A stretch of DNA of 64,000 bases from an uncultured Bacteroidia bacterium (lineage in GTDB: Bacteria; Bacteroidota; Bacteroidia; Bacteroidales; UBA932), in assembly GCA_902780935.1 (NCBI GenBank), contig CACZHP010000011.1, forward strand, positions 1 to 64,000. Reading direction: 5' to 3'. Shown in pieces: positions 1 to 64,000 of the stretch. Below the pieces are notes generated by a model. It worked only from the letters and a program-made list of their open reading frames with translations. It ran no database searches and was not told where the DNA came from. The translations under genes and the position numbers were made by a program. Position 1 is the stretch's first letter. The number at the start of each line of letters is the position of its first letter.

Positions 1-1932
1 GAGATATTTCTTGAGCCTGTCCCTTCCCGCGATCTTGACATATCCGTCGAAATCATGGAACACGCTCCAGGTATACTGCATGGTGAATCCTTCGGTGATA
101 TCTCCCCAGCCGTTGACGGATCCGGGACCCTGGTAGGCGATCGGGGCGAATGGCGTACGCCAAGCGCCTTTGGAGTCCTTGCCTCGCATGTAGCCGGTCT
201 CGGGGTCGATGAGGTTCTTGAAGTTCATCGACCTGTTCAAGAAGAACTTATAGTCCTCTTCGTGGCCCAGTTTCTTCGCGACCTGGGCGATGCACCAGTC
301 GTCGTAGGCATATTCAAGGGTCTTGGAAACGCTCTCTTTCTCAAGGTCGAAGGGGACGTAACCGAGGGAGGTATATTCGGGAATACAATCGTAGTGGGCG
401 TTCGTGGCGGTTGTCTTCATCGCCTGGAAGGCTCTCTCGTAGTCAAATCCGGGCACATCCTTGAGGATCATGTCGGCCAGGACGGAGCAGGAGTGGTAGC
501 CGATCATGCACCAGGTCTCGCCACCGTAGAAGGACCAGTAGGGGAGCATCCGCTCGGCGCTCTTGTCGAAATGGGCGAGCATCGAGTTGGCGATGTCGGC
601 CTGGAGAGGCCTGTTCACAAGGTTCATCAGCGGCTCGAAGGCCCTGAAGGTGTCCCAGAAGGAGAAGGTCGTGACATTGGTGAAACCTTCAGCCTTGCCG
701 ATGGTGCCGTCATGCTCGCGGAACCTTCCGTCAGTGTCCTGGAACACGAACGGGTGGAGCATGGTGCGATAGACACTGGTGTAGAAAGTCTCCCTTAGCG
801 TCTTGTCGTCGCTGTCCAGGGAATATGCTCCCAGAGCCTTCTCCCAGGTAGCTTCCGCCTCTTTTTGAGTGGTGTCGAAGTCCTTGCCGTCCAGCTCATT
901 GAGGTTCTTTAAGGCACCATCCGTCCCGACTCCTGACACTGCGACCTTTATCTCCAGTTGGAACGGCCCTTCGACTTCGCCCAGGGACCGTCTGGTCTCG
1001 CTCAGAGGGCCTTCCGTCACTAATTCTTTGCGTATAATGTAGGGTGACGAATTCCCAGTAAAGCGGGCGACCACCTGGAGTTTTTTGCCCCAGGCCTCCA
1101 GGGAGCTGCGGAACCGTTTGGTGTTGTAGATGACCGGCTCGCCGTTTTGGAGGATAGTCAAGTCTTTTATCGGCTGAGAGAAGCGGGCCGCAAAATAGAC
1201 ATAACGTCCCGGGTTCCAGCCGGCCACAACCTTGCTGCCTATGACGGTGTATTCGTCCAGGAGTTTGACCGTGGACCACTCGCAGTCCCATTTCAGGGTG
1301 TGGTCGAGGTCGATCATTACGGAAGCGCCTTTCTTTTCCGGATAAGTGAACTTGAATATTCCTGAGCGAATGGCCGCGGTCATCTCGGCTTTGACTCCGC
1401 TGTCGAGGGTGATACCGTAATAACCGGGATGGGCGCTTTCCTTGCTGTGGTCGAGTTTAGAGGGCTTTATGTCCTCTCCTATTCCCGGAAGGAACAGGAA
1501 ATCACCGAGATCCGGGATGCCTGTGCCGCTCAGGTGCGTGAGGCTGAAGCCTTGCACGAAGGGCTTGGAGTATTTGTATCCGGCGGCGCAGTCGTAGTCC
1601 TTGTCGTCGCAGTCGGGGCTGATCTGGATGCCGCCGTATGGCAGCTGTGGTCCCGGGTACACATTCCCGAACCCATCTGTCCCCACGAACACATTCACAT
1701 CATCAATCAGTCGTCCGGCAGAGGGAGTGCCCTCCCAGAAACCGTGGCCGCCCGTGGCCACGTGAACGGGGGGACCGCCGGCTCTGCCGGTGGTGGGACG
1801 AGGGCCGTCAGGCCCGAAGGTTTCGGGGAGGGCACTCCCTCTGCCGGTCCCGAAGGATGTAATTGAGAGTGATATGGCGGCGATTGTCGCGATGGCTAAA
1901 ATGAATCTAACAGAAATGAGGGAAGGTTTCAT
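1..1932 (-). CDS. GH92 alpha-mannosidase, partial (3' end beyond window)
   Basis: Frame is open for 644 codons from an ATG at 1932 to the window edge with no stop. It has an N-terminal signal peptide (about residues 1-27), then from about residue 77 the GH92 start motif VFVGTDGFGNVYPGPQLPYGG, which matches the second GH92 of this window (FIGTDGMGHTFPGACVPFGG), and further family blocks (LTHLSGTG, FWDTFRAFEP, DDWCIAQVAKKLG). GH92 enzymes are calcium-dependent exo-alpha-mannosidases, usually periplasmic or surface-bound, trimming N-glycans or yeast mannan; the catalytic residues lie beyond the window edge. Oddity: residues about 29-73 are a Gly/Pro/Arg-rich insert absent from the paralogue, encoded by a near-perfect palindrome (separate entry). 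Family assignment is firm; linkage specificity cannot be told. Confidence 0.93.
   Translation of the reverse strand, partial: MKPSLISVRFILAIATIAAISLSITSFGTGRGSALPETFGPDGPRPTTGRAGGPPVHVATGGHGFWEGTPSAGRLIDDVNVFVGTDGFGNVYPGPQLPYGGIQISPDCDDKDYDCAAGYKYSKPFVQGFSLTHLSGTGIPDLGDFLFLPGIGEDIKPSKLDHSKESAHPGYYGITLDSGVKAEMTAAIRSGIFKFTYPEKKGASVMIDLDHTLKWDCEWSTVKLLDEYTVIGSKVVAGWNPGRYVYFAARFSQPIKDLTILQNGEPVIYNTKRFRSSLEAWGKKLQVVARFTGNSSPYIIRKELVTEGPLSETRRSLGEVEGPFQLEIKVAVSGVGTDGALKNLNELDGKDFDTTQKEAEATWEKALGAYSLDSDDKTLRETFYTSVYRTMLHPFVFQDTDGRFREHDGTIGKAEGFTNVTTFSFWDTFRAFEPLMNLVNRPLQADIANSMLAHFDKSAERMLPYWSFYGGETWCMIGYHSCSVLADMILKDVPGFDYERAFQAMKTTATNAHYDCIPEYTSLGYVPFDLEKESVSKTLEYAYDDWCIAQVAKKLGHEEDYKFFLNRSMNFKNLIDPETGYMRGKDSKGAWRTPFAPIAYQGPGSVNGWGDITEGFTMQYTWSVFHDFDGYVKIAGRDRLKKYL
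1715..1847. repeat. palindromic element inserted in-frame in the GH92 gene
   Basis: Left arm 1715-1743 and right arm 1819-1847 are inverted repeats: 29 bp with a single mismatch (1737/1825), the outer 22 bp perfect. The interior holds further hairpins, such as GTGGCC/GGCCAC at 1744-1761 and GGGCC/GGCCC at 1802-1815. The stretch is translated as the linker between signal peptide and catalytic domain of the GH92, with no stop in that frame. The paralogous GH92 at 4330-6666 has only a few residues there. It resembles REP/MITE-like or protein-coding palindromic elements such as the Rickettsia RPEs in architecture; no other copy was noticed in this window. Confidence 0.8.
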
Positions 1933-1961
1933 GTCCTTAATTGCTTACTGGATCAATATAG

Positions 1962-1993
1962 CAAAGATAATGAAAGTTAATATTTGTTGGCAA
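1962..1993 (-). promoter_or_regulatory. Bacteroidetes-type promoter of the first GH92 gene
   Basis: On the minus strand the -7 box TATCTTTG lies at 1969-1962 and a -33 TTG at 1993-1991, with 21 nt between them, which fits the primary sigma factor consensus of Bacteroidetes (TTG-N19-21-TAnnTTTG). It leaves a leader of about 25 nt before the ATG at 1932. Confidence 0.75.
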
Positions 1994-2109
1994 TGTTCCT
2001 ATCGTCCCAAATGCTGGGACGCTAAGAGCAAATATGGCCGATAATGTCGCTCACGTCCATCAAGACGGGACGAGGGGAACGCTCAGGAATACAAATGGCT
2101 TGCGTCTGT

Positions 2110-2141
2110 TTGGCGGCGGAAAAAGAAAAACAGTATCTTTG
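2110..2141 (+). promoter_or_regulatory. promoter of the AlkZ-like gene; implies leaderless mRNA
   Basis: -33 TTG at 2110-2112, 21-nt spacer, -7 box TATCTTTG at 2134-2141. Transcription normally begins about 6-7 nt after the box, which falls on the ATG at 2149, so the message would be (nearly) leaderless. This also rules out the longer upstream reading frame beginning at 2044. Confidence 0.7.
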
Positions 2142-2148
2142 CCCGAGT

Positions 2149-3204
2149 ATGAACCCTGTCTCGGCAAGACTCCTGAGCCAGCAGCTCATCTGCCCGATCT
2201 TCGAGGATCCCTCGGAGGTCGTCTCGTGGTTCGGGGCGATCCAGGCGCAGGACTACCGGTCCATGCGGTGGGCGGTGGCTTCACGTACCAAAAAGCCGTC
2301 TTTCATGGCCTTCAAACAGGCTTTTGACGAAGGAAAGATAATTAGGGCACATCTTCTCCGCTGCACTTGGCAGCTGGTCTCGTCCGAGGATTTCGGATGG
2401 ATGAGACTCCTATGCTACGACAAGGCTCTGGCCACGATGAACGGCTGGACGAAATCCTTGGGCTTTGCCTTCGGCGGTAAAGAAAAGTATCAAGCCCTGT
2501 CCATCATCGAAAAGACTGTCGGGGATCTTGGCGAGACAACGGAGGATGTGATAGGAGAGGCTCTGAAAATGGGCGGCATTCCGGAGGATCACCTCGTCTA
2601 TAATCACCAGCTTAGGATGGCCGAGCTGGAAGGGATAGTCTGCAGCGGCACTCTTGGCCCAAGAAACACCTATCGCCTTATGAGCGAACGGGTTCCGAAT
2701 ATTCCCGAAATCTCTCGTGAAGAGGCTCTCGCCCTTCTCGCGAGGAATTATTACCGGAGCCACTGCCCCGCCACGCTTGAGGACTTTGCCTGGTGGTCCG
2801 GACTGAACGTAAGAGATTGCCAAAAAGGAATATCAGCCCTGGGTGGCGAACTGTTCCGGGAACGCTGGAAAGGGCGTGAATTCTTCATCCATAAAGACTT
2901 CCGGACAAGAGGATTCCGATCCGGCACCCTCCATCTCCTTCCCGCCTACGATGAGTATCTGATCGGATACAAGAGCCGGGATGTGGTTCTCGATCCGAGC
3001 CTTGCCCACCATGCCCATAATGACCACGGGATATTCCGATCAGTTGTCGCCTACAATGGGGAGATTGTAGGTAACTGGAAACCCTCCGCCAAGGACGGCG
3101 GCGTAACGATCTTTAAGAGCGGCGTAAGCCTCCCGAAAGAGTTGATTGATAGGCAAGTGGCGATTTATTCCGCTACTTTTTCGGACAGCCGACGTTGTCT
3201 TTGA
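2149..3204 (+). CDS. winged-helix DNA glycosylase, AlkZ/YcaQ (HTH_42) family
   Basis: 351 aa. The sequence carries the family hallmarks WFGAIQAQD near residues 27-35 and LLRCTWQLVSSEDFGWM, and a C-terminal LLPAYDEYLIGYK block. HTH_42 proteins include AlkZ and YcaQ/AlkX glycosylases, which excise bulky alkylated bases or unhook interstrand crosslinks; the Q-A-Q at 32-34 corresponds to the QxQ catalytic motif of the AlkZ-like branch. The start at 2149 is chosen because the -7 box at 2134-2141 lies just before it. Its 3' end overlaps the convergent beta-helix gene by 32 bp. Family is secure; substrate is inferred. A second, more distant AlkZ-related gene lies at 49243-49947. Confidence 0.8.
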   Translation: MNPVSARLLSQQLICPIFEDPSEVVSWFGAIQAQDYRSMRWAVASRTKKPSFMAFKQAFDEGKIIRAHLLRCTWQLVSSEDFGWMRLLCYDKALATMNGWTKSLGFAFGGKEKYQALSIIEKTVGDLGETTEDVIGEALKMGGIPEDHLVYNHQLRMAELEGIVCSGTLGPRNTYRLMSERVPNIPEISREEALALLARNYYRSHCPATLEDFAWWSGLNVRDCQKGISALGGELFRERWKGREFFIHKDFRTRGFRSGTLHLLPAYDEYLIGYKSRDVVLDPSLAHHAHNDHGIFRSVVAYNGEIVGNWKPSAKDGGVTIFKSGVSLPKELIDRQVAIYSATFSDSRRCL

Positions 3205-4324
3205 TGATGAGTTCGTGGCCATGGCCGCCCTCTTCAACAAGCATATCTTCCATGTAGCCGTTCCAGAGAGTGTTCCCGGAGATAACGCAATGGGACAAGT
3301 TCTTGATAATCAGCCCTACTTGAGGAGTGAAAAGTCCCTTTCCGCCATCATCCTGACCTGCCAGGCAGGCGTTCCCGGTCATGGTCAGACCATGGCAATC
3401 TTCCAGTTTGACCTGGCATGAACGTTCTCCGGGGTTAAGAAGATTGGAGTCTTTGCCGCAGCGGCGGAACACGTTGCCAGTCACCGCGACAGCGCTGGCG
3501 TTCAAGGCATATAACCCGGCGCTGAAGTTCCTGTCGAAAGAATTCCCGGTCACGTTCCAGTCATCGCCGTTGTGGATGAACAGCCCATAGCCTCGGTTCC
3601 ACTCCACACGGTTGGCCGTGAACATCACGGTCGCTCCGCAATCATCGCAGTTGAAACCATCCCCGCCGTTTCCGGAAAACTGGTTGTCCAGCACGAAACC
3701 GTCCCATCCGAGTATTCTCATGCCGTCGCCTTTGTTGCTCATGAAATGGCTGTGGCGGACAATGAATAACCAGATGCGTTTCAGGAACACCCCGTGGCCG
3801 GAGAAATTCATCACCTTGGTGTCATCGATAACGATTGTGTCTTCTTTCGGGCTCCAGGCCTCCGTGTTGTTCAAGTATATTCCGTGAATCGCCTTTTCGG
3901 CGGAACGATCCCCACCAAGCACAAGTCCGCGGATTCTCACTGCGTAGGCTCCCGTTATGTCCAGCAGGCAATCGGCCTCTTTGCTGTCAAGCTCGAGGAC
4001 GGCCCCGCGGTTTTCGCATCTGTAGATCCACACAGGATCACCCATCAGGGCCACATAGGGGGGCACTTTCAAGTCATGGCAGCGGTACACTCCCGGAGGG
4101 AACCAGACGGTGCCATTGACCTTCCCGGCGGCATCGAGCGCATCCTGAATCGCTTTGGAGTCCGGGGTCTTCCCGTCTCCCTTGGCCCCGAAATCCAAGA
4201 CGTTAAACCTTGATTCTGAGGAGTTTCCCTCTTCTTGAGAAAAAGACTGGAGAGCCAGTGAAGCGGCTCCGAGTCCGGCTAGTCCAGTCAGGCCGCCTTT
4301 GCGGATAAAATCTCTTCTTTCCAT
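3173..4324 (-). CDS. secreted right-handed beta-helix protein (pectate lyase_3-like)
   Basis: 383 aa. The N-terminus has a twin-arginine-like signal (ERRDFIRKGG followed by a small-residue hydrophobic run to about residue 29). Mature protein begins FNVLDFGAKGDGKTPDSKAIQDAL, the typical first coil of pectate-lyase-superfamily beta-helices, followed by repeating NxFxxNGGDGF and VTGNxF rungs. Such proteins are often polysaccharide lyases or GH28-type hydrolases, but no catalytic motif can be assigned, so substrate is unknown. Transcribed 5 bp downstream of the GH92 stop at 4330, probably in an operon with it. The last 32 bp overlap the convergent AlkZ-like gene. Confidence 0.75.
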   Translation of the reverse strand: MERRDFIRKGGLTGLAGLGAASLALQSFSQEEGNSSESRFNVLDFGAKGDGKTPDSKAIQDALDAAGKVNGTVWFPPGVYRCHDLKVPPYVALMGDPVWIYRCENRGAVLELDSKEADCLLDITGAYAVRIRGLVLGGDRSAEKAIHGIYLNNTEAWSPKEDTIVIDDTKVMNFSGHGVFLKRIWLFIVRHSHFMSNKGDGMRILGWDGFVLDNQFSGNGGDGFNCDDCGATVMFTANRVEWNRGYGLFIHNGDDWNVTGNSFDRNFSAGLYALNASAVAVTGNVFRRCGKDSNLLNPGERSCQVKLEDCHGLTMTGNACLAGQDDGGKGLFTPQVGLIIKNLSHCVISGNTLWNGYMEDMLVEEGGHGHELIIKDNVGCPKK

Positions 4325-4329
4325 AAAAA

Positions 4330-6666
4330 CTATTTACCAGTCATTGAATAAGGTTTATCTTCCGGCTTCTGGCCTCGAGACTTGTTGGGCTTAGCGGCCA
4401 TCTCGAACTCAATGACTCCTCCGGCCATGATGTCTGAGTGGGTCAGGTAGAGTTTGGAATATTCCTTACCGTTCAGCAGGACTCTCTTCACATAACGGTT
4501 GGTGTCGCTTACCTTAGGAGCCTTGACAGTCAACTGTTTCCCGTTAGGAAGGGTGATCGAGACCTCCTTGAAGAAAGGCGCTCCGATGACGTACTGGTCG
4601 CTTCCGGGACAGACCGGGTAGAAGCCCAGGGTTCCGAATATGTACCAGGCGCTCATCTGGCCGCAGTCGTCATTGCCGCCGAGTCCCCGGATCTCCGGGC
4701 GATACATCCGGTTTATAATCTCCCTCATCCAGTACTGCGTCTTCCAGGGCTGGCTTGTCCACGCATAGAGGTAAGGAATATGGTGGCTGGGTTCGTTGCC
4801 ATGGACATATCCGCCGATCAGGCAGTCTTTCGTGATGTCCTCGTTTTGGGCGTAGGCATATTCAGGAAGGTCGTTGTAGAAGAGCTCGTCGAGATTCGCG
4901 ACAAACTTTTTCTCTCCGCCCATAAGTTTCATTACGCCATAGACATCTTGCGGGGCATGGAAGCTGAAATTCAGCGAGTTGCCCTCGATAAATCCTTCTC
5001 CCACCGTCTGCATGATGTCGAAATCCTTCTTGTAGGAACCGTCCTTGTATTTCGGACGGGCGTAGCCTAATCCGGTGTCGAACACGTTAGTGTAATATCG
5101 TGCCCTGGGGGCATATTCCTCCTCCACGGCCTTGTTGCCGGAGAGTCGGGCGGTGTTCCAGATAGTCCAGTCGTCGTAGGAATATTCCAGGGTGTTGCTT
5201 GCTGCGGTGGAAATATTGTCGTAGGGGACATATCCAAGCTTCATGTAGTCGCCAAGGCCGCAGTACCACTCCTGCTTTGAGGTCGTCACCATGGCCTCCA
5301 GCGCCCTTTTCTTGTCTATGTCGAGGCCCTTGACTATCGCGTCGGCCAGCACCGGCACGGCATGGTAGCCGCTCATGCACCAGTTCTCGTTGGCCATGTG
5401 GCTCCAGACCGGGAGCATGTGCAGGACATTCTGATCGTAGTGGGCCAGCATGGACATGACGATGTCCCTGTCCCTGTCCGGCTTGAAAAGAGCCAGGAAC
5501 GGATGTTCGGCCCTGTAGGTGTCCCAGAGGGAGAAGACAGTGTAGTTGGTGAAGCCCTCCGCCTTGTGGATCTCGTGGTCAAGCCCCCTGTAGGAGCCGT
5601 CCACGTCCATATAGACTGAAGGATTGATCATAGTGTGGTAAAGGGAGGTGTAGAACATCTTCTTTTCCGCCTCAGTACCAGTGATTTCCATCATGGAGAG
5701 CTCCTTTTCCCAAGCCTTGTCGGCCTCTGCGGCGATCTGGTCGAAGGTCTTGCCTGCGGCCTCCGTCTTGAGGTTCTTCATCGCTCCGGTGGTTCCGGTC
5801 GATGAGAGAGCGACCTTGACGGTCAGCTTGGGATTCTTGTCTGTGGCAAACCTGAACCATGCGACGAGTTTGCGGCCGGCCATGGCGGCGAAATTCCTGC
5901 TCGTGTCGAACTTGCTCCAGCCACCTTTGTAATCAATCTTCTGGCGGTCTGTGTAGCCATATTCAATGACAGGCTGGGAGAATTCGATGGCGAAATAGGT
6001 GTAGTTGGTCCTGGCCCAGCCGTTGGTTATGCGGTAGCCAGTGACATGGGTCGGATCCTGGACCTGCACCTCGGCCCAAAGGGTCTTGCCGTCATAGTCA
6101 TAGATGCCATGGATGAGGTCGAGGATGAGGTGGCCTTCCTCCTGGAAGGTGTATTCATGGACTCCGACTCTGGAAGTCGCTGTGAGCCTGGCCTTTATGT
6201 TGTAGTCGTCGAGAGTGACCTCGTAGAGTCCCGGACGGGAGCTCTCGGTCGAGTGGCTGAAACGGCTGCGGAACCCGCTGTCCGGATTGTCCGCCGTGCC
6301 GGGATTGAGCTTCAACTCTCCGGTAGCTGGCATTATGAGAATATCCCCGAGGTCAGAATGACCTGTGCCGCTGAAATGGGTGTGACTGAATCCGACGATC
6401 GTGGGATCATTGTAACGGTAACCGGCGCAGGTCTCATAGACCATCGGCTGGTATTTTCCGTTAATATTGTGGGGAATCGAGTCGGTGTCGGGGCTGAGCT
6501 GGACTCCGCCGAAAGGCACGCAGGCCCCGGGGAAGGTATGACCCATACCGTCCGTTCCGATAAAAGGATCCACATAGCTGGTTTTGTTCTGGGCTGTTAT
6601 CGTGCCAATAGCCAGGCACATCGCCACCGCCGTAAGAACCGTCTGGCGCTTAAATATCTTATTCAT
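4330..6666 (-). CDS. GH92 alpha-1,2-mannosidase family protein
   Basis: 778 aa, complete and of usual length. Signal peptide to the Ala-Gln near residue 26, then YVDPFIGTDGMGHTFPGA, FSHTHFSGTGHSDLGDI, and the catalytic blocks GNEPSHH (general acid Glu) and GGNDDCGQMSAWY (base Asp) known from structurally studied GH92 enzymes. It hydrolyses terminal alpha-mannosides in the periplasm or at the surface. Downstream lies the beta-helix protein (5 bp gap) and upstream the SGNH esterase, all on the minus strand. The C-terminus is Lys/Pro-rich. No SusC/SusD pair is seen nearby, so this is a PUL-like cluster without the usual importer. Confidence 0.93.
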   Translation of the reverse strand: MNKIFKRQTVLTAVAMCLAIGTITAQNKTSYVDPFIGTDGMGHTFPGACVPFGGVQLSPDTDSIPHNINGKYQPMVYETCAGYRYNDPTIVGFSHTHFSGTGHSDLGDILIMPATGELKLNPGTADNPDSGFRSRFSHSTESSRPGLYEVTLDDYNIKARLTATSRVGVHEYTFQEEGHLILDLIHGIYDYDGKTLWAEVQVQDPTHVTGYRITNGWARTNYTYFAIEFSQPVIEYGYTDRQKIDYKGGWSKFDTSRNFAAMAGRKLVAWFRFATDKNPKLTVKVALSSTGTTGAMKNLKTEAAGKTFDQIAAEADKAWEKELSMMEITGTEAEKKMFYTSLYHTMINPSVYMDVDGSYRGLDHEIHKAEGFTNYTVFSLWDTYRAEHPFLALFKPDRDRDIVMSMLAHYDQNVLHMLPVWSHMANENWCMSGYHAVPVLADAIVKGLDIDKKRALEAMVTTSKQEWYCGLGDYMKLGYVPYDNISTAASNTLEYSYDDWTIWNTARLSGNKAVEEEYAPRARYYTNVFDTGLGYARPKYKDGSYKKDFDIMQTVGEGFIEGNSLNFSFHAPQDVYGVMKLMGGEKKFVANLDELFYNDLPEYAYAQNEDITKDCLIGGYVHGNEPSHHIPYLYAWTSQPWKTQYWMREIINRMYRPEIRGLGGNDDCGQMSAWYIFGTLGFYPVCPGSDQYVIGAPFFKEVSITLPNGKQLTVKAPKVSDTNRYVKRVLLNGKEYSKLYLTHSDIMAGGVIEFEMAAKPNKSRGQKPEDKPYSMTGK

Positions 6667-6749
6667 AATATGTTAGTTATATTCCAAGTGCTTCATCTCG
6701 CCACTTAGGGATGGCGTAAATTGTTGATGATCAATAGTTTGTCTACCAG

Positions 6750-7826
6750 TTAGCGCAGCCCGTACTTCCGGAGAATCTTCTTTACAGGCTTCTCGATGGA
6801 GCGGGCCCAGAGCTGGTAGCCCCGGTCGGAAGGATGGGTGCCGTCCTGGGTGGTCTCATGGTCCGAAGCCGAAGCGCTGGGGTGGATGTAATAAACATCC
6901 TTGTACTTCTTGCAGGCGATTTTCATCAGGCTGTCGGCAACCGCGATCCTGCGAGCCTCATAGTCCGCGGTTCCGGTGTTGAAGTTGCGCCATTCGCGGT
7001 AGATGGTCCGCTGGAAGATCAGCGGCTTGCCGGGATGGGCAGCCTGGACTTTCTCGATGAAGGGGAACAGGCGTTCCTTTATCTGTTCGGGAGAAGGATT
7101 TGAGAATGAGTCGAATACGAAGGCATCGACATCGGCCGCAGCAAGGACGTCGGCGAAATAATCCTGCAGCTTGCAGTTGCCGCTGCAGCCCAGGCTGAGC
7201 ATCTGGAGTCCTGTCTCACGCGAGAATATCGCCGGATAAGCCATTCCGGCCCGGCTGGTTGATATCCCGTGGGTGAAGCTCGATCCGAATATCCCTATCC
7301 GGTGACGGAACGGGTTCTCAAGCGGCTCAAGCACAGCGCCTTCCTCCACGCCTATCTTCACTGAATATTCCTCGCTGAGGATCGGGAGGTACATCAGGCA
7401 TTCTTTCATCGTTCCGTCCATCCCGGAGATCAGGTTGAAAGGTTTCTTGAGATCTCCAGGACATCCTGCCCCGGCCCAGATCCAGCGTCCGTCCCTGCGG
7501 ATGTAGAGGTCATAACCTCTCGCGGAGTAGCCTCCCGTGTTGTTGGGCCAGCCCACATCGCCGTATTCAGTCAGCACGGAGATTGTCTTGGAGTTGGTCC
7601 TGAACGCCACGCCGATTCCGGCGGAGTTGCGCACCTGATTGTTTTCGCTGGCTGTGAAACCTTTGAACCGGACGGTGTCAACCCTGTGGTAGGGGTTCGG
7701 GGTGTCCATGAGTTTGCCGGTGAGGGTCAGGGAAGAGGCTTCCGTGTAAACGATATCCTGTGCCCGTGCGGGTATGGAGAGCGAGGCTGCCAGGAGGAAA
7801 AAAGAGAAAAAGGACGATTTACTCAT
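6750..7826 (-). CDS. secreted GxDLY/SGNH-family esterase
   Basis: 358 aa. Signal peptide ends near residue 22 (ARA-QD). The N-terminal half carries GYDLYIRRDGRWIWAG, the GxDLY signature of the accessory domain that precedes Bacteroidetes SGNH hydrolases. The C-terminal half is an SGNH domain: nucleophile block FGSSFTHG near residue 180, the Gly block LGCSGNC, and the Asp-His pair in DGTHPSD near residue 333. Such enzymes typically de-O-acetylate glycans or act as small esterases. It sits upstream of GH92 on the same strand with an 83-bp gap. Substrate is unproven. Confidence 0.85.
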   Translation of the reverse strand: MSKSSFFSFFLLAASLSIPARAQDIVYTEASSLTLTGKLMDTPNPYHRVDTVRFKGFTASENNQVRNSAGIGVAFRTNSKTISVLTEYGDVGWPNNTGGYSARGYDLYIRRDGRWIWAGAGCPGDLKKPFNLISGMDGTMKECLMYLPILSEEYSVKIGVEEGAVLEPLENPFRHRIGIFGSSFTHGISTSRAGMAYPAIFSRETGLQMLSLGCSGNCKLQDYFADVLAAADVDAFVFDSFSNPSPEQIKERLFPFIEKVQAAHPGKPLIFQRTIYREWRNFNTGTADYEARRIAVADSLMKIACKKYKDVYYIHPSASASDHETTQDGTHPSDRGYQLWARSIEKPVKKILRKYGLR

Positions 7827-7847
7827 GAGGTGTCAAGTGTTAATACA

Positions 7848-7877
7848 CAAATGTAAGATTTTCTTTTGTTATCTTTG
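7848..7877. promoter_or_regulatory. divergent promoter pair between esterase and GH101-like genes
   Basis: Minus-strand -7 box TACATTTG at 7855-7848 faces the esterase start at 7826. Plus-strand -7 box TATCTTTG at 7870-7877 faces the ATG at 7884, leaving only 6 nt, so the plus-strand message is predicted to be leaderless. No clear -33 TTG at ideal spacing was found for either. Confidence 0.6.
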
Positions 7878-7883
7878 TCTATT

Positions 7884-9401
7884 ATGATCCTGAATAAACG
7901 ATTTCTTGTATTTGCGGCAGCTGTCGCTTTATCAGCGGCGCTGTTTGGCTGCCAGGGCGGTAAAACGGAGAAGTCCGCTGACGTGTTCAGACCCGAGGGA
8001 AAGGCGGACACCCTCCTTTTCAAGCAAGCGCCGTTCGAGTGGCATATCACCCCGAGGTATGACTATTCCAAGGTCTTCGTGACCAAGCTGTTCCTTTGCC
8101 AGGCGGAGTTTGACAAGGAGTATCTCGGAGCCTACAAGATGAGGGACAACGGCCGGAGCACGGTTTACATGACCTGCGAGCAGGCGCTTGAGGCCATAAA
8201 AGGGATGGACGCCGTGAGTCCGGGTCTCCAGAAGATCGTGTATCTTGTCGGCTGGCAGTACAATGGACATGACTCGAAGTATCCGGCGTTCTTCGGCGGT
8301 AACGAGTCTATAAAAAGACCTGGTGACGATGATCCGCTGGACAGTGTCCGCTGGCTGATGCGGGAAGCTAAAAAATACAACACCGCCGTCAGTCTCCACA
8401 TCAACATGTTCGACGCTTTTGAGGACAGTCCGGCGTTCCAAAAGTATAAGGAAGCCGATGTCTTGGCCAGGGAGAAGGACGGGAGTTATATTATCGGAGA
8501 CTGGGGTTACAAGGTTAGCTACGCCGCTGAGTGGGAGAAGGGTCTCTCGAAGTGGAGAATCGACAGCCTTTGCTCTTTGCTGCCTATCCAGGAGGCCGGA
8601 TCGATCCACATCGACGCTTTCCACAACAAGGTGCCCAGGCCTCGCCTGGAGAATGGCAAACCGGTCATCCGGATGGAATCCCCGATCAGTCCTTGGCATG
8701 GCCACACCGCCGAGCAGGATCAGGAAGGGAAGGAAAATATCGTAAAATACTTGGATTCCAAGGGGATAGATGTGACGACTGAGGGAGCTGAGATGGGTAT
8801 GGGAAAGATTACCGATGGATGGTTCCCTATGTTCTGGCATTATAACTCGCTTGACAAGGCGATGTCACTCACCGCTTCTCAGGCTTGTGGCGGCAATATT
8901 TACGGGAACATCAGGGCTTTCGGCAGGAGCATCAACGGAGAAGCGATATTCAGGGATTCCCCTTCTGTTGAGGAGGGTATCACAAGATTCAAGAACGAGT
9001 TCTGTAAGAGGACCCTTATCACGTTGTATCTCAACACTTTCGCCCGCAAGGCCTTGGTCACCGATGAGAGCGGATCGGCTTTCGGAATATTCGAGAACGG
9101 TGTCAGGACCCAGATGAAAGACAACATTTTGACCGTCGCCAAGGACGGAGAGATCCTGTCCGATGAGAAAGACGTGTTCATCCCAGCTATCTGGATGGGA
9201 AACAGTTCAGTGATAGCGTATTCGGAGAATGGATACAACGAAAGGACATGGACCGTTCCCGAGGGAGTCAAACTCTCCGGAAGGGCGGAAGGCTGGATCC
9301 TGGACGCTTCCGGTCGGAAAGAGTTCAAGGATTTTGAGGTAAAGAGAGGCAAAGTCACTTTATCCCTCGAGCCTGGTGAGATGGTTTTGATAACTGATTG
9401 A
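7884..9401 (+). CDS. GH101-like glycosidase lipoprotein
   Basis: 505 aa from ATG 7884 (an upstream TTG at 7866 lies before the promoter box and is rejected). A lipoprotein signal ends AALFGC with Cys23. The barrel shows KIVYLVGWQYNGHDSKYP (about 118-134), KYNTAVSLHINMFDAF, SIHIDAFHN (about 240) and GIDVTTEGAEMG (about 296), which resemble GH101 endo-alpha-N-acetylgalactosaminidase blocks; Asp in HIDAFHN and Glu in TTEGAE are the likely nucleophile and acid/base. GH101 enzymes release core-1 O-glycans from mucin, but characterised ones are over 1,000 aa with several accessory domains, so this is a stripped catalytic domain. The relation is from motif recall and is moderate. Confidence 0.6.
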   Translation: MILNKRFLVFAAAVALSAALFGCQGGKTEKSADVFRPEGKADTLLFKQAPFEWHITPRYDYSKVFVTKLFLCQAEFDKEYLGAYKMRDNGRSTVYMTCEQALEAIKGMDAVSPGLQKIVYLVGWQYNGHDSKYPAFFGGNESIKRPGDDDPLDSVRWLMREAKKYNTAVSLHINMFDAFEDSPAFQKYKEADVLAREKDGSYIIGDWGYKVSYAAEWEKGLSKWRIDSLCSLLPIQEAGSIHIDAFHNKVPRPRLENGKPVIRMESPISPWHGHTAEQDQEGKENIVKYLDSKGIDVTTEGAEMGMGKITDGWFPMFWHYNSLDKAMSLTASQACGGNIYGNIRAFGRSINGEAIFRDSPSVEEGITRFKNEFCKRTLITLYLNTFARKALVTDESGSAFGIFENGVRTQMKDNILTVAKDGEILSDEKDVFIPAIWMGNSSVIAYSENGYNERTWTVPEGVKLSGRAEGWILDASGRKEFKDFEVKRGKVTLSLEPGEMVLITD

Positions 9402-9403
9402 TT

Positions 9404-10885
9404 ATGAATATCAAACATTTTCTTTTTGTCGCTGTGGTGGCGCTGGCTTTGGTCTCCTGCGTCGGGACGGAGTCCGGTCCGGGAGCCTTTGACGAGAGTT
9501 CAGTCGTCCTGTCGGTCGGAGTCGTGAGCGACGTGCACATAAACACTGGCCTCCCCGAAACTTCCAGGAAGTGGAAAAACGCTTTGCTTCAGCTCGGGGT
9601 CAAGGCGTCGGAGACTGATCCTGACGGATTGGACGGGGTGCTGGTAGCGGGGGACTTGATCGACTATCCCAACGAACCGGCGATCAAGGAGTTCAAAAAG
9701 GTGTACGAGTCGGTCCTCAATCCTGAGGTGGTTCCGCTGATCTACACTGTGGGCAACCACGACGTGCCGGACTACAAGTGGAGCGGGACGATGGTGAAGG
9801 ATGCCGAATATATTCGTAACGTCTTAGGAGATATTTACTTCCGGGCGGATGTCGATAAGGATGCGGGGGAAAGGCTCGAATGCCGCCACTGTGTGCTCAA
9901 AGACTATGATGTCCTTACGATTACCCCAGACGGGACAAGTCCGATTGTTTACAGTCCGGAGGCTCTCAAGTGGCTCGATGGCAAACTGAAGGAGATCACC
10001 AGCAAGAATCCGTCCAGATACGTGATCGTGATCACCCACCCTATGCTCTACGACACGGTTTACGGAAGCCTCCTGGGAGAAGCGGACGGGGTCTGGAAGT
10101 CGTTCCTGCCCGGTTACTGGGCCACCAGGGAACTTCCGGAGATCCTTTCGAAATATCCCCAGGTGGTGGCCTTCGGAGGTCACCTGCATTTCCCTCTGAA
10201 CGATCCCAGGAGCGTCTGGCAGGGCTCTTTCACGGCTCTGGGCTGCGCCTCGGTGCGGTATATGGCCATCGAGGCCGGAGGCTATGAGGACATGGCCGGG
10301 CAGACCACCATGAAGGACAAGGATGAGTTTTCGCAGGGCAATCTGGTGCAGTTCGACAAAAAGGGCAACATGCGGATCTTCAGGATGGATTTCTTCAACA
10401 AGGAAGTGATCGGCGAGCCTCTGGTGATGAGCCGGCCGGCCAGGAACGGGAAGCATCTGGAGGAATATCCATTCCCGAAGCGGGCCGCGGCAAACGAACC
10501 GCCTTCGGTATCGAAGATTGACGTCTCCGTGCTGATGCCTTCCGAGCCTTGGGTGAAAAAAGTGGCTAAGGGGATATCCGTTGATTTCCCCTCCGGGGTT
10601 GACGACGAGTTCGTTCATCATTATGTCGTCTCGCTGTCCGAAGACGGAAAGGTAATCCTATCCAAGAAGGTCCTCTCTGATTTTTACAGGCATCCCGATC
10701 CTTCCGCGATGAAGCCCTCCTGGAGCGTACCCTTTCCGCTGGAAGATCTTCCTGAATCTTTCACTGCCCTGGATCCCATAGGGCTGCCGATCTTGAAGCC
10801 CGGAACCTACACTGTCTCCCTGACAGCGGTCGATTCGTGGGATGCCAAAAGCGAGACTTTGACTAAGGAAATAATTGTTGATTAA
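9404..10885 (+). CDS. metallophosphoesterase lipoprotein (calcineurin-like)
   Basis: 493 aa from the ATG at 9404, 2 bp after the previous stop. Lipobox LVSC gives Cys19. All calcineurin-like metal motifs are present in order: SDVHI, GDLIDYP, GNHDVP, ITHPM and GGHLHFP. Members hydrolyse phosphomono- or diesters using a two-metal centre. A C-terminal region of about 130 aa beyond the phosphoesterase domain looks like an Ig/FN3-type beta domain (DVSVLMPSEPW, GTYTVSLTAVDSWD). It lies at the head of the nuclease cluster, where a nucleotide or phosphodiester substrate would make sense, but that is inference. Confidence 0.85.
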   Translation: MNIKHFLFVAVVALALVSCVGTESGPGAFDESSVVLSVGVVSDVHINTGLPETSRKWKNALLQLGVKASETDPDGLDGVLVAGDLIDYPNEPAIKEFKKVYESVLNPEVVPLIYTVGNHDVPDYKWSGTMVKDAEYIRNVLGDIYFRADVDKDAGERLECRHCVLKDYDVLTITPDGTSPIVYSPEALKWLDGKLKEITSKNPSRYVIVITHPMLYDTVYGSLLGEADGVWKSFLPGYWATRELPEILSKYPQVVAFGGHLHFPLNDPRSVWQGSFTALGCASVRYMAIEAGGYEDMAGQTTMKDKDEFSQGNLVQFDKKGNMRIFRMDFFNKEVIGEPLVMSRPARNGKHLEEYPFPKRAAANEPPSVSKIDVSVLMPSEPWVKKVAKGISVDFPSGVDDEFVHHYVVSLSEDGKVILSKKVLSDFYRHPDPSAMKPSWSVPFPLEDLPESFTALDPIGLPILKPGTYTVSLTAVDSWDAKSETLTKEIIVD

Positions 10886-10899
10886 AGAGATACCCTACG

Positions 10900-11655
10900 A
10901 TGAAATTCATAAGCTGGAATGTCAACGGCCTTCGGGCCTGCGCCGGGAAAGGCGATTTCGACAAGGCCTTCACCGCCCTGGACGCCGATTTCTTCTGCCT
11001 TCAGGAGACAAAAATGCAGCCAGGTCAGATTGACCTTGAGTACCTTGGTTACACTTCCTACTGGAACTCAGCGGAGAAGAAAGGCTACTCCGGGACGGCG
11101 ATATATTCCCGTCACGAGCCGCTGTCGGTGACCTATGGGATGGGGATCCCGGAGCACGATGCGGAGGGCCGTGTCATCACTCTGGAAATGCCTGATTTCT
11201 ATCTGGTTTGCGTCTATACTCCAAACTCCCAGGACGGACTCCGGAGGCTTGATTACAGGATGACCTGGGACGACGCTTTCCGGGAATATGTCCTCAGCCT
11301 GAAGGCTAAAAAAGGGGTCGTGATCTGCGGCGACATGAACGTTGCCCATGAAGAGATCGACATCAAGAACCCGAAAGCGAATCGTCGCAACGCCGGTTTC
11401 ACTGATGAGGAGCGGGACAAATTCTCAGTCCTGCTGGACTCCGGATTCGTGGACACCTGGCGCTCTACCCATCCCGATGAAGTGAAGTATTCCTGGTGGT
11501 CCTATCGTTTCAGGGCTAGGGAGAACAACGCCGGATGGCGCATCGACTATTTCCTTGTCTCAGAAGACTTAAGAGAAAAAATAGAATCGACGGACATCCA
11601 CAATGAGATTTTCGGATCCGATCATTGTCCGGTCGAGTTGGCCCTGTCGCTTTGA
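10900..11655 (+). CDS. xth: exodeoxyribonuclease III / AP endonuclease
   Basis: 251 aa with no signal peptide, so cytoplasmic. It has the full exonuclease III set: FISWNVNGLRA, FCLQETKMQ, YSGTAIYS, GDMNVAHEEIDIKNP, WWSYRFRARENNAGWRIDYFLVS and the final SDHCPVEL. It repairs abasic sites and degrades one strand of duplex DNA from 3' ends. It starts 14 bp after the phosphoesterase gene and is the only cytoplasmic enzyme in this run; it may be ordinary base-excision repair that happens to sit here, or finish the degradation of imported DNA. Confidence 0.93.
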   Translation: MKFISWNVNGLRACAGKGDFDKAFTALDADFFCLQETKMQPGQIDLEYLGYTSYWNSAEKKGYSGTAIYSRHEPLSVTYGMGIPEHDAEGRVITLEMPDFYLVCVYTPNSQDGLRRLDYRMTWDDAFREYVLSLKAKKGVVICGDMNVAHEEIDIKNPKANRRNAGFTDEERDKFSVLLDSGFVDTWRSTHPDEVKYSWWSYRFRARENNAGWRIDYFLVSEDLREKIESTDIHNEIFGSDHCPVELALSL

Positions 11656-11714
11656 TTTTTGAACATTTCATTGTATATTAGCAAACTGCGAGAATATATT
11701 ATAATAGCGCTATA

Positions 11715-14339
11715 ATGAAAATCCAGAAATTGTTTTTGAGCATCCTCGCCGCAGCGTCATTATTCGCTGGCTGCAAGGAACCGGAGCCGGAACCGACTAT
11801 TCCCTCCCTTACTGTTGGTCAAACCGAACTCTCTTTTGAGCAGGGCGGCGGAACCGGCAATATCACAGTGACTTCCAACCGTCCCTGGACAATCTCCACA
11901 GATGCGGACTGGTTGGCTTTCAACCCTTCAAGCGGTAATGCCGCCGACGCTCCCGTGTCGGTCACTGTGACCGCCCTTTCCAATAATTCAAACGACAGGA
12001 CTTCCTCCTTCAAAGTTAAGACTGACTTTGACTTCAAGACAGTCACAGTCTCGCAGAAGGGTCAGAAGGGAGAGGATCCTAACGTGACTCCTTCAGGCAG
12101 CGGAACAGCGGCCGATCCTTACAATGTCGCCGCCGCGCTGCAGAAAGCACAGTCGCTGGTCGCGTACAACAATGGAGATGACCTCGGAACACAGAACTCC
12201 GCGACGGTCTATACCAAGGGTAAGGTTGTATCTGTAGAAGTCGATCCGAGCTATGGCAACGCTTCCTACTTTATCTCCGCTGATGGAACGGCCGAGACAC
12301 AGCTCGAGGTCTACAGGGGCAAGTATCTCAATGGTGAAAACTTCCTATTGGCTGATCAGCTAAAGGTCGGGGATGAGGTTGTCGTCTACGGAACGCTGGT
12401 CAATTTCAAGGGAACTACTCCGGAATACACCGCTGGCAGCAAGCTCATTTCCATCAACGGCAGCACAGAACCTGCCAAGATTGATTTCACAAAGCTCGAG
12501 CTGATAACCGTCCAGGCGTTCATTGATAAGGCTGATAAGGCCCATTTCTACCGTCTTAAAGGAACAGTAAGTCGTTTCAATAAGGAGTACTGCAGCTTCG
12601 ATTTGACAGATGACAGCGGTAAGATCTATGTCTACAGCGTTAACAACAAAGACGAATGGGTTGACAAGATCAAGAACGGAGGCACCGTTGAGCTTGCCGG
12701 TCTGTATACCTACTACGAGAAGAACAGCCAGCATGAGGTCGTAAGCGCCCAGATTCTCTCCTTCGAGGAAGGTCAAGGTGAGGATTACGAGAATGCGGAG
12801 CCAAAGAGCGTCGATGAGTTCATATCTGCTGCGGACAAGAACACTTACTTCAAACTTACCGGTACCGTCAGCGGGTTCAACTCGCAGTTCTGCAGCTTCG
12901 ATATAACGGATGAGAGTGGCTCGATCTATGTCTACAGTGTTGCTAATAAGGCTGATTGGGCCTCGAAGATTTCCAATGGAGGCACTGTAACCTTGGCGGG
13001 TAAATACGACTACTACGAGTCCAAGAGCCAGCATGAGGTCGTGAACGCCCAGATCCTGTCCTTCGAGGCCGGAGAACAGGAAGACTACAGTGGAGCTACG
13101 GCCAAGACGGTCGCGGACTTCATCTCGTCAGCTGACAAAGAGAATCATTACAAACTGACCGGTACCGTGAGCGGATTCAACGAGAAGTATTGCAGCTTTG
13201 ATGTCGAGGACGAGACCGGAAAGATCTATGTCTACAGCGTCGCCAACAAGGCCGATTGGGCTTCCAAGATTTCCAATGGCGGAACAGTTGTCCTGGCCGG
13301 CAAATATGACTACTACGAGTCCAAGAGCCAGCATGAGGTCATTGACGCTTATATCCTCTCCTTCGAGGCCGCGGCTCCGCCGGAGAGCCAGGAAGCTACT
13401 GTCGCCGAGGCGATCGAGGCAGCCAAAGACGCTGTCTTGAAGGTTGGTCCCGCGTTTGTTGTGGCATCCTCCGAGGCGGGTTTCCTCATGGAGCAGGACG
13501 GCGCCAAGATCTATGTCTATGGCGGGAAGGCCAAGGTTGGGGACAATGTCACCGTTGAGGCCACACGTGCTGAATATCAGGGAGTTCCCCAGCTGGCGAG
13601 CCCTAAGGTGACCGTCAATTCCGAAGGAGCGGAGATCACTTATCCGACAGCGAAGGACATAACATCCTCCTTCGCCTCGTATTCTTCCGAAACGAGGGAA
13701 TATGTGACATTCAAGGGCAAGCTCAACATTTCCGGCAATTACTACAATATCGATGTGGATGGTTCCTCCTCAGTTACCGGAAGCATTCCCAAGCCTGTCG
13801 AGGACATCGCTTCATTGAACGGCAAGGATGTCACCATCACCGGTTATTATCTCTATCACACTTCCCAGGGCAAGTACCTGTATGTCATCCCGACCAAGGT
13901 CAATGACATCGTGATCGCCGGGGCGGGCGATGACAATCCTGGTGGTGACACTCCCGGCGGCGAAGTGTCCGGAAACACCGAGACAGTTGACTTCTCGTCC
14001 AAGGGGTACGCCAACGCGGAGGCCGTCTCATCATATAAGGGGACGAATTTCACGATCGCCTTTGATAAGGGGACTAACAATAACGCTCCGAAGTATTACA
14101 ACACCGGCACCGCGGTACGCGTGTACGGAAGCAATAATTTCACTATCTCCTCAAGCAAGACGATCACTTCGATCAAGTTCACCTTCAGCAGCGGAGAGGG
14201 AACCAATGAGCTCACGGCCGACAAGGGAACCTTTACCAAAGACACATGGACCGGTTCGGCCACCTCGGTCAAATTCACTGTCGGCGGCACTTCCGGCCAT
14301 AGGCGGATCAAGATGATCGCTGTCACTTTCGCCGAATAG
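11715..14339 (+). CDS. large surface lipoprotein: BACON domain plus multiple OB-fold repeats
   Basis: 874 aa. Lipobox LFAGC (Cys about 20). Domains in order: BACON (about 30-115, LSFEQGGGTGNITVTSNRPW and LAFNPSSG), an OB-fold of the YhcR/DUF6359 kind (about 130-250), three tandem 100-aa OB-fold repeats (about 259-558, each with YxLxGTVSxFNxxYCSFDxxDxxGxIYVYS and QHEV), another OB-like unit (about 560-680), and a C-terminal jelly-roll (about 745-874) after a Gly/Pro linker. No catalytic motif. BACON is a presumed carbohydrate or surface adhesion domain, while OB-folds of this type occur in extracellular nucleases. Next to NUC and EEP nucleases it may capture nucleic acid at the surface; that is inference. 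Confidence 0.75.
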   Translation: MKIQKLFLSILAAASLFAGCKEPEPEPTIPSLTVGQTELSFEQGGGTGNITVTSNRPWTISTDADWLAFNPSSGNAADAPVSVTVTALSNNSNDRTSSFKVKTDFDFKTVTVSQKGQKGEDPNVTPSGSGTAADPYNVAAALQKAQSLVAYNNGDDLGTQNSATVYTKGKVVSVEVDPSYGNASYFISADGTAETQLEVYRGKYLNGENFLLADQLKVGDEVVVYGTLVNFKGTTPEYTAGSKLISINGSTEPAKIDFTKLELITVQAFIDKADKAHFYRLKGTVSRFNKEYCSFDLTDDSGKIYVYSVNNKDEWVDKIKNGGTVELAGLYTYYEKNSQHEVVSAQILSFEEGQGEDYENAEPKSVDEFISAADKNTYFKLTGTVSGFNSQFCSFDITDESGSIYVYSVANKADWASKISNGGTVTLAGKYDYYESKSQHEVVNAQILSFEAGEQEDYSGATAKTVADFISSADKENHYKLTGTVSGFNEKYCSFDVEDETGKIYVYSVANKADWASKISNGGTVVLAGKYDYYESKSQHEVIDAYILSFEAAAPPESQEATVAEAIEAAKDAVLKVGPAFVVASSEAGFLMEQDGAKIYVYGGKAKVGDNVTVEATRAEYQGVPQLASPKVTVNSEGAEITYPTAKDITSSFASYSSETREYVTFKGKLNISGNYYNIDVDGSSSVTGSIPKPVEDIASLNGKDVTITGYYLYHTSQGKYLYVIPTKVNDIVIAGAGDDNPGGDTPGGEVSGNTETVDFSSKGYANAEAVSSYKGTNFTIAFDKGTNNNAPKYYNTGTAVRVYGSNNFTISSSKTITSIKFTFSSGEGTNELTADKGTFTKDTWTGSATSVKFTVGGTSGHRRIKMIAVTFAE
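12490..13389 (+). repeat. three tandem coding repeats with exact 300-bp period
   Basis: The OB-fold units of the lipoprotein repeat at exactly 300 bp: the block CAGCATGAGGTC begins at 12729, 13029 and 13329. Units are about 12490-12789, 12790-13089 and 13090-13389. Copies 2 and 3 are the most alike, with identical 30-bp stretches at 13011-13040 and 13311-13340, suggesting recent duplication or gene conversion; copy 1 has diverged more. Confidence 0.85.
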
Positions 14340-14340
14340 T

Positions 14341-15681
14341 ATGGTTGCTGGCTGTCGGATACATGCGGTGACGAGATCAGTGACGGCGCTCCTGGCGCTG
14401 TCACTGATGGTCGCATCCTGCGGTGGCGGATCGGGAGAAGGAGGCAAGGAAGAGCCTCTGGTTCCCCCTGTGGTCACGATCAAGACCCAGACGGTTACCG
14501 GCGAGGCGGGCAGTCAGTTCCTCACTGTTTCCGCCACCGGCACCTGGACGATCTCGACCTCCGCTTCCTGGCTTACTGTCAATCCTTCAAGTGGTTCCGG
14601 AAACGCCAACAATATTGTCCTGAGCTATTCAGAGAACACAGACGCCATCCGCAACGCCACGGTGACCATCACCAGTTCCGGAGGCTCGTCCACCGCCAGC
14701 ATCACCCAGAGCAAGCTGGTGGTCCCTGATCCAGTCCAGCCTCCGGGCCCTACGCCCGATCCGGGAGGTGACGATCCGGGTGGTGGCGGAGATCCGAGCC
14801 ACGGGACCGATTCCAAAGGCTACGGCTTCAAGACCGCCCCTCAGACATGGCTGGAACTTCCTCAGACAAAGGAAGATGACGGTCTCGAGTTCTTCACGGT
14901 TTCCATGACTGTCGGAGCGGTGAAGACCAGAAATTTCTCTTTCTACTGGGATTACGACAATCTGGTGTCCTGGTGGGTGGCTTATCCTCTATGCTCTTGG
15001 AATATAGGTAGTTCCGTGAAGAGGACGGATGCCTGGCAACCATATGACACAAATTGGCTTCCCGAGAAATATCAGCCGGTCTTGAAAAACGGTTTCCGGG
15101 ACGGTAACGCTTCTTACATTGAGACCATTGGGGATGGTAATGACGGCAAGCCTGAGGGCAGATGGAGGGCAAGAGGCCATCAAATCCCTTCCGCCGACAG
15201 GCTGACTTCATACGACTCGAATGCGATGACTTTCTGCTACATCAATATGACGCCCCAGATCAACAAGAAGTTCAACTCTTCCATTTGGGCAACTCTTGAG
15301 ACGAAGGTCAGAAATTGGGCCATCTCATGTGACACGATGTATGTCGTGACTGGCTGCGTCCCTGTGGGAAGCGAGGAGTATTGCTTTGATAACGCTGGCA
15401 AAAAGGTGACTGTCCCTGTCGCCTATTTCAAGGCTGTGCTCGGCTACAAGAAGAACCCTCCTGGAACCGTTTGGCACAATGGGTTCATAGGGAACGCGTT
15501 CTTCCTTGTCCATAAGGAATATGACTCATCCAAGATCACCAAGGAGTTGTCCCTCTCTATCGCCGATCTGGAGAAGAAACTTGGTTACAAATTATTCGTG
15601 AATCTCGACGCCAAGGTAGGTGCGGAGACAGCGAAAGCCATAAAAGAAGAGAACCCCGCCTCGGTATCTTGGTGGTGGTAA
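14341..15681 (+). CDS. lipoprotein with BACON domain and DNA/RNA non-specific endonuclease (NUC) domain
   Basis: 446 aa, starting 1 bp after the previous stop. Lipobox MVASC. A BACON domain (about 43-125) is followed by a Pro/Gly/Asp linker (about 130-155) and a beta-beta-alpha-metal nuclease of the Serratia-nuclease family (about 190-440). The DRGH-type motif appears as RARGHQIPSADR near residue 277, with His as general base, and the metal-binding helix as INMTPQINKKFNSSIWATLE near residue 300 (Asn, Asn, Trp, Glu). Such enzymes cut single- and double-stranded DNA and RNA without sequence preference. Lipidation and BACON place it on the cell surface or periplasmic face. Confidence 0.87.
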   Translation: MVAGCRIHAVTRSVTALLALSLMVASCGGGSGEGGKEEPLVPPVVTIKTQTVTGEAGSQFLTVSATGTWTISTSASWLTVNPSSGSGNANNIVLSYSENTDAIRNATVTITSSGGSSTASITQSKLVVPDPVQPPGPTPDPGGDDPGGGGDPSHGTDSKGYGFKTAPQTWLELPQTKEDDGLEFFTVSMTVGAVKTRNFSFYWDYDNLVSWWVAYPLCSWNIGSSVKRTDAWQPYDTNWLPEKYQPVLKNGFRDGNASYIETIGDGNDGKPEGRWRARGHQIPSADRLTSYDSNAMTFCYINMTPQINKKFNSSIWATLETKVRNWAISCDTMYVVTGCVPVGSEEYCFDNAGKKVTVPVAYFKAVLGYKKNPPGTVWHNGFIGNAFFLVHKEYDSSKITKELSLSIADLEKKLGYKLFVNLDAKVGAETAKAIKEENPASVSWWW

Positions 15682-15704
15682 AGATATTAACACAGCTATA
15701 GCCA

Positions 15705-16778
15705 ATGAGAAGATTTTGCTTAATAGTTCTGGCGGCCCTTTTGTTCGCTCCCATGGCGGGGGCCCAAAAGGTGCAGAAGACCCACGTGATCGGGTTCTAT
15801 AATCTCGAGAACCTGTTCGACACGTATCACGACGAAGGCAAGAACGACTACGAGTATCTTCCGGACGGTGCCAATCAGTGGACCGATGTCAAATACCAGA
15901 AGAAACTCCACAATATGGCCGAAGTGATCCGGGCGATGAAGGACGACAACAAGGTGTATCACACCGTCTTGGGCGTCAGCGAGATCGAGAATCGCAACGT
16001 GCTTGAGGATTTGGTTTCCCAGCCAGAGATTGCCGACGCCAATTTCCAGATTGTCCATTACGATGGTCCGGACAGGCGTGGCGTGGACTGCGGCCTCCTT
16101 TACAGACCGGACCAGTTCACCCTTCTGGAAAGTCGTTCGATACCTTTCACTTTCGACTCCCAGTCCATCAATTTCTCAATGACTCCCGAGGAGCAGGCGA
16201 ATTTCCGTACGAGGGATGTCCTTGAGGTGAGGGGAACCATCGGGGACGAGATGTTCGCCTTTTATGTTACCCACCTTCCCTCCAGGATAGGCGGAAAGAG
16301 CGGTGACCTTCGTTCCAGGGGAGCCGAGATCATCCACGAGAATGCCATGAGTCTCATGGAGAAATATCCCGGAATCAAGATAGTTGTGATGGGGGATATG
16401 AATGACAACCCGTTCGATGAGAGTATGGTGACTTATCTCCACGGCAAGGAGAATATCTCCGAAGTCGGGAAGGAGGATTTCTTCGATCCTTTCCTCTCGA
16501 TGATCAAAGCCGGATACGGCTCTCTCGCTTATCAAGGTGTCTGGTGCATATTCGACATCATCATGGTCAATCAGAATCTCGTGAATCCGGCGAAAGGAAC
16601 CTTCGGCATCCAACCTCTGGTCAAGAAGAAATTCTACGGCAGGGTGTTCCAACAGCCGTTCATGACCCAGCAGGAGGGTCAGTACAAAGGAACCCCTAAG
16701 AGAACCTCGTCCAACGGGGCTTTCATCAACGGTTACAGCGACCACTATCCAACTTACATAGTAATATCCAACAAGTAA
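15705..16778 (+). CDS. secreted endonuclease/exonuclease/phosphatase-family nuclease
   Basis: 357 aa. Signal peptide ends MAGA-QK near residue 22. EEP motifs: FYNLENLFDT, LGVSEIENRNVLED, YVTHLPSR, VVMGDMNDNPFD and the terminal GYSDHYPTYIVI. These match Bacteroidetes secreted EEP proteins related to exonuclease III and DNase I. It sits between the NUC lipoprotein and the TonB receptor with gaps of 23 and 1 bp, so it is co-transcribed and probably acts on the products of the NUC enzyme. Phosphatase activity on other substrates cannot be excluded. Confidence 0.85.
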   Translation: MRRFCLIVLAALLFAPMAGAQKVQKTHVIGFYNLENLFDTYHDEGKNDYEYLPDGANQWTDVKYQKKLHNMAEVIRAMKDDNKVYHTVLGVSEIENRNVLEDLVSQPEIADANFQIVHYDGPDRRGVDCGLLYRPDQFTLLESRSIPFTFDSQSINFSMTPEEQANFRTRDVLEVRGTIGDEMFAFYVTHLPSRIGGKSGDLRSRGAEIIHENAMSLMEKYPGIKIVVMGDMNDNPFDESMVTYLHGKENISEVGKEDFFDPFLSMIKAGYGSLAYQGVWCIFDIIMVNQNLVNPAKGTFGIQPLVKKKFYGRVFQQPFMTQQEGQYKGTPKRTSSNGAFINGYSDHYPTYIVISNK

Positions 16779-16779
16779 T

Positions 16780-19665
16780 ATGAATATCCTCAAGAGAATT
16801 TCCGTTGCCCTCGCCGCCTGTCTGGCTGGTGTCGTCATGTACGCCCAGACCCCGACGGGAGGAGTGAAGGGAACGGTAGTCAACAGGGCCGACAGGACTC
16901 CCATTGAAGGGGCTGTGCTAAAGCTGACGTCCGGTGCCGCGGAAATTGGCGAGATGCGTTCCGACGCCAAAGGCAACTTCCTCATCAGCGAACTGGCTGA
17001 CGGTATATACAACCTTACGATAGAGGCCCCAGGGTATCTTCCGACCATTGTCAACGTGACGGTCAATGACGGTTATGTGAAGAATATGTTCAACCTCAGC
17101 CTTTCGCCCTCTGTCGTGGCTGGTGAGGTGGATGACTCTTCATTCGGCGAGTTCGACCTGGACGGTAATGGGTATGAGGACACCCCAACGATCCTTTATG
17201 ACCAGAATGACGTGTTCAACAACCAGGCAGGTTACAACTTCAGCACTGTCCGTTTCAAGGCCCGCGGCTATGCCAGCGAGTCCCAGGACGTGTACATCGC
17301 CGGCGTGAAGATGAACGATGCCTTGACTGGTTATTCCCCTTATTCCCTTTGGAGTGGTCTCAACGAAGTCACCAGGGCGAAATCCTCCGCTATCGGATCG
17401 GAGATATCCCCTTACGGTATAGGAGGCTATAACGGACTCACCAATATCTATGCGACCCCGGGACAGGTCCGTCCAGGCAATAGGTTCAGCATCCTCACCA
17501 ACAGCGCCCTCTACCGCCTTCGTTTGATGGGTACCTGGGCTGTTCCCGAGAATGATAAAGGTTGGTCTTACGCTGTGAGCGCTTCCGCCCGTCTTGGAGG
17601 AAACGATTGGCTACAAGGTGTTTACTATCGTTCTTTCGCTTATTATCTCGGTGTGGAGAAGAACTGGGGCGACGTCCATCGCCTTGCTCTGGTCACCTTC
17701 GGAGCTCCCGGTCAGAGAGGAGCCCAGAACGCTTCCACCCAGGAGGTTTACGACCTTATGGGTGACAACATGTACAACTCCAACTGGGGATATCAGAACG
17801 GTAAGGTCCGCAACGCTCGCAACAGGATAACCTACGAGCCTATCACCTTCCTCAAATACGACTACACCCCATCGAAAGAATTCGCTCTCTCCAGCACCCT
17901 TCTTTTCAGGACCGGTAAAAACGGATACACAGCACTTGACTGGTATGACGCTCCGGATCCCCGTCCGGACTATTACCGCAACCTCCCGAGCTATTTCTAT
18001 ATGGCGAATGAGGATTACAACCGCCTGAACCCCACGAAAGCGGCTTGGGCCAGGGAGGCGTGGCAGACAGACCAGGCTTCCACCACTCACGTGGATTGGG
18101 ACAGGCTCTATTCGGTCAACCGCAATTCCGATGGAGGGCGTTCGAAATATGCCCTGGAGGAGAGGCACGTGGACCAGAACGACCTCAATCTCGCCACAAG
18201 TATCCTTTGGAAACCTAAGACAGGCATCGCTGTAAGGGCTGGTTTCAATGCCAAATACAACCGTACCGAGTACTATAAATCAATCAACGACCTTCTCGGG
18301 GGCTCTTACTTCCTTGATGTTGACCAGTTCGCCGAGAGGGATTATTCCGCATCGGCCATCAGGGTTCAGAACGACCTTGACTACTATCTTTCCCACGGTG
18401 AGGCACGCAAACTGAAGGTGGGTGACAAATATGGTTATGATTATTATGCTCACCTTCTGAAAGGGGAAGCCTGGGCTACCGGCAAGTTCGCTTTCGGCGG
18501 TCTTGACGTGACGGTTGGAGGTAGGGTTGGATCCAATTCATTCTGGAGGGAAGGTCTTGTGCGTAAGGGACTTTTCCCTGGTCTGGATGACGACGGGAAC
18601 CCTATCCAAATCGGAGATGACATCTACACTTCTTACGAGGAAGACGGATCCCCGATCACTTCCAAGGGCAATTCAGAGAAGAGCTCGTTCCTTACCTACG
18701 CCGGCAAAATCAACCTGACCTATACCTTGACAGGTGGACACAGGATATACGCCAACGCAGGTTATTCCAGCGAGGCCCCGTATTTCGATAAGGCATTCGT
18801 TGCCCCGAGGACCAGGAACACCCTTATCAAGGGAATCGAGAACACAAAGGCGCTTTCCGCGGACTTGAACTACATGTACGCCACAAACGGATACAGCCTT
18901 CGTATCACCGGGTTCTACACTAATATCACCGACCAGACAGACGTGATGAGCGTGTATTACGACCTTAACAACTCATTCGGAAACTTCGCTCTCAGCGGCA
19001 TCGATGAGAGGCACACGGGAATGGAATTGGGCTTCGAGGTTCCGACTCCATTGAGCGGGCTTTCTGTGGTCGGCGCCTTCACGGCGGGTGAATATATTTA
19101 CACCTCGACCCCGATCCTGACAGCGACTGTCGACAATAACGCTTCCCCGATCTATTCGAACCTTCCCGTCCCGTACTGGAAGGGTACTCCGAAAACGGAT
19201 GGGACATATCAGAAGCACTACGTGCCCAGCACGCCACAGATTGCCGGAAGCCTCGGATTGTCGTATTTCTACAATTACTGGTTCATAGACGCGGACGTGG
19301 ATTATTTCGCCAATTCGTATCTCGATATGAGTCCGTTGAGCCGCACAGACTACGCCACGGCAGGTCCAGACAAGACCATCACTCCTGAAGAGGTTGAGGC
19401 TATGACTTCACAGGAGAAATTCGATCCGGCCTGGCTTGTGAACTTCAGTGTGGGTAAGTCCTGGTACATCCAGAGAAAATACCAGCTTGGATTCTCGCTC
19501 AACGCAAAGAACATCCTTAATAAGACGGATGTCAAGACCGGCGGTTTCGAGCAGACCAGGATGGTCGACAACACTGTCAGCAAGAGCCGCTACTATAACT
19601 TCGATCCGAAGTATTTCTACATGTCTGGTTTCAATTACATGCTGAACCTTTATTTCAGATTCTAA
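16780..19665 (+). CDS. TonB-dependent receptor with carboxypeptidase-regulatory-like domain
   Basis: 961 aa. Signal peptide to YAQ near residue 23, then a carboxypeptidase-regulatory-like beta domain (GVKGTVVNRADRTPIEGAV), a plug region (DVFNNQAGYNFSTVRFKARGY) and a long barrel ending in the aromatic C-terminus MLNLYFRF typical of outer-membrane beta-barrels. It imports a large substrate using TonB energy. No SusD partner is present; instead it follows two nucleases by 1 bp and precedes a DUF5689 lipoprotein by 16 bp. The context suggests import of DNA or oligonucleotides, though no direct evidence is in the protein itself. Confidence 0.88.
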   Translation: MNILKRISVALAACLAGVVMYAQTPTGGVKGTVVNRADRTPIEGAVLKLTSGAAEIGEMRSDAKGNFLISELADGIYNLTIEAPGYLPTIVNVTVNDGYVKNMFNLSLSPSVVAGEVDDSSFGEFDLDGNGYEDTPTILYDQNDVFNNQAGYNFSTVRFKARGYASESQDVYIAGVKMNDALTGYSPYSLWSGLNEVTRAKSSAIGSEISPYGIGGYNGLTNIYATPGQVRPGNRFSILTNSALYRLRLMGTWAVPENDKGWSYAVSASARLGGNDWLQGVYYRSFAYYLGVEKNWGDVHRLALVTFGAPGQRGAQNASTQEVYDLMGDNMYNSNWGYQNGKVRNARNRITYEPITFLKYDYTPSKEFALSSTLLFRTGKNGYTALDWYDAPDPRPDYYRNLPSYFYMANEDYNRLNPTKAAWAREAWQTDQASTTHVDWDRLYSVNRNSDGGRSKYALEERHVDQNDLNLATSILWKPKTGIAVRAGFNAKYNRTEYYKSINDLLGGSYFLDVDQFAERDYSASAIRVQNDLDYYLSHGEARKLKVGDKYGYDYYAHLLKGEAWATGKFAFGGLDVTVGGRVGSNSFWREGLVRKGLFPGLDDDGNPIQIGDDIYTSYEEDGSPITSKGNSEKSSFLTYAGKINLTYTLTGGHRIYANAGYSSEAPYFDKAFVAPRTRNTLIKGIENTKALSADLNYMYATNGYSLRITGFYTNITDQTDVMSVYYDLNNSFGNFALSGIDERHTGMELGFEVPTPLSGLSVVGAFTAGEYIYTSTPILTATVDNNASPIYSNLPVPYWKGTPKTDGTYQKHYVPSTPQIAGSLGLSYFYNYWFIDADVDYFANSYLDMSPLSRTDYATAGPDKTITPEEVEAMTSQEKFDPAWLVNFSVGKSWYIQRKYQLGFSLNAKNILNKTDVKTGGFEQTRMVDNTVSKSRYYNFDPKYFYMSGFNYMLNLYFRF

Positions 19666-19681
19666 AGCAGGAGACACGATT

Positions 19682-20722
19682 ATGAGAAAGTTAATATATT
19701 CAATAGCGATAGCGCTCTCAGTCACAGTTATTTCCTGCCAAGAGTGGGAGCCCGTCCTGGGCAATCAAGGTGAACCGGCTGAACCGGCTGCCGCCACAAT
19801 GCAGCCTAACACCACCATTGCCGGCTTGAAGGCCCTTTATCAAGGAAAGCCCGTACACATCGAGCAGGACATCATCATTGGAGGCCAGGTGATTTCCTCT
19901 GATGCTTCCGGAAACATCTACCGCTCCCTTTACATCCAGGATGAGACCGGAGCGATCGAGGTCAAGATCGGCAACTCAGCTCTGTACAATGACTATAAGG
20001 TCGGGCAGATGTTATATGTCAAATGCCAGGGCCTCGCCCTTGGTAACTATGGTGGAATGCTCCAGATTGGCATGGAGGATCCTACCGGGGAATATGAGAC
20101 CGCATATATTGACGTAAAGAGCATTATCGCCTCGCATGTGTTCAAGGGTCCAAAGGGAAGTCCTTTGTCTCCCCAGGTGGTCACAGCGGATGAGATTGAC
20201 TCTAACCTGAAAATGGGATATAAAGGTCCGCTTTTCGGGAAACTGGTGACTCTCAACGGGTTGACTTATGGCAAGGAGATTTTTGTACTTATCTATCTTG
20301 ACAGCAATGCCGACAAGAAGGCCTCTTCCAACCGACTGTTCCTCTCGGACCAGCAGTGGGGAGTGACCACTTGGGCTTTCAGTGCTCAGCAGATGAAGAC
20401 GTATCTTCAGTGGGGTGTCTGGGACTCCGCCAAGATCGGCAATTCCGGTGATTACAACTACGGAACGGTCAGCGACCATCGTACTGAGCTGATCAATAAT
20501 GCGGGAGCCTATGCTGTGAGCCAGTATTTCAATATGCCCAAGTCAAATGGTAGTAACCTTCAGATCCAGATCCGTTCCAGCGGATATGCGAAGTTCTCTG
20601 ACACACCGATTGATCAGAAAATTCTTGGCGGAGCCAAGGTCAATGTGACCGGCATCCTGACCAACTACAACGGTGCGGCCCAGTTTACCCTCATTGACCT
20701 CGACGGCGTCAAGATCCAATAG
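19682..20722 (+). CDS. DUF5689-family lipoprotein (OB-fold)
   Basis: 346 aa. Lipobox VISC gives Cys19. Body begins NTTIAGLKALYQGKPVHIEQDIIIGGQVISSDASGNIYRSLYIQDETGAIEVKI, the characteristic start of DUF5689 domains, an OB-like fold commonly encoded beside TonB-dependent receptors. The C-terminal part again contains an OB-like strand pattern (GGAKVNVTGILTNYNGAAQFTLIDLDGVKI). It probably forms the extracellular cap or ligand-binding partner of the receptor upstream, in place of SusD. Function is inferred from position. Confidence 0.75.
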   Translation: MRKLIYSIAIALSVTVISCQEWEPVLGNQGEPAEPAAATMQPNTTIAGLKALYQGKPVHIEQDIIIGGQVISSDASGNIYRSLYIQDETGAIEVKIGNSALYNDYKVGQMLYVKCQGLALGNYGGMLQIGMEDPTGEYETAYIDVKSIIASHVFKGPKGSPLSPQVVTADEIDSNLKMGYKGPLFGKLVTLNGLTYGKEIFVLIYLDSNADKKASSNRLFLSDQQWGVTTWAFSAQQMKTYLQWGVWDSAKIGNSGDYNYGTVSDHRTELINNAGAYAVSQYFNMPKSNGSNLQIQIRSSGYAKFSDTPIDQKILGGAKVNVTGILTNYNGAAQFTLIDLDGVKIQ

Positions 20723-20733
20723 ACCCATACATT

Positions 20734-22773
20734 ATGAGAAAAACAATATTAGCGACAGGAGCGATATTGGCGATGACAGCTTGTACGCAGACAAAGAATC
20801 CCTTCCTTCAGGAATGGGACACACCTTACGGCATACCGCCGTTCGAGAAGATAAGCCTTGAAGATTATATTCCGGCCGTGAAGGCTGGCATAGAGCAGCA
20901 GGAGAAGGAATTGGAGGCCATCTTGAACAACCCCGAGGCCCCTTCATTCAAGAATACCATCGACGTTTATGAGCAGTCGGGGGAGATCCTGGACAAGGTC
21001 ACCGGAGTCCTCTATAACCTGCAGGAGACGGATGGCGGGGATGAGATGGAGAAGATTGCCGAGGAAGCCACTGAGCTTCTCACAAAACATGAGAACGCCA
21101 TCTCGATGAACAAGAAGTTCTTCGGGAGGGTCAAGTCGATCTATGAAGCCGACCAGAGTGCCCTCACAAGGGAGCAGCAGATGGTTCTGAAGAATCTCTA
21201 CAAGAGTTTTACCCGCAACGGAGTGGATCTTGACGACGCGTCCCAGGAGCGCCTCAAGGAAATCAATGTCAAGATAGCTGGCCTTCAGCAGAAGTTCGGG
21301 ACAAACCTTCTTGCGGAGAATAACGCTTTCAAGGACAAGTTCGGGATACCGGTCTCGTCCTACACCGACGAGATGACTACCTGCGAGGACAGGACACGCC
21401 GAGAGGAGATGTTCAAGGCATATTCATCGAGGGGCAACAACGGCAACGAGTACGACAACAAGGCCCTTGCGCTTGAAATCCTTAAGCTTCGGGCCGAGAA
21501 GGCCGACATGCTCGGCTTCGAGACCTTCGCCGCCTATGAGCTGGACGACCAGATGGCCAAGGAACCGGCTGCCGTGGATAAGTTTCTGAGCGAGATCCAG
21601 ACCGCCGCAAATGCCAAGGCAAAGGAGGAAGTCGCTGACATGCAGAAGATTATGGATGAGGATGTCGCTGCCGGGAAGCTTCCGAAGGGTTCCAGGATCC
21701 AGCCTTGGGACTGGTTCTTCTATGCCGAGAAGGTCAGGGCTCGCAAGTACGCCCTTGACGAGAACCAGACCAAGCCATATTTCCAGATGGAGAATGTCCG
21801 CCACGGGATTTTCGCGGCCGCCCACAAGATCTACGGGATCAATGTCGAGCCTCTTGAGGATGTGCCTGTGTACAATCCGGCTGTCGAGACTTTCAAGGTG
21901 ACCGATTCCGACGGCAGCCTTCTGGGAATATTCATGACTGACTATTTCCCCCGTCCCACCAAGAGGGGAGGAGCGTGGATGAACGCTTTCAGGGAACAAT
22001 ATCAGGATAAAGACGGAAAGGATGTTCGTCCTATCATCGTCAATGTTGGCAACATGGCTTCCCCGACCGGGACTGAGCCTGCCCTTTTCTCTATCGACAA
22101 CGTCGAGACTGTCTTCCATGAGTTTGGTCACGCGCTTCACGGCCTTCTTTCAAAGTGCGCCTACAAGTCGGTAAGCGGCACAAGCGTCAAGCGTGATTTC
22201 GTCGAGACCTTCTCCCAGTTCAACGAGAACTGGGCGTTCCAGCCGGAGATCCTCGCTGAATATGCCAAGCACTACAAGACCGGCGAAGTCATCCCCGACT
22301 CCCTCGTCGCCAAGATCACTAATGCCCGCAAGTTCAACCAGGGCTTCATGACTGCCGAGCTTTGCGCCGCCTCTATCCTTGACATGAAGTGGCACGAGCT
22401 GACTTCTGAAGACCTCAAGAAGATGAGCGAGGGAGACCAGGCCTCCAATGTGGCCGCTTTCGAGGAAAAGGTCTGTAAGGAGATGGGCCTTCCCGACGAG
22501 ATCATCCCAAGGTACCGCACGACGTATTTCAACCACATCTTCAATAGCGGTTACTGCGCCGGCTACTATAGCTATCTTTGGTCGGAAGTTCTTGATAAAG
22601 ACGCTTTTGAGTTTTTTGAGCAGAACGGGATTTACAATCCGGCCATAGCCTCGAAGTTCCGCCGGACCTTCCTTGAGAGGGGCGGCAGCGAAGAGCCCAT
22701 GGTTCTGTACATGATGTTCCGGGGTGCCCAGCCCGATCCCGGCGCCCTTCTCCGAGCGAGAGGTTTAGAATAG
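20734..22773 (+). CDS. dcp: M3-family oligopeptidase / dipeptidyl carboxypeptidase
   Basis: 679 aa. N-terminal lipobox-like MTACT (Cys 17), so probably a periplasmic lipoprotein. The gluzincin site HEFGHALH occurs near residue 461, with ETFSQFNENW about 30 residues later supplying the third zinc ligand, and the substrate loop GYCAGYYSYLWSEVLDKDAFEFF near the C-terminus. Length fits the Dcp/oligopeptidase A family (about 680-700). It cleaves short peptides. It follows the DUF5689 gene by 11 bp, so peptide processing is co-transcribed with the nuclease cluster. Confidence 0.92.
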   Translation: MRKTILATGAILAMTACTQTKNPFLQEWDTPYGIPPFEKISLEDYIPAVKAGIEQQEKELEAILNNPEAPSFKNTIDVYEQSGEILDKVTGVLYNLQETDGGDEMEKIAEEATELLTKHENAISMNKKFFGRVKSIYEADQSALTREQQMVLKNLYKSFTRNGVDLDDASQERLKEINVKIAGLQQKFGTNLLAENNAFKDKFGIPVSSYTDEMTTCEDRTRREEMFKAYSSRGNNGNEYDNKALALEILKLRAEKADMLGFETFAAYELDDQMAKEPAAVDKFLSEIQTAANAKAKEEVADMQKIMDEDVAAGKLPKGSRIQPWDWFFYAEKVRARKYALDENQTKPYFQMENVRHGIFAAAHKIYGINVEPLEDVPVYNPAVETFKVTDSDGSLLGIFMTDYFPRPTKRGGAWMNAFREQYQDKDGKDVRPIIVNVGNMASPTGTEPALFSIDNVETVFHEFGHALHGLLSKCAYKSVSGTSVKRDFVETFSQFNENWAFQPEILAEYAKHYKTGEVIPDSLVAKITNARKFNQGFMTAELCAASILDMKWHELTSEDLKKMSEGDQASNVAAFEEKVCKEMGLPDEIIPRYRTTYFNHIFNSGYCAGYYSYLWSEVLDKDAFEFFEQNGIYNPAIASKFRRTFLERGGSEEPMVLYMMFRGAQPDPGALLRARGLE

Positions 22774-22800
22774 GAATCACTTTAAAAAAACCGAATATTT

Positions 22801-25800
22801 ATGAAAAGAATCTTATTGATCGCCCTGACGTGTGGTCTCGTCCTTGTCCAAGCGGCGAGGGCAGATGAAGCGCGCCTGCTCAGGTTCCCCGCCACCAATG
22901 GGACCGATGTCGTGTTCTCATACGCAGGTGACCTTTTCACCGCGCCTCTGGCCGGTGGTGAGGCCAAGCGCCTGACTTCCCATGTGGGTTATGAGATGTT
23001 CGCCCGTTATTCACCTGATGGAAAGACCATCGCCTTCACTGGTGAGTACGATGGCAACCGCGAGGTCTATGTGATCCCTGCCACAGGAGGCGAGCCCGTA
23101 AGGCTGACTTATACCTCCACCAACAGCCGCGATGACCTTGGAGACCGCATGGGCCCCAACAACATCGTGATGGGATGGACTGTCGATGGGAAGTACGTCA
23201 TCTACCGCAACCGTACCGGAGACGGCTTCCCGGGCAAGCTCTGGAAAGTCTCGGTCAATGGTGGCATGCCGGAGCAGCTTCCCCTCCCTGAGGGTGGTTT
23301 CTGCAGCTATTCCCCCGACGGGAAGAAACTGGCTTACAACCGTGTGATGAGGGAGTTCCGCACCTGGAAATACTACCGCGGTGGCATGGCCGACGAGGTC
23401 TGGGTCTATGACGGGAAGAAGGTCGAGAAGATCACCGACAACCCGGCTCAGGACATATTTCCGATGTGGGTGGGCGACGAGATTTATTTCGTCTCCGACC
23501 GCGACATGACGATGAATGTATTCGTCTATAATACAAAGACCAAGGCCACGTCCAAGGTCACCAATTTCGATGACTTTGACGTCAAGTTCCCCAGCACCAA
23601 CGGAAAGCTTGTCATTTTCGAGAAGGGAGGCTTCCTTTACAAGCTTGATCCTGCCACCAAGAAGGCCGAGCAGATCCATATCAGCCTGACGTCCGACCTG
23701 GTATATTCCCGTCCTGAGCTCAAGAAGGTCAGCGGGCGCGGCGTCAGCGTCTCCCCCGACGGGAAGAGGGCCGCTGTGACAGCCCGCGGTGAGGTTTTCG
23801 ATGTTCCCGTGGGCAAGGGTATCACAAGGAACATCACCCAGACCCCCGGAGCGAACGAAAGAAGCGCCACCTGGAGCCCTGACGGCAAGTATATCGCCTA
23901 CATCAGCGACTCGACCGGTGAGAATGAGATATATCTTTACGAGCCGGCCAACGGGACGACAGTCCAGGCGACCAAGGACAACGACACCTACATCAGCAAC
24001 GTGATGTGGGCTCCCGACAGCAAGCATTTGTATTACACGGACCGCAAGAACCGTCTTGTCGAGGTCGATCCCGCCACTAAGACAAAGAAGGTGGTCTATT
24101 CCAATCCTGACGGCGGTCTTTACGGAGTGGCTTTCTCACCAGACAGCAAGTGGATCGCTTACACCCGGACGGCTCCCAATGACATGAGCATCGTCTATGT
24201 CCGCAATCTCGCCAGCGACAAGGAGTATCCTGTCACTGAGAAATGGTACAGCTCCGGTTCCCCGATGTTCTCTTCTGACGGGAAATACTTGATTTTCACA
24301 GCCCAGAGAGATCTCACCCCGATCTACAGCCGCATTGAGTGGAACTATGCTTACGGAGACATGTCCGGCACCTATATGGTCATGCTTGCCAAGGACACTC
24401 CTTCTCCGCTTCTGCCTTCCGACAGCGAGACTTCTCCCGCCAAAGAGGATGAGAAGGCCGCCCCTGAGCGTCCCGGCCGTCCTGACGGCCCTGGAGCGAA
24501 GCCCGGAGAAAAACCTGCGGAGAAGAAAGTCGCTGAGACCAAGATCGATCCTGAAGGATTGATAGACAGGGTGGTCAGGCTCCCGTTCAGTGGCAGGGTG
24601 TTCTTCTGCGACGGTAAGAAGGTCTGGTTCACCGGTGGCGCCATGGGTGGCGGACGCGGTGGTTTCGGCGGTGGCTTCGGCGGTGGAGCCGGTGTCAAGA
24701 CCTATGATTTCGCTTCTGGAAAGACGGAGGATTGCGCTGATGGCATGATCAGCTACCGTCTTGGCGACAAGAAAGCTGTTCTCTCAAGCCGCGGTAAGAG
24801 CACTGTGGTCAATTTCCCTTCACCCAAGGTTGGCGGAGGCGAGGCGATCGACACCGACAACATGTACGCCATGGTTGACTACGCACAGGAGTGGCCCCAG
24901 GTCTATAATGAGGTCTGGAGGGCGTTCCGTGACGGTTACTACACTGAGAACATGCACGGCCGCGACTGGAAGGGTGTGAAGGCTAAATATGAGCCTCTGC
25001 TTCCTTACGTGAAGACCCGTCTCGACCTCAACTATATTCTCGGCGCCATGATCGCCGAGGTGGCCAGCGGTCACGCTTATGTCAATCCCGGTCCTTATCC
25101 GAAGCCTGAGCGCATCCCCATGGGACTTCTCGGAGCCAAGGTCAGCAAGGACAAGGGCTATTTCAAGATCGACCATATCTATGCCGGGGCGACCTACAGG
25201 CCCGAGCTTCGCAGCCCTCTCACCGAACCTGGTATGGAAATAGTTGAGGGTGATTATATTACCGCTATCGACGGCAAGTCCCTCAAGGATGTGGATAACA
25301 TCTACAAATGCCTCATCGGCAAGGCTGACAAACTCGTTGAGCTCACCATCAACAAGAAGGCCGCCGAGGGTGGCAGGAAAGTCGTTGTGAATCCGATAGA
25401 CAATGAGTATCCTCTGGAGCACTATGAGTGGATCCTGAAGAACATCAAGACCGTTGAGGAGAAATCCGGCGGCAAGGTGGGCTACATCTATATTCCTGAC
25501 ATGGGCGCTGAAGGACTGAACGAGTTCGCTCGTTACTGGTATCCCCAGCTCGACAAGGAAGCCCTCATCATCGACGACCGAGAGAACGGTGGCGGAAACG
25601 TCTCCCCGATGATCATCGAGCGTCTGCAGAGGGTAGTGTACAGGATGAACGCCGGCCGCAGCTCCAACAGGGTAAGCACTATTCCCGATGGTGCCCATGT
25701 GGGTCCTAAGGTGTTGCTGATCAACAAGTACTCCGCATCCGACGGAGACCTCTTCCCTTGGGGCTTCAAGGCCAACAACCTCGGCACCGTGATCGGAACC

Positions 25801-26109
25801 AGGACCTGGGGAGGCATAGTCGGAATCGGCGGCTCTCTGCCTTATATGGATGGGACGGATGTGAGGGTGCCCGGATCGACCAGCTACGATCCCAAGACCG
25901 GAGAGTGGATCATCGAGAACTATGGTGTCGATCCAGACATCCTTCTCGACAACGATCCGATCAAGGAGTACGCCGGAACCGATGAGCAGCTCCTGAAGGC
26001 CATCGACGTGGCTCTCGAGCAGATCAAGACCCAGAAGTCCCATAAGGATCTTCCCGGAAAGCCGAAGCCTCGTACCTTCGAGGATCTGGGCTTGCCTCAA
26101 ATCAAATAA
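22801..26109 (+). CDS. Tricorn-like protease (beta-propeller, PDZ, S41)
   Basis: 1,102 aa with signal peptide (ends ARA-DE near residue 22). N-terminal WD40/TolB-like propeller blades (repeated YSPDGKxIAF motifs) run to about residue 500; a charged Pro/Glu/Lys linker occupies about 543-580; a Gly-rich loop about 611-632; then a helical bundle, PDZ (about 770-880) and S41 catalytic domain. SGHAYVNPG holds the His of the tetrad and NKYSASDGDLFPWGF the nucleophile Ser and oxyanion Asp, with RTWGGIVG after it. Bacteroidetes homologues are periplasmic and degrade large peptides in processive fashion. Lies 27 bp after the M3 peptidase, making a peptide-degradation pair. Confidence 0.9.
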   Translation: MKRILLIALTCGLVLVQAARADEARLLRFPATNGTDVVFSYAGDLFTAPLAGGEAKRLTSHVGYEMFARYSPDGKTIAFTGEYDGNREVYVIPATGGEPVRLTYTSTNSRDDLGDRMGPNNIVMGWTVDGKYVIYRNRTGDGFPGKLWKVSVNGGMPEQLPLPEGGFCSYSPDGKKLAYNRVMREFRTWKYYRGGMADEVWVYDGKKVEKITDNPAQDIFPMWVGDEIYFVSDRDMTMNVFVYNTKTKATSKVTNFDDFDVKFPSTNGKLVIFEKGGFLYKLDPATKKAEQIHISLTSDLVYSRPELKKVSGRGVSVSPDGKRAAVTARGEVFDVPVGKGITRNITQTPGANERSATWSPDGKYIAYISDSTGENEIYLYEPANGTTVQATKDNDTYISNVMWAPDSKHLYYTDRKNRLVEVDPATKTKKVVYSNPDGGLYGVAFSPDSKWIAYTRTAPNDMSIVYVRNLASDKEYPVTEKWYSSGSPMFSSDGKYLIFTAQRDLTPIYSRIEWNYAYGDMSGTYMVMLAKDTPSPLLPSDSETSPAKEDEKAAPERPGRPDGPGAKPGEKPAEKKVAETKIDPEGLIDRVVRLPFSGRVFFCDGKKVWFTGGAMGGGRGGFGGGFGGGAGVKTYDFASGKTEDCADGMISYRLGDKKAVLSSRGKSTVVNFPSPKVGGGEAIDTDNMYAMVDYAQEWPQVYNEVWRAFRDGYYTENMHGRDWKGVKAKYEPLLPYVKTRLDLNYILGAMIAEVASGHAYVNPGPYPKPERIPMGLLGAKVSKDKGYFKIDHIYAGATYRPELRSPLTEPGMEIVEGDYITAIDGKSLKDVDNIYKCLIGKADKLVELTINKKAAEGGRKVVVNPIDNEYPLEHYEWILKNIKTVEEKSGGKVGYIYIPDMGAEGLNEFARYWYPQLDKEALIIDDRENGGGNVSPMIIERLQRVVYRMNAGRSSNRVSTIPDGAHVGPKVLLINKYSASDGDLFPWGFKANNLGTVIGTRTWGGIVGIGGSLPYMDGTDVRVPGSTSYDPKTGEWIIENYGVDPDILLDNDPIKEYAGTDEQLLKAIDVALEQIKTQKSHKDLPGKPKPRTFEDLGLPQIK

Positions 26110-26137
26110 GTGAATGGTTATTAATTATTTATCGAAT

Positions 26138-26779
26138 ATGAAAAAAGTTTTGCTCACTCTTGTGGGGGCTTGTATGCTCCTTGCGAGCCCGAAGGCTTCG
26201 GGCCAGATTTCCAACATTGACGGTGTGTGGTCGTTCGGAGGAGGGTTCTCAATGTTGAATCTCTCCGGAGAGAGCGCTAAAAAGGCCAAGGACTTGGGTT
26301 TCCAGCCTTTGCCAGGCTTCTATTTCGGAGTCATGCTCGACTATCCGTTTTCAGCCATAGAGGGCTTTACCCTTGAGCCCGGCTTGAACATAGTCCATTA
26401 CGGGAAGTCATTCACTTTCGGGAAGTCAGACAAAAACAAGTCTTACCACTGCAATTACTTCAACATTCCGGTCAACCTTAAATACACGTTCCCGTCGGGG
26501 GATGCCGGATTCGGGCTGGCTTTGTTCACCGGTCCCCGTCTGAACCTGGGTGTTGGAGGCAACTCGTTCAGCACGGGTCAAACCTATCCCAGCATTAGGC
26601 CGCTCGACGCCCAGTGGGGTGTGGGTGCCGGAATCACCATCGCAGACGCCATCGTCCTGCGCGGAGAATATGACTTCGGTATCACCAAGTGCCTGAAGAA
26701 CAACAAGGACCTCGGTTACGATGACGAGATCGCCTACAGGAACACATTCAACATCGGTGTTAGCTTCCTGTTCAAGTAG
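26138..26779 (+). CDS. outer-membrane beta-barrel protein, PorT-like
   Basis: 213 aa from the ATG at 26138, chosen because it begins MKKVLLTLVGACML, a clean signal peptide (cut near SGQ). Alternating strands (FSMLNLSGESAKK, GFYFGVMLDYPF, FTLEPGLNIVHYGKSF, FNIPVNLKYTF) and the final aromatic NIGVSFLFK show a small eight-strand barrel of the porin-family/PorT type. Function unknown. Last gene of the rightward run that began at 7884; a strong terminator follows. Confidence 0.75.
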   Translation: MKKVLLTLVGACMLLASPKASGQISNIDGVWSFGGGFSMLNLSGESAKKAKDLGFQPLPGFYFGVMLDYPFSAIEGFTLEPGLNIVHYGKSFTFGKSDKNKSYHCNYFNIPVNLKYTFPSGDAGFGLALFTGPRLNLGVGGNSFSTGQTYPSIRPLDAQWGVGAGITIADAIVLRGEYDFGITKCLKNNKDLGYDDEIAYRNTFNIGVSFLFK

Positions 26780-26793
26780 AAGTCTTTGATTAT

Positions 26794-26841
26794 AAGAAAG
26801 AAAGGCGGCTCGTTTCCTGCGGGCCGCCCTTCTTTCTTTTT
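26794..26841. terminator. bidirectional intrinsic terminator
   Basis: A 16-bp stem with one mismatch (26794-26809 with 26823-26838): GGCGGC/GCCGCC core extended by an A-rich left arm and T-rich right arm, loop of 13 nt. Because one flank is A-rich and the other T-rich it can end transcription from both convergent genes (26138-26779 on plus and manA on minus). Confidence 0.85.
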
Positions 26842-26852
26842 GAAATATCAAT

Positions 26853-27845
26853 CTATTCGATAAAACTGGTAAGGCAGGTCATTCCCTTGCCTTCAGGATG
26901 GAACTCGATGGTGCTGGAGGTGGCGGGTACAAGTACGGTCTCACCCTGCCTTATCTCAAGGCGATGGACGGAGCCGTCACCCTCATTGTCCACCAGCTCA
27001 CCTTTTCCTGCCACGCACATCACCACAACGAAAGAGTCCAAGGCGCTAAGGTTCTTGGAAACCATCTTGTCCATGTCGAACAGGGTGGTTGTGAAGTACT
27101 TGCAGCTGACAAGAGGTGTCTCGGCGTTCTTTGCCGGGGTGTAGTTCGTCCTGTAGTCGGGATAAACCGAATAGTCGATAGCCTCCTTGGCTTGCTCCAC
27201 ATGGAGTTCCCTCGGTTTTCCGTCGAGTCCGAGGCGTCCGTAGTCATATATCCTGTAGGTGATGTCGGAGGTCTGCTGGATCTCGGCGACGAATGAGCCG
27301 GCCCCGATGGCGTGGATACGTCCGGCGGGGAGGAAGAACACGTCTCCTTTTCTCACATCATAGCGTCCGAGGACATCAATGATAGTGTTGTCGTTCACCT
27401 TTTCCTCATATTCCTCGGGAGTGATCTCGTGAGTCAGGCCGCTGAGGAGCTTGGCTCCCTTGTCGGCCCCGACCACATACCACATCTCGGTTTTGCCTTT
27501 CAGGCCGGGTTTGATCCTGGCTGCCATCTCGTCGGTCGGATGGACCTGGACAGAGAGATCCTGCTTGGCGTCAATGAACTTGATAAGGAGGGGAAACTCG
27601 GTCCCCGTCTTGGCGACGACCTTTTTGCCCGCGAGCTTTTCGCCGCAATCTATCATCAAGTCAGTCAATGATTTCCCGGCGAAGGGGCCATTTTCGACGA
27701 CTGAGACGTGGCCAGGGACAGCTGAGATCTCCCAGCTCTCGCCAATCCGGTTCCGGGTGGTGAATATTCCTTTGAAAGGAGCGATCTTCTCTCCGCCCCA
27801 GACCTTCTCGCAGAGGTAGGGTTTGAATTTAAGGGGATACATCAT
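26853..27845 (-). CDS. manA: mannose-6-phosphate isomerase, class I
   Basis: 330 aa, no signal, cytoplasmic. Starts YPLKFKPYLCEKVWGGEKI; zinc-site motifs SVQVHPTDEMA (Gln/His), GKTEMWYVV (Glu) and FLPAGRIHAIGAGSF (His) are all present, and length suits the short bacterial class. Interconverts mannose-6-phosphate and fructose-6-phosphate. It lies 11 bp downstream of the ROK kinase on the same strand, so the pair forms a phosphorylation-isomerisation route for the mannose released by the GH92 enzymes. Start could be either of two adjacent Met codons. Confidence 0.93.
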   Translation of the reverse strand: MMYPLKFKPYLCEKVWGGEKIAPFKGIFTTRNRIGESWEISAVPGHVSVVENGPFAGKSLTDLMIDCGEKLAGKKVVAKTGTEFPLLIKFIDAKQDLSVQVHPTDEMAARIKPGLKGKTEMWYVVGADKGAKLLSGLTHEITPEEYEEKVNDNTIIDVLGRYDVRKGDVFFLPAGRIHAIGAGSFVAEIQQTSDITYRIYDYGRLGLDGKPRELHVEQAKEAIDYSVYPDYRTNYTPAKNAETPLVSCKYFTTTLFDMDKMVSKNLSALDSFVVVMCVAGKGELVDNEGDGSVHRLEIRQGETVLVPATSSTIEFHPEGKGMTCLTSFIE

Positions 27846-27856
27846 GGCAGGATCTC

Positions 27857-28963
27857 CTACTTGTCAAGTTCGGAAAGGGCGAAAGCGTAGGCACCCAATG
27901 AGATGGCCTTGCTCGCTCCGATCTTCGAGCGCATGATTCCGATCCTCTTCTGGGGATCATATACAACCTCGTCGTCGCTTCCGTAAACCTTCAGCTTCCT
28001 GGCCTCGCCGCGGGCGAATTCCTCAAACTCCGCGGGGTCGTCAAGGTTATATACCTTCATCTGTACCCTGTTGAGCTCCTCACCTGTCAGCTGGTGGATC
28101 TTGCTTCTCATGGTCCTCAGGATCCCGGGCATCAGGAACTGGTGGTTATGCATGATTCCGCCGCCGATCACGACCAGACCGTCAATCAGAGTCACCGCAG
28201 TGGCGATGGCGTCGCCGGCGACCTCACCCATCTTGTCGAAAGCTTTGATGGCGGCCTCCTTGTCTCCAGGGGCATCCCCGCGGGCGATAGCGCCGATTTC
28301 TTTCGGCTCAAGACCGTGGCTCGGATTGCCGGAGATCTCACCGTAAACTCTCTTGACAGCGCGGATAGCGACACCGTCCTCGACGATGATGTCGGGCATG
28401 TCAGGATGCTTGAGGCAGAAGGTCTCTACGCAAGAGTTGTCGCCCCTGTTAAGCCTGCCGTCTATAACGGTTCCTATACCAAAACCGGTTCCGAAAGTGT
28501 AGCCTATAAGGTTGTGGTAGCGCTTTGAGCTGCCGGCCTCAGCCAGCCTCGCATTGATCTCGGGCAGGGCGCCTCCCAGAGCCTCTCCGTAGGCGTAAAG
28601 GTCTCCGTCATTGTTGATGAACACCGGCACACCGAACTTCTTCTGGAGGAAGGGGCCGAGCGCCACACCGTCCCTGAAGGACGGGAAGTTGGGGAGAAAA
28701 CCGCCTATTATGCCGTTGGGGTAGTCAGCGGGTCCGGGGAAAGCGAAACTGATGGCCACGGGCTTCTCTCCACCGAGTCTCTCGATGATGGTCGCGAAGC
28801 CCAGGACCATGGCCTGAAGGCAAAGATCCAGGTTGGAAGCGTTTGAGGGGAGGGTTATGGTCTCTCCGTAATACTCTCCACCCTTCATGGCTCCGAAGAC
28901 CATGTTGGTTCCGCCGGCGTCCAGAGTCAGGACTATCCTGCTGTCGTGTTTGATGTCTGCCAT
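27857..28963 (-). CDS. ROK-family sugar kinase
   Basis: 368 aa from the ATG at 28963 (MADIKHDSR). A more upstream ATG at 28993 is only 1 nt after the -7 box, so it would be at or before the transcription start and is rejected. LTLDAGGTNMVFGAMKG is the phosphate-binding site, FINNDGDLYAYGEALGG holds the catalytic Asp, and GYTFGTGFGIGTVIDG follows. The usual CxCGxxGCxE zinc site is not evident. ROK kinases phosphorylate glucose, mannose, fructose or N-acetyl hexosamines; the manA neighbour favours mannose or a related hexose. Confidence 0.87.
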   Translation of the reverse strand: MADIKHDSRIVLTLDAGGTNMVFGAMKGGEYYGETITLPSNASNLDLCLQAMVLGFATIIERLGGEKPVAISFAFPGPADYPNGIIGGFLPNFPSFRDGVALGPFLQKKFGVPVFINNDGDLYAYGEALGGALPEINARLAEAGSSKRYHNLIGYTFGTGFGIGTVIDGRLNRGDNSCVETFCLKHPDMPDIIVEDGVAIRAVKRVYGEISGNPSHGLEPKEIGAIARGDAPGDKEAAIKAFDKMGEVAGDAIATAVTLIDGLVVIGGGIMHNHQFLMPGILRTMRSKIHQLTGEELNRVQMKVYNLDDPAEFEEFARGEARKLKVYGSDDEVVYDPQKRIGIMRSKIGASKAISLGAYAFALSELDK

Positions 28964-28994
28964 ATTTTTGTGAATTAATATTATCGCGATCATA

Positions 28995-29002
28995 CAAAGA
29001 TA
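28995..29002 (-). promoter_or_regulatory. -7 box of the ROK kinase-manA operon
   Basis: TATCTTTG on the minus strand. Transcription would begin around 28989, giving a leader of about 25 nt that ends in the A-rich stretch before the ATG at 28963. This decides the kinase start. Confidence 0.65.
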
Positions 29003-29045
29003 ATCATTATCCGCTCACAAGTCTCTGCCTTTGCGGGGAATTTGC

Positions 29046-29053
29046 TAACTTTG
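29046..29053 (+). promoter_or_regulatory. -7 box of the RNase R gene
   Basis: TAACTTTG, 21 nt before the ATG at 29075, diverging from the kinase promoter. No -33 TTG at ideal spacing. Confidence 0.6.
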
Positions 29054-29074
29054 TGGAGATTTTAAGAATAAGAG

Positions 29075-31183
29075 ATGAAAAAAGGAAGACAGGCCCTTAA
29101 GAAGAACCGCGACCAGCGGTTCGGATCCAGGCAGGGCGGAAAGCGGAAATTTGAGGAAGTGACCGGTAAGGTCCAAATGAGTAGGGACGGTTTTGTTTTC
29201 GTCGTCCCTGAAGGCGGTGAAAAAGACAATGACGTGTTCGTCAGGGCGTCCAAGACCCGTGGAGCCCTTAATGGCGACATCGTCAGATGTGTTGTCACCA
29301 AAGAGAAAAAGCCGGTTATAGCGCCCAAGGGTAAAGGTCGGCCTCAAGGCCGGGACGGCGGTCGGCGCAGGGAAGGAGAGATTATAGAGATCGTAGAAAG
29401 GAGCAAGACCCCGTTCGTGGGAATCCTTCATATTGTCGGAAAACAGGCTTGGGTCTTGATGCAGTCAAGGACTATGCCCTATGACATATCCATTGATTTT
29501 GAATCACTTCCGGAAGGAGCCAAGAAGGGTATGAAGGTGGCTGCCATCATTGATGGCTGGGACAGGAAAGAGCCCAATCCGCATGGATATATATCTGACG
29601 TGCTTGGAGAGCCTGGCGCTAACGAGACAGAGATGCACGCCATCCTCGCTGAGTACGGCCTTCCGTACAGGTTCGCCCCTGAAGTTGAGAATGCCGCTGA
29701 CAAGATTCCTGAGGAGATCACCGATAAGGATCTCAAGGGTCGTAAAGACTTCCGTAAGACATTGACTTTCACCATAGACCCGACAGACGCCAAGGACTTT
29801 GACGACGCCTTGTCCCTGGTCAAGCTGAAGAACGGCAACTACGAGGTTGGAGTTCACATCGCGGACGTTTCATATTATGTCAAGCCAGGATCCGTCATGG
29901 ATCAGGAGGCCCAGGCGAGGGGAACATCAGTTTACCTTGTGGACAGGACAGTTCCTATGCTTCCGGAAAAGCTTTCCAACAAGCTTTGCTCGCTGCGCCC
30001 CAATGAGGACAAGCTGACTTTCTCGGCAGTGTTCGAGATGACTCCTGAGGCCAATGTCGTGGATCGCTGGTTCGGCAGGACCGTGATCCGCTCTGACTAC
30101 CGTTTTGACTATGAGGGAGCCCAGAGGATCATTGAGACCGAAGGTAAGGAGCCGGAGGATCCGGCTGTGACCCAGGAGATACGGGATGCCATCCTTGAGC
30201 TTAACAAGCTGGCTTCCATAATGCGCAAGAAGCGCTTCTCTTCCGGTGCCATCAGTTTCGAGAGGCCCGAGATGAAAGTGGAGGTTGACGATACCGGGAA
30301 ACCTATTAGGGTGTACGAGAAGATAACGAAGGAGGCCAACTGGCTTATCGAGGAGTTCATGCTCCTGGCCAACAAGAGTGTCGCTGAGTTCATCGCCACT
30401 TCCGGAAAGATGAACGGGAAGGAGGACAAAAACGCCAAGACATTCATCTATCGTATTCACGACGAGCCGAATATGGAGAAGATCGCAAGCCTCGGCAAGT
30501 TCGTGGGCAACTTCGGTTACAAGCTGGGTCCTGTCTCTACAGGGCGTGACATCGCCAAGTCCCTGAACTCCTTGCTTACTGACTCCAAGGACACTCCCGA
30601 GCGTGACGCTTTCCAGATGATAGCTCTCCGCTCGATGGCCAAGGCAATATATTCCACAGAGAACATCGGCCACTACGGGCTGGCGTTCAAGTTCTACACC
30701 CATTTCACCTCCCCGATCCGCCGCTATCCGGACACCATGGTCCACAGGCTCCTGGCGATGTACCTTGACAACCGCGAGAGCCAGAACAAGGAATATTACG
30801 AGGCCCAGTGCCAGCATGCCTCGGAGAGGGAGCAGATAGCCGCCAACGCCGAGCGCGACAGCATCAAGTACAAGCTGATCGAATACATGGTCGATAAGGT
30901 CGGCCAGGAATTCGACGGTGTTGTATCCGGCCTGACAGAGTGGGGAATGTACGTTGAGATCAAGCCTGAGATGATCGAGGGAATGGTCGCCCTGAGGGAG
31001 ATGAAGTCCGACTTCTTCGATTTCGACGAGGAAAACTACAGGATCGTAGGCAAACGCACCAAGAAGATCTATCGTCTTGGCGACCAGGTGAGGATCCGCG
31101 TCAAGTCAGCTAACCTGGAGCAGAGGCTCCTTGACTACGAGCTGGTAGAGGCTACCAATGATAGACCTCGGTCGGAAAAGTAA
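29075..31183 (+). CDS. rnr: ribonuclease R
   Basis: 702 aa. Basic N-terminus, cold-shock-type OB domains (VTGKVQMSRDGFVFV; GILHIVGKQAWVLM), then the RNB catalytic domain with LTFTIDPTDAKDFDDALSL whose Asp residues hold the metals, and HFTSPIRRYPDTMVHRLL, and a C-terminal S1 domain (GVVSGLTEWGMYVEI). A processive 3'-5' exoribonuclease that degrades structured RNA. The stop overlaps the convergent DUF4249 gene by 32 bp. Confidence 0.95.
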   Translation: MKKGRQALKKNRDQRFGSRQGGKRKFEEVTGKVQMSRDGFVFVVPEGGEKDNDVFVRASKTRGALNGDIVRCVVTKEKKPVIAPKGKGRPQGRDGGRRREGEIIEIVERSKTPFVGILHIVGKQAWVLMQSRTMPYDISIDFESLPEGAKKGMKVAAIIDGWDRKEPNPHGYISDVLGEPGANETEMHAILAEYGLPYRFAPEVENAADKIPEEITDKDLKGRKDFRKTLTFTIDPTDAKDFDDALSLVKLKNGNYEVGVHIADVSYYVKPGSVMDQEAQARGTSVYLVDRTVPMLPEKLSNKLCSLRPNEDKLTFSAVFEMTPEANVVDRWFGRTVIRSDYRFDYEGAQRIIETEGKEPEDPAVTQEIRDAILELNKLASIMRKKRFSSGAISFERPEMKVEVDDTGKPIRVYEKITKEANWLIEEFMLLANKSVAEFIATSGKMNGKEDKNAKTFIYRIHDEPNMEKIASLGKFVGNFGYKLGPVSTGRDIAKSLNSLLTDSKDTPERDAFQMIALRSMAKAIYSTENIGHYGLAFKFYTHFTSPIRRYPDTMVHRLLAMYLDNRESQNKEYYEAQCQHASEREQIAANAERDSIKYKLIEYMVDKVGQEFDGVVSGLTEWGMYVEIKPEMIEGMVALREMKSDFFDFDEENYRIVGKRTKKIYRLGDQVRIRVKSANLEQRLLDYELVEATNDRPRSEK

Positions 31184-32216
31184 TATCTATTCCCGACTCT
31201 GAAGCCACACTGACAATACCCATTCCTCCCGTGACGTTGCTCGGCAACATCGTGGGCTCGATTATCGGCGACACTTCGTAGCCGTAGCATTGCATGTTGT
31301 TTATCGCCCGGAGATAGTTGTAAAAGTCACGGTCGAAACTATTGACCGAGACACGGACGGTATTGTCTACCTCTATCTTGCTGGCTATATAAGAATAATC
31401 GCCTATATAATAATTGAATCTATATGTGGGGACATAGATCTTCACCTTGGCCTCTGAATCCTTGAACATCTTATCCGAGAAACATCTGGTGTAGTTTACT
31501 GGCATGAGGTCCTCGAAAAGGTCTCCTATGCCGGAAGAGTAACCATCCTCAAGGATAAGGTCGTGGAATGTGTCGTATCTCAGACTATAAGGTCCCTTTT
31601 TCGTTTTTTCGAACGCCTCTCTGCGCTCAGAACTCAAAGTAATGAGACGGGTGATTGACGGGTTCATGGAGAAGAAACTGTCTTCTCCTATGACATCTTT
31701 GAGTCGAATCGTAAATTCGACATATTCCTGCTCGTAGTCCTGAAAATCCCCACTGTTTTTGATCACCGTCACGGTGTCCACGGAAATGATGGCACATGGC
31801 TGTGGAACAGTCATTTCCGTCCATGCGTCCATCTGTCCTTTCTTTGCCTCGATCCGAACCTTGTCTCCAGGCTTGAAAATGGTCTCGAACTTATATTCCG
31901 TGTAAGGAAATCTGTTCGGGACCAGACTGGTCTCCCCGGTCATCCAGTCAGTTTCTTCCCTGTAGCCGGCGGGAACAGCCTTCGCCAGGGTTCTGGCCCC
32001 GTTGACAAAGCACTCCACGGTCGCGCCGGGGAGAGAGTCAATCCTGTCGGGGTAGCTCATTGAAAGGAATATCGAGTGCGTCGTGTCAGCGGTGGAAAGC
32101 TGCCCCAGGATGGTCATCTTCCCGTCGTTCAGGTCATATTCGTACTTTATTGTCTTCTCGCAGGCAACGCTTACGAGAGCCGTGAATAATATGCTGAATA
32201 TTAAATACTTCCTCAT
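31152..32216 (-). CDS. DUF4249-family lipoprotein
   Basis: 354 aa. Lipobox VSVAC (Cys19). Begins with the DUF4249 pattern (MTILGQLSTADTTHSIFLSMSYP) and is beta-rich throughout. DUF4249 proteins are nearly always encoded next to a TonB-dependent receptor, as here (6 bp downstream of it), and are taken to be its extracellular partner. Substrate not known. Its 3' end overlaps rnr by 32 bp in the convergent direction. Confidence 0.85.
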   Translation of the reverse strand: MRKYLIFSILFTALVSVACEKTIKYEYDLNDGKMTILGQLSTADTTHSIFLSMSYPDRIDSLPGATVECFVNGARTLAKAVPAGYREETDWMTGETSLVPNRFPYTEYKFETIFKPGDKVRIEAKKGQMDAWTEMTVPQPCAIISVDTVTVIKNSGDFQDYEQEYVEFTIRLKDVIGEDSFFSMNPSITRLITLSSERREAFEKTKKGPYSLRYDTFHDLILEDGYSSGIGDLFEDLMPVNYTRCFSDKMFKDSEAKVKIYVPTYRFNYYIGDYSYIASKIEVDNTVRVSVNSFDRDFYNYLRAINNMQCYGYEVSPIIEPTMLPSNVTGGMGIVSVASESGIDITFPTEVYHW

Positions 32217-32222
32217 AGTTTC

Positions 32223-34664
32223 CTAAAAATTTCGAGTCCAACTTACCGATGGTAGAAGGGGAAGGATCGTGATCTTCTTCATCTTCAGGCTGGTTCCGGC
32301 GTAGTTGCCGTTGTTGTCATAGTCAGGGCCGTAGTCCATGAAAACGAAGTTGGGGTTCATCCTGTTGTAGGCGTTATAAACGCTGAAATTCCAGATGCTT
32401 TCGCCCCTGCGGCGCTCCTTGTGGAGGTTGCAGCCGATGTTGAGCCTGTGGCTCGGAGGGATGCGGAAGTTGTTGCGGTGATCGACGTATTGGGCGTCCC
32501 AGATGTTCCCGTCCGGCAATTGGACAGCAACCTGTCTGACAGGCACCGTCGTGGTTCCGCCTGTGGCGAATGACCAGGTGGCGTTGATACCCCATTTCTT
32601 ATTGAACCGGTGGTCCACGCTTAAGTCTATGCTGTGGCGGCGGTCGTATTTGTAGGGGAATCGCTCCCCGTTGTTGATTGACCCGTCCGGGAATATCCTG
32701 TCCGTCTTCGCCAGGGTGTAGGCCAGCCAACCGGTTGTTTTCCCAGCGGTTTTCTGAACCAGGAATTCTATGCCTTTAGCGGTTCCTTCTCCCATCTCGA
32801 CCCGGTTTTCCCAGCCCTCGGAGGTGCCCAGCATAAGTGTGCCGTCTTTGTACTCGAGGATGTTCCTCATGTTTTTCAGGTAAGCCTCGACGGAGAATTC
32901 CCAACCTTTGATCCCATCGTAGTAAGCGCCGATTGAGTACTGGTCAGACGTCACAGGGCGGATGTCCTTGGTGATAGGTACCCACAGATCGACAGGCAGG
33001 GAGATCTGCGCTGAGCTCAGGAGGTGGACATATTGCGCCATCCTGGCGTAACCGGCTTTGAATGAATATCCCGTGCCTGTCGAGAACTTGGCGGAGACTC
33101 GTGGCTGCAGACTCCAGTAAGTTCTTCCCTCGGTGTTGAACATGGAAAGATGTACTCCTGGGTTGAAGGTCAGGTGCTCTCCGATGCTGAAGTCATCCTC
33201 TGCATAGAATGACAACTCATGTCCCCGATATTTTTTCTTCGGGTCCGCGAAATGGATGGTAGTGTCAACCTGGATCTCAGCTCCGTTGACTTCCCTGTCC
33301 ACGGCCGACATGCGCTCCGGGATGAAGGTGTGCCAGAGATATTCAGTACCGAATTTCACAAGGTGTTTTGGGGAAGGGGTATAGTCAAAGTCAGTCCTGA
33401 TTCCGAAATCACGTATTCCGGAGTGGTAGTCGAGGTGGTACCGGCTGGACGTAGTCACTCCGTCCACAATGTCGGTTTCCGTCGAACCGGCTCCCATTAC
33501 CATCCGGTAGCGGTTGTAGGAGAGGGTGGTGTTGGCGAATAACTTGCTGTTAAACACGTGGTTCCATCTTGCCGATCCAACCGTGTTGCCCCAGAACACC
33601 CCGACATCGGTTCTATCCTTGTACTTATGGTAGGTGGTTTGCGCGCCAATAGTCTCGGTTCCTTCGCCCTCGTTCTTCTCATCGTAAACGAATCGGTCAC
33701 GTCCGTGGTAAGCGCCGAAATAAAACCGGTCCCGGTCGCTAAGGCGCCACGTGACCTTTCCGTTGAGGTCATAAAAATAGTAGTTGGCGTAGGCGTCTTT
33801 CAGCACCATCTTGATCACTGGCGCGTACAGCACTGTGTGCATTCCCCTTGCGCTGACGGAGTAGGCGAGTTTATCCTTGATTATCGGGCCTTCGAGGTGG
33901 AGTTTGTCGCTGATGAGCCCGATGCTGACGGTTCCGTGGTTCTCTTTCATGTTACCGTCATTGGTGCGGATGTCCACGATGCTGGAGACCCTGCCTCCGT
34001 AACGGGCCGGGAAAGAGCCTTTGTACAGGGTGACTTTCTTGACTGCCTCCGGCTGGAAAACCGAGAATATGCCGAGCATGTGATCGACATTGTAGATAGG
34101 TACTCCGTCCAGCATAATCAGGTTCTCATCGGATCCGCCTCCTCTGACATAAATGCCTGAGAATCCTTCGTTTCCGCCCTGAACTCCTGGCATCATCTGA
34201 AGAACTTTCAACACATCGGCCTCTCCGAACAGCACAGGGGTGTTCTTAATCTGGGCGGCTGGAATGTCGATCGCTCCGAGATAGGTTGATTGTATTCCTG
34301 CATCCTTTCTCGCCACGATGTGGGAGGAAGAAAGGGTCTCTCCGGCCTCAAGAGCCACGTTGACCACGGTGTCCCGACGCATGTCGATACGCATAACCTT
34401 TTCAGAGTAGCCGACGTATGAGAAATGGAAGTCATATTCCCCGGCCGGAATGGTCAAGGTGTAGTAGCCGAAATTGTTCGTGACCGCCCCGAGGCCGGAT
34501 TCTTTTTCGAGAATGCCGGCTCCGATAAGGGTCTCTCCTGAGGCTATGTCCGTGATGTGGCCGCTGATTGTGACTTTCTTTTGCGCGGCGGCTGAGGTGC
34601 TAATGAAAAGCGCGAGCATCAGTGCCGCCCGCGCTGTTTTCCATCCAAGTTTAGTTAAACTCAT
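32223..34664 (-). CDS. TonB-dependent receptor (DUF4249-associated)
   Basis: 813 aa. Signal peptide (ends AAA-QK near residue 28), carboxypeptidase-regulatory-like domain (ISGHITDIASGETLIGAGIL), plug with GEADVLKVLQMMPGVQGGNEGFSGIYVRGGGSDENLIMLDGVPIY, and a 22-strand-type barrel ending in an aromatic residue (PSVSWTRNF). This subclass, with the plug sequence VQGGNEGxxGIYVRGG, usually pairs with DUF4249 as here. It imports an unknown ligand. The Ctp protease gene ends 10 bp upstream. Confidence 0.9.
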   Translation of the reverse strand: MSLTKLGWKTARAALMLALFISTSAAAQKKVTISGHITDIASGETLIGAGILEKESGLGAVTNNFGYYTLTIPAGEYDFHFSYVGYSEKVMRIDMRRDTVVNVALEAGETLSSSHIVARKDAGIQSTYLGAIDIPAAQIKNTPVLFGEADVLKVLQMMPGVQGGNEGFSGIYVRGGGSDENLIMLDGVPIYNVDHMLGIFSVFQPEAVKKVTLYKGSFPARYGGRVSSIVDIRTNDGNMKENHGTVSIGLISDKLHLEGPIIKDKLAYSVSARGMHTVLYAPVIKMVLKDAYANYYFYDLNGKVTWRLSDRDRFYFGAYHGRDRFVYDEKNEGEGTETIGAQTTYHKYKDRTDVGVFWGNTVGSARWNHVFNSKLFANTTLSYNRYRMVMGAGSTETDIVDGVTTSSRYHLDYHSGIRDFGIRTDFDYTPSPKHLVKFGTEYLWHTFIPERMSAVDREVNGAEIQVDTTIHFADPKKKYRGHELSFYAEDDFSIGEHLTFNPGVHLSMFNTEGRTYWSLQPRVSAKFSTGTGYSFKAGYARMAQYVHLLSSAQISLPVDLWVPITKDIRPVTSDQYSIGAYYDGIKGWEFSVEAYLKNMRNILEYKDGTLMLGTSEGWENRVEMGEGTAKGIEFLVQKTAGKTTGWLAYTLAKTDRIFPDGSINNGERFPYKYDRRHSIDLSVDHRFNKKWGINATWSFATGGTTTVPVRQVAVQLPDGNIWDAQYVDHRNNFRIPPSHRLNIGCNLHKERRRGESIWNFSVYNAYNRMNPNFVFMDYGPDYDNNGNYAGTSLKMKKITILPLLPSVSWTRNF

Positions 34665-34674
34665 TATCAGTCAT

Positions 34675-36288
34675 CTAAAAAGATATCAGTGGTTTAGTGA
34701 GTGCCTCCTTTAGCTGGTCGTCGTAGCGGAGGCGGGTCTTGATCCCAGCTCCCTGGAAGAAATACCTGACCATAATCTCTTCTTCGATGAACGGCACTAT
34801 CTCGTCCCTTTTAAGGTTGAGGAAGGTTTCCTTGTCCATTTCCAGAGCCTTGCTCATCGCGGCGATCTGCTCTTTCATGCTCTCGGAGAGCCCATCCTTC
34901 TCAAGTTCTTTCTTGACCTGGTCGAAATATGTCCTGGCACTTGAGCGGTAGTCAAACTCCTTGGTCTTGGCGAACTCCACGAAGTCTTTCCAGTCGGCGT
35001 CTGTCATCTTCCAATCCTCCGGCACACTCTGGTGCTCCCTGACGAACTTCAGGGTATATTCCTGAATGATGTTGGAATACACAAGGGAGAAGGTAAGGCG
35101 GCTGTACTCGTGGCCTTTAACAATGACATCGGGGGTGATGCCGCCGCCGTCCTTCACGATCCTTCCATGGGCTGTCTTGAACTCATGAGTGAGGGAGTCG
35201 GGAATATGCGCCACACTGCCGTCCTCGTTTCTCTTGGCGTAGTCGATGGCTTGGACGCAACGTCCTGAAGGAGTGTAGTATTTGGCCGTGGTGACCTTGA
35301 TCTGGCCGTTGTAGGGGAGAGGTCTGATGGTCTGGACGAGTCCCTTTCCGTAAGTCCTTGTGCCCATGACAGTAGCCCTGTCCATATCCTGCAGTGCTCC
35401 TGTGACAATCTCTGAGGAGGAGGCGGACCCGCCATCCACCATTACGATGATAGGAATCTGGGTGTCAATGGGTTCCAATGTGGTCTTATATTGCTGCTCT
35501 CCGACTCCTTTGCCTTTGGAGGACACCACGAGCGAGCCTTTTGGAACGAAGAGGGAGACTATGTTGACGGCCTCGCTCATGAGCCCGCCGCCGTTGCCCC
35601 TAAGGTCAAGGACCAACTTCTTCATGCCCTGCTTCTTGAGATCCAGGACAGCGTTCCGGATCTCTCCGGAGACATTCTCCGTGAATCCGCTCTGGTAGAT
35701 GTAACCGGTCTGCGAGTCAAGCATCCCGTAATATTCAACGTCCGGAAGATGAATCCTTTCCCTTGTGACATCTATGTCCACGACCTCTCCGGTATAGACT
35801 TTCTTGACCTTGAACCTCACGGTGGTGCCGGGCTTGCCTTTCATCTTGTCGGAAGCCTCCTGGCTGGTGAGTCCATGGGTGGTCTGGCCGTCGATTTCCA
35901 TGATCTCGTCGCCGCAGCGCAGGCCGTATTTCTCGGCCGGAGAGCCCTTGTAAGGCTCGTTGATTATGACATTGCCGTCTTTCTCGGGCTTGTAGATGAC
36001 GGCTCCGATGCCTCCATAGCTCTTGCTCACCATCATCTGCAGATCCTCGTTCTCCTCCTCGGGAATATAGATGGTGTACGGGTCGAGTGCGTCCAGCATG
36101 GCGTTGATCCCGGCCCTCTCTATGCGGTCAACAGGGAGGGAGTCCACGTATGAGCGGTTGAGTTCCTTTAATATGGAATTCTGTATCTCTGTCCACTGCC
36201 CGAGCTTGAAGCTCTGCGACTGGGCTGAAAGTGCGGCGCCGCTCAGGATTATGGCCGCGGCGGCCGCTATGATGGATTTAGTACTCAT
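34675..36288 (-). CDS. S41 carboxy-terminal processing protease
   Basis: 537 aa from the ATG at 36288 (an upstream ATG-like frame start at 36312 overlaps the promoter box and is rejected). Signal peptide ends LSA-QS. PDZ domain about residues 75-170 (GGIGAVIYKPEKDG, GDEIMEIDG), S41 domain with nucleophile in MVDGGSASSSEIVTGAL and general-base Lys in RTYGKGLVQ. About 150 further C-terminal residues are helical. Periplasmic tail-specific protease. Confidence 0.92.
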   Translation of the reverse strand: MSTKSIIAAAAAIILSGAALSAQSQSFKLGQWTEIQNSILKELNRSYVDSLPVDRIERAGINAMLDALDPYTIYIPEEENEDLQMMVSKSYGGIGAVIYKPEKDGNVIINEPYKGSPAEKYGLRCGDEIMEIDGQTTHGLTSQEASDKMKGKPGTTVRFKVKKVYTGEVVDIDVTRERIHLPDVEYYGMLDSQTGYIYQSGFTENVSGEIRNAVLDLKKQGMKKLVLDLRGNGGGLMSEAVNIVSLFVPKGSLVVSSKGKGVGEQQYKTTLEPIDTQIPIIVMVDGGSASSSEIVTGALQDMDRATVMGTRTYGKGLVQTIRPLPYNGQIKVTTAKYYTPSGRCVQAIDYAKRNEDGSVAHIPDSLTHEFKTAHGRIVKDGGGITPDVIVKGHEYSRLTFSLVYSNIIQEYTLKFVREHQSVPEDWKMTDADWKDFVEFAKTKEFDYRSSARTYFDQVKKELEKDGLSESMKEQIAAMSKALEMDKETFLNLKRDEIVPFIEEEIMVRYFFQGAGIKTRLRYDDQLKEALTKPLISF

Positions 36289-36311
36289 GTCCTTCGTAAA
36301 TAACCGAAGCA

Positions 36312-36319
36312 CAAAAGTA
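36312..36319 (-). promoter_or_regulatory. -7 box of the S41 protease-receptor operon
   Basis: TACTTTTG on the minus strand, 23 nt before the ATG at 36288. It probably drives the protease, TonB receptor and DUF4249 genes, which are spaced by 10 and 6 bp. Confidence 0.55.
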
Positions 36320-36357
36320 CTAAATATCGTGCCATTCTCCTAATCCAGGTCGCAGGG

Positions 36358-36876
36358 TCAGCGGTCGAGCGGGTGGGAGGTGGTGCCGAGGATGTCGGAG
36401 GGGGTGGCGGAGTCGATTATGGACTGGATATATGATTCGATGGCGGATAGTCCGGCCTGGAGCTTGGCCGGTGGCCAGGCATTGGAGCCACCGGTCGAGA
36501 CAGAGCCTTTCTCGTACTGGATGGAGGTGTGCCACATATATCCGTCAAGTACCTCAAACTTAGGAGTATAGGAGTTCTCCAACTTCCAGAGCTTATATTC
36601 CCGGACGAACCCGTCAATCTTCGCTAGAGCGTCGTCGGGGCACTTGTAGATCGTGATCTCCGGTTCGCAGTCCTTGGAATATAAGAGCCGCAATTTGCCG
36701 TCCTCACCCCTCTCAATTTTGTACCAGGTGATGTACCACATCATGGTACCGGAATACGAGTGCTCATATTCCCGGATCGTCTCCGGAGCGACATTTTTCA
36801 CATATTTGTTGTCCCATGGTTTAGTGCAGGAAAACATGGCCCCAAGCAGCGAAAGGGCCAGAATAGTCTTTACCAT
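36358..36876 (-). CDS. hypothetical lipoprotein
   Basis: 172 aa. Lipobox MFSC (Cys17) after a short hydrophobic segment. The mature part is rich in Tyr and Trp (YITWYKIERGEDGKLRLLYSKD, GYMWHTSIQYEKG) and mixed alpha/beta; no known domain recognised. It follows the nucleoside hydrolase gene by 7 bp and is probably co-transcribed with it and the genes upstream. Confidence 0.7.
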   Translation of the reverse strand: MVKTILALSLLGAMFSCTKPWDNKYVKNVAPETIREYEHSYSGTMMWYITWYKIERGEDGKLRLLYSKDCEPEITIYKCPDDALAKIDGFVREYKLWKLENSYTPKFEVLDGYMWHTSIQYEKGSVSTGGSNAWPPAKLQAGLSAIESYIQSIIDSATPSDILGTTSHPLDR

Positions 36877-36883
36877 ATCGCTT

Positions 36884-38254
36884 CTAATGCTGTATTGCCA
36901 TCAGTCTAATGTACTTCAGGACGGTGTCGCACCACTCCTGGTCGCCCGGCAACTGGTAGCGGGCGTTGCCCTTGGGGTCAGCGGTGAAAATGGTCTCGCC
37001 CTTGGGCGTCAACTCTACCCAGCCCCTTTCGGAAAGGGTATAGAGGTCGTCGCCCTCGACAGCGTTGATCACGGCGAGCGGATCCCACATCTTCTGGCCG
37101 GTGTCGCACTGGACGTTCTGGTAAACCCATTTGATCGGGTGGCAGTCGGTCCAGTCCATGTCGGCGATAACCTGCTCAGGACGGTAATCCAAAGGGTCTC
37201 CGACCTCTCCGGGGCAGAAGATTATATCGACCTCCTTAGGCCATAACTCAAAGAATTTCAGAGAGAAATCGATGGCCTGGGTGAAGTTGTAGTCAGGCTC
37301 GACAGCCTCGCCGAAAACTCCGCCCATCGCGTAGATGGCTTTCACCTTGTTCCTCACAAGCTCGACTCCGGAGAGGTTGGAATATTCATCCGGCCCTGAC
37401 TGGAGAAGACGGGAAAGAGAGGTCACGAAACCGACGGAAGCGATCGTCACGCTGTGGTCGGGCTGCTCGGCGAGGAGCTTGCGGTAGAGCTTGTAGCCCT
37501 CCGGGTACTCGTCCTTGCTCTTGTAAGTCTGTTTGAATAGCTTCTCAGCGTCCTCGGTGCGGGCGTAAGCTACATTATGGTAAGGGATAAATACCTTAGG
37601 GTCATGTATTCCCGCCCTCTCAAGGCCGATCGGAACATCCGGATAGCCATAGAAATTATTCATGACATCAACCGCGTCGGCATTGGCGGCTCCCATACGG
37701 TCAACCACGACACCGAGGAGGTTGCAGCGCTTCATGTCCATGTAGCGGTACAGGAGCATCAGGGCGAAGAGGTCGTCGGTTGAGGATCCCATGTCGCAGT
37801 CGAAGATGATGCGGCAGTCTTTCTGCTCGTAGTTGGATTTGATGTTGATCCCCTTACCTGCGTCATAAACCGTGTGCTGGTGGTTCTTCCGGGCGAATGC
37901 CAGGGCCGCGGCAAGGCTGTCCTCCGGGAACATCCTGGTCGAGTCGAAATAGTACTTGCCGTTCTCAGGGTTGTACCACCCTCCCACGAGACCGTTGTGC
38001 TCACGGGCGTGCTTCACCACCGCCGGGATACTCTTCTTGTCGAAACTGTTCTGGGTGTCCAAATACGAGACCATGAGTCCCTTCTGGGGCTGTCTCAAGG
38101 TGTTGAGGTCGATTGTGAATCCGTCGGGATACATCTGTCCCATGGCCCAGATGGCGTTGTAGAGTTCCTTGTCGGAGAGTTTCACCTGCTGCGCCGATAG
38201 GCTCACGCAGATCAGCGTCAAAGCGAAAACGGATAATAATTTCAAAGGTCGCAT
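36884..38254 (-). CDS. secreted nucleoside hydrolase-like protein with N-terminal extra domain
   Basis: 456 aa. Signal peptide ends LSA-QQ. Residues about 25-130 form a separate domain (GFTIDLNTLRQPQKGLMVSY, GLVGGWYNPENGKYYFDSTRMF, FARKNHQHTVYD). The nucleoside hydrolase domain follows: IIFDCDMGSSTDDLFALML is the calcium-binding Asp cluster (the DxDMGxxxDD variant common in Bacteroidetes), with GVVVDRMGAANADAV and MWDPLAVINAV further on. Expected to cleave N-glycosidic bonds of nucleosides outside the cytoplasm. The N-terminal part resembles a domain recalled from mobile-element polyvalent proteins, a tentative link. Confidence 0.75.
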   Translation of the reverse strand: MRPLKLLSVFALTLICVSLSAQQVKLSDKELYNAIWAMGQMYPDGFTIDLNTLRQPQKGLMVSYLDTQNSFDKKSIPAVVKHAREHNGLVGGWYNPENGKYYFDSTRMFPEDSLAAALAFARKNHQHTVYDAGKGINIKSNYEQKDCRIIFDCDMGSSTDDLFALMLLYRYMDMKRCNLLGVVVDRMGAANADAVDVMNNFYGYPDVPIGLERAGIHDPKVFIPYHNVAYARTEDAEKLFKQTYKSKDEYPEGYKLYRKLLAEQPDHSVTIASVGFVTSLSRLLQSGPDEYSNLSGVELVRNKVKAIYAMGGVFGEAVEPDYNFTQAIDFSLKFFELWPKEVDIIFCPGEVGDPLDYRPEQVIADMDWTDCHPIKWVYQNVQCDTGQKMWDPLAVINAVEGDDLYTLSERGWVELTPKGETIFTADPKGNARYQLPGDQEWCDTVLKYIRLMAIQH

Positions 38255-38272
38255 GTTGGAAATAGTTTTGTG

Positions 38273-39508
38273 TTAATATATTAAATCTCTAAAGTCTTTT
38301 ACTCTATGGAAGGTCACGAGGTTCCCGTCGTGGGAGTTCCTGGCTCGCTCGTCCCCGGAGCGGCTTACAATCAGGAGGTCGTCCCCATGAATGATCATGG
38401 AGGCATAGTGGCGAGCGGCGTTGTCCGCAGGGCCGACGGCCACGAGACCGGCGAAAGTCCATTTCAGAAGATCCGGGGAATATGACAGGGCGAGCCGCCG
38501 CCGGTAATTCATCCGCCCGTCCATCTGGGAATGGAGCAGCCAGTAAAGACGGCTTTCAGGGTCATAGACCACGTAAAACTTCAAGTCGGCTCCGGGAATA
38601 TGCGCGAAGTACATCTCCCGGCCGTTCTTCGTGAGCTTTTCAACAGCAAGGCTCCCGTCAGTCTTCTCCACACCCTTCATCATGACCCCGATGTCAGGAA
38701 GACCGACGCTGGCCCTCATCATCAGGACAACGGACTTCCCGGAGGGGTCGTAGAAAGGGTTATTCTCGTCATAAACCCTGATCACATTTGTCTCCAGGAT
38801 GCCGGCCTTTCCGGGGTCGGTCAAGGGGATGCCGGACGGCCGTGAGGCTTCCATATCCTCGTCCGGGTTGTAAAGGTCCGAGAACTTCCAGCTTGAGGCT
38901 TCCGTCAGGTCGTCCCCAACCTTGGCCTGCATCAGCACCGGACCTACTCCCGGCCAAGGATGGCCGTCAGAGACCCATTTCTCATAGACCAGGGTTACCT
39001 TCCCGTCGTGGATGTCCACCGGGGTGCAGCTCTGGTGCCAGCGAGGCTCCGGGCACAGGACCGAAGGCTCGGACCAAGTCTCCCCGTTGTCGTCGCTCCG
39101 GGTGATCAGGAGCCGGCCAGAATGGCCGATCATGTACAGCGACTTCCCGGCCTTGAACAGAATCTCGTGCATCATCGGAATCCTGGCGGAGGTCTCCCGC
39201 CAGGTCTTTCCATTGTCGTCTGAAAGAAGAATACGGATCTGATTGCCGGACTTGTAGTCCCCGAAATCGGATCGGGGACCGTCCAGCACACTTGTGCCTG
39301 GGCCGCCGTAATCGACTGACACGACGAGCCTTCCGTCAAATCCCTCAATTATTCCGGGGGTGTAGAGGAATACGCTGTCAGGGGCTGGGGACTCGGCTAT
39401 CACAACCTCGGAGGCGACGATATGACTATCCTTCCCGCCCGTCTGGCAAGAGGTCAAGACGGAGGCGGTGAGAGCCGCGAGCAATATTCCCAGTCCTCTG
39501 AATCTCAT
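38273..39508 (-). CDS. sialidase-fold (BNR/Asp-box) lipoprotein
   Basis: 411 aa. Lipobox LTSC. Two Asp boxes (LSDDNGKTW and RSDDNGETW) in the first half mark a six-bladed sialidase-type propeller; later blades carry FYVVYDPESRLYWLLHSQ and ALSYSPDLLKWTF. Typical GH33 Arg triad is not obvious, so it could be a sialidase, another exo-glycosidase of this fold, or a lectin-like protein. Sits 3 bp after the esterase start region and 18 bp before the nucleoside hydrolase gene, in a minus-strand operon from 41242. Confidence 0.7.
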   Translation of the reverse strand: MRFRGLGILLAALTASVLTSCQTGGKDSHIVASEVVIAESPAPDSVFLYTPGIIEGFDGRLVVSVDYGGPGTSVLDGPRSDFGDYKSGNQIRILLSDDNGKTWRETSARIPMMHEILFKAGKSLYMIGHSGRLLITRSDDNGETWSEPSVLCPEPRWHQSCTPVDIHDGKVTLVYEKWVSDGHPWPGVGPVLMQAKVGDDLTEASSWKFSDLYNPDEDMEASRPSGIPLTDPGKAGILETNVIRVYDENNPFYDPSGKSVVLMMRASVGLPDIGVMMKGVEKTDGSLAVEKLTKNGREMYFAHIPGADLKFYVVYDPESRLYWLLHSQMDGRMNYRRRLALSYSPDLLKWTFAGLVAVGPADNAARHYASMIIHGDDLLIVSRSGDERARNSHDGNLVTFHRVKDFRDLIY

Positions 39509-39511
39509 TTT

Positions 39512-40372
39512 CTATTTATCGAAATTCCTTGATGCGAAGGGAAGGGCTGTCCGAAGCGCGGTGTGCCAATATTCCCAGTTATGGACCCCGTTGCGCACCC
39601 GCAGCTCGCTTTTCACTCCTTTCTCTTTCATCTTCATGTGGAGCTCGAAGGAGAGACGGACGAGAAAGTCATCGTCGCCACAGTCGAAGAACCATTTGAC
39701 CGTGCGGAGAGACTCCAGTGTGGCGTCATCGGCATTGTCGATAAAGTCGAGCGCCGAATGGTCGTTCACGGCCTTTCTGACATAGTACAACTTGTCTATT
39801 ACCGTATCGGAACCTCCGACCTGGCCTTGCTTGTTCTCCAGCCAGGCGCTCATGGCGTAGCAGCTCGAGAACATGTCCGGGTGCCTTTGGCAATAGACCG
39901 CGCTGCCGCCTCCGCCCATGGAGAGCCCCATCACGGCCCTGTGACCTTTATCGCTGATTATCCGATACTTCCGTTCGACTTGAGGAAGGAACTCCTTGAA
40001 GAAGAAATCCTCGTAGTTCCATCCAGGCATGTTAAAATAGCCGTTCCAGGTGTTGTGGATGTCGGGACCTCCGGCGTTGGGCATGATGATCACCACTTCC
40101 CTGAGTTCCCCGGTGCCGATCAGTTCGTCGGCCACCGTCTGCATACCCCCTCTCTCAACCCATGCGGTGTAGTTGTCGCTAAGGCCGTGAAGCATATATA
40201 TCACGGGATACTGCTTGTCTGACTTGTCGAAGCCGCTGGGAAGATACACATTGTACTTCACGCACGCTCCCAGGACCTTGCTCTCAAGGCTGTCAGTCAC
40301 CACCTTTCCCGCCTTGGCGGAAAAAGCCGGCAGAAGAAGTGTGAGAATGGCCAAGTAAAAGATTTTCCTCAT
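39512..40372 (-). CDS. secreted CE1-like esterase (copy 2)
   Basis: 286 aa. Signal peptide ends SAKA. Alpha/beta hydrolase of the esterase D / feruloyl-acetyl esterase group: nucleophile elbow MGLSMGGGGSA, acid DCGDDDF and catalytic His in NGVHNWEYWHTAL. Likely removes acetyl or feruloyl esters from plant polysaccharides. It is a tandem duplicate of the gene at 40385-41242 (same length, nearly the same signal peptide, ending and motifs). Confidence 0.88.
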   Translation of the reverse strand: MRKIFYLAILTLLLPAFSAKAGKVVTDSLESKVLGACVKYNVYLPSGFDKSDKQYPVIYMLHGLSDNYTAWVERGGMQTVADELIGTGELREVVIIMPNAGGPDIHNTWNGYFNMPGWNYEDFFFKEFLPQVERKYRIISDKGHRAVMGLSMGGGGSAVYCQRHPDMFSSCYAMSAWLENKQGQVGGSDTVIDKLYYVRKAVNDHSALDFIDNADDATLESLRTVKWFFDCGDDDFLVRLSFELHMKMKEKGVKSELRVRNGVHNWEYWHTALRTALPFASRNFDK

Positions 40373-40384
40373 GATAATCTGCTG

Positions 40385-41242
40385 TTACTTATCGAAATTC
40401 CTGGAGGCGAAAGGAAGGGCTGTCCTGAAGGCGGTGTGCCAATATTCCCAGTTATGGATTCCGTCACGGACACGAAGCTCGTCCTTCACACGCTTGAGAG
40501 ACATCTTCTTGTGGAGCTCGAAGGAGAGGGTGACAAGGAAGTCGTCGTCTCCGCAGTCGAAGAACCATTTCACGGTGCGTAAGGCCTCGAGCGTCGCATC
40601 GTCGGCATTATCTACAAAATCCAGCGCGGAGTGCTCCCTGACGGCCTTGCAGGTATAGTAGAACTTGTCTTTTTTCTCCTCGGGAGTGTTCGGATTGATC
40701 TGCTGGTCCAGCCAGGCGCTCATGGCGTAGCAGCTGGAGAACATGTCCGGATGCCTCTGGGCATAGACCGTGCTTCCGCCGCCGCCCATGGAAAGGCCCA
40801 TCACGGCCCTGTGGCCCTTGTCACCGACGCAGCGGTATTTCTTCTCAACAGTAGGAATGAATTCCTTGAAGAAGAAATCCTCAAAGCTCCATCCAGGCAT
40901 ATTGAAATAGCCGTTGGGGTAGTTGCTCACGTCGGGGTTTCCGGCGTTCGGCATGAATATGACCGCCTCCCTGGCCTCGCCGGAGCGCATAAGCTCGTCA
41001 GCGACTTCTTTCATGGTGCCTTTGGACACCCAGTCCTCGTAGGTGCCGTAAAGCCCGTGGAGAAGATAAACGGAAGGGTAGAGGGCCTCTGACTTGTCAA
41101 AGCCATCCGGCAGATAGACATTGTACTTGATTGTGGCACCGAGAATTTTGCTGCTGAGGCTGTCGGTCACGATCTTTCCGGCATTGGCGGAGATGGCCGG
41201 CAGGAGAGCCAGAACGGATAATGTCAGGAGTATTTTTCTCAT
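40385..41242 (-). CDS. secreted CE1-like esterase (copy 1)
   Basis: 285 aa. Same architecture as its neighbour 12 bp downstream: signal peptide, MGLSMGGGGST elbow, DCGDDDF, DGIHNWEYWHTAF, shared C-terminus RTALPFASRNFDK. Differences cluster in the insert after SAWL (QQINPNTPEEKKD here, NKQGQVGGSDTV there), near the presumed substrate pocket, so the pair may split substrate range. First gene of a minus-strand operon reaching to 36358. Confidence 0.88.
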   Translation of the reverse strand: MRKILLTLSVLALLPAISANAGKIVTDSLSSKILGATIKYNVYLPDGFDKSEALYPSVYLLHGLYGTYEDWVSKGTMKEVADELMRSGEAREAVIFMPNAGNPDVSNYPNGYFNMPGWSFEDFFFKEFIPTVEKKYRCVGDKGHRAVMGLSMGGGGSTVYAQRHPDMFSSCYAMSAWLDQQINPNTPEEKKDKFYYTCKAVREHSALDFVDNADDATLEALRTVKWFFDCGDDDFLVTLSFELHKKMSLKRVKDELRVRDGIHNWEYWHTAFRTALPFASRNFDK

Positions 41243-41284
41243 GATAACAGGTCGTTAATTAATCGGTTTTTTTAAGCGAACATA

Positions 41285-41305
41285 TAAAAATAGTGATTAT
41301 CTTTG
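41285..41305. promoter_or_regulatory. divergent -7 boxes between esterase operon and GH36 gene
   Basis: Plus-strand TATCTTTG at 41298-41305, 21 nt before the ATG at 41327. A weaker minus-strand box TATTTTTA at 41292-41285 could serve the esterase operon starting at 41242. The two are only 5 bp apart, so polymerase binding at one would block the other. Confidence 0.5.
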
Positions 41306-41326
41306 AATAACCACACATTTTCAACG

Positions 41327-43444
41327 ATGCGAACCTCTCTTTTTGCCTTGTTTGTCGCCGCGTCCATCCTTGTTGGTTGCGGACATGACAAATCAATAGT
41401 TCCGACCGACAGGCCTTGCGCTGATCTCGAGAAGGGTCCAGCCTTGTTCGCCTCATGGGTCGAGGATCCTTCCGCCATCCCGGTCTCTTTCACCTATGCC
41501 GGAGTTCCGCATGAGGGATTAAAGGGCTTTGACATATTATCAAACACCTGTCTGACAACAGCTTCCGGAAAGTCTCTAAAGGCGGTTTTCTACATTGACG
41601 AGAATCTTGAGGCCAAGGTTGAGGCCGCCCTTAACAATGAGTTCGGGGAAATTGAATACACGGTTTGGTTCGAGAACATCGGATCCTCGCCCAGCGGGGA
41701 ACTGAAAGACCTTGAGAGCGTTGTCCTGGATTTCGATGGTGGCGACCCGATGATCCGTGGATGTCTTGGGGACCATGTCAACAAATACGCTGACTACCAG
41801 ACTCCGCTCCGCGACACCACTGTCTCGTTTGTGTCCACCGGCGGCAGGGCTACTCACGTCTATTTCCCTTACTTTGACCTTGTCCATGGTGATGGTGGCA
41901 CGCTGATGGCCCTGGGTTGGGCCGGTACCTGGCATGCCGATTTCGCAGGCAGCGATGAGGGAATAGCCATGAAAGGAGGCAATTGCAACGGCTTCGACTC
42001 CGTCCTGATGCCTGGAGAGAAAATCAGGACCGCCCTTGTGGTGATGCTGCCTTACAAAGGCCGTGACAGGGACGACGCCACAAACCTTTGGAGGGAATGG
42101 TTCATCAAGTACAATATGCCTTCTGCGGATGCCGCCGGAAATCCGATAAAACCGTTCTCAACGACATGTTTCGCCGCGGACACGGGTCTTCCGAATTCTG
42201 ACGGGTCAATATCTGAGCGTTTCTATACTTGGAAAAGGACGCTTGAACGTCTTATCTATGAGGACGTTGTACCTGATTTCAGGTGGTTCGACGCCGGGTG
42301 GTATCTCGACCCAAGAGGCAACACCGTCGCATCCGATTGGTATGGCACGGTGGGTACCTGGGAATTGGACACCCTGAAGTGGCCGGGGAAGACCTTTCTC
42401 GAGTCTAACCAGGCTTGCCACGATGCCGGGATGAAGGTTCTCACGTGGTTTGAGCCGGAGAGTGTTTGTGACGTTGAGGACTTGGCGAGGAATTTCGGTT
42501 ATAATCCCGAGTGGGCGGACTTTAACAGGGGACACCGGTACACGAGCAACCTCGGCAACAAGGACTGTCTGGAGTGGACCCTCGGCAGGATCACTAAGAT
42601 GATGGGGGAGAATGGAGTGGATCTCTTCAGGGAAGACAACAACTCCAACCCTGTCAAGGCTTGGAAGGGGTTCGATGAGAAGACCGCCACCAAGACCGGA
42701 CTTCAAAGGACAGGGATTACAGAGAATCTTGCCATCCAGGGACATTATGAGCTTTGGGACAGGATCATAGACTTCTGTGCGAAGAACGGAAAGTGCACAT
42801 ATATAGATAATTGCGCATCCGGAGGAGGGCGTAACGACATAGAGTCTCTTCGTCGCAGCCTGCCGTTCATGAGAAGCGACGCCGACAGGACCACCACGGC
42901 GTTGAGACTTTCTATGACCACTTCTTATTGCCGTTGGATTCCCTTCCATGGGGCGAATACCAAGGAGTCGGCGGACGAATTGGCTCCGGGAATGGCTGGC
43001 GGCAGCACGTTCTACATCACAAGGGCTTCCTGGCTCCCGGTCTATAATATCTCTGAGGTTTTCACCCACGATGTGGATATGGATTATGACCGCCTAAGGG
43101 CGACCTTTGGAGAGTGGAAGAAATTTAACCACCTGCTAGTCAAGGATATGTATCCATTGACTCCTTGGCACCGGCCAGAGGATGACTCCAACTGGACGGC
43201 GATAGCCTGGCACGACAGGGAGACTGGTGAGGCTGTGCTACAGGCCTTCCGTCAGGAGACTTGCCAGGAGCCGGAATATACCGCCTTCCTTAAATTCCTT
43301 GATCCCGCCAGGAACTACAAAGTCACTAATGTGGACACGGCCGAAACCATGATTAAGACAGGTTCCGCTCTCGCTTCCGATGGAATCAAGATCTCGCTCC
43401 CGGAGCCTAAATCATCCGCGGTTTATCACATATTACCTGAATAA
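41327..43444 (+). CDS. GH36-family alpha-galactosidase, secreted lipoprotein
   Basis: 705 aa from the ATG at 41327 (the frame's earlier TTG at 41303 lies inside the promoter). Lipobox LVGC. GH36 landmarks: RWFDAGWYLDPRG, VLTWFEPESVC, DLFREDNN (nucleophile Asp, the variant of KxDxN), YIDNCASGGGRNDIESLRR and MRSDADRTTTAL (acid/base Asp). Hydrolyses terminal alpha-galactosides (melibiose, raffinose, galactomannan side chains). It is divergent from the esterase pair and followed 16 bp later by another esterase. Confidence 0.85.
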   Translation: MRTSLFALFVAASILVGCGHDKSIVPTDRPCADLEKGPALFASWVEDPSAIPVSFTYAGVPHEGLKGFDILSNTCLTTASGKSLKAVFYIDENLEAKVEAALNNEFGEIEYTVWFENIGSSPSGELKDLESVVLDFDGGDPMIRGCLGDHVNKYADYQTPLRDTTVSFVSTGGRATHVYFPYFDLVHGDGGTLMALGWAGTWHADFAGSDEGIAMKGGNCNGFDSVLMPGEKIRTALVVMLPYKGRDRDDATNLWREWFIKYNMPSADAAGNPIKPFSTTCFAADTGLPNSDGSISERFYTWKRTLERLIYEDVVPDFRWFDAGWYLDPRGNTVASDWYGTVGTWELDTLKWPGKTFLESNQACHDAGMKVLTWFEPESVCDVEDLARNFGYNPEWADFNRGHRYTSNLGNKDCLEWTLGRITKMMGENGVDLFREDNNSNPVKAWKGFDEKTATKTGLQRTGITENLAIQGHYELWDRIIDFCAKNGKCTYIDNCASGGGRNDIESLRRSLPFMRSDADRTTTALRLSMTTSYCRWIPFHGANTKESADELAPGMAGGSTFYITRASWLPVYNISEVFTHDVDMDYDRLRATFGEWKKFNHLLVKDMYPLTPWHRPEDDSNWTAIAWHDRETGEAVLQAFRQETCQEPEYTAFLKFLDPARNYKVTNVDTAETMIKTGSALASDGIKISLPEPKSSAVYHILPE

Positions 43445-43460
43445 TCAATTATTTAAAGAT

Positions 43461-45191
43461 ATGAAAAAGATATTAGGATTAGTTCTTCTGTTTTGCTCCC
43501 TGCAGGCTTTCGCCTTGGAGCGTGAGCTTATCTGGCCTAAGGGAAAGATGCCTGATCCACAGGATCACCAGATCGCTGCGATGACCTATGAGGTCGGGGC
43601 GAAAGGTTTCAAGCCGGAAAAGCACAAGGTGGCTTATCTTGAATGGTTCGACGCCCCTGACCCTTCAGTCAAAAAGGATGTCTGCATGATCCTTATCTCA
43701 GGCGGGTCGTATCAGAATTGCTGTGATAAGCACTTGATTGACTATTGGCAGAAAGAACTTACCAAGATCGGAGTCCAGTGCGTCAACTTCGTCTATAGGA
43801 CTCCCCGTCCAGTCGGCCTCCCGATTTACCAGAGCGCTTGGGAAGACGGCCAGAGGGCAGTGAGGATGGTCCGCTCGGAGGCGGCCAAGAGGGGATTCGA
43901 CCCTGAGAAAATCGGAACTGTCTCGATGTCAGCTGGTTCCCATCTGGCTCTTATGTTGGCGACAAGTTCCCAGACTCCCGCATACGAGCCGATCGACAAG
44001 CTGGATGAGATCCCTTGCCATATCAATTGGGCGATAGTCAACGCTCCCGCCTATGTCACGACAGACGGAGAGACCGGCACTCCCGCCCTCAGGGACGGCT
44101 ACGGGGCTGACGTGAAGCTCAGCGAGGCATTCAAGTTCGACGAGAAGACCTGCCCGATGAGCTTGCACCATGGCGGGCTGGATCCATATTCACCGAACGG
44201 CTCCACTCTTGTTTATAGACAGCTCAGGCGCATGGGGATTCCGGCCGAATTGCATCTGTATCCGGGCAAGGGCCACGGGGCTTTCGGCTTCGAGAGAGGA
44301 ATCGAGTTCATGACCCAGATGGGTTATCTCGGACCCCTCGGCGAGCCTGAGAAACTGATGGACAGGTTCGCGGCTGACGTTCCTGGTGTCACCATGACCT
44401 CGGAGGATATCTGGCCCGAGGGAAAGATGCCTGATCCCCAGCCTGACCAGTGCAAGCCTTATATTGAGTGGCATATTCCCGCCGTTCTCAAGACCACTGC
44501 GATCCAGATTATCTATGCCGGAGGCGCTTACAACTTCAACCGTCCGGAGGACTTTGAGGTCGCTCCCGCACGGAAATACTTGAACGAGAAAGGAATGGCC
44601 GTCGTGGTCATGAAGTACCGCACCCCCAGGCCGAAGACCGGTCTGGCTAAGCACACCACCGCCTGGCAGGATCTCCAGAGAGCCATCCGTATCGTACGTT
44701 CCGAGGCTCCCGCCAAAGGACTTGACCCCGACAGGATCGGAATCATGGGCTCTTCGGCCGGCGGCCACCTGACCCTCATGGGAGTCACATCCTCAAGGCA
44801 TAAGGCATATTATCCGATCGACGACATCGACAAAATCTCCTGCAAGGTACAGTGGGGAATAGGAATATACCCGGCATATTCCCTGACCGACGGACTTGAG
44901 AGCCCGAACTCCGGCGGAGGAAATGATGACTCAGCCGTCCTGGCTCCGGAGTTCTCGTTCGACCTCGACACCGCCCCGATGCTCTTCATCCACGGCGACG
45001 CTGACGGTTGGGCAGCGATGAACTCCGTGAAGACTTGGGAGAAGATGCGCGCAATGGGCATCCAAAGCGAGCTCCACACCTTGGCTCTCAGGCCGCACTG
45101 CTTCCAGGAGAAGGCCTCCCCGGGAACCGGCAGCTACACCTGGCTTGACCGTATAGGCGAATATCTCCAACCGCAGTTTGATAAAGAATAG
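43461..45191 (+). CDS. secreted tandem double-domain alpha/beta-hydrolase esterase
   Basis: 576 aa from the ATG at 43461 (MKKILGLVLLF signal peptide). Two homologous hydrolase domains lie head to tail, each introduced by the same phrase (LIWPKGKMPDPQ near residue 20 and DIWPEGKMPDPQ near residue 315). Domain 1: elbow VSMSAGSHLAL, His in GKGHGAFGF. Domain 2: elbow MGSSAGGHLTL, Asp in FIHGDADGW, His in LRPHCFQEK. Both keep a plausible Ser-Asp-His set, so both may be active. Related single-domain proteins are BD-FAE/acetyl-xylan-esterase-like. Confidence 0.83.
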   Translation: MKKILGLVLLFCSLQAFALERELIWPKGKMPDPQDHQIAAMTYEVGAKGFKPEKHKVAYLEWFDAPDPSVKKDVCMILISGGSYQNCCDKHLIDYWQKELTKIGVQCVNFVYRTPRPVGLPIYQSAWEDGQRAVRMVRSEAAKRGFDPEKIGTVSMSAGSHLALMLATSSQTPAYEPIDKLDEIPCHINWAIVNAPAYVTTDGETGTPALRDGYGADVKLSEAFKFDEKTCPMSLHHGGLDPYSPNGSTLVYRQLRRMGIPAELHLYPGKGHGAFGFERGIEFMTQMGYLGPLGEPEKLMDRFAADVPGVTMTSEDIWPEGKMPDPQPDQCKPYIEWHIPAVLKTTAIQIIYAGGAYNFNRPEDFEVAPARKYLNEKGMAVVVMKYRTPRPKTGLAKHTTAWQDLQRAIRIVRSEAPAKGLDPDRIGIMGSSAGGHLTLMGVTSSRHKAYYPIDDIDKISCKVQWGIGIYPAYSLTDGLESPNSGGGNDDSAVLAPEFSFDLDTAPMLFIHGDADGWAAMNSVKTWEKMRAMGIQSELHTLALRPHCFQEKASPGTGSYTWLDRIGEYLQPQFDKE

Positions 45192-45206
45192 AAAGACTGA
45201 AGGCTT

Positions 45207-46337
45207 ATGATGACCACTACTGTTTCCTACAAGCAGATAGAAAGCCTGGACAAGCTCCCGGCGCCGGACAGCTCCGGTTTCGTGACGCACTATGTGTTCC
45301 AGTATATTGACTTCAACAAGGCACCCCAGTACATCGCCGCCAGGCATCGCTTCTCGGACTGCTTTTTCTTCGGCTGCGAGATTCCCAAGGAACTTGAGGA
45401 CGGGATAGGCACGTCTTGTCTGGTGTTCCCGCGCATGGGAATGCCGTACAATGTGTTCCGCAGCAAGTTATACACGGCTGAGTATCTTTATGACGGCTAT
45501 GACCCCGAGAATGAGGACACATTCCCTAATTGTTTTGATTCAAAGGTTTTCGCCGACTACATCGAAAAAGGCAAGGAGAGCGACAACATCCGGGAGACCC
45601 TCGGTCGGTCGCTTCATGACCATGCGATCGGAGAGGCTATGAACGATTTCCTCAGCCGCTTCGACGAGAGGCAGGTAGTCGCCGTGATGGGCGGCCACGC
45701 TTTGAAAAGGACGGATGACGCTTTCGCCACCATCGCTTACATAAGCAAGTGCCTGACAGAGAGAGGGAAACTTATGGCCTCCGGTGGTGGTCCCGGTGCC
45801 ATGGAGGCGACCCATCTTGGCGCCTGGATGGCCGGAAAGAGCCAGGAGGACCTTGAGGATGCCTTGACTATGCTCAAGGTCGCTCCTACATTCAGGGATC
45901 CGGGCTGGCTCAGGACCGCTTTCGAGGTCAGGAAGAAATATCCCCAGGAAATGTACCGCAGCCTCGGTATCCCGACATGGTTCTATGGCCACGAGCCGTC
46001 AACCCCTCTGGCTACTGACATCGCCAAATATTTCATGAACAGCGTCAGGGAGGATATTCTCCTTACCATTTCCAAGGGAGGCATCATCTACTCCCCGGGT
46101 TCGGCCGGTACGATGCAGGAGATATTCCAGGACGCGGCCCAGAATCACTATCAGTCGTTCGGTTATGCCAGTCCGATGGTTTTCTTCGGGCAAGATTTCT
46201 TCAGCAGGCAGATCCCCGTCTATCCTCTTCTTGAGGACCTGCTGTCCCGGGGGGTGTATAAGAATCTTATCTTGTCCATAACGGACGATCCGGAGGAGGT
46301 CATTTCCAATATCATGGATTTCACGGCGAACAAATAA
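45207..46337 (+). CDS. LOG-family (TIGR00730-like) nucleotide-binding hydrolase
   Basis: 376 aa, cytoplasmic. The core carries VAVMGGHALKR, MASGGGPGAMEATHLGAWMAG (the GGGxGxM site) and IIYSPGSAGTMQEIFQDA, in which the usual PGGxGTxxE has Ser for the second Gly. Small LOG proteins (about 180 aa) release ribose-5-phosphate from nucleoside monophosphates; this longer version has an extra 150-residue N-terminal part. It lies in the run 41327-48269 of plus-strand genes. Activity is unproven. Confidence 0.75.
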   Translation: MMTTTVSYKQIESLDKLPAPDSSGFVTHYVFQYIDFNKAPQYIAARHRFSDCFFFGCEIPKELEDGIGTSCLVFPRMGMPYNVFRSKLYTAEYLYDGYDPENEDTFPNCFDSKVFADYIEKGKESDNIRETLGRSLHDHAIGEAMNDFLSRFDERQVVAVMGGHALKRTDDAFATIAYISKCLTERGKLMASGGGPGAMEATHLGAWMAGKSQEDLEDALTMLKVAPTFRDPGWLRTAFEVRKKYPQEMYRSLGIPTWFYGHEPSTPLATDIAKYFMNSVREDILLTISKGGIIYSPGSAGTMQEIFQDAAQNHYQSFGYASPMVFFGQDFFSRQIPVYPLLEDLLSRGVYKNLILSITDDPEEVISNIMDFTANK

Positions 46338-46352
46338 ATAGATAATCGGAGA

Positions 46353-48269
46353 ATGAGAACATCATTTATAAAAAGAGCTTTTGCCGTGGTTCTGGCCGCG
46401 GTCGCCTTCGTTTCCTGCGGCAAAAAGGAATTCACTGTCACGATGGGTTCCGCCCATCAGTTCAGGGGAGATTACAAGAATTTCGTGCTGAGCGGCGAGT
46501 TCCTCGCGGAGAGCGGATCAGCCGCCTGTGTGGCCTTTCATGACGATGGGACAGGCAGCGGTTATCAGGTGCTCCTGCATGGCGGGCCTATTGACGGAAC
46601 CATAAAATCCGGCTCTCTCCTGCATGTCCGTAACCTTTATCGGGCTCTTGAGGACGAGGGAGAATGGACACCATTGGAAATAGCTGTCAGAGGGAAGAAT
46701 ATCTCAGTGAAAGTCAAGGGTGAGGACGTAGTCTGCTACACTGAGCCGGACAAGCCGTTCAGGGTCCCTGAGCGTAGCAAGATGCTCCTGGGCCATGGGA
46801 AGATCAGTATTTTGGGAGGTCACGGGACGGTGAGCTTCAAGGATCTGACAATCAAGCGTCTGCCAGACGATGCGACCAATCCTTGCGACACCCTCCCCCC
46901 GATTGACGAGTCCACTGACAAGGCTATCCGTCTCCAGCAGGAGGATTTCCCGGTCATCGACTGGCATGTCCACCTTAAGGGAGGCTTGACCGCCGGGATG
47001 GCTCATGCGATGAGCATGAATTACGGCATTAACTACGGCGTCGCTCCCAATGCCGGAGCCGGTGGAGTGGGCAGGATGCTCGCCAATGACGAGGAGGTCT
47101 ATGAATATTTCGACGAGGTCAAGGACATGCCTTTCCTGCGGGGAGTGCAGGGAGAAGGCCGTAAATGGACGGCTGACTTCTCCTCCGAGGCGCTTGGGGT
47201 CTTTGACTACTTATTCACGGACGCCATGACGATCGTGGACCAGAAAGGCCGTATCGCCAGAATCTACCGCAATGAAGAGGTGCGGCCGGAGGGTCTCTCC
47301 GATCAGAAATACATGGACCTGATCGTGGATCAGACGGTCAAGATCCTCTCCAACGAGCCTGCTGACATATTCGCCAACGCTTTCTTCCTTCCCGAGTTCC
47401 TGAATGACCGGTTCGATCAGATGTGGACTCCGGAAAGGGTAGCCAGGGTTTTGGACGTGATGGAGAAGAACGGGATAGCCCTCGAGATCAGCGCCCGCTA
47501 TCTTATTCCTAATGAATATATTATCCGTGAGGCGAAGAAGCGCGGGATCAAGTTCACCTTCGGCACCAACAATGTGGACGCTAATTTCGGGAGGCTGGAG
47601 TACAGCATCGACATGGCCCGAAAGTGCGGCTTGACGGCTGCGGACATGTGGTTCCCGAACCTAAGCACCAGGGCCTCGCGACCGACAGTTATCTATAATC
47701 ATTTCGAGGATGGTAAGACCGTGCTGTTCAACGGCAAGGATCTTTCCGGCTGGGTGCCGGTCACGGAGTCTGAGTCCCCGGAACCAGTTTTCAAGGTTGA
47801 GGACGGAGTCATAGTCGTTTCCGGCAAGCCCAATGGCTATCTCAGGACAGCCCGGCAGTACGGGGATTATTCCCTGCATGTGGAGTGGAAATGGATCGGG
47901 AAGGGCACCAACAGCGGAATATTCCAGCGTATCCAGGCGGGAGACAAGGTCTGGCCCGTGGCTTATGAGTGCCAATTAATGGCTGGTAGGGCCGGGGACA
48001 TCGTCGGTCTTGGTGGCGGGAGGATCAAGGAGATTCCTTACGATCCCGCGGTCAAGTTCCCTATGAAGAAGAGAGTCCATTCCGGGGCTCAGATCGAGCT
48101 TCCGGACGGGGAGTGGAACCGTGCGGAGATCATTTGCAAGGGGGATAAGATGACGGTTTATATTAACGGAAGCCTCGAGAACGTGGTGACGCTATCACAT
48201 AAGACCGGTTATATCGCCCTGCAGAGCGAGGGTGGTCCGCTGGCGTTCCGGAATATTTACATCGAATAA
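46353..48269 (+). CDS. DUF1080 - metal-hydrolase-like - DUF1080 fusion lipoprotein
   Basis: 638 aa. Lipobox FVSC (Cys23). Three parts: an N-terminal jelly-roll (about 30-170, YQVLLHGGPIDG, GTVSFKDLTIKRLP), a middle PHP/amidohydrolase-like barrel opened by VIDWHVHLKGG (about 200-445, KFTFGTNNVDANFG), and a C-terminal DUF1080 domain (about 450-638, LFNGKDLSGWVPV, GKGTNSGIFQRI, LRFNIYI-type ending). DUF1080 domains are jelly-rolls, some with 3-keto-glycoside hydrolase activity. A convergent dehydrogenase ends 2 bp away; those enzymes are known to make or use 3-keto sugars, so the pair may be linked in function. Confidence 0.75.
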   Translation: MRTSFIKRAFAVVLAAVAFVSCGKKEFTVTMGSAHQFRGDYKNFVLSGEFLAESGSAACVAFHDDGTGSGYQVLLHGGPIDGTIKSGSLLHVRNLYRALEDEGEWTPLEIAVRGKNISVKVKGEDVVCYTEPDKPFRVPERSKMLLGHGKISILGGHGTVSFKDLTIKRLPDDATNPCDTLPPIDESTDKAIRLQQEDFPVIDWHVHLKGGLTAGMAHAMSMNYGINYGVAPNAGAGGVGRMLANDEEVYEYFDEVKDMPFLRGVQGEGRKWTADFSSEALGVFDYLFTDAMTIVDQKGRIARIYRNEEVRPEGLSDQKYMDLIVDQTVKILSNEPADIFANAFFLPEFLNDRFDQMWTPERVARVLDVMEKNGIALEISARYLIPNEYIIREAKKRGIKFTFGTNNVDANFGRLEYSIDMARKCGLTAADMWFPNLSTRASRPTVIYNHFEDGKTVLFNGKDLSGWVPVTESESPEPVFKVEDGVIVVSGKPNGYLRTARQYGDYSLHVEWKWIGKGTNSGIFQRIQAGDKVWPVAYECQLMAGRAGDIVGLGGGRIKEIPYDPAVKFPMKKRVHSGAQIELPDGEWNRAEIICKGDKMTVYINGSLENVVTLSHKTGYIALQSEGGPLAFRNIYIE

Positions 48270-48271
48270 GA

Positions 48272-49240
48272 TTAATCCATCGGGTAATGGACGCCCCATT
48301 CTTTGCGGAGGGAGTCCATCAATTCCATGAGGAACAAGGTCTCGGAGTGCGGCATCTGCGGCGGCTCGATGAGGCCTTTTTCCATTGCGTCCTTGCAGGC
48401 TTGGAACTCATATTCATAACCCGAAATGCTCTCTGGCACAGCGATTTCCTCTATCAGGCGGCCTCCTTTGCCATAGACCCGGATTAGCTGGGGATTGTTG
48501 GTGTTGTCGATGGTGATGCAGCCTTCGGTGCCTTCTATGCTCGCTGTGTTAAACCCTTCGCAGCACACTGAGCTTCTGATTGTCGCGAGGATTCCACCTT
48601 CCAGAGTCAGGGAGATGGTCTCGCTAATGTCAACCCCTTCGTCGGACAGGACGCATTGCGATTCGATCTTTTCTATCGGATTGTCGCAAACCATCCTGAC
48701 GAAGTTGAGGGGGTAAAGCCCTATGTCCAAAAGGGTGCCTCCGCAGAGCTCCGGACGGGTGATGCGGGGAAGGTGCATGACCCCGTGGGAGAGGGTGGCG
48801 CAAATCTGGCGAATCTGGCCTATACGGCCGTAGGAGATCAGCCTGTTTATTATGTTCCTGGCGGGCTGGTAGCGAGTCCAGATGGCTTCAGCCACGAATA
48901 CGCCTTTCTCCCTGGCCTTGCCGAGAACGGCTTTGGTCTCCCTGGCGTTGGCCATGAATGCCTTCTCCACAAGGCAGGCCTTGCCCTTTTCAAGGGCTTC
49001 CATTGTCGGTTCAAAATGGTGCGAGTGGGGAGTGGCGATATATACGAGATCCACGTCCGGATCGTCAAGTAGGGCGGCGTAAGAGCCGTATGCCCTTGGG
49101 ATCCTGAATTCTTTGGCGAATGAGTCGGCCTTCTCCTGGCTTCTTGATCCGACAGCGATGCAGTCTATCCCTTCGGTCCATTCCAATGTCCTGGCTATTT
49201 TCCCGGCTATATGGCCGGCTCCGATAATTCCGACATTCAT
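48272..49240 (-). CDS. Gfo/Idh/MocA-family NAD(P)-dependent oxidoreductase
   Basis: 322 aa. Rossmann motif VGIIGAGHIAGKIA, YIATPHSHH, and LVEKAFMAN where the family's EKP is EKA. Middle: GGTLLDIGLYPLNF. Such enzymes oxidise or reduce sugars and inositols, and some produce 3-keto glycosides. It lacks the Tat signal seen in many Bacteroidetes relatives, so it acts in the cytoplasm. First gene of the convergent set ending at 48272, followed in transcription order by nothing; upstream are 49243 and 49955. Confidence 0.87.
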   Translation of the reverse strand: MNVGIIGAGHIAGKIARTLEWTEGIDCIAVGSRSQEKADSFAKEFRIPRAYGSYAALLDDPDVDLVYIATPHSHHFEPTMEALEKGKACLVEKAFMANARETKAVLGKAREKGVFVAEAIWTRYQPARNIINRLISYGRIGQIRQICATLSHGVMHLPRITRPELCGGTLLDIGLYPLNFVRMVCDNPIEKIESQCVLSDEGVDISETISLTLEGGILATIRSSVCCEGFNTASIEGTEGCITIDNTNNPQLIRVYGKGGRLIEEIAVPESISGYEYEFQACKDAMEKGLIEPPQMPHSETLFLMELMDSLRKEWGVHYPMD

Positions 49241-49242
49241 GG

Positions 49243-49947
49243 TTATATGATTTTAGTGATTTGTTTTTCAGTCGCTTCCGGGAATAATTCCTCGATGTGG
49301 GCGATGAGTTTCTCTCTGGATTCTTCAGGGGTGCAGCCACATTTCAGTGTGCTGCCGCCGATATGCCACGGACCGAAATCTTCGGTCGGACGCTCGAACA
49401 GGGACTCCGGAGTGCAGTATGAGGCGGTCTGCCAGCCTTTATATTCAAGATTGGGCCCTCTGTAAACCCTTTGGATGTCGCCGATGATCAGCCTGGTTCC
49501 GTTCATGAGGCTTGCGAGTATGGAATCCGACTTGCTTTTCTTTACGTTGAGCAGTTCCCGGATTTGTCTCGAGACGCAAGATCCTTCTTTTTCAATGAAT
49601 CTCAGCACCTTCCGCCCTTCGGCAGTGGGCTTGTGCTTCTCTTGGTGAAGACGCCAATTACGAAGATGGGCATACCACTGCGGGGTGGCGAAGGCGGATT
49701 TCCCGCTGCAGAGGAACTTCCCGTAAACGATCTCCCCGCTTTGCACGACATCCACTTTCCAGTCCCATGGCCCCAGATTCTCTTCCGTGAACCAGCAGTC
49801 CGGGGGAGTGAGCTCTTCTATTGAATATCCCGTTACCGGGTTCTCGAAAAATGGGATAATCCCATAAGCCTTAATGGCTTCCAGCATCGATGAGCTGTCA
49901 GTCACCTTAATCCCGAGCGGGTTGCCTTTATGATTGAAAATGGACAT
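49243..49947 (-). CDS. AlkZ-related winged-helix protein
   Basis: 234 aa. Pattern IPFFENPVTGYSIEELTPPDCWF, GPWDWKVDVV, YGKFLCSGKSAFATPQWYAHLRNWR, then a wHTH-like stretch (LRFIEKEGSCVSRQIRELLNVKKSK) and a C-terminal TPEESREKLIAHIEELFPEATEKQI. Recalled as a Bacteroidetes family named AlkZ-related; the QxQ catalytic site is not apparent, so glycosylase activity is doubtful. It starts 7 bp after DUF4153 ends and stops 2 bp before the dehydrogenase ATG, so it is in that operon. Confidence 0.6.
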   Translation of the reverse strand: MSIFNHKGNPLGIKVTDSSSMLEAIKAYGIIPFFENPVTGYSIEELTPPDCWFTEENLGPWDWKVDVVQSGEIVYGKFLCSGKSAFATPQWYAHLRNWRLHQEKHKPTAEGRKVLRFIEKEGSCVSRQIRELLNVKKSKSDSILASLMNGTRLIIGDIQRVYRGPNLEYKGWQTASYCTPESLFERPTEDFGPWHIGGSTLKCGCTPEESREKLIAHIEELFPEATEKQITKII

Positions 49948-49954
49948 TCAAGGC

Positions 49955-51400
49955 TTATGGCTTTCGGAATAGTGAGATTTGGAGGGTCAAGAAAGAGACA
50001 TCCTCATTGTTGATGTCGCTTATCTCGTCGAATAAGGCTAGATAACTGTCGTTTTTGTAAACGAGTCTCGGAAGCGGATCCTCGCCCGGGGCATCCAGAG
50101 CCTTGCGGATCTCGCATCTCAGAAGTTCTTCGGTCCTGGTGCTGTCCTTGTAGAAAACCGCCACTTCGGAATCTTCGTAGTAATGATAACGGACTGGGGG
50201 GACAAATATGGTATATTCCCCAAGATCAATAGGTTCTGTGATGTCGTTGAGGTTCCATACGTGGATGCTCTCCACCTTCTCAATGTTTTCTGAGGTTTCT
50301 TCGATGACTTCTTCCGGCCTGTCCGCCTGGCTTCTTCTCTCAAAATCCTTAGCCCTTATTCCTGGAATATAGGTGAAAAGGATCAGCGCTCCGGCCAGGA
50401 TGAGGGTCATCATCTGGAAGTTCCTGGTTTTCTCTTTCACCAGCATGGCGGTGAAGATGGTCAGGAGAATGGCTGTGAGCAGGACATAGAACCTGGGTTC
50501 CGTGATCCCGTAGTCGCTTATCCGCCGGATTATCCCAACCCAAAGCAGGGCCAAAGGAGGAAGGGCTATCGCCGGGAAAGCCTTGTAGAACCACTCGAAA
50601 TGACGTTTTTCGGCAAGAGTCCGTAGCAGGTAGCAGGCCAGGGCAAGCGCCATGAATATAGACACCATATAGACAACGCCTCCTTTAGGAAGCTCCCAGC
50701 GGACAATTATCCTGATAATGTACAGCAGAAGGATGGCCGTGTAGATGACCAGGGCCGGAGAGAGGATGAAGTCAATGACGATTCGGATGATCCTGTCCCA
50801 GTTCTCTTTAGCCTTGTCCCCGGTCACGAAAGAGCAGCAGAGCAAAGGAATCACTCCAAAAGCTATGAAAGCGTTGGGGTGGGTGAACCAGTTGTCGGAC
50901 ATGTTCAGGTCAAACAGGAAGCTTACAGAGGCGATGATCGCCGTCAGGATCGCCATGATCAAGGCACCGATCAGGAAACCTTTCGCCACACTTAGGACAG
51001 TGTCCAGAATATGCTTCCCATATTGCTGGTTGTCAAGCGGTTCTTTGCCGATTATGAGCAGGATTATGGCGAGTATGTAGGCTACTGCCAGGGTCCAGCC
51101 GGGGTCTGCCCGGCCCCAAAGCAGCAACGGGATCCACAGGAACCATGAAAGGATGTATAAGGCTTTGAAGACGGGGTGTTTCCCGCCTAATCTGTGGAGC
51201 GAGAACAGCAGGACATAGTGCGGGAAGAACCAGAAAAACATGTAGTAGATGTCTTTCCCGTCCAGAGCCGCTCCAATCTTTTTCGCCAATACGAAAAGAA
51301 TGAAATATGTCAGTCCCAGCAGAGCCTCCAGCGGGAACCTCCGTAAGCTTCCGCCCAATCCTTTCGCCAGTTTGGCGACGCTGTCCTTCAGTTTTGCCAT
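49955..51400 (-). CDS. DUF4153-family integral membrane protein
   Basis: 481 aa, with about ten to twelve hydrophobic segments in residues 20-350 (LLGLTYFILFVLA, GALIMAILTAIIASVSFLF, LVIYTAILLLYIIRIIV and others) and a soluble C-terminal domain of about 130 residues. Length and pattern fit DUF4153. Function unknown. Follows the hypothetical gene at 51416 by 15 bp on the same strand. Confidence 0.75.
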   Translation of the reverse strand: MAKLKDSVAKLAKGLGGSLRRFPLEALLGLTYFILFVLAKKIGAALDGKDIYYMFFWFFPHYVLLFSLHRLGGKHPVFKALYILSWFLWIPLLLWGRADPGWTLAVAYILAIILLIIGKEPLDNQQYGKHILDTVLSVAKGFLIGALIMAILTAIIASVSFLFDLNMSDNWFTHPNAFIAFGVIPLLCCSFVTGDKAKENWDRIIRIVIDFILSPALVIYTAILLLYIIRIIVRWELPKGGVVYMVSIFMALALACYLLRTLAEKRHFEWFYKAFPAIALPPLALLWVGIIRRISDYGITEPRFYVLLTAILLTIFTAMLVKEKTRNFQMMTLILAGALILFTYIPGIRAKDFERRSQADRPEEVIEETSENIEKVESIHVWNLNDITEPIDLGEYTIFVPPVRYHYYEDSEVAVFYKDSTRTEELLRCEIRKALDAPGEDPLPRLVYKNDSYLALFDEISDINNEDVSFLTLQISLFRKP

Positions 51401-51415
51401 GATGATTCAGAAAGA

Positions 51416-52081
51416 TTATTTGCGGGGTTTCAGGCGCTGGTTGGAGATGCGGAGGAAGCGGCCGAGCTGCTTGTTTTTCATGATCGCTTCCTCACATTTG
51501 ACAGGCATGTGGTACGTGAAACCTTCAAGGTCGCAGCCCACATAGAAATCCTCGGGGAGATCCTCCCTGAGATCGGCCCCTCCATTGTTCCCGGCGGATA
51601 TTCCAGGAGTGAAGATCTCCTTGTAGATGTAGGGCGGCCCGTCCAGCCTGAAGCAAAGGGTGCGTTTGGTACTCTCTGTGTAGCCGCCTCCACTCTCGAA
51701 CCTGGTCCAGCCCAGGGGAATGTCGCAGTGGAGGAACTGGAGTCCAAGTTCTTTGGCCAGCCGTTCAGCGAGGGAGTTATATTCGCCCCTGATAAGGACT
51801 TTGTTGGTTACCAGGTACTTGTCCAGCTCGGGTGTGCGCTCAATGCTCTTCACCGAGAAGGCTATGATAAGGCACTCGATGGAGGCGAACGCCTCGATGA
51901 AGCCTTTTGTGACCTTGGTTATTCCCTTGTCGAATTCCAGTGAGGAATACTCTTCGGGCTTGAAGGAGCCAGGGCGGGCATCCAGGTCTTCAGCGCATAC
52001 CGTCCCTTTGCCCTCCACTCGGAGGTTGTCGTCCCATTCATTGATGAATGTGATCTTGTCGTTGTGGTCTGAGAAGTACAT
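51416..52081 (-). CDS. hypothetical cytoplasmic protein
   Basis: 221 aa, no signal or membrane segment. Mixed alpha/beta, with VEGKGTVCAEDLDARPG near the N-terminus and a C-terminal basic tail (RISNQRLKPRK). Not recognised. A -7 box (TATCTTTA) at 52109-52102 lies about 20 nt before the ATG, so this is probably the first gene of the four-gene operon ending at 48272. Confidence 0.65.
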   Translation of the reverse strand: MYFSDHNDKITFINEWDDNLRVEGKGTVCAEDLDARPGSFKPEEYSSLEFDKGITKVTKGFIEAFASIECLIIAFSVKSIERTPELDKYLVTNKVLIRGEYNSLAERLAKELGLQFLHCDIPLGWTRFESGGGYTESTKRTLCFRLDGPPYIYKEIFTPGISAGNNGGADLREDLPEDFYVGCDLEGFTYHMPVKCEEAIMKNKQLGRFLRISNQRLKPRK

Positions 52082-52101
52082 ATCATGTCACTATTTGTCC
52101 A

Positions 52102-52128
52102 TAAAGATAGCATTAATTAATAACTTTC
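52102..52128. promoter_or_regulatory. divergent -7 boxes, hypothetical operon and lipoprotein gene
   Basis: Minus box TATCTTTA at 52109-52102 serves the gene starting at 52081. Plus box TAACTTTC at 52121-52128 serves the ATG at 52142, leaving a 13-nt leader. Both are one base off the consensus. Confidence 0.5.
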
Positions 52129-52141
52129 CTTAAATTGCGGT

Positions 52142-53722
52142 ATGAGAAAGATAGCGATTATAGCATCCTTGCCACTAATTATATCCGCCTGCTGCCGGGG
52201 TCCGGTTTACGAGCGCCTGAACCTTCAGGCCGAATCTGAATATCTCCATCCGGTCCGTCCGGCTTCCGAAGGCAGGAACCCCTGTTGGAACAAGTTCGCT
52301 AAGAAGTTCATGTATGCGCCTGCGTTTGAAGTGCCTTCTGTTCCAGGGACTGACAAATACCGCTTTACAGTAAGGGGTGTTGAGGGGAGTTGGTCTTTCC
52401 TGTCAGACAGGCCAGACGCCGACTTGTCTCCGATCTGGAACCAGATTCCTCCCTCATATGTGGATTTGACAGTAGAAGCATTGGTAGGGGCGACCGCAGA
52501 CACGGTTTACTCAAGAAGTTTCCTGAGGGATTTCCCGTTCAAAGGTCCTTATAACGGCCCGGTCAGGAGTTACAAGGAGGCCGCGATTCGGGCAGCCCTT
52601 CACAACCATCTGATGCCTCAGGTACAAAACTGGATAGGAAATACAGTCCCGGACATGTCTTTATGGACAAATACATATCCATGCAAGATAATAGGCTCCA
52701 CTATTCGTAACGAGTGTCTTGTGGCCCGCTTGCTTCCAGACAGGAAGGAAAACGCCCTTGAGGTGGCTCGTTCAGCTGCGGCTTTTTTGATTGTGCAAAG
52801 CCGTCCCGAAGGGGATCCCCTGGCATTTTTCCCGCCCACATATTACCTTGACACACAAGCTTCTGGCGAAGAGCAGAATCAGGGGAAGACGATGACTATG
52901 GAGGCCACCTTTGCCGGGAACGCCTTTCTGGACTTGTACGATGTGACGGGAGAAAATGAATGGCTTGACAGGGCGGTCGAGATTGGCCGTACATATGTGC
53001 GGTTGCAGAGAGAAGATGGATCGCTGCCAATCAAGGTGGATTTCGCCACCGGAGAGCCAGTCAACGATGCCCATGCCCTGCTGCATCCGCTGCTAAGGTA
53101 TTTCCAACGTCTTGAAGGGTATTCATTCGGTGAATTCTCTCAGGCTAGGCTGAAAGCCGAGCGATGGATGGATGAGACAGCGATGGAGCGTTTCGAGTTG
53201 ACAGGCCAGTTTGAGGATGTTAACGTGCTTGGACTAGAGCCATATCAAAACCTGACGAACTGCACAGCCGCACCTTACGCCTCATATATTCTGGATAAAG
53301 GAACTATTAGTGAATCAGATATTTCCAACGCTGTGGACCTCATTCGTTTCTGCGAGGACCAGTTCGTCCATTGGGATTATGCTGACACGACAGCTGATGG
53401 ATTCCACAAGTCCAACGCCCCTTGTGTACATGAGCAATACAAGTTTGAGGTTCCGGTCGATGACAGCAGTTGCAATGTCGCCAACGCTTGGCTTGACCTG
53501 TATGAGGTCACAGGCGACCTTCTGGCGCTCGCCAAAGCGAAGGCGTTGATAGATAATATCACCATCCAGCAGAACGCCCAGGATGGAATGATCCCTACCA
53601 TATTCAATTGGAGAAAGCCCGGGAATGGGGGAGATTACTGGATGAACTGTAGTTATGCCTCCATAACCACATTACTGCGTCTCGCATCGATGACTGAGGA
53701 CTTGAATCGTCTTGAGGACTGA
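52142..53722 (+). CDS. lipoprotein with predicted (alpha/alpha)6-barrel
   Basis: 526 aa. Lipobox IISAC. The body from about residue 135 has repeated helix pairs (AAIRAALHNHL, YDVTGENEWLDRAVEIGRTYVRL, LHPLLRYFQRL, LYEVTGDLLALAKAKALIDNI) typical of (alpha/alpha)6 barrels of glycoside hydrolases, lyases and epimerases; ending WMNCSYASITTLLRL is also typical. No specific family recognised. Stop codon is directly abutted by the convergent EEP gene's stop at 53723. Confidence 0.65.
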   Translation: MRKIAIIASLPLIISACCRGPVYERLNLQAESEYLHPVRPASEGRNPCWNKFAKKFMYAPAFEVPSVPGTDKYRFTVRGVEGSWSFLSDRPDADLSPIWNQIPPSYVDLTVEALVGATADTVYSRSFLRDFPFKGPYNGPVRSYKEAAIRAALHNHLMPQVQNWIGNTVPDMSLWTNTYPCKIIGSTIRNECLVARLLPDRKENALEVARSAAAFLIVQSRPEGDPLAFFPPTYYLDTQASGEEQNQGKTMTMEATFAGNAFLDLYDVTGENEWLDRAVEIGRTYVRLQREDGSLPIKVDFATGEPVNDAHALLHPLLRYFQRLEGYSFGEFSQARLKAERWMDETAMERFELTGQFEDVNVLGLEPYQNLTNCTAAPYASYILDKGTISESDISNAVDLIRFCEDQFVHWDYADTTADGFHKSNAPCVHEQYKFEVPVDDSSCNVANAWLDLYEVTGDLLALAKAKALIDNITIQQNAQDGMIPTIFNWRKPGNGGDYWMNCSYASITTLLRLASMTEDLNRLED

Positions 53723-54658
53723 TTACTTAGGCAACTGAAGGATGACCTTTATAGGGAAGTGGTCGGAGGGGGTGCGAGCCTGGAATGCTTGGAAGGAGAT
53801 CTCCTTCGGGAAGTTCCCGTTCTCGTATTTCTGGGCCTCAGGGGTCATGGTGCGGTAGGTGTCGGTCAGGACCCCGTAGCGGATGACCCTTGTTTGCGGC
53901 GAGACGAAGACGTGGTCTATCCTGCTGGTTGTGAAACTGTTGGGATCGAAACCGTTGGCCGTGCCGTCGAGGGCGTAGCGGATCTCGCAGATTTCGTAAC
54001 TGTCGGAGAGAATCCCGCTGCCGGTGAACACTCTGTAGATTGGGTTGTTCTGGTCAACGTTGAAGTCGCCGGTCAGGACCACAGGTTTGCCGCCACAGAT
54101 CTCCTTGATTTTCTGTACGACCAGCTTGGCGCTCTCCATTCTGGCCTGTACCCCGATATGGTCCATGTGGAGGCTCATGTAGTAAAGTTCCTGCTTTGTC
54201 GCTTTTACCCTGAAATGGCCCCAGGTGCAAATCCTGTTGAGGGCCGCATCCCATCCGATGCTCGGAACGTCGGGAGTTTGGGAAAGCCAGAAGTCGCCAT
54301 GATCCAGAAGATCAAATACTTCCGTCTTGTAGAATATTGCCGAATGCTCGCCGGCCTGCTTGCCGTCATCACGTCCGACGCCAATATATTCATAACCGGG
54401 GAGAAGGGCCTTCATCCCCTCAAGCTGGCCGATGTAACCCTCCTGAGTCCCGAAGATCTCGAGGTCGTGGAAGAGGATCTGCTGGGCGATGATTGGAAGC
54501 CGCTGGCCCCAACCGTTGCCCTTAAGGGAGTCGCCCTTGTTCTCGTAACGGATGTTGTAGGAGCCGACCTGGAGGGTTGTGGCCCGGCGGGAAGTGCCGC
54601 AGCTCACCGCCAGGATCGCGGCGGTGGCGGAAACCAGAAGAAGTCTCAGGAGTCTCAT
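53723..54658 (-). CDS. endonuclease/exonuclease/phosphatase-family lipoprotein
   Basis: 311 aa. Lipobox LAVSC. EEP motifs: VGSYNIRYEN, FGTQEGYIGQL (Glu), YYMSLHMDHIG, VVLTGDFNVDQNNP and the final RTPSDHFPIKVIL. Relatives in Bacteroidetes include secreted nucleases and sphingomyelinase-like or phosphatase enzymes, so substrate is not certain. Its stop abuts that of the convergent gene with zero spacing. It is a second EEP enzyme, not adjacent to the cluster at 15705. Confidence 0.82.
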   Translation of the reverse strand: MRLLRLLLVSATAAILAVSCGTSRRATTLQVGSYNIRYENKGDSLKGNGWGQRLPIIAQQILFHDLEIFGTQEGYIGQLEGMKALLPGYEYIGVGRDDGKQAGEHSAIFYKTEVFDLLDHGDFWLSQTPDVPSIGWDAALNRICTWGHFRVKATKQELYYMSLHMDHIGVQARMESAKLVVQKIKEICGGKPVVLTGDFNVDQNNPIYRVFTGSGILSDSYEICEIRYALDGTANGFDPNSFTTSRIDHVFVSPQTRVIRYGVLTDTYRTMTPEAQKYENGNFPKEISFQAFQARTPSDHFPIKVILQLPK

Positions 54659-54670
54659 AGGCGTTATTAA

Positions 54671-54708
54671 TTGTCACGAAAGTTAATAAATACTATCTTT
54701 ACTGACAA
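54671..54708. promoter_or_regulatory. interlocked divergent promoters
   Basis: Plus: -33 TTG 54671-54673, 20-nt spacer, -7 TATCTTTA 54694-54701 (ATG 54720). Minus: -33 TTG 54708-54706, 20-nt spacer, -7 TAACTTTC 54685-54678 (ATG 54658). The four elements interdigitate within 38 bp, so the two promoters cannot be used at once. Confidence 0.65.
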
Positions 54709-54719
54709 ATTAGGTTTTT

Positions 54720-55934
54720 ATGATATCAATATTCACCCTGACATCACCGCTTCACGACAAGGCAGCTGTGGATGCAGTGACCAAGGAATTCCTTGACAGC
54801 CTGGGATTTGAGTATTCCTTCCAAGGAGATAATTATGAAGACTACGGCACGGACTTGTCGCTGATTTACGTCCGTACGGGTGGAACCGAGGGCCTTTTCA
54901 AGGAACTTTTGCCTACCTTGCAGGGCCTTTCCCGCCAGACGATTCTGCTGCTGACTTCCGGGAAAAGCAACTCGCTGGCCGCATCGATGGAGATTCTGTC
55001 CTATTTGCGTCAGGAAGGTCTCCGGGGGGAGATCCTGCATGGAAGCCCGTCGTATATCCGTTCTCGAATCGAGGCTCTCTCAAAGGTTGAGGAGGCTCGT
55101 CGTTTCCTTGAATATAAGACCCTCGGGATTGTCGGTCATCCGTCAGACTGGCTGATTTCCAGCGGTTTCGACCGGGATGTGATCTTGGATAAGCTTGGAA
55201 TATCGCTGCAGTATATTCCGATGGAGGAGCTTCTGGAGGAATATTCATCCCTGAAGGACGAGGTCGCGGAGTCCTGGAACGAGGTTGTTGGTCGCGGCGG
55301 AGCCGGAGTGCCCCTCTCCACCTCCGTCAAGCAGGCCATTCCCGGAGCGTTCCGCCTCTATAAGGCACTGCGGACCCTTGTCACCGATTACGGCCTTTCC
55401 GGCCTGACTATCAGGTGTTTCGACCTGTTGACCGCTATTCATAACACAGGCTGCCTGGCTCTTGCCCGCCTTAATTCCGAGGGCTATGTCGCTGGCTGCG
55501 AGGGAGATGTTCCCGCTATGCTGTCGATGATGATCGGGCGGGCTGTTTCGGGGGTCAGCGGTTTCCAAGCCAATCCGTCCAGCATTGATCCCGAGACTGG
55601 TGAGATCGTCTTCTCGCATTGCACTGTGCCGCTGGACATGGTCTCTTCATATGGGTTGGACACTCATTTCGAGTCCGGGATCGGTGTGGGAATCCGAGGC
55701 CAGCTTCCTTCCGGGCCGGTTACGGTCTTCAAGGTCTCAGGGGATTTGTCCAGGCACTTCGTCTGCGAGGGGGATCTTCTTCGCTGCGAGGCCAAGCCGG
55801 ATCTTTGCAGGACGCAGACGGTTCTTAAGTTGCCTGCTTCCGCTGCCTCATATTTCTTGACGGAACCCATTGGCAACCACCACATTGTCCTCCCCGGCCA
55901 TCACGCTGCCGTTCTGGAGGCGCTACTGGCCTGA
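54720..55934 (+). CDS. L-fucose isomerase-like protein
   Basis: 404 aa, cytoplasmic. Central block YGLSGLTIRCFDLLTAIHNTGCLALARLNSEGYVAGCEGDVPAMLSMMI and the C-terminal region PSGPVTVFKVSGDLSRHFVCEGDLL resemble the FucI/AraA fold. It is shorter than classic L-fucose isomerase (about 590 aa). Members interconvert aldose and ketose forms of fucose, arabinose or related sugars; the exact substrate cannot be told. It has its own promoter, facing away from the EEP gene. Confidence 0.75.
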   Translation: MISIFTLTSPLHDKAAVDAVTKEFLDSLGFEYSFQGDNYEDYGTDLSLIYVRTGGTEGLFKELLPTLQGLSRQTILLLTSGKSNSLAASMEILSYLRQEGLRGEILHGSPSYIRSRIEALSKVEEARRFLEYKTLGIVGHPSDWLISSGFDRDVILDKLGISLQYIPMEELLEEYSSLKDEVAESWNEVVGRGGAGVPLSTSVKQAIPGAFRLYKALRTLVTDYGLSGLTIRCFDLLTAIHNTGCLALARLNSEGYVAGCEGDVPAMLSMMIGRAVSGVSGFQANPSSIDPETGEIVFSHCTVPLDMVSSYGLDTHFESGIGVGIRGQLPSGPVTVFKVSGDLSRHFVCEGDLLRCEAKPDLCRTQTVLKLPASAASYFLTEPIGNHHIVLPGHHAAVLEALLA

Positions 55935-55940
55935 AGATGT

Positions 55941-55995
55941 TTGTCATTCTGAACATGGATTTTGTTGTCATTCTGAACGAAGTGAAGAATCTACT
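55941..55995 (+). repeat. dispersed intergenic repeat (TCATTCTGAACGAAG type)
   Basis: Contains two copies of TTGTCATTCTGAAC (55965-55978 and 55941-55954); the second continues GAAGTGAAGAATCTAC. If read in the frame of the next gene it gives the CHSERSEES string, seen in many genomes as a mis-annotated repeat. It is therefore taken as non-coding, and the thioesterase start is placed after it. Confidence 0.7.
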
Positions 55996-56382
55996 ATGCT
56001 CGAACTAGGAATTAAAGGCTACCAGGAGGAAATCGTCACTCCGGAGCTTCTCGCCTGCCACATCGGCAGCGGCACTGTGCGGGTTTTCGCCACCCCGCTT
56101 ATGATCACCCTTATGGAACGGACCTGCCGGCTCAGCGTCCAGCCCTATCTCGACGAAGGCTTCGAGACCGTCGGGACGCATGTCAATGTCAGCCATGTCA
56201 GCGCCACACCCCAAGGGATGAAGGTTTGGTGCGACTCGGAACTAATTGGTATTGAAGGTCGTAGGCTGACTTTCAAGGTGGTAGCCCAGGACACGTATGG
56301 AATTATCGGCGAGGGCACCCACGAGCGCTTCATCGTCAACGTCGCCCGTTTCCAGGCCAAGACCGACACCAAGCTGGAGTAG
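55996..56382 (+). CDS. hotdog-fold thioesterase
   Basis: 128 aa from the ATG at 55996 (MLELGIKGYQEEIVTPELLACHIGSG). The upstream reading frame from 55870 is rejected because it runs over the dispersed repeat. Short hotdog protein resembling fluoroacetyl-CoA thioesterase-like members (PLMITLMERTC, GTHVNVSHVSATPQGMKVWCDSEL, GEGTHERFIVN). Catalyses hydrolysis of an acyl-CoA of unknown chain; a housekeeping role in clearing small acyl-CoA is likely. Followed by a hairpin terminator at 56405. Confidence 0.8.
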   Translation: MLELGIKGYQEEIVTPELLACHIGSGTVRVFATPLMITLMERTCRLSVQPYLDEGFETVGTHVNVSHVSATPQGMKVWCDSELIGIEGRRLTFKVVAQDTYGIIGEGTHERFIVNVARFQAKTDTKLE

Positions 56383-56404
56383 ACGGTGGCAAATTGGCCC
56401 CTTT

Positions 56405-56449
56405 AATGCTTCCGACAGTGCCTTTTGGAGGGTGTCGGAAGCATTTTGA
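56405..56449 (+). terminator. intrinsic terminator after the thioesterase gene
   Basis: A perfect 13-bp stem (56405-56417 with 56433-56445, AATGCTTCCGACA) with a 15-nt loop, followed by a short T run. It separates the thioesterase gene from the tRNA promoter. Confidence 0.65.
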
Positions 56450-56477
56450 TGCCATGAATGCTTCCAAGAGCCGATAT

Positions 56478-56508
56478 TTGGTGAGATTCTCTCTTTTTAC
56501 TAACTTTG
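56478..56508 (+). promoter_or_regulatory. tRNA-Leu promoter
   Basis: -33 TTG at 56478-56480, 20-nt spacer, -7 box TAACTTTG at 56501-56508, with the tRNA starting 58 nt later, so a 5' leader of about 50 nt would be trimmed by RNase P. Confidence 0.75.
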
Positions 56509-56566
56509 CGGCTGCGTCGTAGCCTTATGTTTTCGCTTAATCGCTTGACAGTAGGCTTGCGGTCAC

Positions 56567-56651
56567 GCCTTGGTGGTGGAATGGTAGACACGAGGGACTT
56601 AAAATCCCTTGGCCCGAAACGGCTGTGCGGGTTCGAGTCCCGCCCGGGGCA
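56567..56651 (+). tRNA. tRNA-Leu (UAA)
   Basis: 85-nt cloverleaf: acceptor GCCTTGG/CCGGGGC (two G-U pairs), D-arm around GTGGAATGGTAGACAC, anticodon stem AGGGA/TCCCT with loop CTTAAAA (anticodon TAA at positions 34-36), long variable arm (TTGGCCCGAAACGGCTGT) as expected for class II tRNA-Leu, and T-arm GCGGGTTCGAGTCCCGC. The 3' CCA is not encoded. Nothing in its sequence is odd. Beyond it composition changes to AT-rich and the defence genes start. Confidence 0.95.
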
Positions 56652-56652
56652 C

Positions 56653-56690
56653 AAGCTAACCAATTGAATATCAATTAGTTAGCTTTATTG
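56653..56690 (+). terminator. terminator downstream of tRNA-Leu
   Basis: 15-bp stem with one mismatch, 56653-56667 with 56671-56685, 3-nt loop, followed by T-rich TATTGTTTTAT. Ends the tRNA transcript. Confidence 0.65.
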
Positions 56691-56720
56691 TTTTATCCTC
56701 TGAGCATCCTGTGGATCTCC

Positions 56721-56818
56721 GCCAAATGACCAAACAAAATCCTGCCAAATAACCAAACGTCAATACTCTATACTTGGAAAAGCGTCCTTTTTGCCCCATA
56801 AAAATCTTGGAAAAGCGT
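56721..56818. repeat. two pairs of short direct repeats at island edge
   Basis: GCCAAATGACCAAAC (56721-56735) recurs as GCCAAATAACCAAAC (56744-56758), 14 of 15 matching. CTTGGAAAAGCGT occurs at 56773-56785 and 56806-56818. They fill the space between the tRNA terminator and the DUF3791-like gene; no gene is seen there. Meaning unclear: remnants of earlier insertions or of a degraded gene. Confidence 0.5.
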
Positions 56819-56844
56819 ACTTATCCACCATGAACGCTCGATGG

Positions 56845-57189
56845 TTAAAGGTCCCAAAAGGACACGCCGCCTTTCAGAAATCGCCTGAACTTTCCCACCT
56901 CAGATATTTGTTCAGCTGGGCTGAGGGCATGAAAAAGAATCTTTCGAAGTTCACTATCTCCTGCCGCCCCAAGCAGTTCTATCTCCAATTCATCGATAAT
57001 GTACAAATCCCCATAAAGATACAACCCCGTCTTCTCATCATGGAACCGGCGGCAGGTGTCGCTTCTATAGAACACATCCAAAGCTTCCGTAAGGGAAATA
57101 CGGAAAAGCTCGGACATCTTTGCAACGATGCAACCGATTCTATTGTGCAGAATGATTTTGCGAACTTGGAGGTGTTCTTCCGGGGTCAT
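56845..57189 (-). CDS. small DUF3791-like protein
   Basis: 114 aa, cytoplasmic. The middle (KMSELFRISLTEALDVFYRSDTCRRFHDEKTGLYLYGDLYIIDELEIELLG) resembles DUF3791, a short helical domain often found next to toxin-antitoxin or surface-exclusion genes. The tail after this is unlike the family and may result from an old frameshift. It begins 12 bp after the rhuM stop, so is at the 3' end of the RM operon. Similarity is by recall only. Confidence 0.5.
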   Translation of the reverse strand: MTPEEHLQVRKIILHNRIGCIVAKMSELFRISLTEALDVFYRSDTCRRFHDEKTGLYLYGDLYIIDELEIELLGAAGDSELRKILFHALSPAEQISEVGKFRRFLKGGVSFWDL

Positions 57190-57201
57190 ACTGGCTCAAA
57201 A

Positions 57202-58212
57202 TTATTTCTTTCCCTCCAGCAGTTGATTGACTTCCTTGTCAAAATCAGAAATAATCTTCTGGGTCTTGTTGAATTCAAAATACTCAGACTCTGCTTTCTT
57301 TTTGGCTTGTTCGTGCGAAATCAGTCCCTTACTATGATCAGGAAGGATCTCATAACGTCGGAAAGCCAGGAACTCATTGACGCTGGCGGCGAATTGTTCC
57401 ATTGTAAACGTGTTTTCTCGCTCGATAAGGTCTTCAATATAATCGAAATAACCGGACACGGCCCGCTCCAACCTACGAATATCTTTCTCTTCCAAGTAGT
57501 TCTTAGCAATGGTCACGTCTGACTTCAAGATTCGTCCATCCGGCGAATTCTTCCATGTTGTCAGTCCCATATTCTCTTTCGTCCGGTCGGCACGTTCATA
57601 AACAATCTCCGCCGCTGTCTTGCCGGCAATGGCATAGTGAAACTTGTTCTGCACCATCGCATAGAAGTCTTTGGTTGTCGGCGCAGTCTTGTCATAGTCG
57701 ATGCTGCACTCGGCGTAGATGTCGGTTATCTGCTGCCAGATGCGTCGTTCGCTCGCCCGTATGGACCTGACACGCTCCAGCAACTCCCGGAAATAATCTT
57801 TTCCGAAGATGGCCCCTCCATTCTTCATCCGTTCGTCATTCAGTACGAACCCTTTCTTGATATACTCCTTCAAGACTGACGTTGCCCAAATCCTGAACTG
57901 TGTTGCCCGTGCGGAAGAAACGCGGTAGCCGACGGAGATAATCATATCAAGGTTATAGAAGTCGATTTCTTCCGAAATCTGCCCTCTGAAGCCCCTCTGG
58001 ACGACTGTTTCAATTTTTGTAACAGTCGTGGAAGGATCTAGTTCCGAGGACTCAAAAATGTTACTAATATGACGGCTGATCGAAGCGACTGTCACTCCGA
58101 ACAATGCTGCCATCGCCTTCTGTGTCGCCCAAATCGTTTCGTCTTTGAGCACCACGTTCACCTTCACATCCTCGGTAGGGGTGTTGTATATGAGTAGTTC
58201 AAAATCTTTCAT
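57202..58212 (-). CDS. rhuM: RhuM-family protein
   Basis: 336 aa from the ATG at 58212 (MKDFELLIYNTP). The upstream frame start at 58284 overlaps the small ORF and is rejected. Typical RhuM features: WATQKAMAALFGVTVASISRHISNIF (DNA-binding-like N-terminus), YNLDMIISVGYRVSSARATQFRIWATSVLKEYIKKGF and a C-terminal charged helix. Known from Salmonella pathogenicity island 3, with unproven function, and common beside restriction and other defence genes. 10 bp after the 59-codon ORF in the operon. Confidence 0.85.
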   Translation of the reverse strand: MKDFELLIYNTPTEDVKVNVVLKDETIWATQKAMAALFGVTVASISRHISNIFESSELDPSTTVTKIETVVQRGFRGQISEEIDFYNLDMIISVGYRVSSARATQFRIWATSVLKEYIKKGFVLNDERMKNGGAIFGKDYFRELLERVRSIRASERRIWQQITDIYAECSIDYDKTAPTTKDFYAMVQNKFHYAIAGKTAAEIVYERADRTKENMGLTTWKNSPDGRILKSDVTIAKNYLEEKDIRRLERAVSGYFDYIEDLIERENTFTMEQFAASVNEFLAFRRYEILPDHSKGLISHEQAKKKAESEYFEFNKTQKIISDFDKEVNQLLEGKK

Positions 58213-58222
58213 AGAGCAAAGG

Positions 58223-58402
58223 TTATTGATTAAGTTGTCGACAAATCTCTTCCAAATATTTTGAAAGGTGATTGACGTCGTCAATCTGAGAACAATAGTA
58301 ATCAGCTACCGGACGGGGAAAGCTGGCATAGACTGCGCTTTTGAGCAAACTGACAAAGGCCTCTTTACGGATATCGTTTATTATGTCCTGCTGTGTTATC
58401 AT
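58223..58402 (-). CDS. 59-aa ORF between hsdM and rhuM
   Basis: ATG at 58402, TAA at 58223-58225. Sequence reads MITQQDIINDIRKEAFVSL, then SAVYASFPRPVADYYCSQIDD and a helical end HLSKYLEEICRQLNQ; amphipathic, soluble. Placed 10 bp before the rhuM start, in the same direction as the whole island. A second overlapping reading frame (58365-58472, 35 aa, MVIKFENPSITWLPNQML) lies just upstream of it and may also be expressed. Too short for standard ORF calls. No family recognised. Confidence 0.45.
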   Translation of the reverse strand: MITQQDIINDIRKEAFVSLLKSAVYASFPRPVADYYCSQIDDVNHLSKYLEEICRQLNQ

Positions 58403-58524
58403 TGTTTTCCATATTTTGGAGCATCTGGTTCGGCAACCATGTGATACTCGGGTTCTCGAATTTGATAACCATCGACCTAAGCAGTCGTCGGAGGTATGGT
58501 TTATCTCTTACCGTGATTGACTAT

Positions 58525-60111
58525 TTAGACAATAGGTGGTAGCCCCAACTCTTTAAGAAACGCATTGTGCTTGTCACGGGCCTCCTGTATTTTTTTTTCA
58601 ATGTCCTGCAGTTTTTTGTTTACTTCAAAAAGGTCAATTTGTTTTTCCTCTTGAGAGAGGTTAACATAGCGGGTAATATTGAGATTGTAATCGTTCTCTT
58701 TAATCTCTTGAAGAGTAACTGGACGAGAATAGCGTATCTCTTCCTTGCGGAATTGATAGGTTTCGACAATTTTGTTTACGTCTTCAGGGCGAAGGTGGTT
58801 CTGACGCTTCCCCTTCTCGTAATGCTCTTCTGAACTCGCATTGATGAAAAGGATGCTATCGTTCTTCCGGCACTTCTTGAGGACAAGGATACAGACAGGA
58901 ATTCCAGTGGAGTAAAACAGATTCCCAGGCAGGCCGATGACCGCATCGATATTGTCATCCTCCAGTAGCTTCTTTCTTATCTCGTACTCCTTACCGCCAC
59001 GGAAGAGAACACCGTGAGGAAGGATGATGGCCATCGTCCCGTTATCACTCAAATAGTGGAAACCGTGAAGCAGGAAGGCAAAGTCTGCGGCCGATTTGGG
59101 CGCAACGCCATAACGGCTGAACCGGAAGTCTTTTGCGGTTTCTTCTGTTGGATCCCATCGAAGGCTGAAAGGAGGGTTGGCAACCACAGCGTCGAATTCA
59201 ATCTTCTTGGCAGGGTTCAGCTCCGTCAGAATATCCCAGTCGTTCACAAGTGAGTCACCATGGTGTATCTCGAACTCCGTATCCTTGACACCATGAAGAA
59301 GCATATTCATCCTGGCCAAGTTGTACGTGGTGATATTCTTCTCCTGTCCATAGATTTTACCGATAGAATACCCTTCCATTTCGTGCCGGACATTCAGAAG
59401 CAACGAACCGGAGCCACATGCGAAATCCAACACCTTGTCTATCTTTTTCTTCTTCCCTGTCCGGGGTTCCTGACAATCCAAGGTAACAATCTTGGAAAGG
59501 ATGGTCGATATCATTTGAGGTGTATAGAACTCTCCGGCTTTTTGTCCGGAGCCTGCGGCAAACTGGCCGATGAGGTACTCGTATGCATCCCCCAAAGCGT
59601 CTTCATCTGAAGAAAACTCCTCTAAGCCTTCGGCAATTGTTTTTATAACTTTAGCAATCAGTTTATTTCTATCTGGATAGCCTCTTCCAAGCTTGTCTGA
59701 ATTCAAATTGATTTCAGAGAATAGCCCTTTGAAGGAGGTTTCGAAAGATTCGTTTTCAATGTACTTGAATCCAGCTTCCAGGGTTTCCAGTAAGTCATTA
59801 CTCTGGGTTTTTGCCAAGTCAACGATGTTATCCCACAAATACTTTGGCTCAATCACATAGTGTATTTTCCGACGCATCTGTTTCTCAAAGAGGAACGTGT
59901 CATCGGGATTATGCTTATACCAGATATCCAGCGGTTCCCAGTCGCTTCCCAGTTCCCTCAGTGCGGCTTTTATATAATTATCCGACAAGTACTTCCAAAA
60001 CAGGAAGGACAGCATATAATCGCGGAAATCATCCGCCATCATGGCCCCGCGAAGATTATTGGCAATATTCCATAGTGTCTTGCCTAATTCATTTTGGTTA
60101 TTCTGTAGCAT
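58525..60111 (-). CDS. hsdM: type I restriction-modification methyltransferase, M subunit
   Basis: 528 aa. N-terminal helical domain (NIANNLRGAMMADDFRDYMLSFLFWKYLSD) followed by the AdoMet-dependent N6-adenine methylase core: VLDFACGSGSLLLNVRHEM (motif I) and VVANPPFSLRWDP (motif IV, NPPF). C-terminal region EIKENDYNLNITRYV is typical of HsdM. Modifies adenine in the recognition sequence read by HsdS, with two HsdM per complex. Lies 2 bp downstream of the PrrC-like gene in the same operon. Confidence 0.95.
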   Translation of the reverse strand: MLQNNQNELGKTLWNIANNLRGAMMADDFRDYMLSFLFWKYLSDNYIKAALRELGSDWEPLDIWYKHNPDDTFLFEKQMRRKIHYVIEPKYLWDNIVDLAKTQSNDLLETLEAGFKYIENESFETSFKGLFSEINLNSDKLGRGYPDRNKLIAKVIKTIAEGLEEFSSDEDALGDAYEYLIGQFAAGSGQKAGEFYTPQMISTILSKIVTLDCQEPRTGKKKKIDKVLDFACGSGSLLLNVRHEMEGYSIGKIYGQEKNITTYNLARMNMLLHGVKDTEFEIHHGDSLVNDWDILTELNPAKKIEFDAVVANPPFSLRWDPTEETAKDFRFSRYGVAPKSAADFAFLLHGFHYLSDNGTMAIILPHGVLFRGGKEYEIRKKLLEDDNIDAVIGLPGNLFYSTGIPVCILVLKKCRKNDSILFINASSEEHYEKGKRQNHLRPEDVNKIVETYQFRKEEIRYSRPVTLQEIKENDYNLNITRYVNLSQEEKQIDLFEVNKKLQDIEKKIQEARDKHNAFLKELGLPPIV

Positions 60112-60113
60112 CT

Positions 60114-61298
60114 TTATTCAAAGAAAATATCCGGTAATTCAAATTGATACTTTTTCGTAAATGCATCAAATACTTTCACAAACAGTTCGGCATTCTCTTT
60201 CATCATTCCACTAGGTGAATACAAAGAATACTTTCCATGACTCATGATATTTACAGCTCGAGCGTACAAATCCTTATCTTCTATTCCATCTAAACAATAC
60301 GAAAAGTCCTCTCTTCCAAAGAAAATAGATGTTTTTTCGAAGATCGAGCGAAGAATATTAAAATGGTAGGTTTTTAACAAATTGGATTGCACCATCCTTG
60401 GATTATTCTGCTCTCCCTCCTGATACTTTCTTACAACCTCCTTTATTTCACACAATTGTTCAATATGATGAAAGAATGGCGTGTCTTCAGTGGACTGTAA
60501 TCTATATGATTCGTCTTTAGCTTTATGGAGGAAGAATGATTTAGAATTACTATGCTTAAATTCATTATATATCACATTAAAAAATAAACTATGGTGAGAT
60601 GATATGATAAATTTTCTATTTAATTGCCTGTCTTTATTGTCTAAGATATCTTGCTTTATTAGACCGGCTAAATCAGATGCTAGCATAATAGCATTGTTCT
60701 CATCTAACGAAGAAATAGGGTCATCAACATAAATATACTTAACCCACTTATACTCTTCATGACCAGATATGACAAGTTCCAGAATCGCAAGAAAAACGGA
60801 AAAAATAAAAATGTTTTCTTCTCCCCTCGATATTTTGATATTGCTTTCGACTATTGTTTTAGGCTCACGGTTGTTGGGATTCTCTGGATGATAGTTCGGA
60901 TTCGGAATCTCTCTGCTAAATACTACTTTCCAAGAATCATAATCGAATTTGAAATCAAACTGTGCATACCTGTCCAAATGATTATGTATCTTATCTTCCA
61001 GAGATAACCCTTTCAGTCCTTTAAAAAAGGAAGAAGTTTCATTAATCTTCAAAAACCTTTCCTTATCCTCCGCTAAATCATTATTCCACGTGAACAAATC
61101 CTCTGTAAAAGCGTTATAGTACAACGTATCTGGTCCAGCAGTAGCTTTTTTACCTCGGTCCTTAAAAGATACCGATAAGCGAGTTTTCCCTGTTCTATTA
61201 AACGCGAATAATAACAGAATATCATAGGTCTTTAATTCATCCCTAAATCTGTTAACAATATTCCTGAGGGTCTTATATTTTCTGATTGCTGCTTTCAT
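60114..61298 (-). CDS. prrC: PrrC-like anticodon nuclease
   Basis: 394 aa, close to the 396 aa of E. coli PrrC. ABC-type ATPase features: Walker A-like FAFNRTGKT (31-39, first Gly replaced), signature ISRGEEN (156-162), Walker B YIYVDDPISSLDE (188-200) and switch His SSHHS (233-237). After it lies the nuclease domain: Arg317 and Glu321 in LRSIFEK, His354 in MSHGKY. This copies the PrrC triad Arg320-Glu324-His356 in both spacing and place. In E. coli, PrrC is silenced by a type I RM complex and released when a phage inhibitor disables it, cutting tRNA-Lys. Here it sits between hsdS (6 bp) and hsdM (2 bp), unlike EcoprrI where it is between hsdS and hsdR. Confidence 0.85.
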   Translation of the reverse strand: MKAAIRKYKTLRNIVNRFRDELKTYDILLLFAFNRTGKTRLSVSFKDRGKKATAGPDTLYYNAFTEDLFTWNNDLAEDKERFLKINETSSFFKGLKGLSLEDKIHNHLDRYAQFDFKFDYDSWKVVFSREIPNPNYHPENPNNREPKTIVESNIKISRGEENIFIFSVFLAILELVISGHEEYKWVKYIYVDDPISSLDENNAIMLASDLAGLIKQDILDNKDRQLNRKFIISSHHSLFFNVIYNEFKHSNSKSFFLHKAKDESYRLQSTEDTPFFHHIEQLCEIKEVVRKYQEGEQNNPRMVQSNLLKTYHFNILRSIFEKTSIFFGREDFSYCLDGIEDKDLYARAVNIMSHGKYSLYSPSGMMKENAELFVKVFDAFTKKYQFELPDIFFE

Positions 61299-61304
61299 AT
61301 CTTG

Positions 61305-62564
61305 TTATCTATTATTCGGAAAGAGAACTTGCATTAATCCTCTTTTTTGCTTTTCAAGCATGGAGAGTTTCTTCGAATATAACTCTTCTAATTGATTAAA
61401 GGAGACGATAGCAGATGCCACTTTCCTCTGCTCTTCAATCGAAGGTATAGAAATATGAATCCGAGAGAAATTATCATAAAACAAATAGTTTCTTATGCCT
61501 CCTTCTACATTATTCTCTACTGCTTTTTGAAATGCGTATGAGTCCATAAAACACTTCAAAAAACCATCATCTACACTATTAGTTGTTTTGAAACAAACAT
61601 ACAAAGAACTAATCAAGCCTTCCTTAATACCACCACTATATCCAAATGAACCAACATTAATTCTTGCCGGGTTATACGCAAACAGGTTGCTTGTCACAAT
61701 TTTATATGCAGAGGTGTCGTATCCTCTGCTTTTACTATCAATCCCTTCAAATTGCTCAGATTGCATGACAAATCCACGTTTGTTATTAATTGAATATATC
61801 GGTAAACTCCGATTACTCTTATTTCTTTTATTAACAATCCTTGTAACATCCCCTAAGGTTTTAGAATCCCATGAGATATCATTTAAAAAAACAGGAAAGC
61901 GATATTCTGGAAGAGTCTTCCCTGGAGCCGGAAATAGTTTTTGCATCAAGCCACTCTTGTGGGCTTTGAGTAGAGCCAGCTTTTCTTTTGACGCTGCGAT
62001 ACATTCGTCCAAAGATGACAAGAGAGATGAAATTACATTTTGTTCTTTTATTGAAGGAAGAGGTATTACTAATTGCTTAAAAGCAGGCATGTTGACAGAA
62101 AGAAGCCCACCGCTATTAGTATTCTTTTTGCACCATTCATCAATGATAAACATATATTGATGAAAAAACATCATATCTATTTGTTTATCATGCGATTTAC
62201 GTTTTGTCAAAAACGTAAATCGCTGATTCGCAAGCGAATCAGTAATTATAAGAGCATGTTCGCCAATCGTAGCAGTAGTTGCAACAATAATAGAGTACGC
62301 AGGGAACAATCCTGTTCCTTTCACGGCTGCCGGTGTTATGTGCTGAATAGAATCGGATAGGATGTGTCCATTCTGCCGGATATCTTCCATCCTAAACCAA
62401 GGGATGGTCCCACCCTCCCAATAATTGGGATTAGACTTGGCCGGCGTGTAGCCATTCCTTATCTCAAATAACTCTTCTAAGGTATAGGTTTCCCATTCCC
62501 CATCATTCTTGAATTCAGGGAAACGGAGTTTGGGAAGATATTTTTCTATTTGTTTATCGGCCAT
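61305..62564 (-). CDS. hsdS: type I RM specificity subunit
   Basis: 419 aa from the ATG at 62564 (MADKQIEKYLPKLRFPEF). Two target-recognition domains, each opened by a similar phrase (LRFPEFKNDGEWE at about 13 and YRFPVFLNDISWD at about 215) and each followed by a conserved coiled-coil spacer (EKLALLKAHKSGLMQKLFP; KKLSMLEKQKRGLMQVLFP). Reads a bipartite DNA target and carries two HsdM and two HsdR. Its sequence is visibly richer in AT than the rest of the window. The hsdR stop lies 15 bp upstream. No recombinase or partial hsdS copy is seen in the window, so there is no sign of phase variation. Confidence 0.93.
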   Translation of the reverse strand: MADKQIEKYLPKLRFPEFKNDGEWETYTLEELFEIRNGYTPAKSNPNYWEGGTIPWFRMEDIRQNGHILSDSIQHITPAAVKGTGLFPAYSIIVATTATIGEHALIITDSLANQRFTFLTKRKSHDKQIDMMFFHQYMFIIDEWCKKNTNSGGLLSVNMPAFKQLVIPLPSIKEQNVISSLLSSLDECIAASKEKLALLKAHKSGLMQKLFPAPGKTLPEYRFPVFLNDISWDSKTLGDVTRIVNKRNKSNRSLPIYSINNKRGFVMQSEQFEGIDSKSRGYDTSAYKIVTSNLFAYNPARINVGSFGYSGGIKEGLISSLYVCFKTTNSVDDGFLKCFMDSYAFQKAVENNVEGGIRNYLFYDNFSRIHISIPSIEEQRKVASAIVSFNQLEELYSKKLSMLEKQKRGLMQVLFPNNR

Positions 62565-62579
62565 AATTGTCACAATCAA

Positions 62580-64000
62580 CTATTCTTCATATGCGGATAG
62601 GCCGGAAATCTCCTGCCCAGGAAGCATACGTCTGATAAGAGGAGCAAGGTCTGTCATTACTTCTGTCTCTTTGCGCGTGCGGTCTCGCCAGCCAAGATTC
62701 AAAGGCTCAAGCAGTTCATTCAATTTCTCTCCATCGAAAATCTTCCGTTCAACAATGTCATTCACAAAAGACCGTAAAGCAGAGACACGTATATGATGCT
62801 TGTCTGCGATAGCTATCATTGCCTGCGCATATTTCTCCGTCTTGAAAACCTCGTACCCGTCTTTAATCTCCTGTTCGGTTTTGCCATTAACACCATCCAG
62901 ACTGTTGATGTAGTCAATGATATCCTCCCGCTCTTCCAAAAGATTAGCACTGGAACGAATGAGATTAATCAAGTCTTCCTTGGTCATTTTCCAAGTCATC
63001 GGATCTCCCACGTGCTTGGCGACCAAGTCCATGATGTAGTCATAGTCAATCAACGCCGATGCGAACAGAACAAACTCAAAATCCAAGTCCTCGACTTCCT
63101 CTGAAACGCTCTTATCTCGTTTCTCCCGACGTGATTTCATATCTTGAGCCAGATCCAGATAGGCACCCCGGAATGCCTTGAGTTCGTCATCGGAGAAAGA
63201 AACTCCGTAAGATACCGCGGGCTCACACAATAATCCAGCGGCCGGGGCCTCGACAGGAACTATGTCGGTATATTGGTCCAACTGGGTTTTTAGCCTCTGC
63301 AAACTCTTGAAACACTGAATGAAACTGGCTCTGGCTTCATCTCCTTTCAGATTGTGAACTTCCTCTGCCTTGAAAGGCAAGTTATGGGAGTACATAAAGT
63401 CTCGAAGCTGTTTAACGGCATCTTTAAACTTTTGCTGGATGACAGAGACAGGCTCTACTAACCAAATCTGTCGGGCGCGCTCTTCCTCCTGCTCGCCTGA
63501 AAAAAGGGCAATGGCAGTATCCACAGCGTCCTTTTGCCCGCGGAAATCAAGGATGTTGCCATAAGGCTTCGTATCATTGATAATACGGTTTGTGCGAGAG
63601 AAGGCCTGTACCAGATTATGATATTTCAGGTTCTTATCGACATACAGCGTATTCAAATACTTGGAATCGAAACCCGTGAGCAACATATCAACGACAATGG
63701 TGATGTCGATTTTGTTTTTATGAGCATAGTCCTTATTACTGTACTGCTGATTCTTGATACGCTGCTGAATGTCCTGATAGTAGGCATCGAAGTCGTAAAT
63801 GGAATGATTGGTTCCAAATTGTTTATTGTAGTCCTTGATGATTTCCGTCAGTGCGTCTTTCTTTTCCTCCGGAGCCTGCTGGTTGTCCAATTTCTCCTGA
63901 AGTAAATCTTCCTGGAATTGGGCGATATCTTTGTTCCCCTCTGCCGGTGGAGTGAATACACAAGCAATATTCAGTGGCTCATAATCCTGATGGCCCGACA
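62580..64000 (-). CDS. hsdR: type I RM restriction subunit, C-terminal part (5' end beyond window)
   Basis: 473 codons, open to the window edge; the residues nearest the edge read SGHQDYEPLNIACVFTPPAEG. Includes the second helicase lobe: IDITIVVDMLLTGFDSKYLNTLYVDKNLKYHNLVQAFSRTNR, containing motif V (TGFD) and motif VI (QAFSRTNR). The C-terminal 300 aa are helical, as expected for the HsdM-binding end. N-terminal nuclease and first helicase lobe are beyond the window. It is first in the operon hsdR-hsdS-prrC-hsdM-ORF59-rhuM-DUF3791. Confidence 0.93.
   Translation of the reverse strand, partial: SGHQDYEPLNIACVFTPPAEGNKDIAQFQEDLLQEKLDNQQAPEEKKDALTEIIKDYNKQFGTNHSIYDFDAYYQDIQQRIKNQQYSNKDYAHKNKIDITIVVDMLLTGFDSKYLNTLYVDKNLKYHNLVQAFSRTNRIINDTKPYGNILDFRGQKDAVDTAIALFSGEQEEERARQIWLVEPVSVIQQKFKDAVKQLRDFMYSHNLPFKAEEVHNLKGDEARASFIQCFKSLQRLKTQLDQYTDIVPVEAPAAGLLCEPAVSYGVSFSDDELKAFRGAYLDLAQDMKSRREKRDKSVSEEVEDLDFEFVLFASALIDYDYIMDLVAKHVGDPMTWKMTKEDLINLIRSSANLLEEREDIIDYINSLDGVNGKTEQEIKDGYEVFKTEKYAQAMIAIADKHHIRVSALRSFVNDIVERKIFDGEKLNELLEPLNLGWRDRTRKETEVMTDLAPLIRRMLPGQEISGLSAYEE

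Follow-up and report, generated by a model that had tools for sequence, protein, structure and literature searches.

Concerning the closest described systems, the prototype is the anticodon nuclease PrrC of Escherichia coli (EcoPrrC), encoded within the restriction-modification (R-M) operon EcoprrI in the order hsdM-hsdS-prrC-hsdR (PMC3014915). A peptide of EcoPrrC comprising residues 284-294 is reported to crosslink to the anticodon stem-loop of tRNA-Lys, with Asp287 thought to touch the modified wobble base, and the recognition segment is described as conserved in just a subset of PrrC homologues (PMC3014915). The same review assigns EcoR124I to type Ic and states that Stp acts on type Ic systems and not on EcoKI or EcoBI (PMC3014915), and for PrrC orthologues a link to type Ic systems has been described without exception (PMC2610378). 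The HEPN motif has been defined as Rx4-6H, PrrC being already counted as a HEPN protein (PMC3710099). According to a 2022 paper, R-M-linked HEPN RNases had been characterised in E. coli only; PrrC170 of Klebsiella quasipneumoniae followed later and is reported to act against at least T1 and T7, to arrest growth on expression and, based on tRNA sequencing, to hit tRNA-Lys (PMC11555353). A 2025 review presents PrrC as an R-M guardian (see also PMC13191261, PMC9296519 and PMC12707154).

The locus analysed here lies in a 64,000-nucleotide stretch of DNA (hereafter the window) from an uncultured Bacteroidales bacterium. Along the minus strand the gene order is hsdR, hsdS, prrC, hsdM, a 59-aa ORF, rhuM and a 114-aa gene, as follows:

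62580 to 64000, minus strand: C-terminal part of hsdR; the whole gene (996 aa) extends to contig base 65570, past the window
61305 to 62579, minus strand: hsdS, specificity subunit, likely ATG at 62564 (Pfam Methylase_S in two stretches, E=7.5e-35)
60114 to 61298, minus strand: prrC-like gene, 394 aa (PADLOC PrrC; Pfam AAA_13; AF2 model)
58525 to 60111, minus strand: hsdM, methyltransferase subunit, 528 aa (NCBIfam TIGR00497 hsdM, E=1.7e-117)
58223 to 58402, minus strand: 59-aa ORF, doubtful as a gene (no family in Pfam, PADLOC or NCBIfam)
57202 to 58212, minus strand: rhuM-family gene, 336 aa, with the better start at ATG 58212 (Pfam Virulence_RhuM, E=1.7e-103; PADLOC PDC-S05, E=6e-154)
56845 to 57189, minus strand: 114-aa gene (PADLOC candidate family PDC-M13C, E=1.5e-8)

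The prrC frame, for which the earlier sequence-only reading named no strand, is full-length on the minus strand, running from an ATG at 61298 to a stop at 60114 (394 codons), while on the plus strand of the same interval the examined frame is riddled with stops and the longest ORF wholly inside it encodes 82 aa. Membership of the PrrC family is confirmed at the level of sequence, as the PADLOC model PDLC02360 matches residues 6-387 at E=2.3e-117, far beyond chance. Pfam returned the broad AAA_13 family alone (E=1.3e-10) and NCBIfam gave no match. Sequence searches of the PDB yielded a best row of E=0.4 for the protein alone, a CCR4-NOT row of E=0.03 for a profile of the C-domain, which was taken as chance, and nothing at 0.01 for a profile of the whole protein; phage records contained no match. 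An earlier, sequence-only reading had proposed a PrrC-like gene in a type I R-M operon, encoding an ABC-type ATPase of near-identical length to PrrC, and this description is borne out: hsdR, hsdS and hsdM adjoin the gene, ABC ATPase motifs are present in the N-terminal two thirds of the protein, for which Rad50/SMC heads are the best matches, and its 394 aa compare with 396 aa in E. coli PrrC. The PrrC box, a stretch of 15 residues in the N-domain, is probably represented by the well-conserved LYYNAFTEDLFTWNN, the E. coli counterpart of which is LYYNAFTEDLFYWDN. The AF2 model of the protein has a pLDDT of 88.9.

The triad and ATPase motifs are common to PrrC and RloC, and these, together with the AAA_13 match, would speak for viewing the product as an RloC-type anticodon nuclease, triggered by damaged DNA and not by inhibition of the R-M enzyme. 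We give this reading very little credence and rejected the ORF as an RloC, since its length falls within the 341-416 aa of PrrC and outside the 658-897 aa of RloC (PMC2610378) and its ATPase is compact. RloC is about twice as long, carries a zinc-hook insert and is rarely found in R-M operons (PMC2610378), whereas the AF2 model here is free of a long coiled-coil insert and the gene lies inside an hsd operon.

For comparison, 133 prrC loci were assembled, consisting of 12 stretches (that of the window included), eight plasmid loci chosen by the author from 40 among 113 matching records, the best 80 out of at least 525 relatives present in 588 candidate stretches, and 33 of 41 others; the sample is consequently biased towards relatives of the window. 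The remaining eight of these 41, viral loci, were left out, five with long RloC-like frames (L155, L156, L158, L159 and L162) and three with no match (L157, L160 and L161). Together with three enterobacterial sequences (L163-L165) the 133 loci gave an alignment of 136 rows, in which L032 and L033 stop before the C-domain and L085 stops before the catalytic His. An E. coli PrrC (L164, annotated 'anticodon nuclease', 396 aa) was reached via a Klebsiella plasmid homologue; it displays the order hsdM-hsdS-prrC-hsdR, and its D287, R320, E324 and H356 carry the numbers known from the literature. The domains and residues of the window protein are placed accordingly:

About residues 7-284, minus strand: ABC ATPase domain (best matched, over about residues 7-282, by Rad50/SMC heads)
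61182 to 61205, minus strand: Walker A, AFNRTGKT, residues 32-39 (family form A-x-N-x-x-G-K-T)
60483 to 60485, minus strand: Asp272, aligned with EcoPrrC Asp287, the residue of the wobble-base contact
C-terminal part, minus strand: HEPN-like nuclease domain (Rx6H motif; HEPN toxins in the structural second look)
60348 to 60350, minus strand: Arg317, aligned with EcoPrrC Arg320, on helix 311-326 of the AF2 model
60336 to 60338, minus strand: Glu321, aligned with EcoPrrC Glu324, on the same model helix
60258 to 60260, minus strand: Arg347, the R of the HEPN Rx6H motif that ends at His354
60237 to 60239, minus strand: His354, aligned with EcoPrrC His356

The predicted triad R317/E321/H354 thus aligns with R320/E324/H356 of the 396-aa E. 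coli protein, as the sequence-only reading had anticipated. Equivalents of Arg317 and Glu321 are each present in all 134 rows with a residue at that place (two rows are gapped), and the equivalent of His354 is His in 132 of 133 such rows (132 H, 1 R and 3 gaps among the 136). That reading had also set homologues devoid of the triad yet retaining their R-M position as the observation that would tell against it; across the 136 rows the proposal is not refuted, L098 being the sole exception. In the latter, a PrrC encoded in a Planctomycetota contig (L098:251-1444), Arg replaces the catalytic His and the protein is possibly inactive. Walker A does start with Ala, but the attention drawn to this residue was not warranted: Ala32 is found in 135 of the 136 rows, so that it is a family-wide feature and was rejected as unusual, and Gly37, Lys38 and Thr39 are found in all of them. 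Arg35 was likewise discarded as an oddity, as it occurs in 31 of the 136 rows, all within the clade of the window.

Concerning the fold of the C-domain, the protein carries R347-x6-H354, a form of the HEPN motif Rx4-6H, and 128 of the 136 rows have Arg at the place of Arg347 (four have D, one has K and three are gapped). Structure alignments covered the window protein and 49 of the 113 homologues in the last two sets of loci (80 and 33). A Foldseek search with the C-domain found nothing at E 0.001 or better, and its top row (E=0.64) was a flagellar chaperone. When 405 chains were compared structurally in a second look, HEPN toxins occupied ranks 1 to 7 with modest Z; these seven rows are non-independent, as a single toxin-antitoxin pair accounts for several of them. 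The titles of four of the seven do not mention HEPN, and we take these to be HEPN proteins. These rows suggest, tentatively, a four-helix HEPN fold for this domain.

The operon context is tight. Six bases separate the end of hsdS from prrC and two bases separate prrC from the start of hsdM, a spacing as in one transcription unit. HsdR contains HSDR_N, SWI2_SNF2 and EcoR124_C domains and matches EcoR124 HsdR at E=9e-119, while HsdM matches the EcoR124II M subunit at E=1.4e-85 as against E=1e-15 for that of EcoKI; from this resemblance to EcoR124 we infer a type IC-like R-M system. The linkage to type Ic systems expected of PrrC is hence seen here, in that the hsd genes adjoin and their M and R products are EcoR124-like, and at least one hsdR, hsdS or hsdM match was present in the fetched stretch of every one of the 133 loci, that of the window included.

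The coordinates and Pfam matches place prrC between hsdS (61305-62579) and hsdM (58525-60111), in agreement with the sequence-only reading, which had also remarked correctly that the gene order departs from that of EcoprrI: hsdR-hsdS-prrC-hsdM here versus hsdM-hsdS-prrC-hsdR (PMC3014915). The order is the same as that listed for PrrC170, namely HsdR, HsdS, PrrC and HsdM (PMC11555353). It was rejected as odd, being the commonest in the 133-locus sample; in that sample, which leans towards relatives of the window, the commoner order belongs to clades other than the one containing the E. coli prototype. Two other arrangements were encountered among these loci. In L023, L024 and L042 hsdS matches lie downstream of hsdM, one per strand, with none between hsdR and prrC, which could represent an invertible, phase-variable specificity cassette. 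In the prrC operon of L035, on a Klebsiella quasipneumoniae plasmid, two genes annotated as a TrlF family ATPase and an RNA-binding-domain protein are situated between hsdR and hsdS.

A tree was built by a quick method from 133 rows (the 136 minus L032, L033 and L085), with SH-aLRT support and a midpoint root for drawing; long-branch warnings were issued, the window being among the flagged rows. Clade 1 (103 rows, support 99) includes the window, clade 2 (25 rows, support 99) includes E. coli PrrC, and clade 3 consists of five rows (support 100). When other genes and rhuM are ignored, the gene following prrC is hsdM in 102 of 104 clade-1 and all five clade-3 loci, and hsdR in all 22 clade-2 loci. 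Considering the nearest searched hsd matches in clade 1, hsdS precedes and hsdM follows prrC in 94 of 104 loci; among the remainder, five have hsdR before prrC, one has a second hsdS match after it and four meet a contig edge. Identity to EcoPrrC in this sample is 29.3-37.5% in clade 1, 49.7-91.2% in clade 2 and 31.3-33.5% in clade 3. For the window protein, identity to EcoPrrC is 34%, a distance similar to the 35% reported for PrrC170 (PMC11555353). The latter value argues against clade 2 and fits clade 1, although clade 3 is also possible; PrrC170 belongs to another host, and its clade is deduced here from identity and not from its sequence.

The branch leading to the window is long (0.91 versus a median of 0.17), and no prrC match was found in the 18 other searched genomes of the genus, which leaves no close relative for testing selection; both points were weighed in favour of a copy that is decaying or catalytically dead and persists in the operon by hitch-hiking. 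Such a copy is nevertheless highly improbable, since the frame is full-length and the triad complete. Apart from the window, clade 1 has 102 rows, among which 105 columns are conserved at 95% or more; the window departs from these columns at three (W166F, C167S and I376V), and nine of the 102 rows do so at more. The long branch does not, therefore, reflect decay of the core, which was rejected.

With regard to the target, the segment corresponding to about residues 284-303 of EcoPrrC is not conserved in the window protein, which has STEDTPFFHHI where E. coli has KYGDSNKSFSYHLHL. Since this segment is limited to a subset of homologues, the mismatch bars the protein from the EcoPrrC subset and not from the PrrC family. 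The segment is unlike that of EcoPrrC across the whole clade of the window (104 rows), where it commonly reads D-T-P-F-F-H-H, and the place of Asp287 is held in 99 of these 104 rows by an acidic residue (84 D and 15 E). The loop of E. coli tRNA-Lys(UUU) is CTTTTAA. The host has a tRNA-Lys(UUU) with the loop CTTTTAA as well as a tRNA-Lys(CUU), in a scan that read 30 of 45 tRNA places, so that there may be further tRNA-Lys genes, and a search of the host genome with an E. coli-type tRNA-Lys stem-loop pattern gave one match, at a non-tRNA place. It is likely that tRNA-Lys is the target of the window protein, this being our best guess and not a finding.

It is also conceivable that a protein of the same family, under the same guard, cuts a tRNA other than tRNA-Lys by virtue of its diverged recognition segment. 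This is a variant within the guarded-nuclease explanation, with which its probability overlaps, and while the clade-wide difference from EcoPrrC and the expectation of varying substrates in the review (PMC3014915) speak for it, we regard it as unlikely: the Asp287 equivalent is retained (Asp272 in the window; 99 of the 104 clade rows have D or E), and PrrC170, of the same listed gene order and 35% identical to EcoPrrC, acts on tRNA-Lys (PMC11555353). In clade 1 (104 of 133 loci) another conserved segment takes the place of the EcoPrrC peptide, and we suggest only tentatively that parts of this clade recognise other tRNAs or wobble modifications. The substrate question has become concrete in that the catalytic residues are constant and the recognition segment switches as a block between clades. 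As a separate observation, the five members of clade 3 (L027, L028, L029, L030 and L151), in hsdR-S-C-M operons, keep the triad and have N (three) or K (two) in place of Asp287, and four of the five lack the HEPN Arg347; these PrrC proteins may cut another tRNA.

Returning to the window protein with tRNA-Lys as its likely target, it is very probably an R-M-guarded anticodon nuclease of the PrrC family, whichever tRNA it cuts. Sequence and model show an ABC ATPase head, a C-domain with a complete triad and Rx6H, and a tight hsdR/hsdS/hsdM operon. The logic of an R-M-guarded nuclease put forward by the sequence-only reading fits in its testable parts (HMM, triad, motifs, length and operon), and we infer activity, target, trigger and latency by analogy. 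As in characterised relatives, PrrC would bind the HsdRMS complex and stay silent; a phage that blocks the restriction enzyme, in the way that Stp of T4 acts on EcoprrI, would release the nuclease, which would then cut the tRNA anticodon loop, most likely that of tRNA-Lys(UUU) 5' of the wobble base, so that translation would halt and phage spread would stop. The protein resembles EcoPrrC in length (394/396 aa), in its Ala-bearing Walker A and ABC motifs, in the R/E/H triad, in the Asp287 equivalent and in its EcoR124-like R-M operon; it differs in overall sequence (34% identity), in gene order, in the peptide 284-294 and in its tree clade. The locus extends a family that is already known and widespread and is not a new kind of system, and it adds one more genome in which restriction is combined with a probable tRNA-cutting fail-safe.

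The sequence-only reading had noted rhuM and small ORFs downstream that might tune the nuclease. The rhuM gene is corroborated by its Pfam match, and it is unnecessary for the PrrC reading, probably constituting a separate or auxiliary defence module. A rhuM match was found in at least 16 of the 133 loci, that of the window included, at varying positions, the count being a lower bound given the shortness of many stretches and the use of a single query. A 2013 publication already associated PrrC-like proteins with RhuM and R-M genes, and the window shows the same combination (PMC3710099); rhuM follows hsdM here and lies between hsd genes in several of the fetched loci. As for the small ORFs, the 114-aa gene stands by virtue of its PDC-M13C match, with no match in Pfam or NCBIfam, and we presume it to be a DUF3791 gene, while the 59-aa ORF may not be a gene, as it was matched in only one of 295 searched genomes of the order, its own.

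Of 393 genomes searched in the order, 12, including that of the window, gave strong PrrC matches (E 6.5e-61 or better), two of these matches being truncated by the end of a contig; in nine further genomes weaker matches fell in frames of 573-810 aa, which resemble RloC in length only. At the family level, three of 199 genomes (again including its own) had strong matches, and in four others the matches were weaker and the frames 744-1041 aa long. An AbiEii-type nucleotidyltransferase gene (Pfam AbiEii, E=4e-11) lies upstream of hsdR on the minus strand, at contig positions 65690-66382, past the end of the window; with a tRNA-Leu gene at the other end, the region looks like a small defence island, and it can fairly be taken as horizontally gained.

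The tRNA-Leu(UAA) gene beside the island (56567-56652, plus strand) is intronless in the window. The matching tRNA-Leu of five other genomes from this family, including one from the same genus (L213-L217), is split inside the anticodon, at the equivalent of window base 56601. ARAGORN called no tRNA at these five loci, and among the papers listed by one literature search none names these split tRNA-Leu(UAA) genes. The inserts measure 216-240 bases, with 724 in one genome, and each scores above the Rfam cut-off of 50 for group I introns, at 50.3-55.9 bits.
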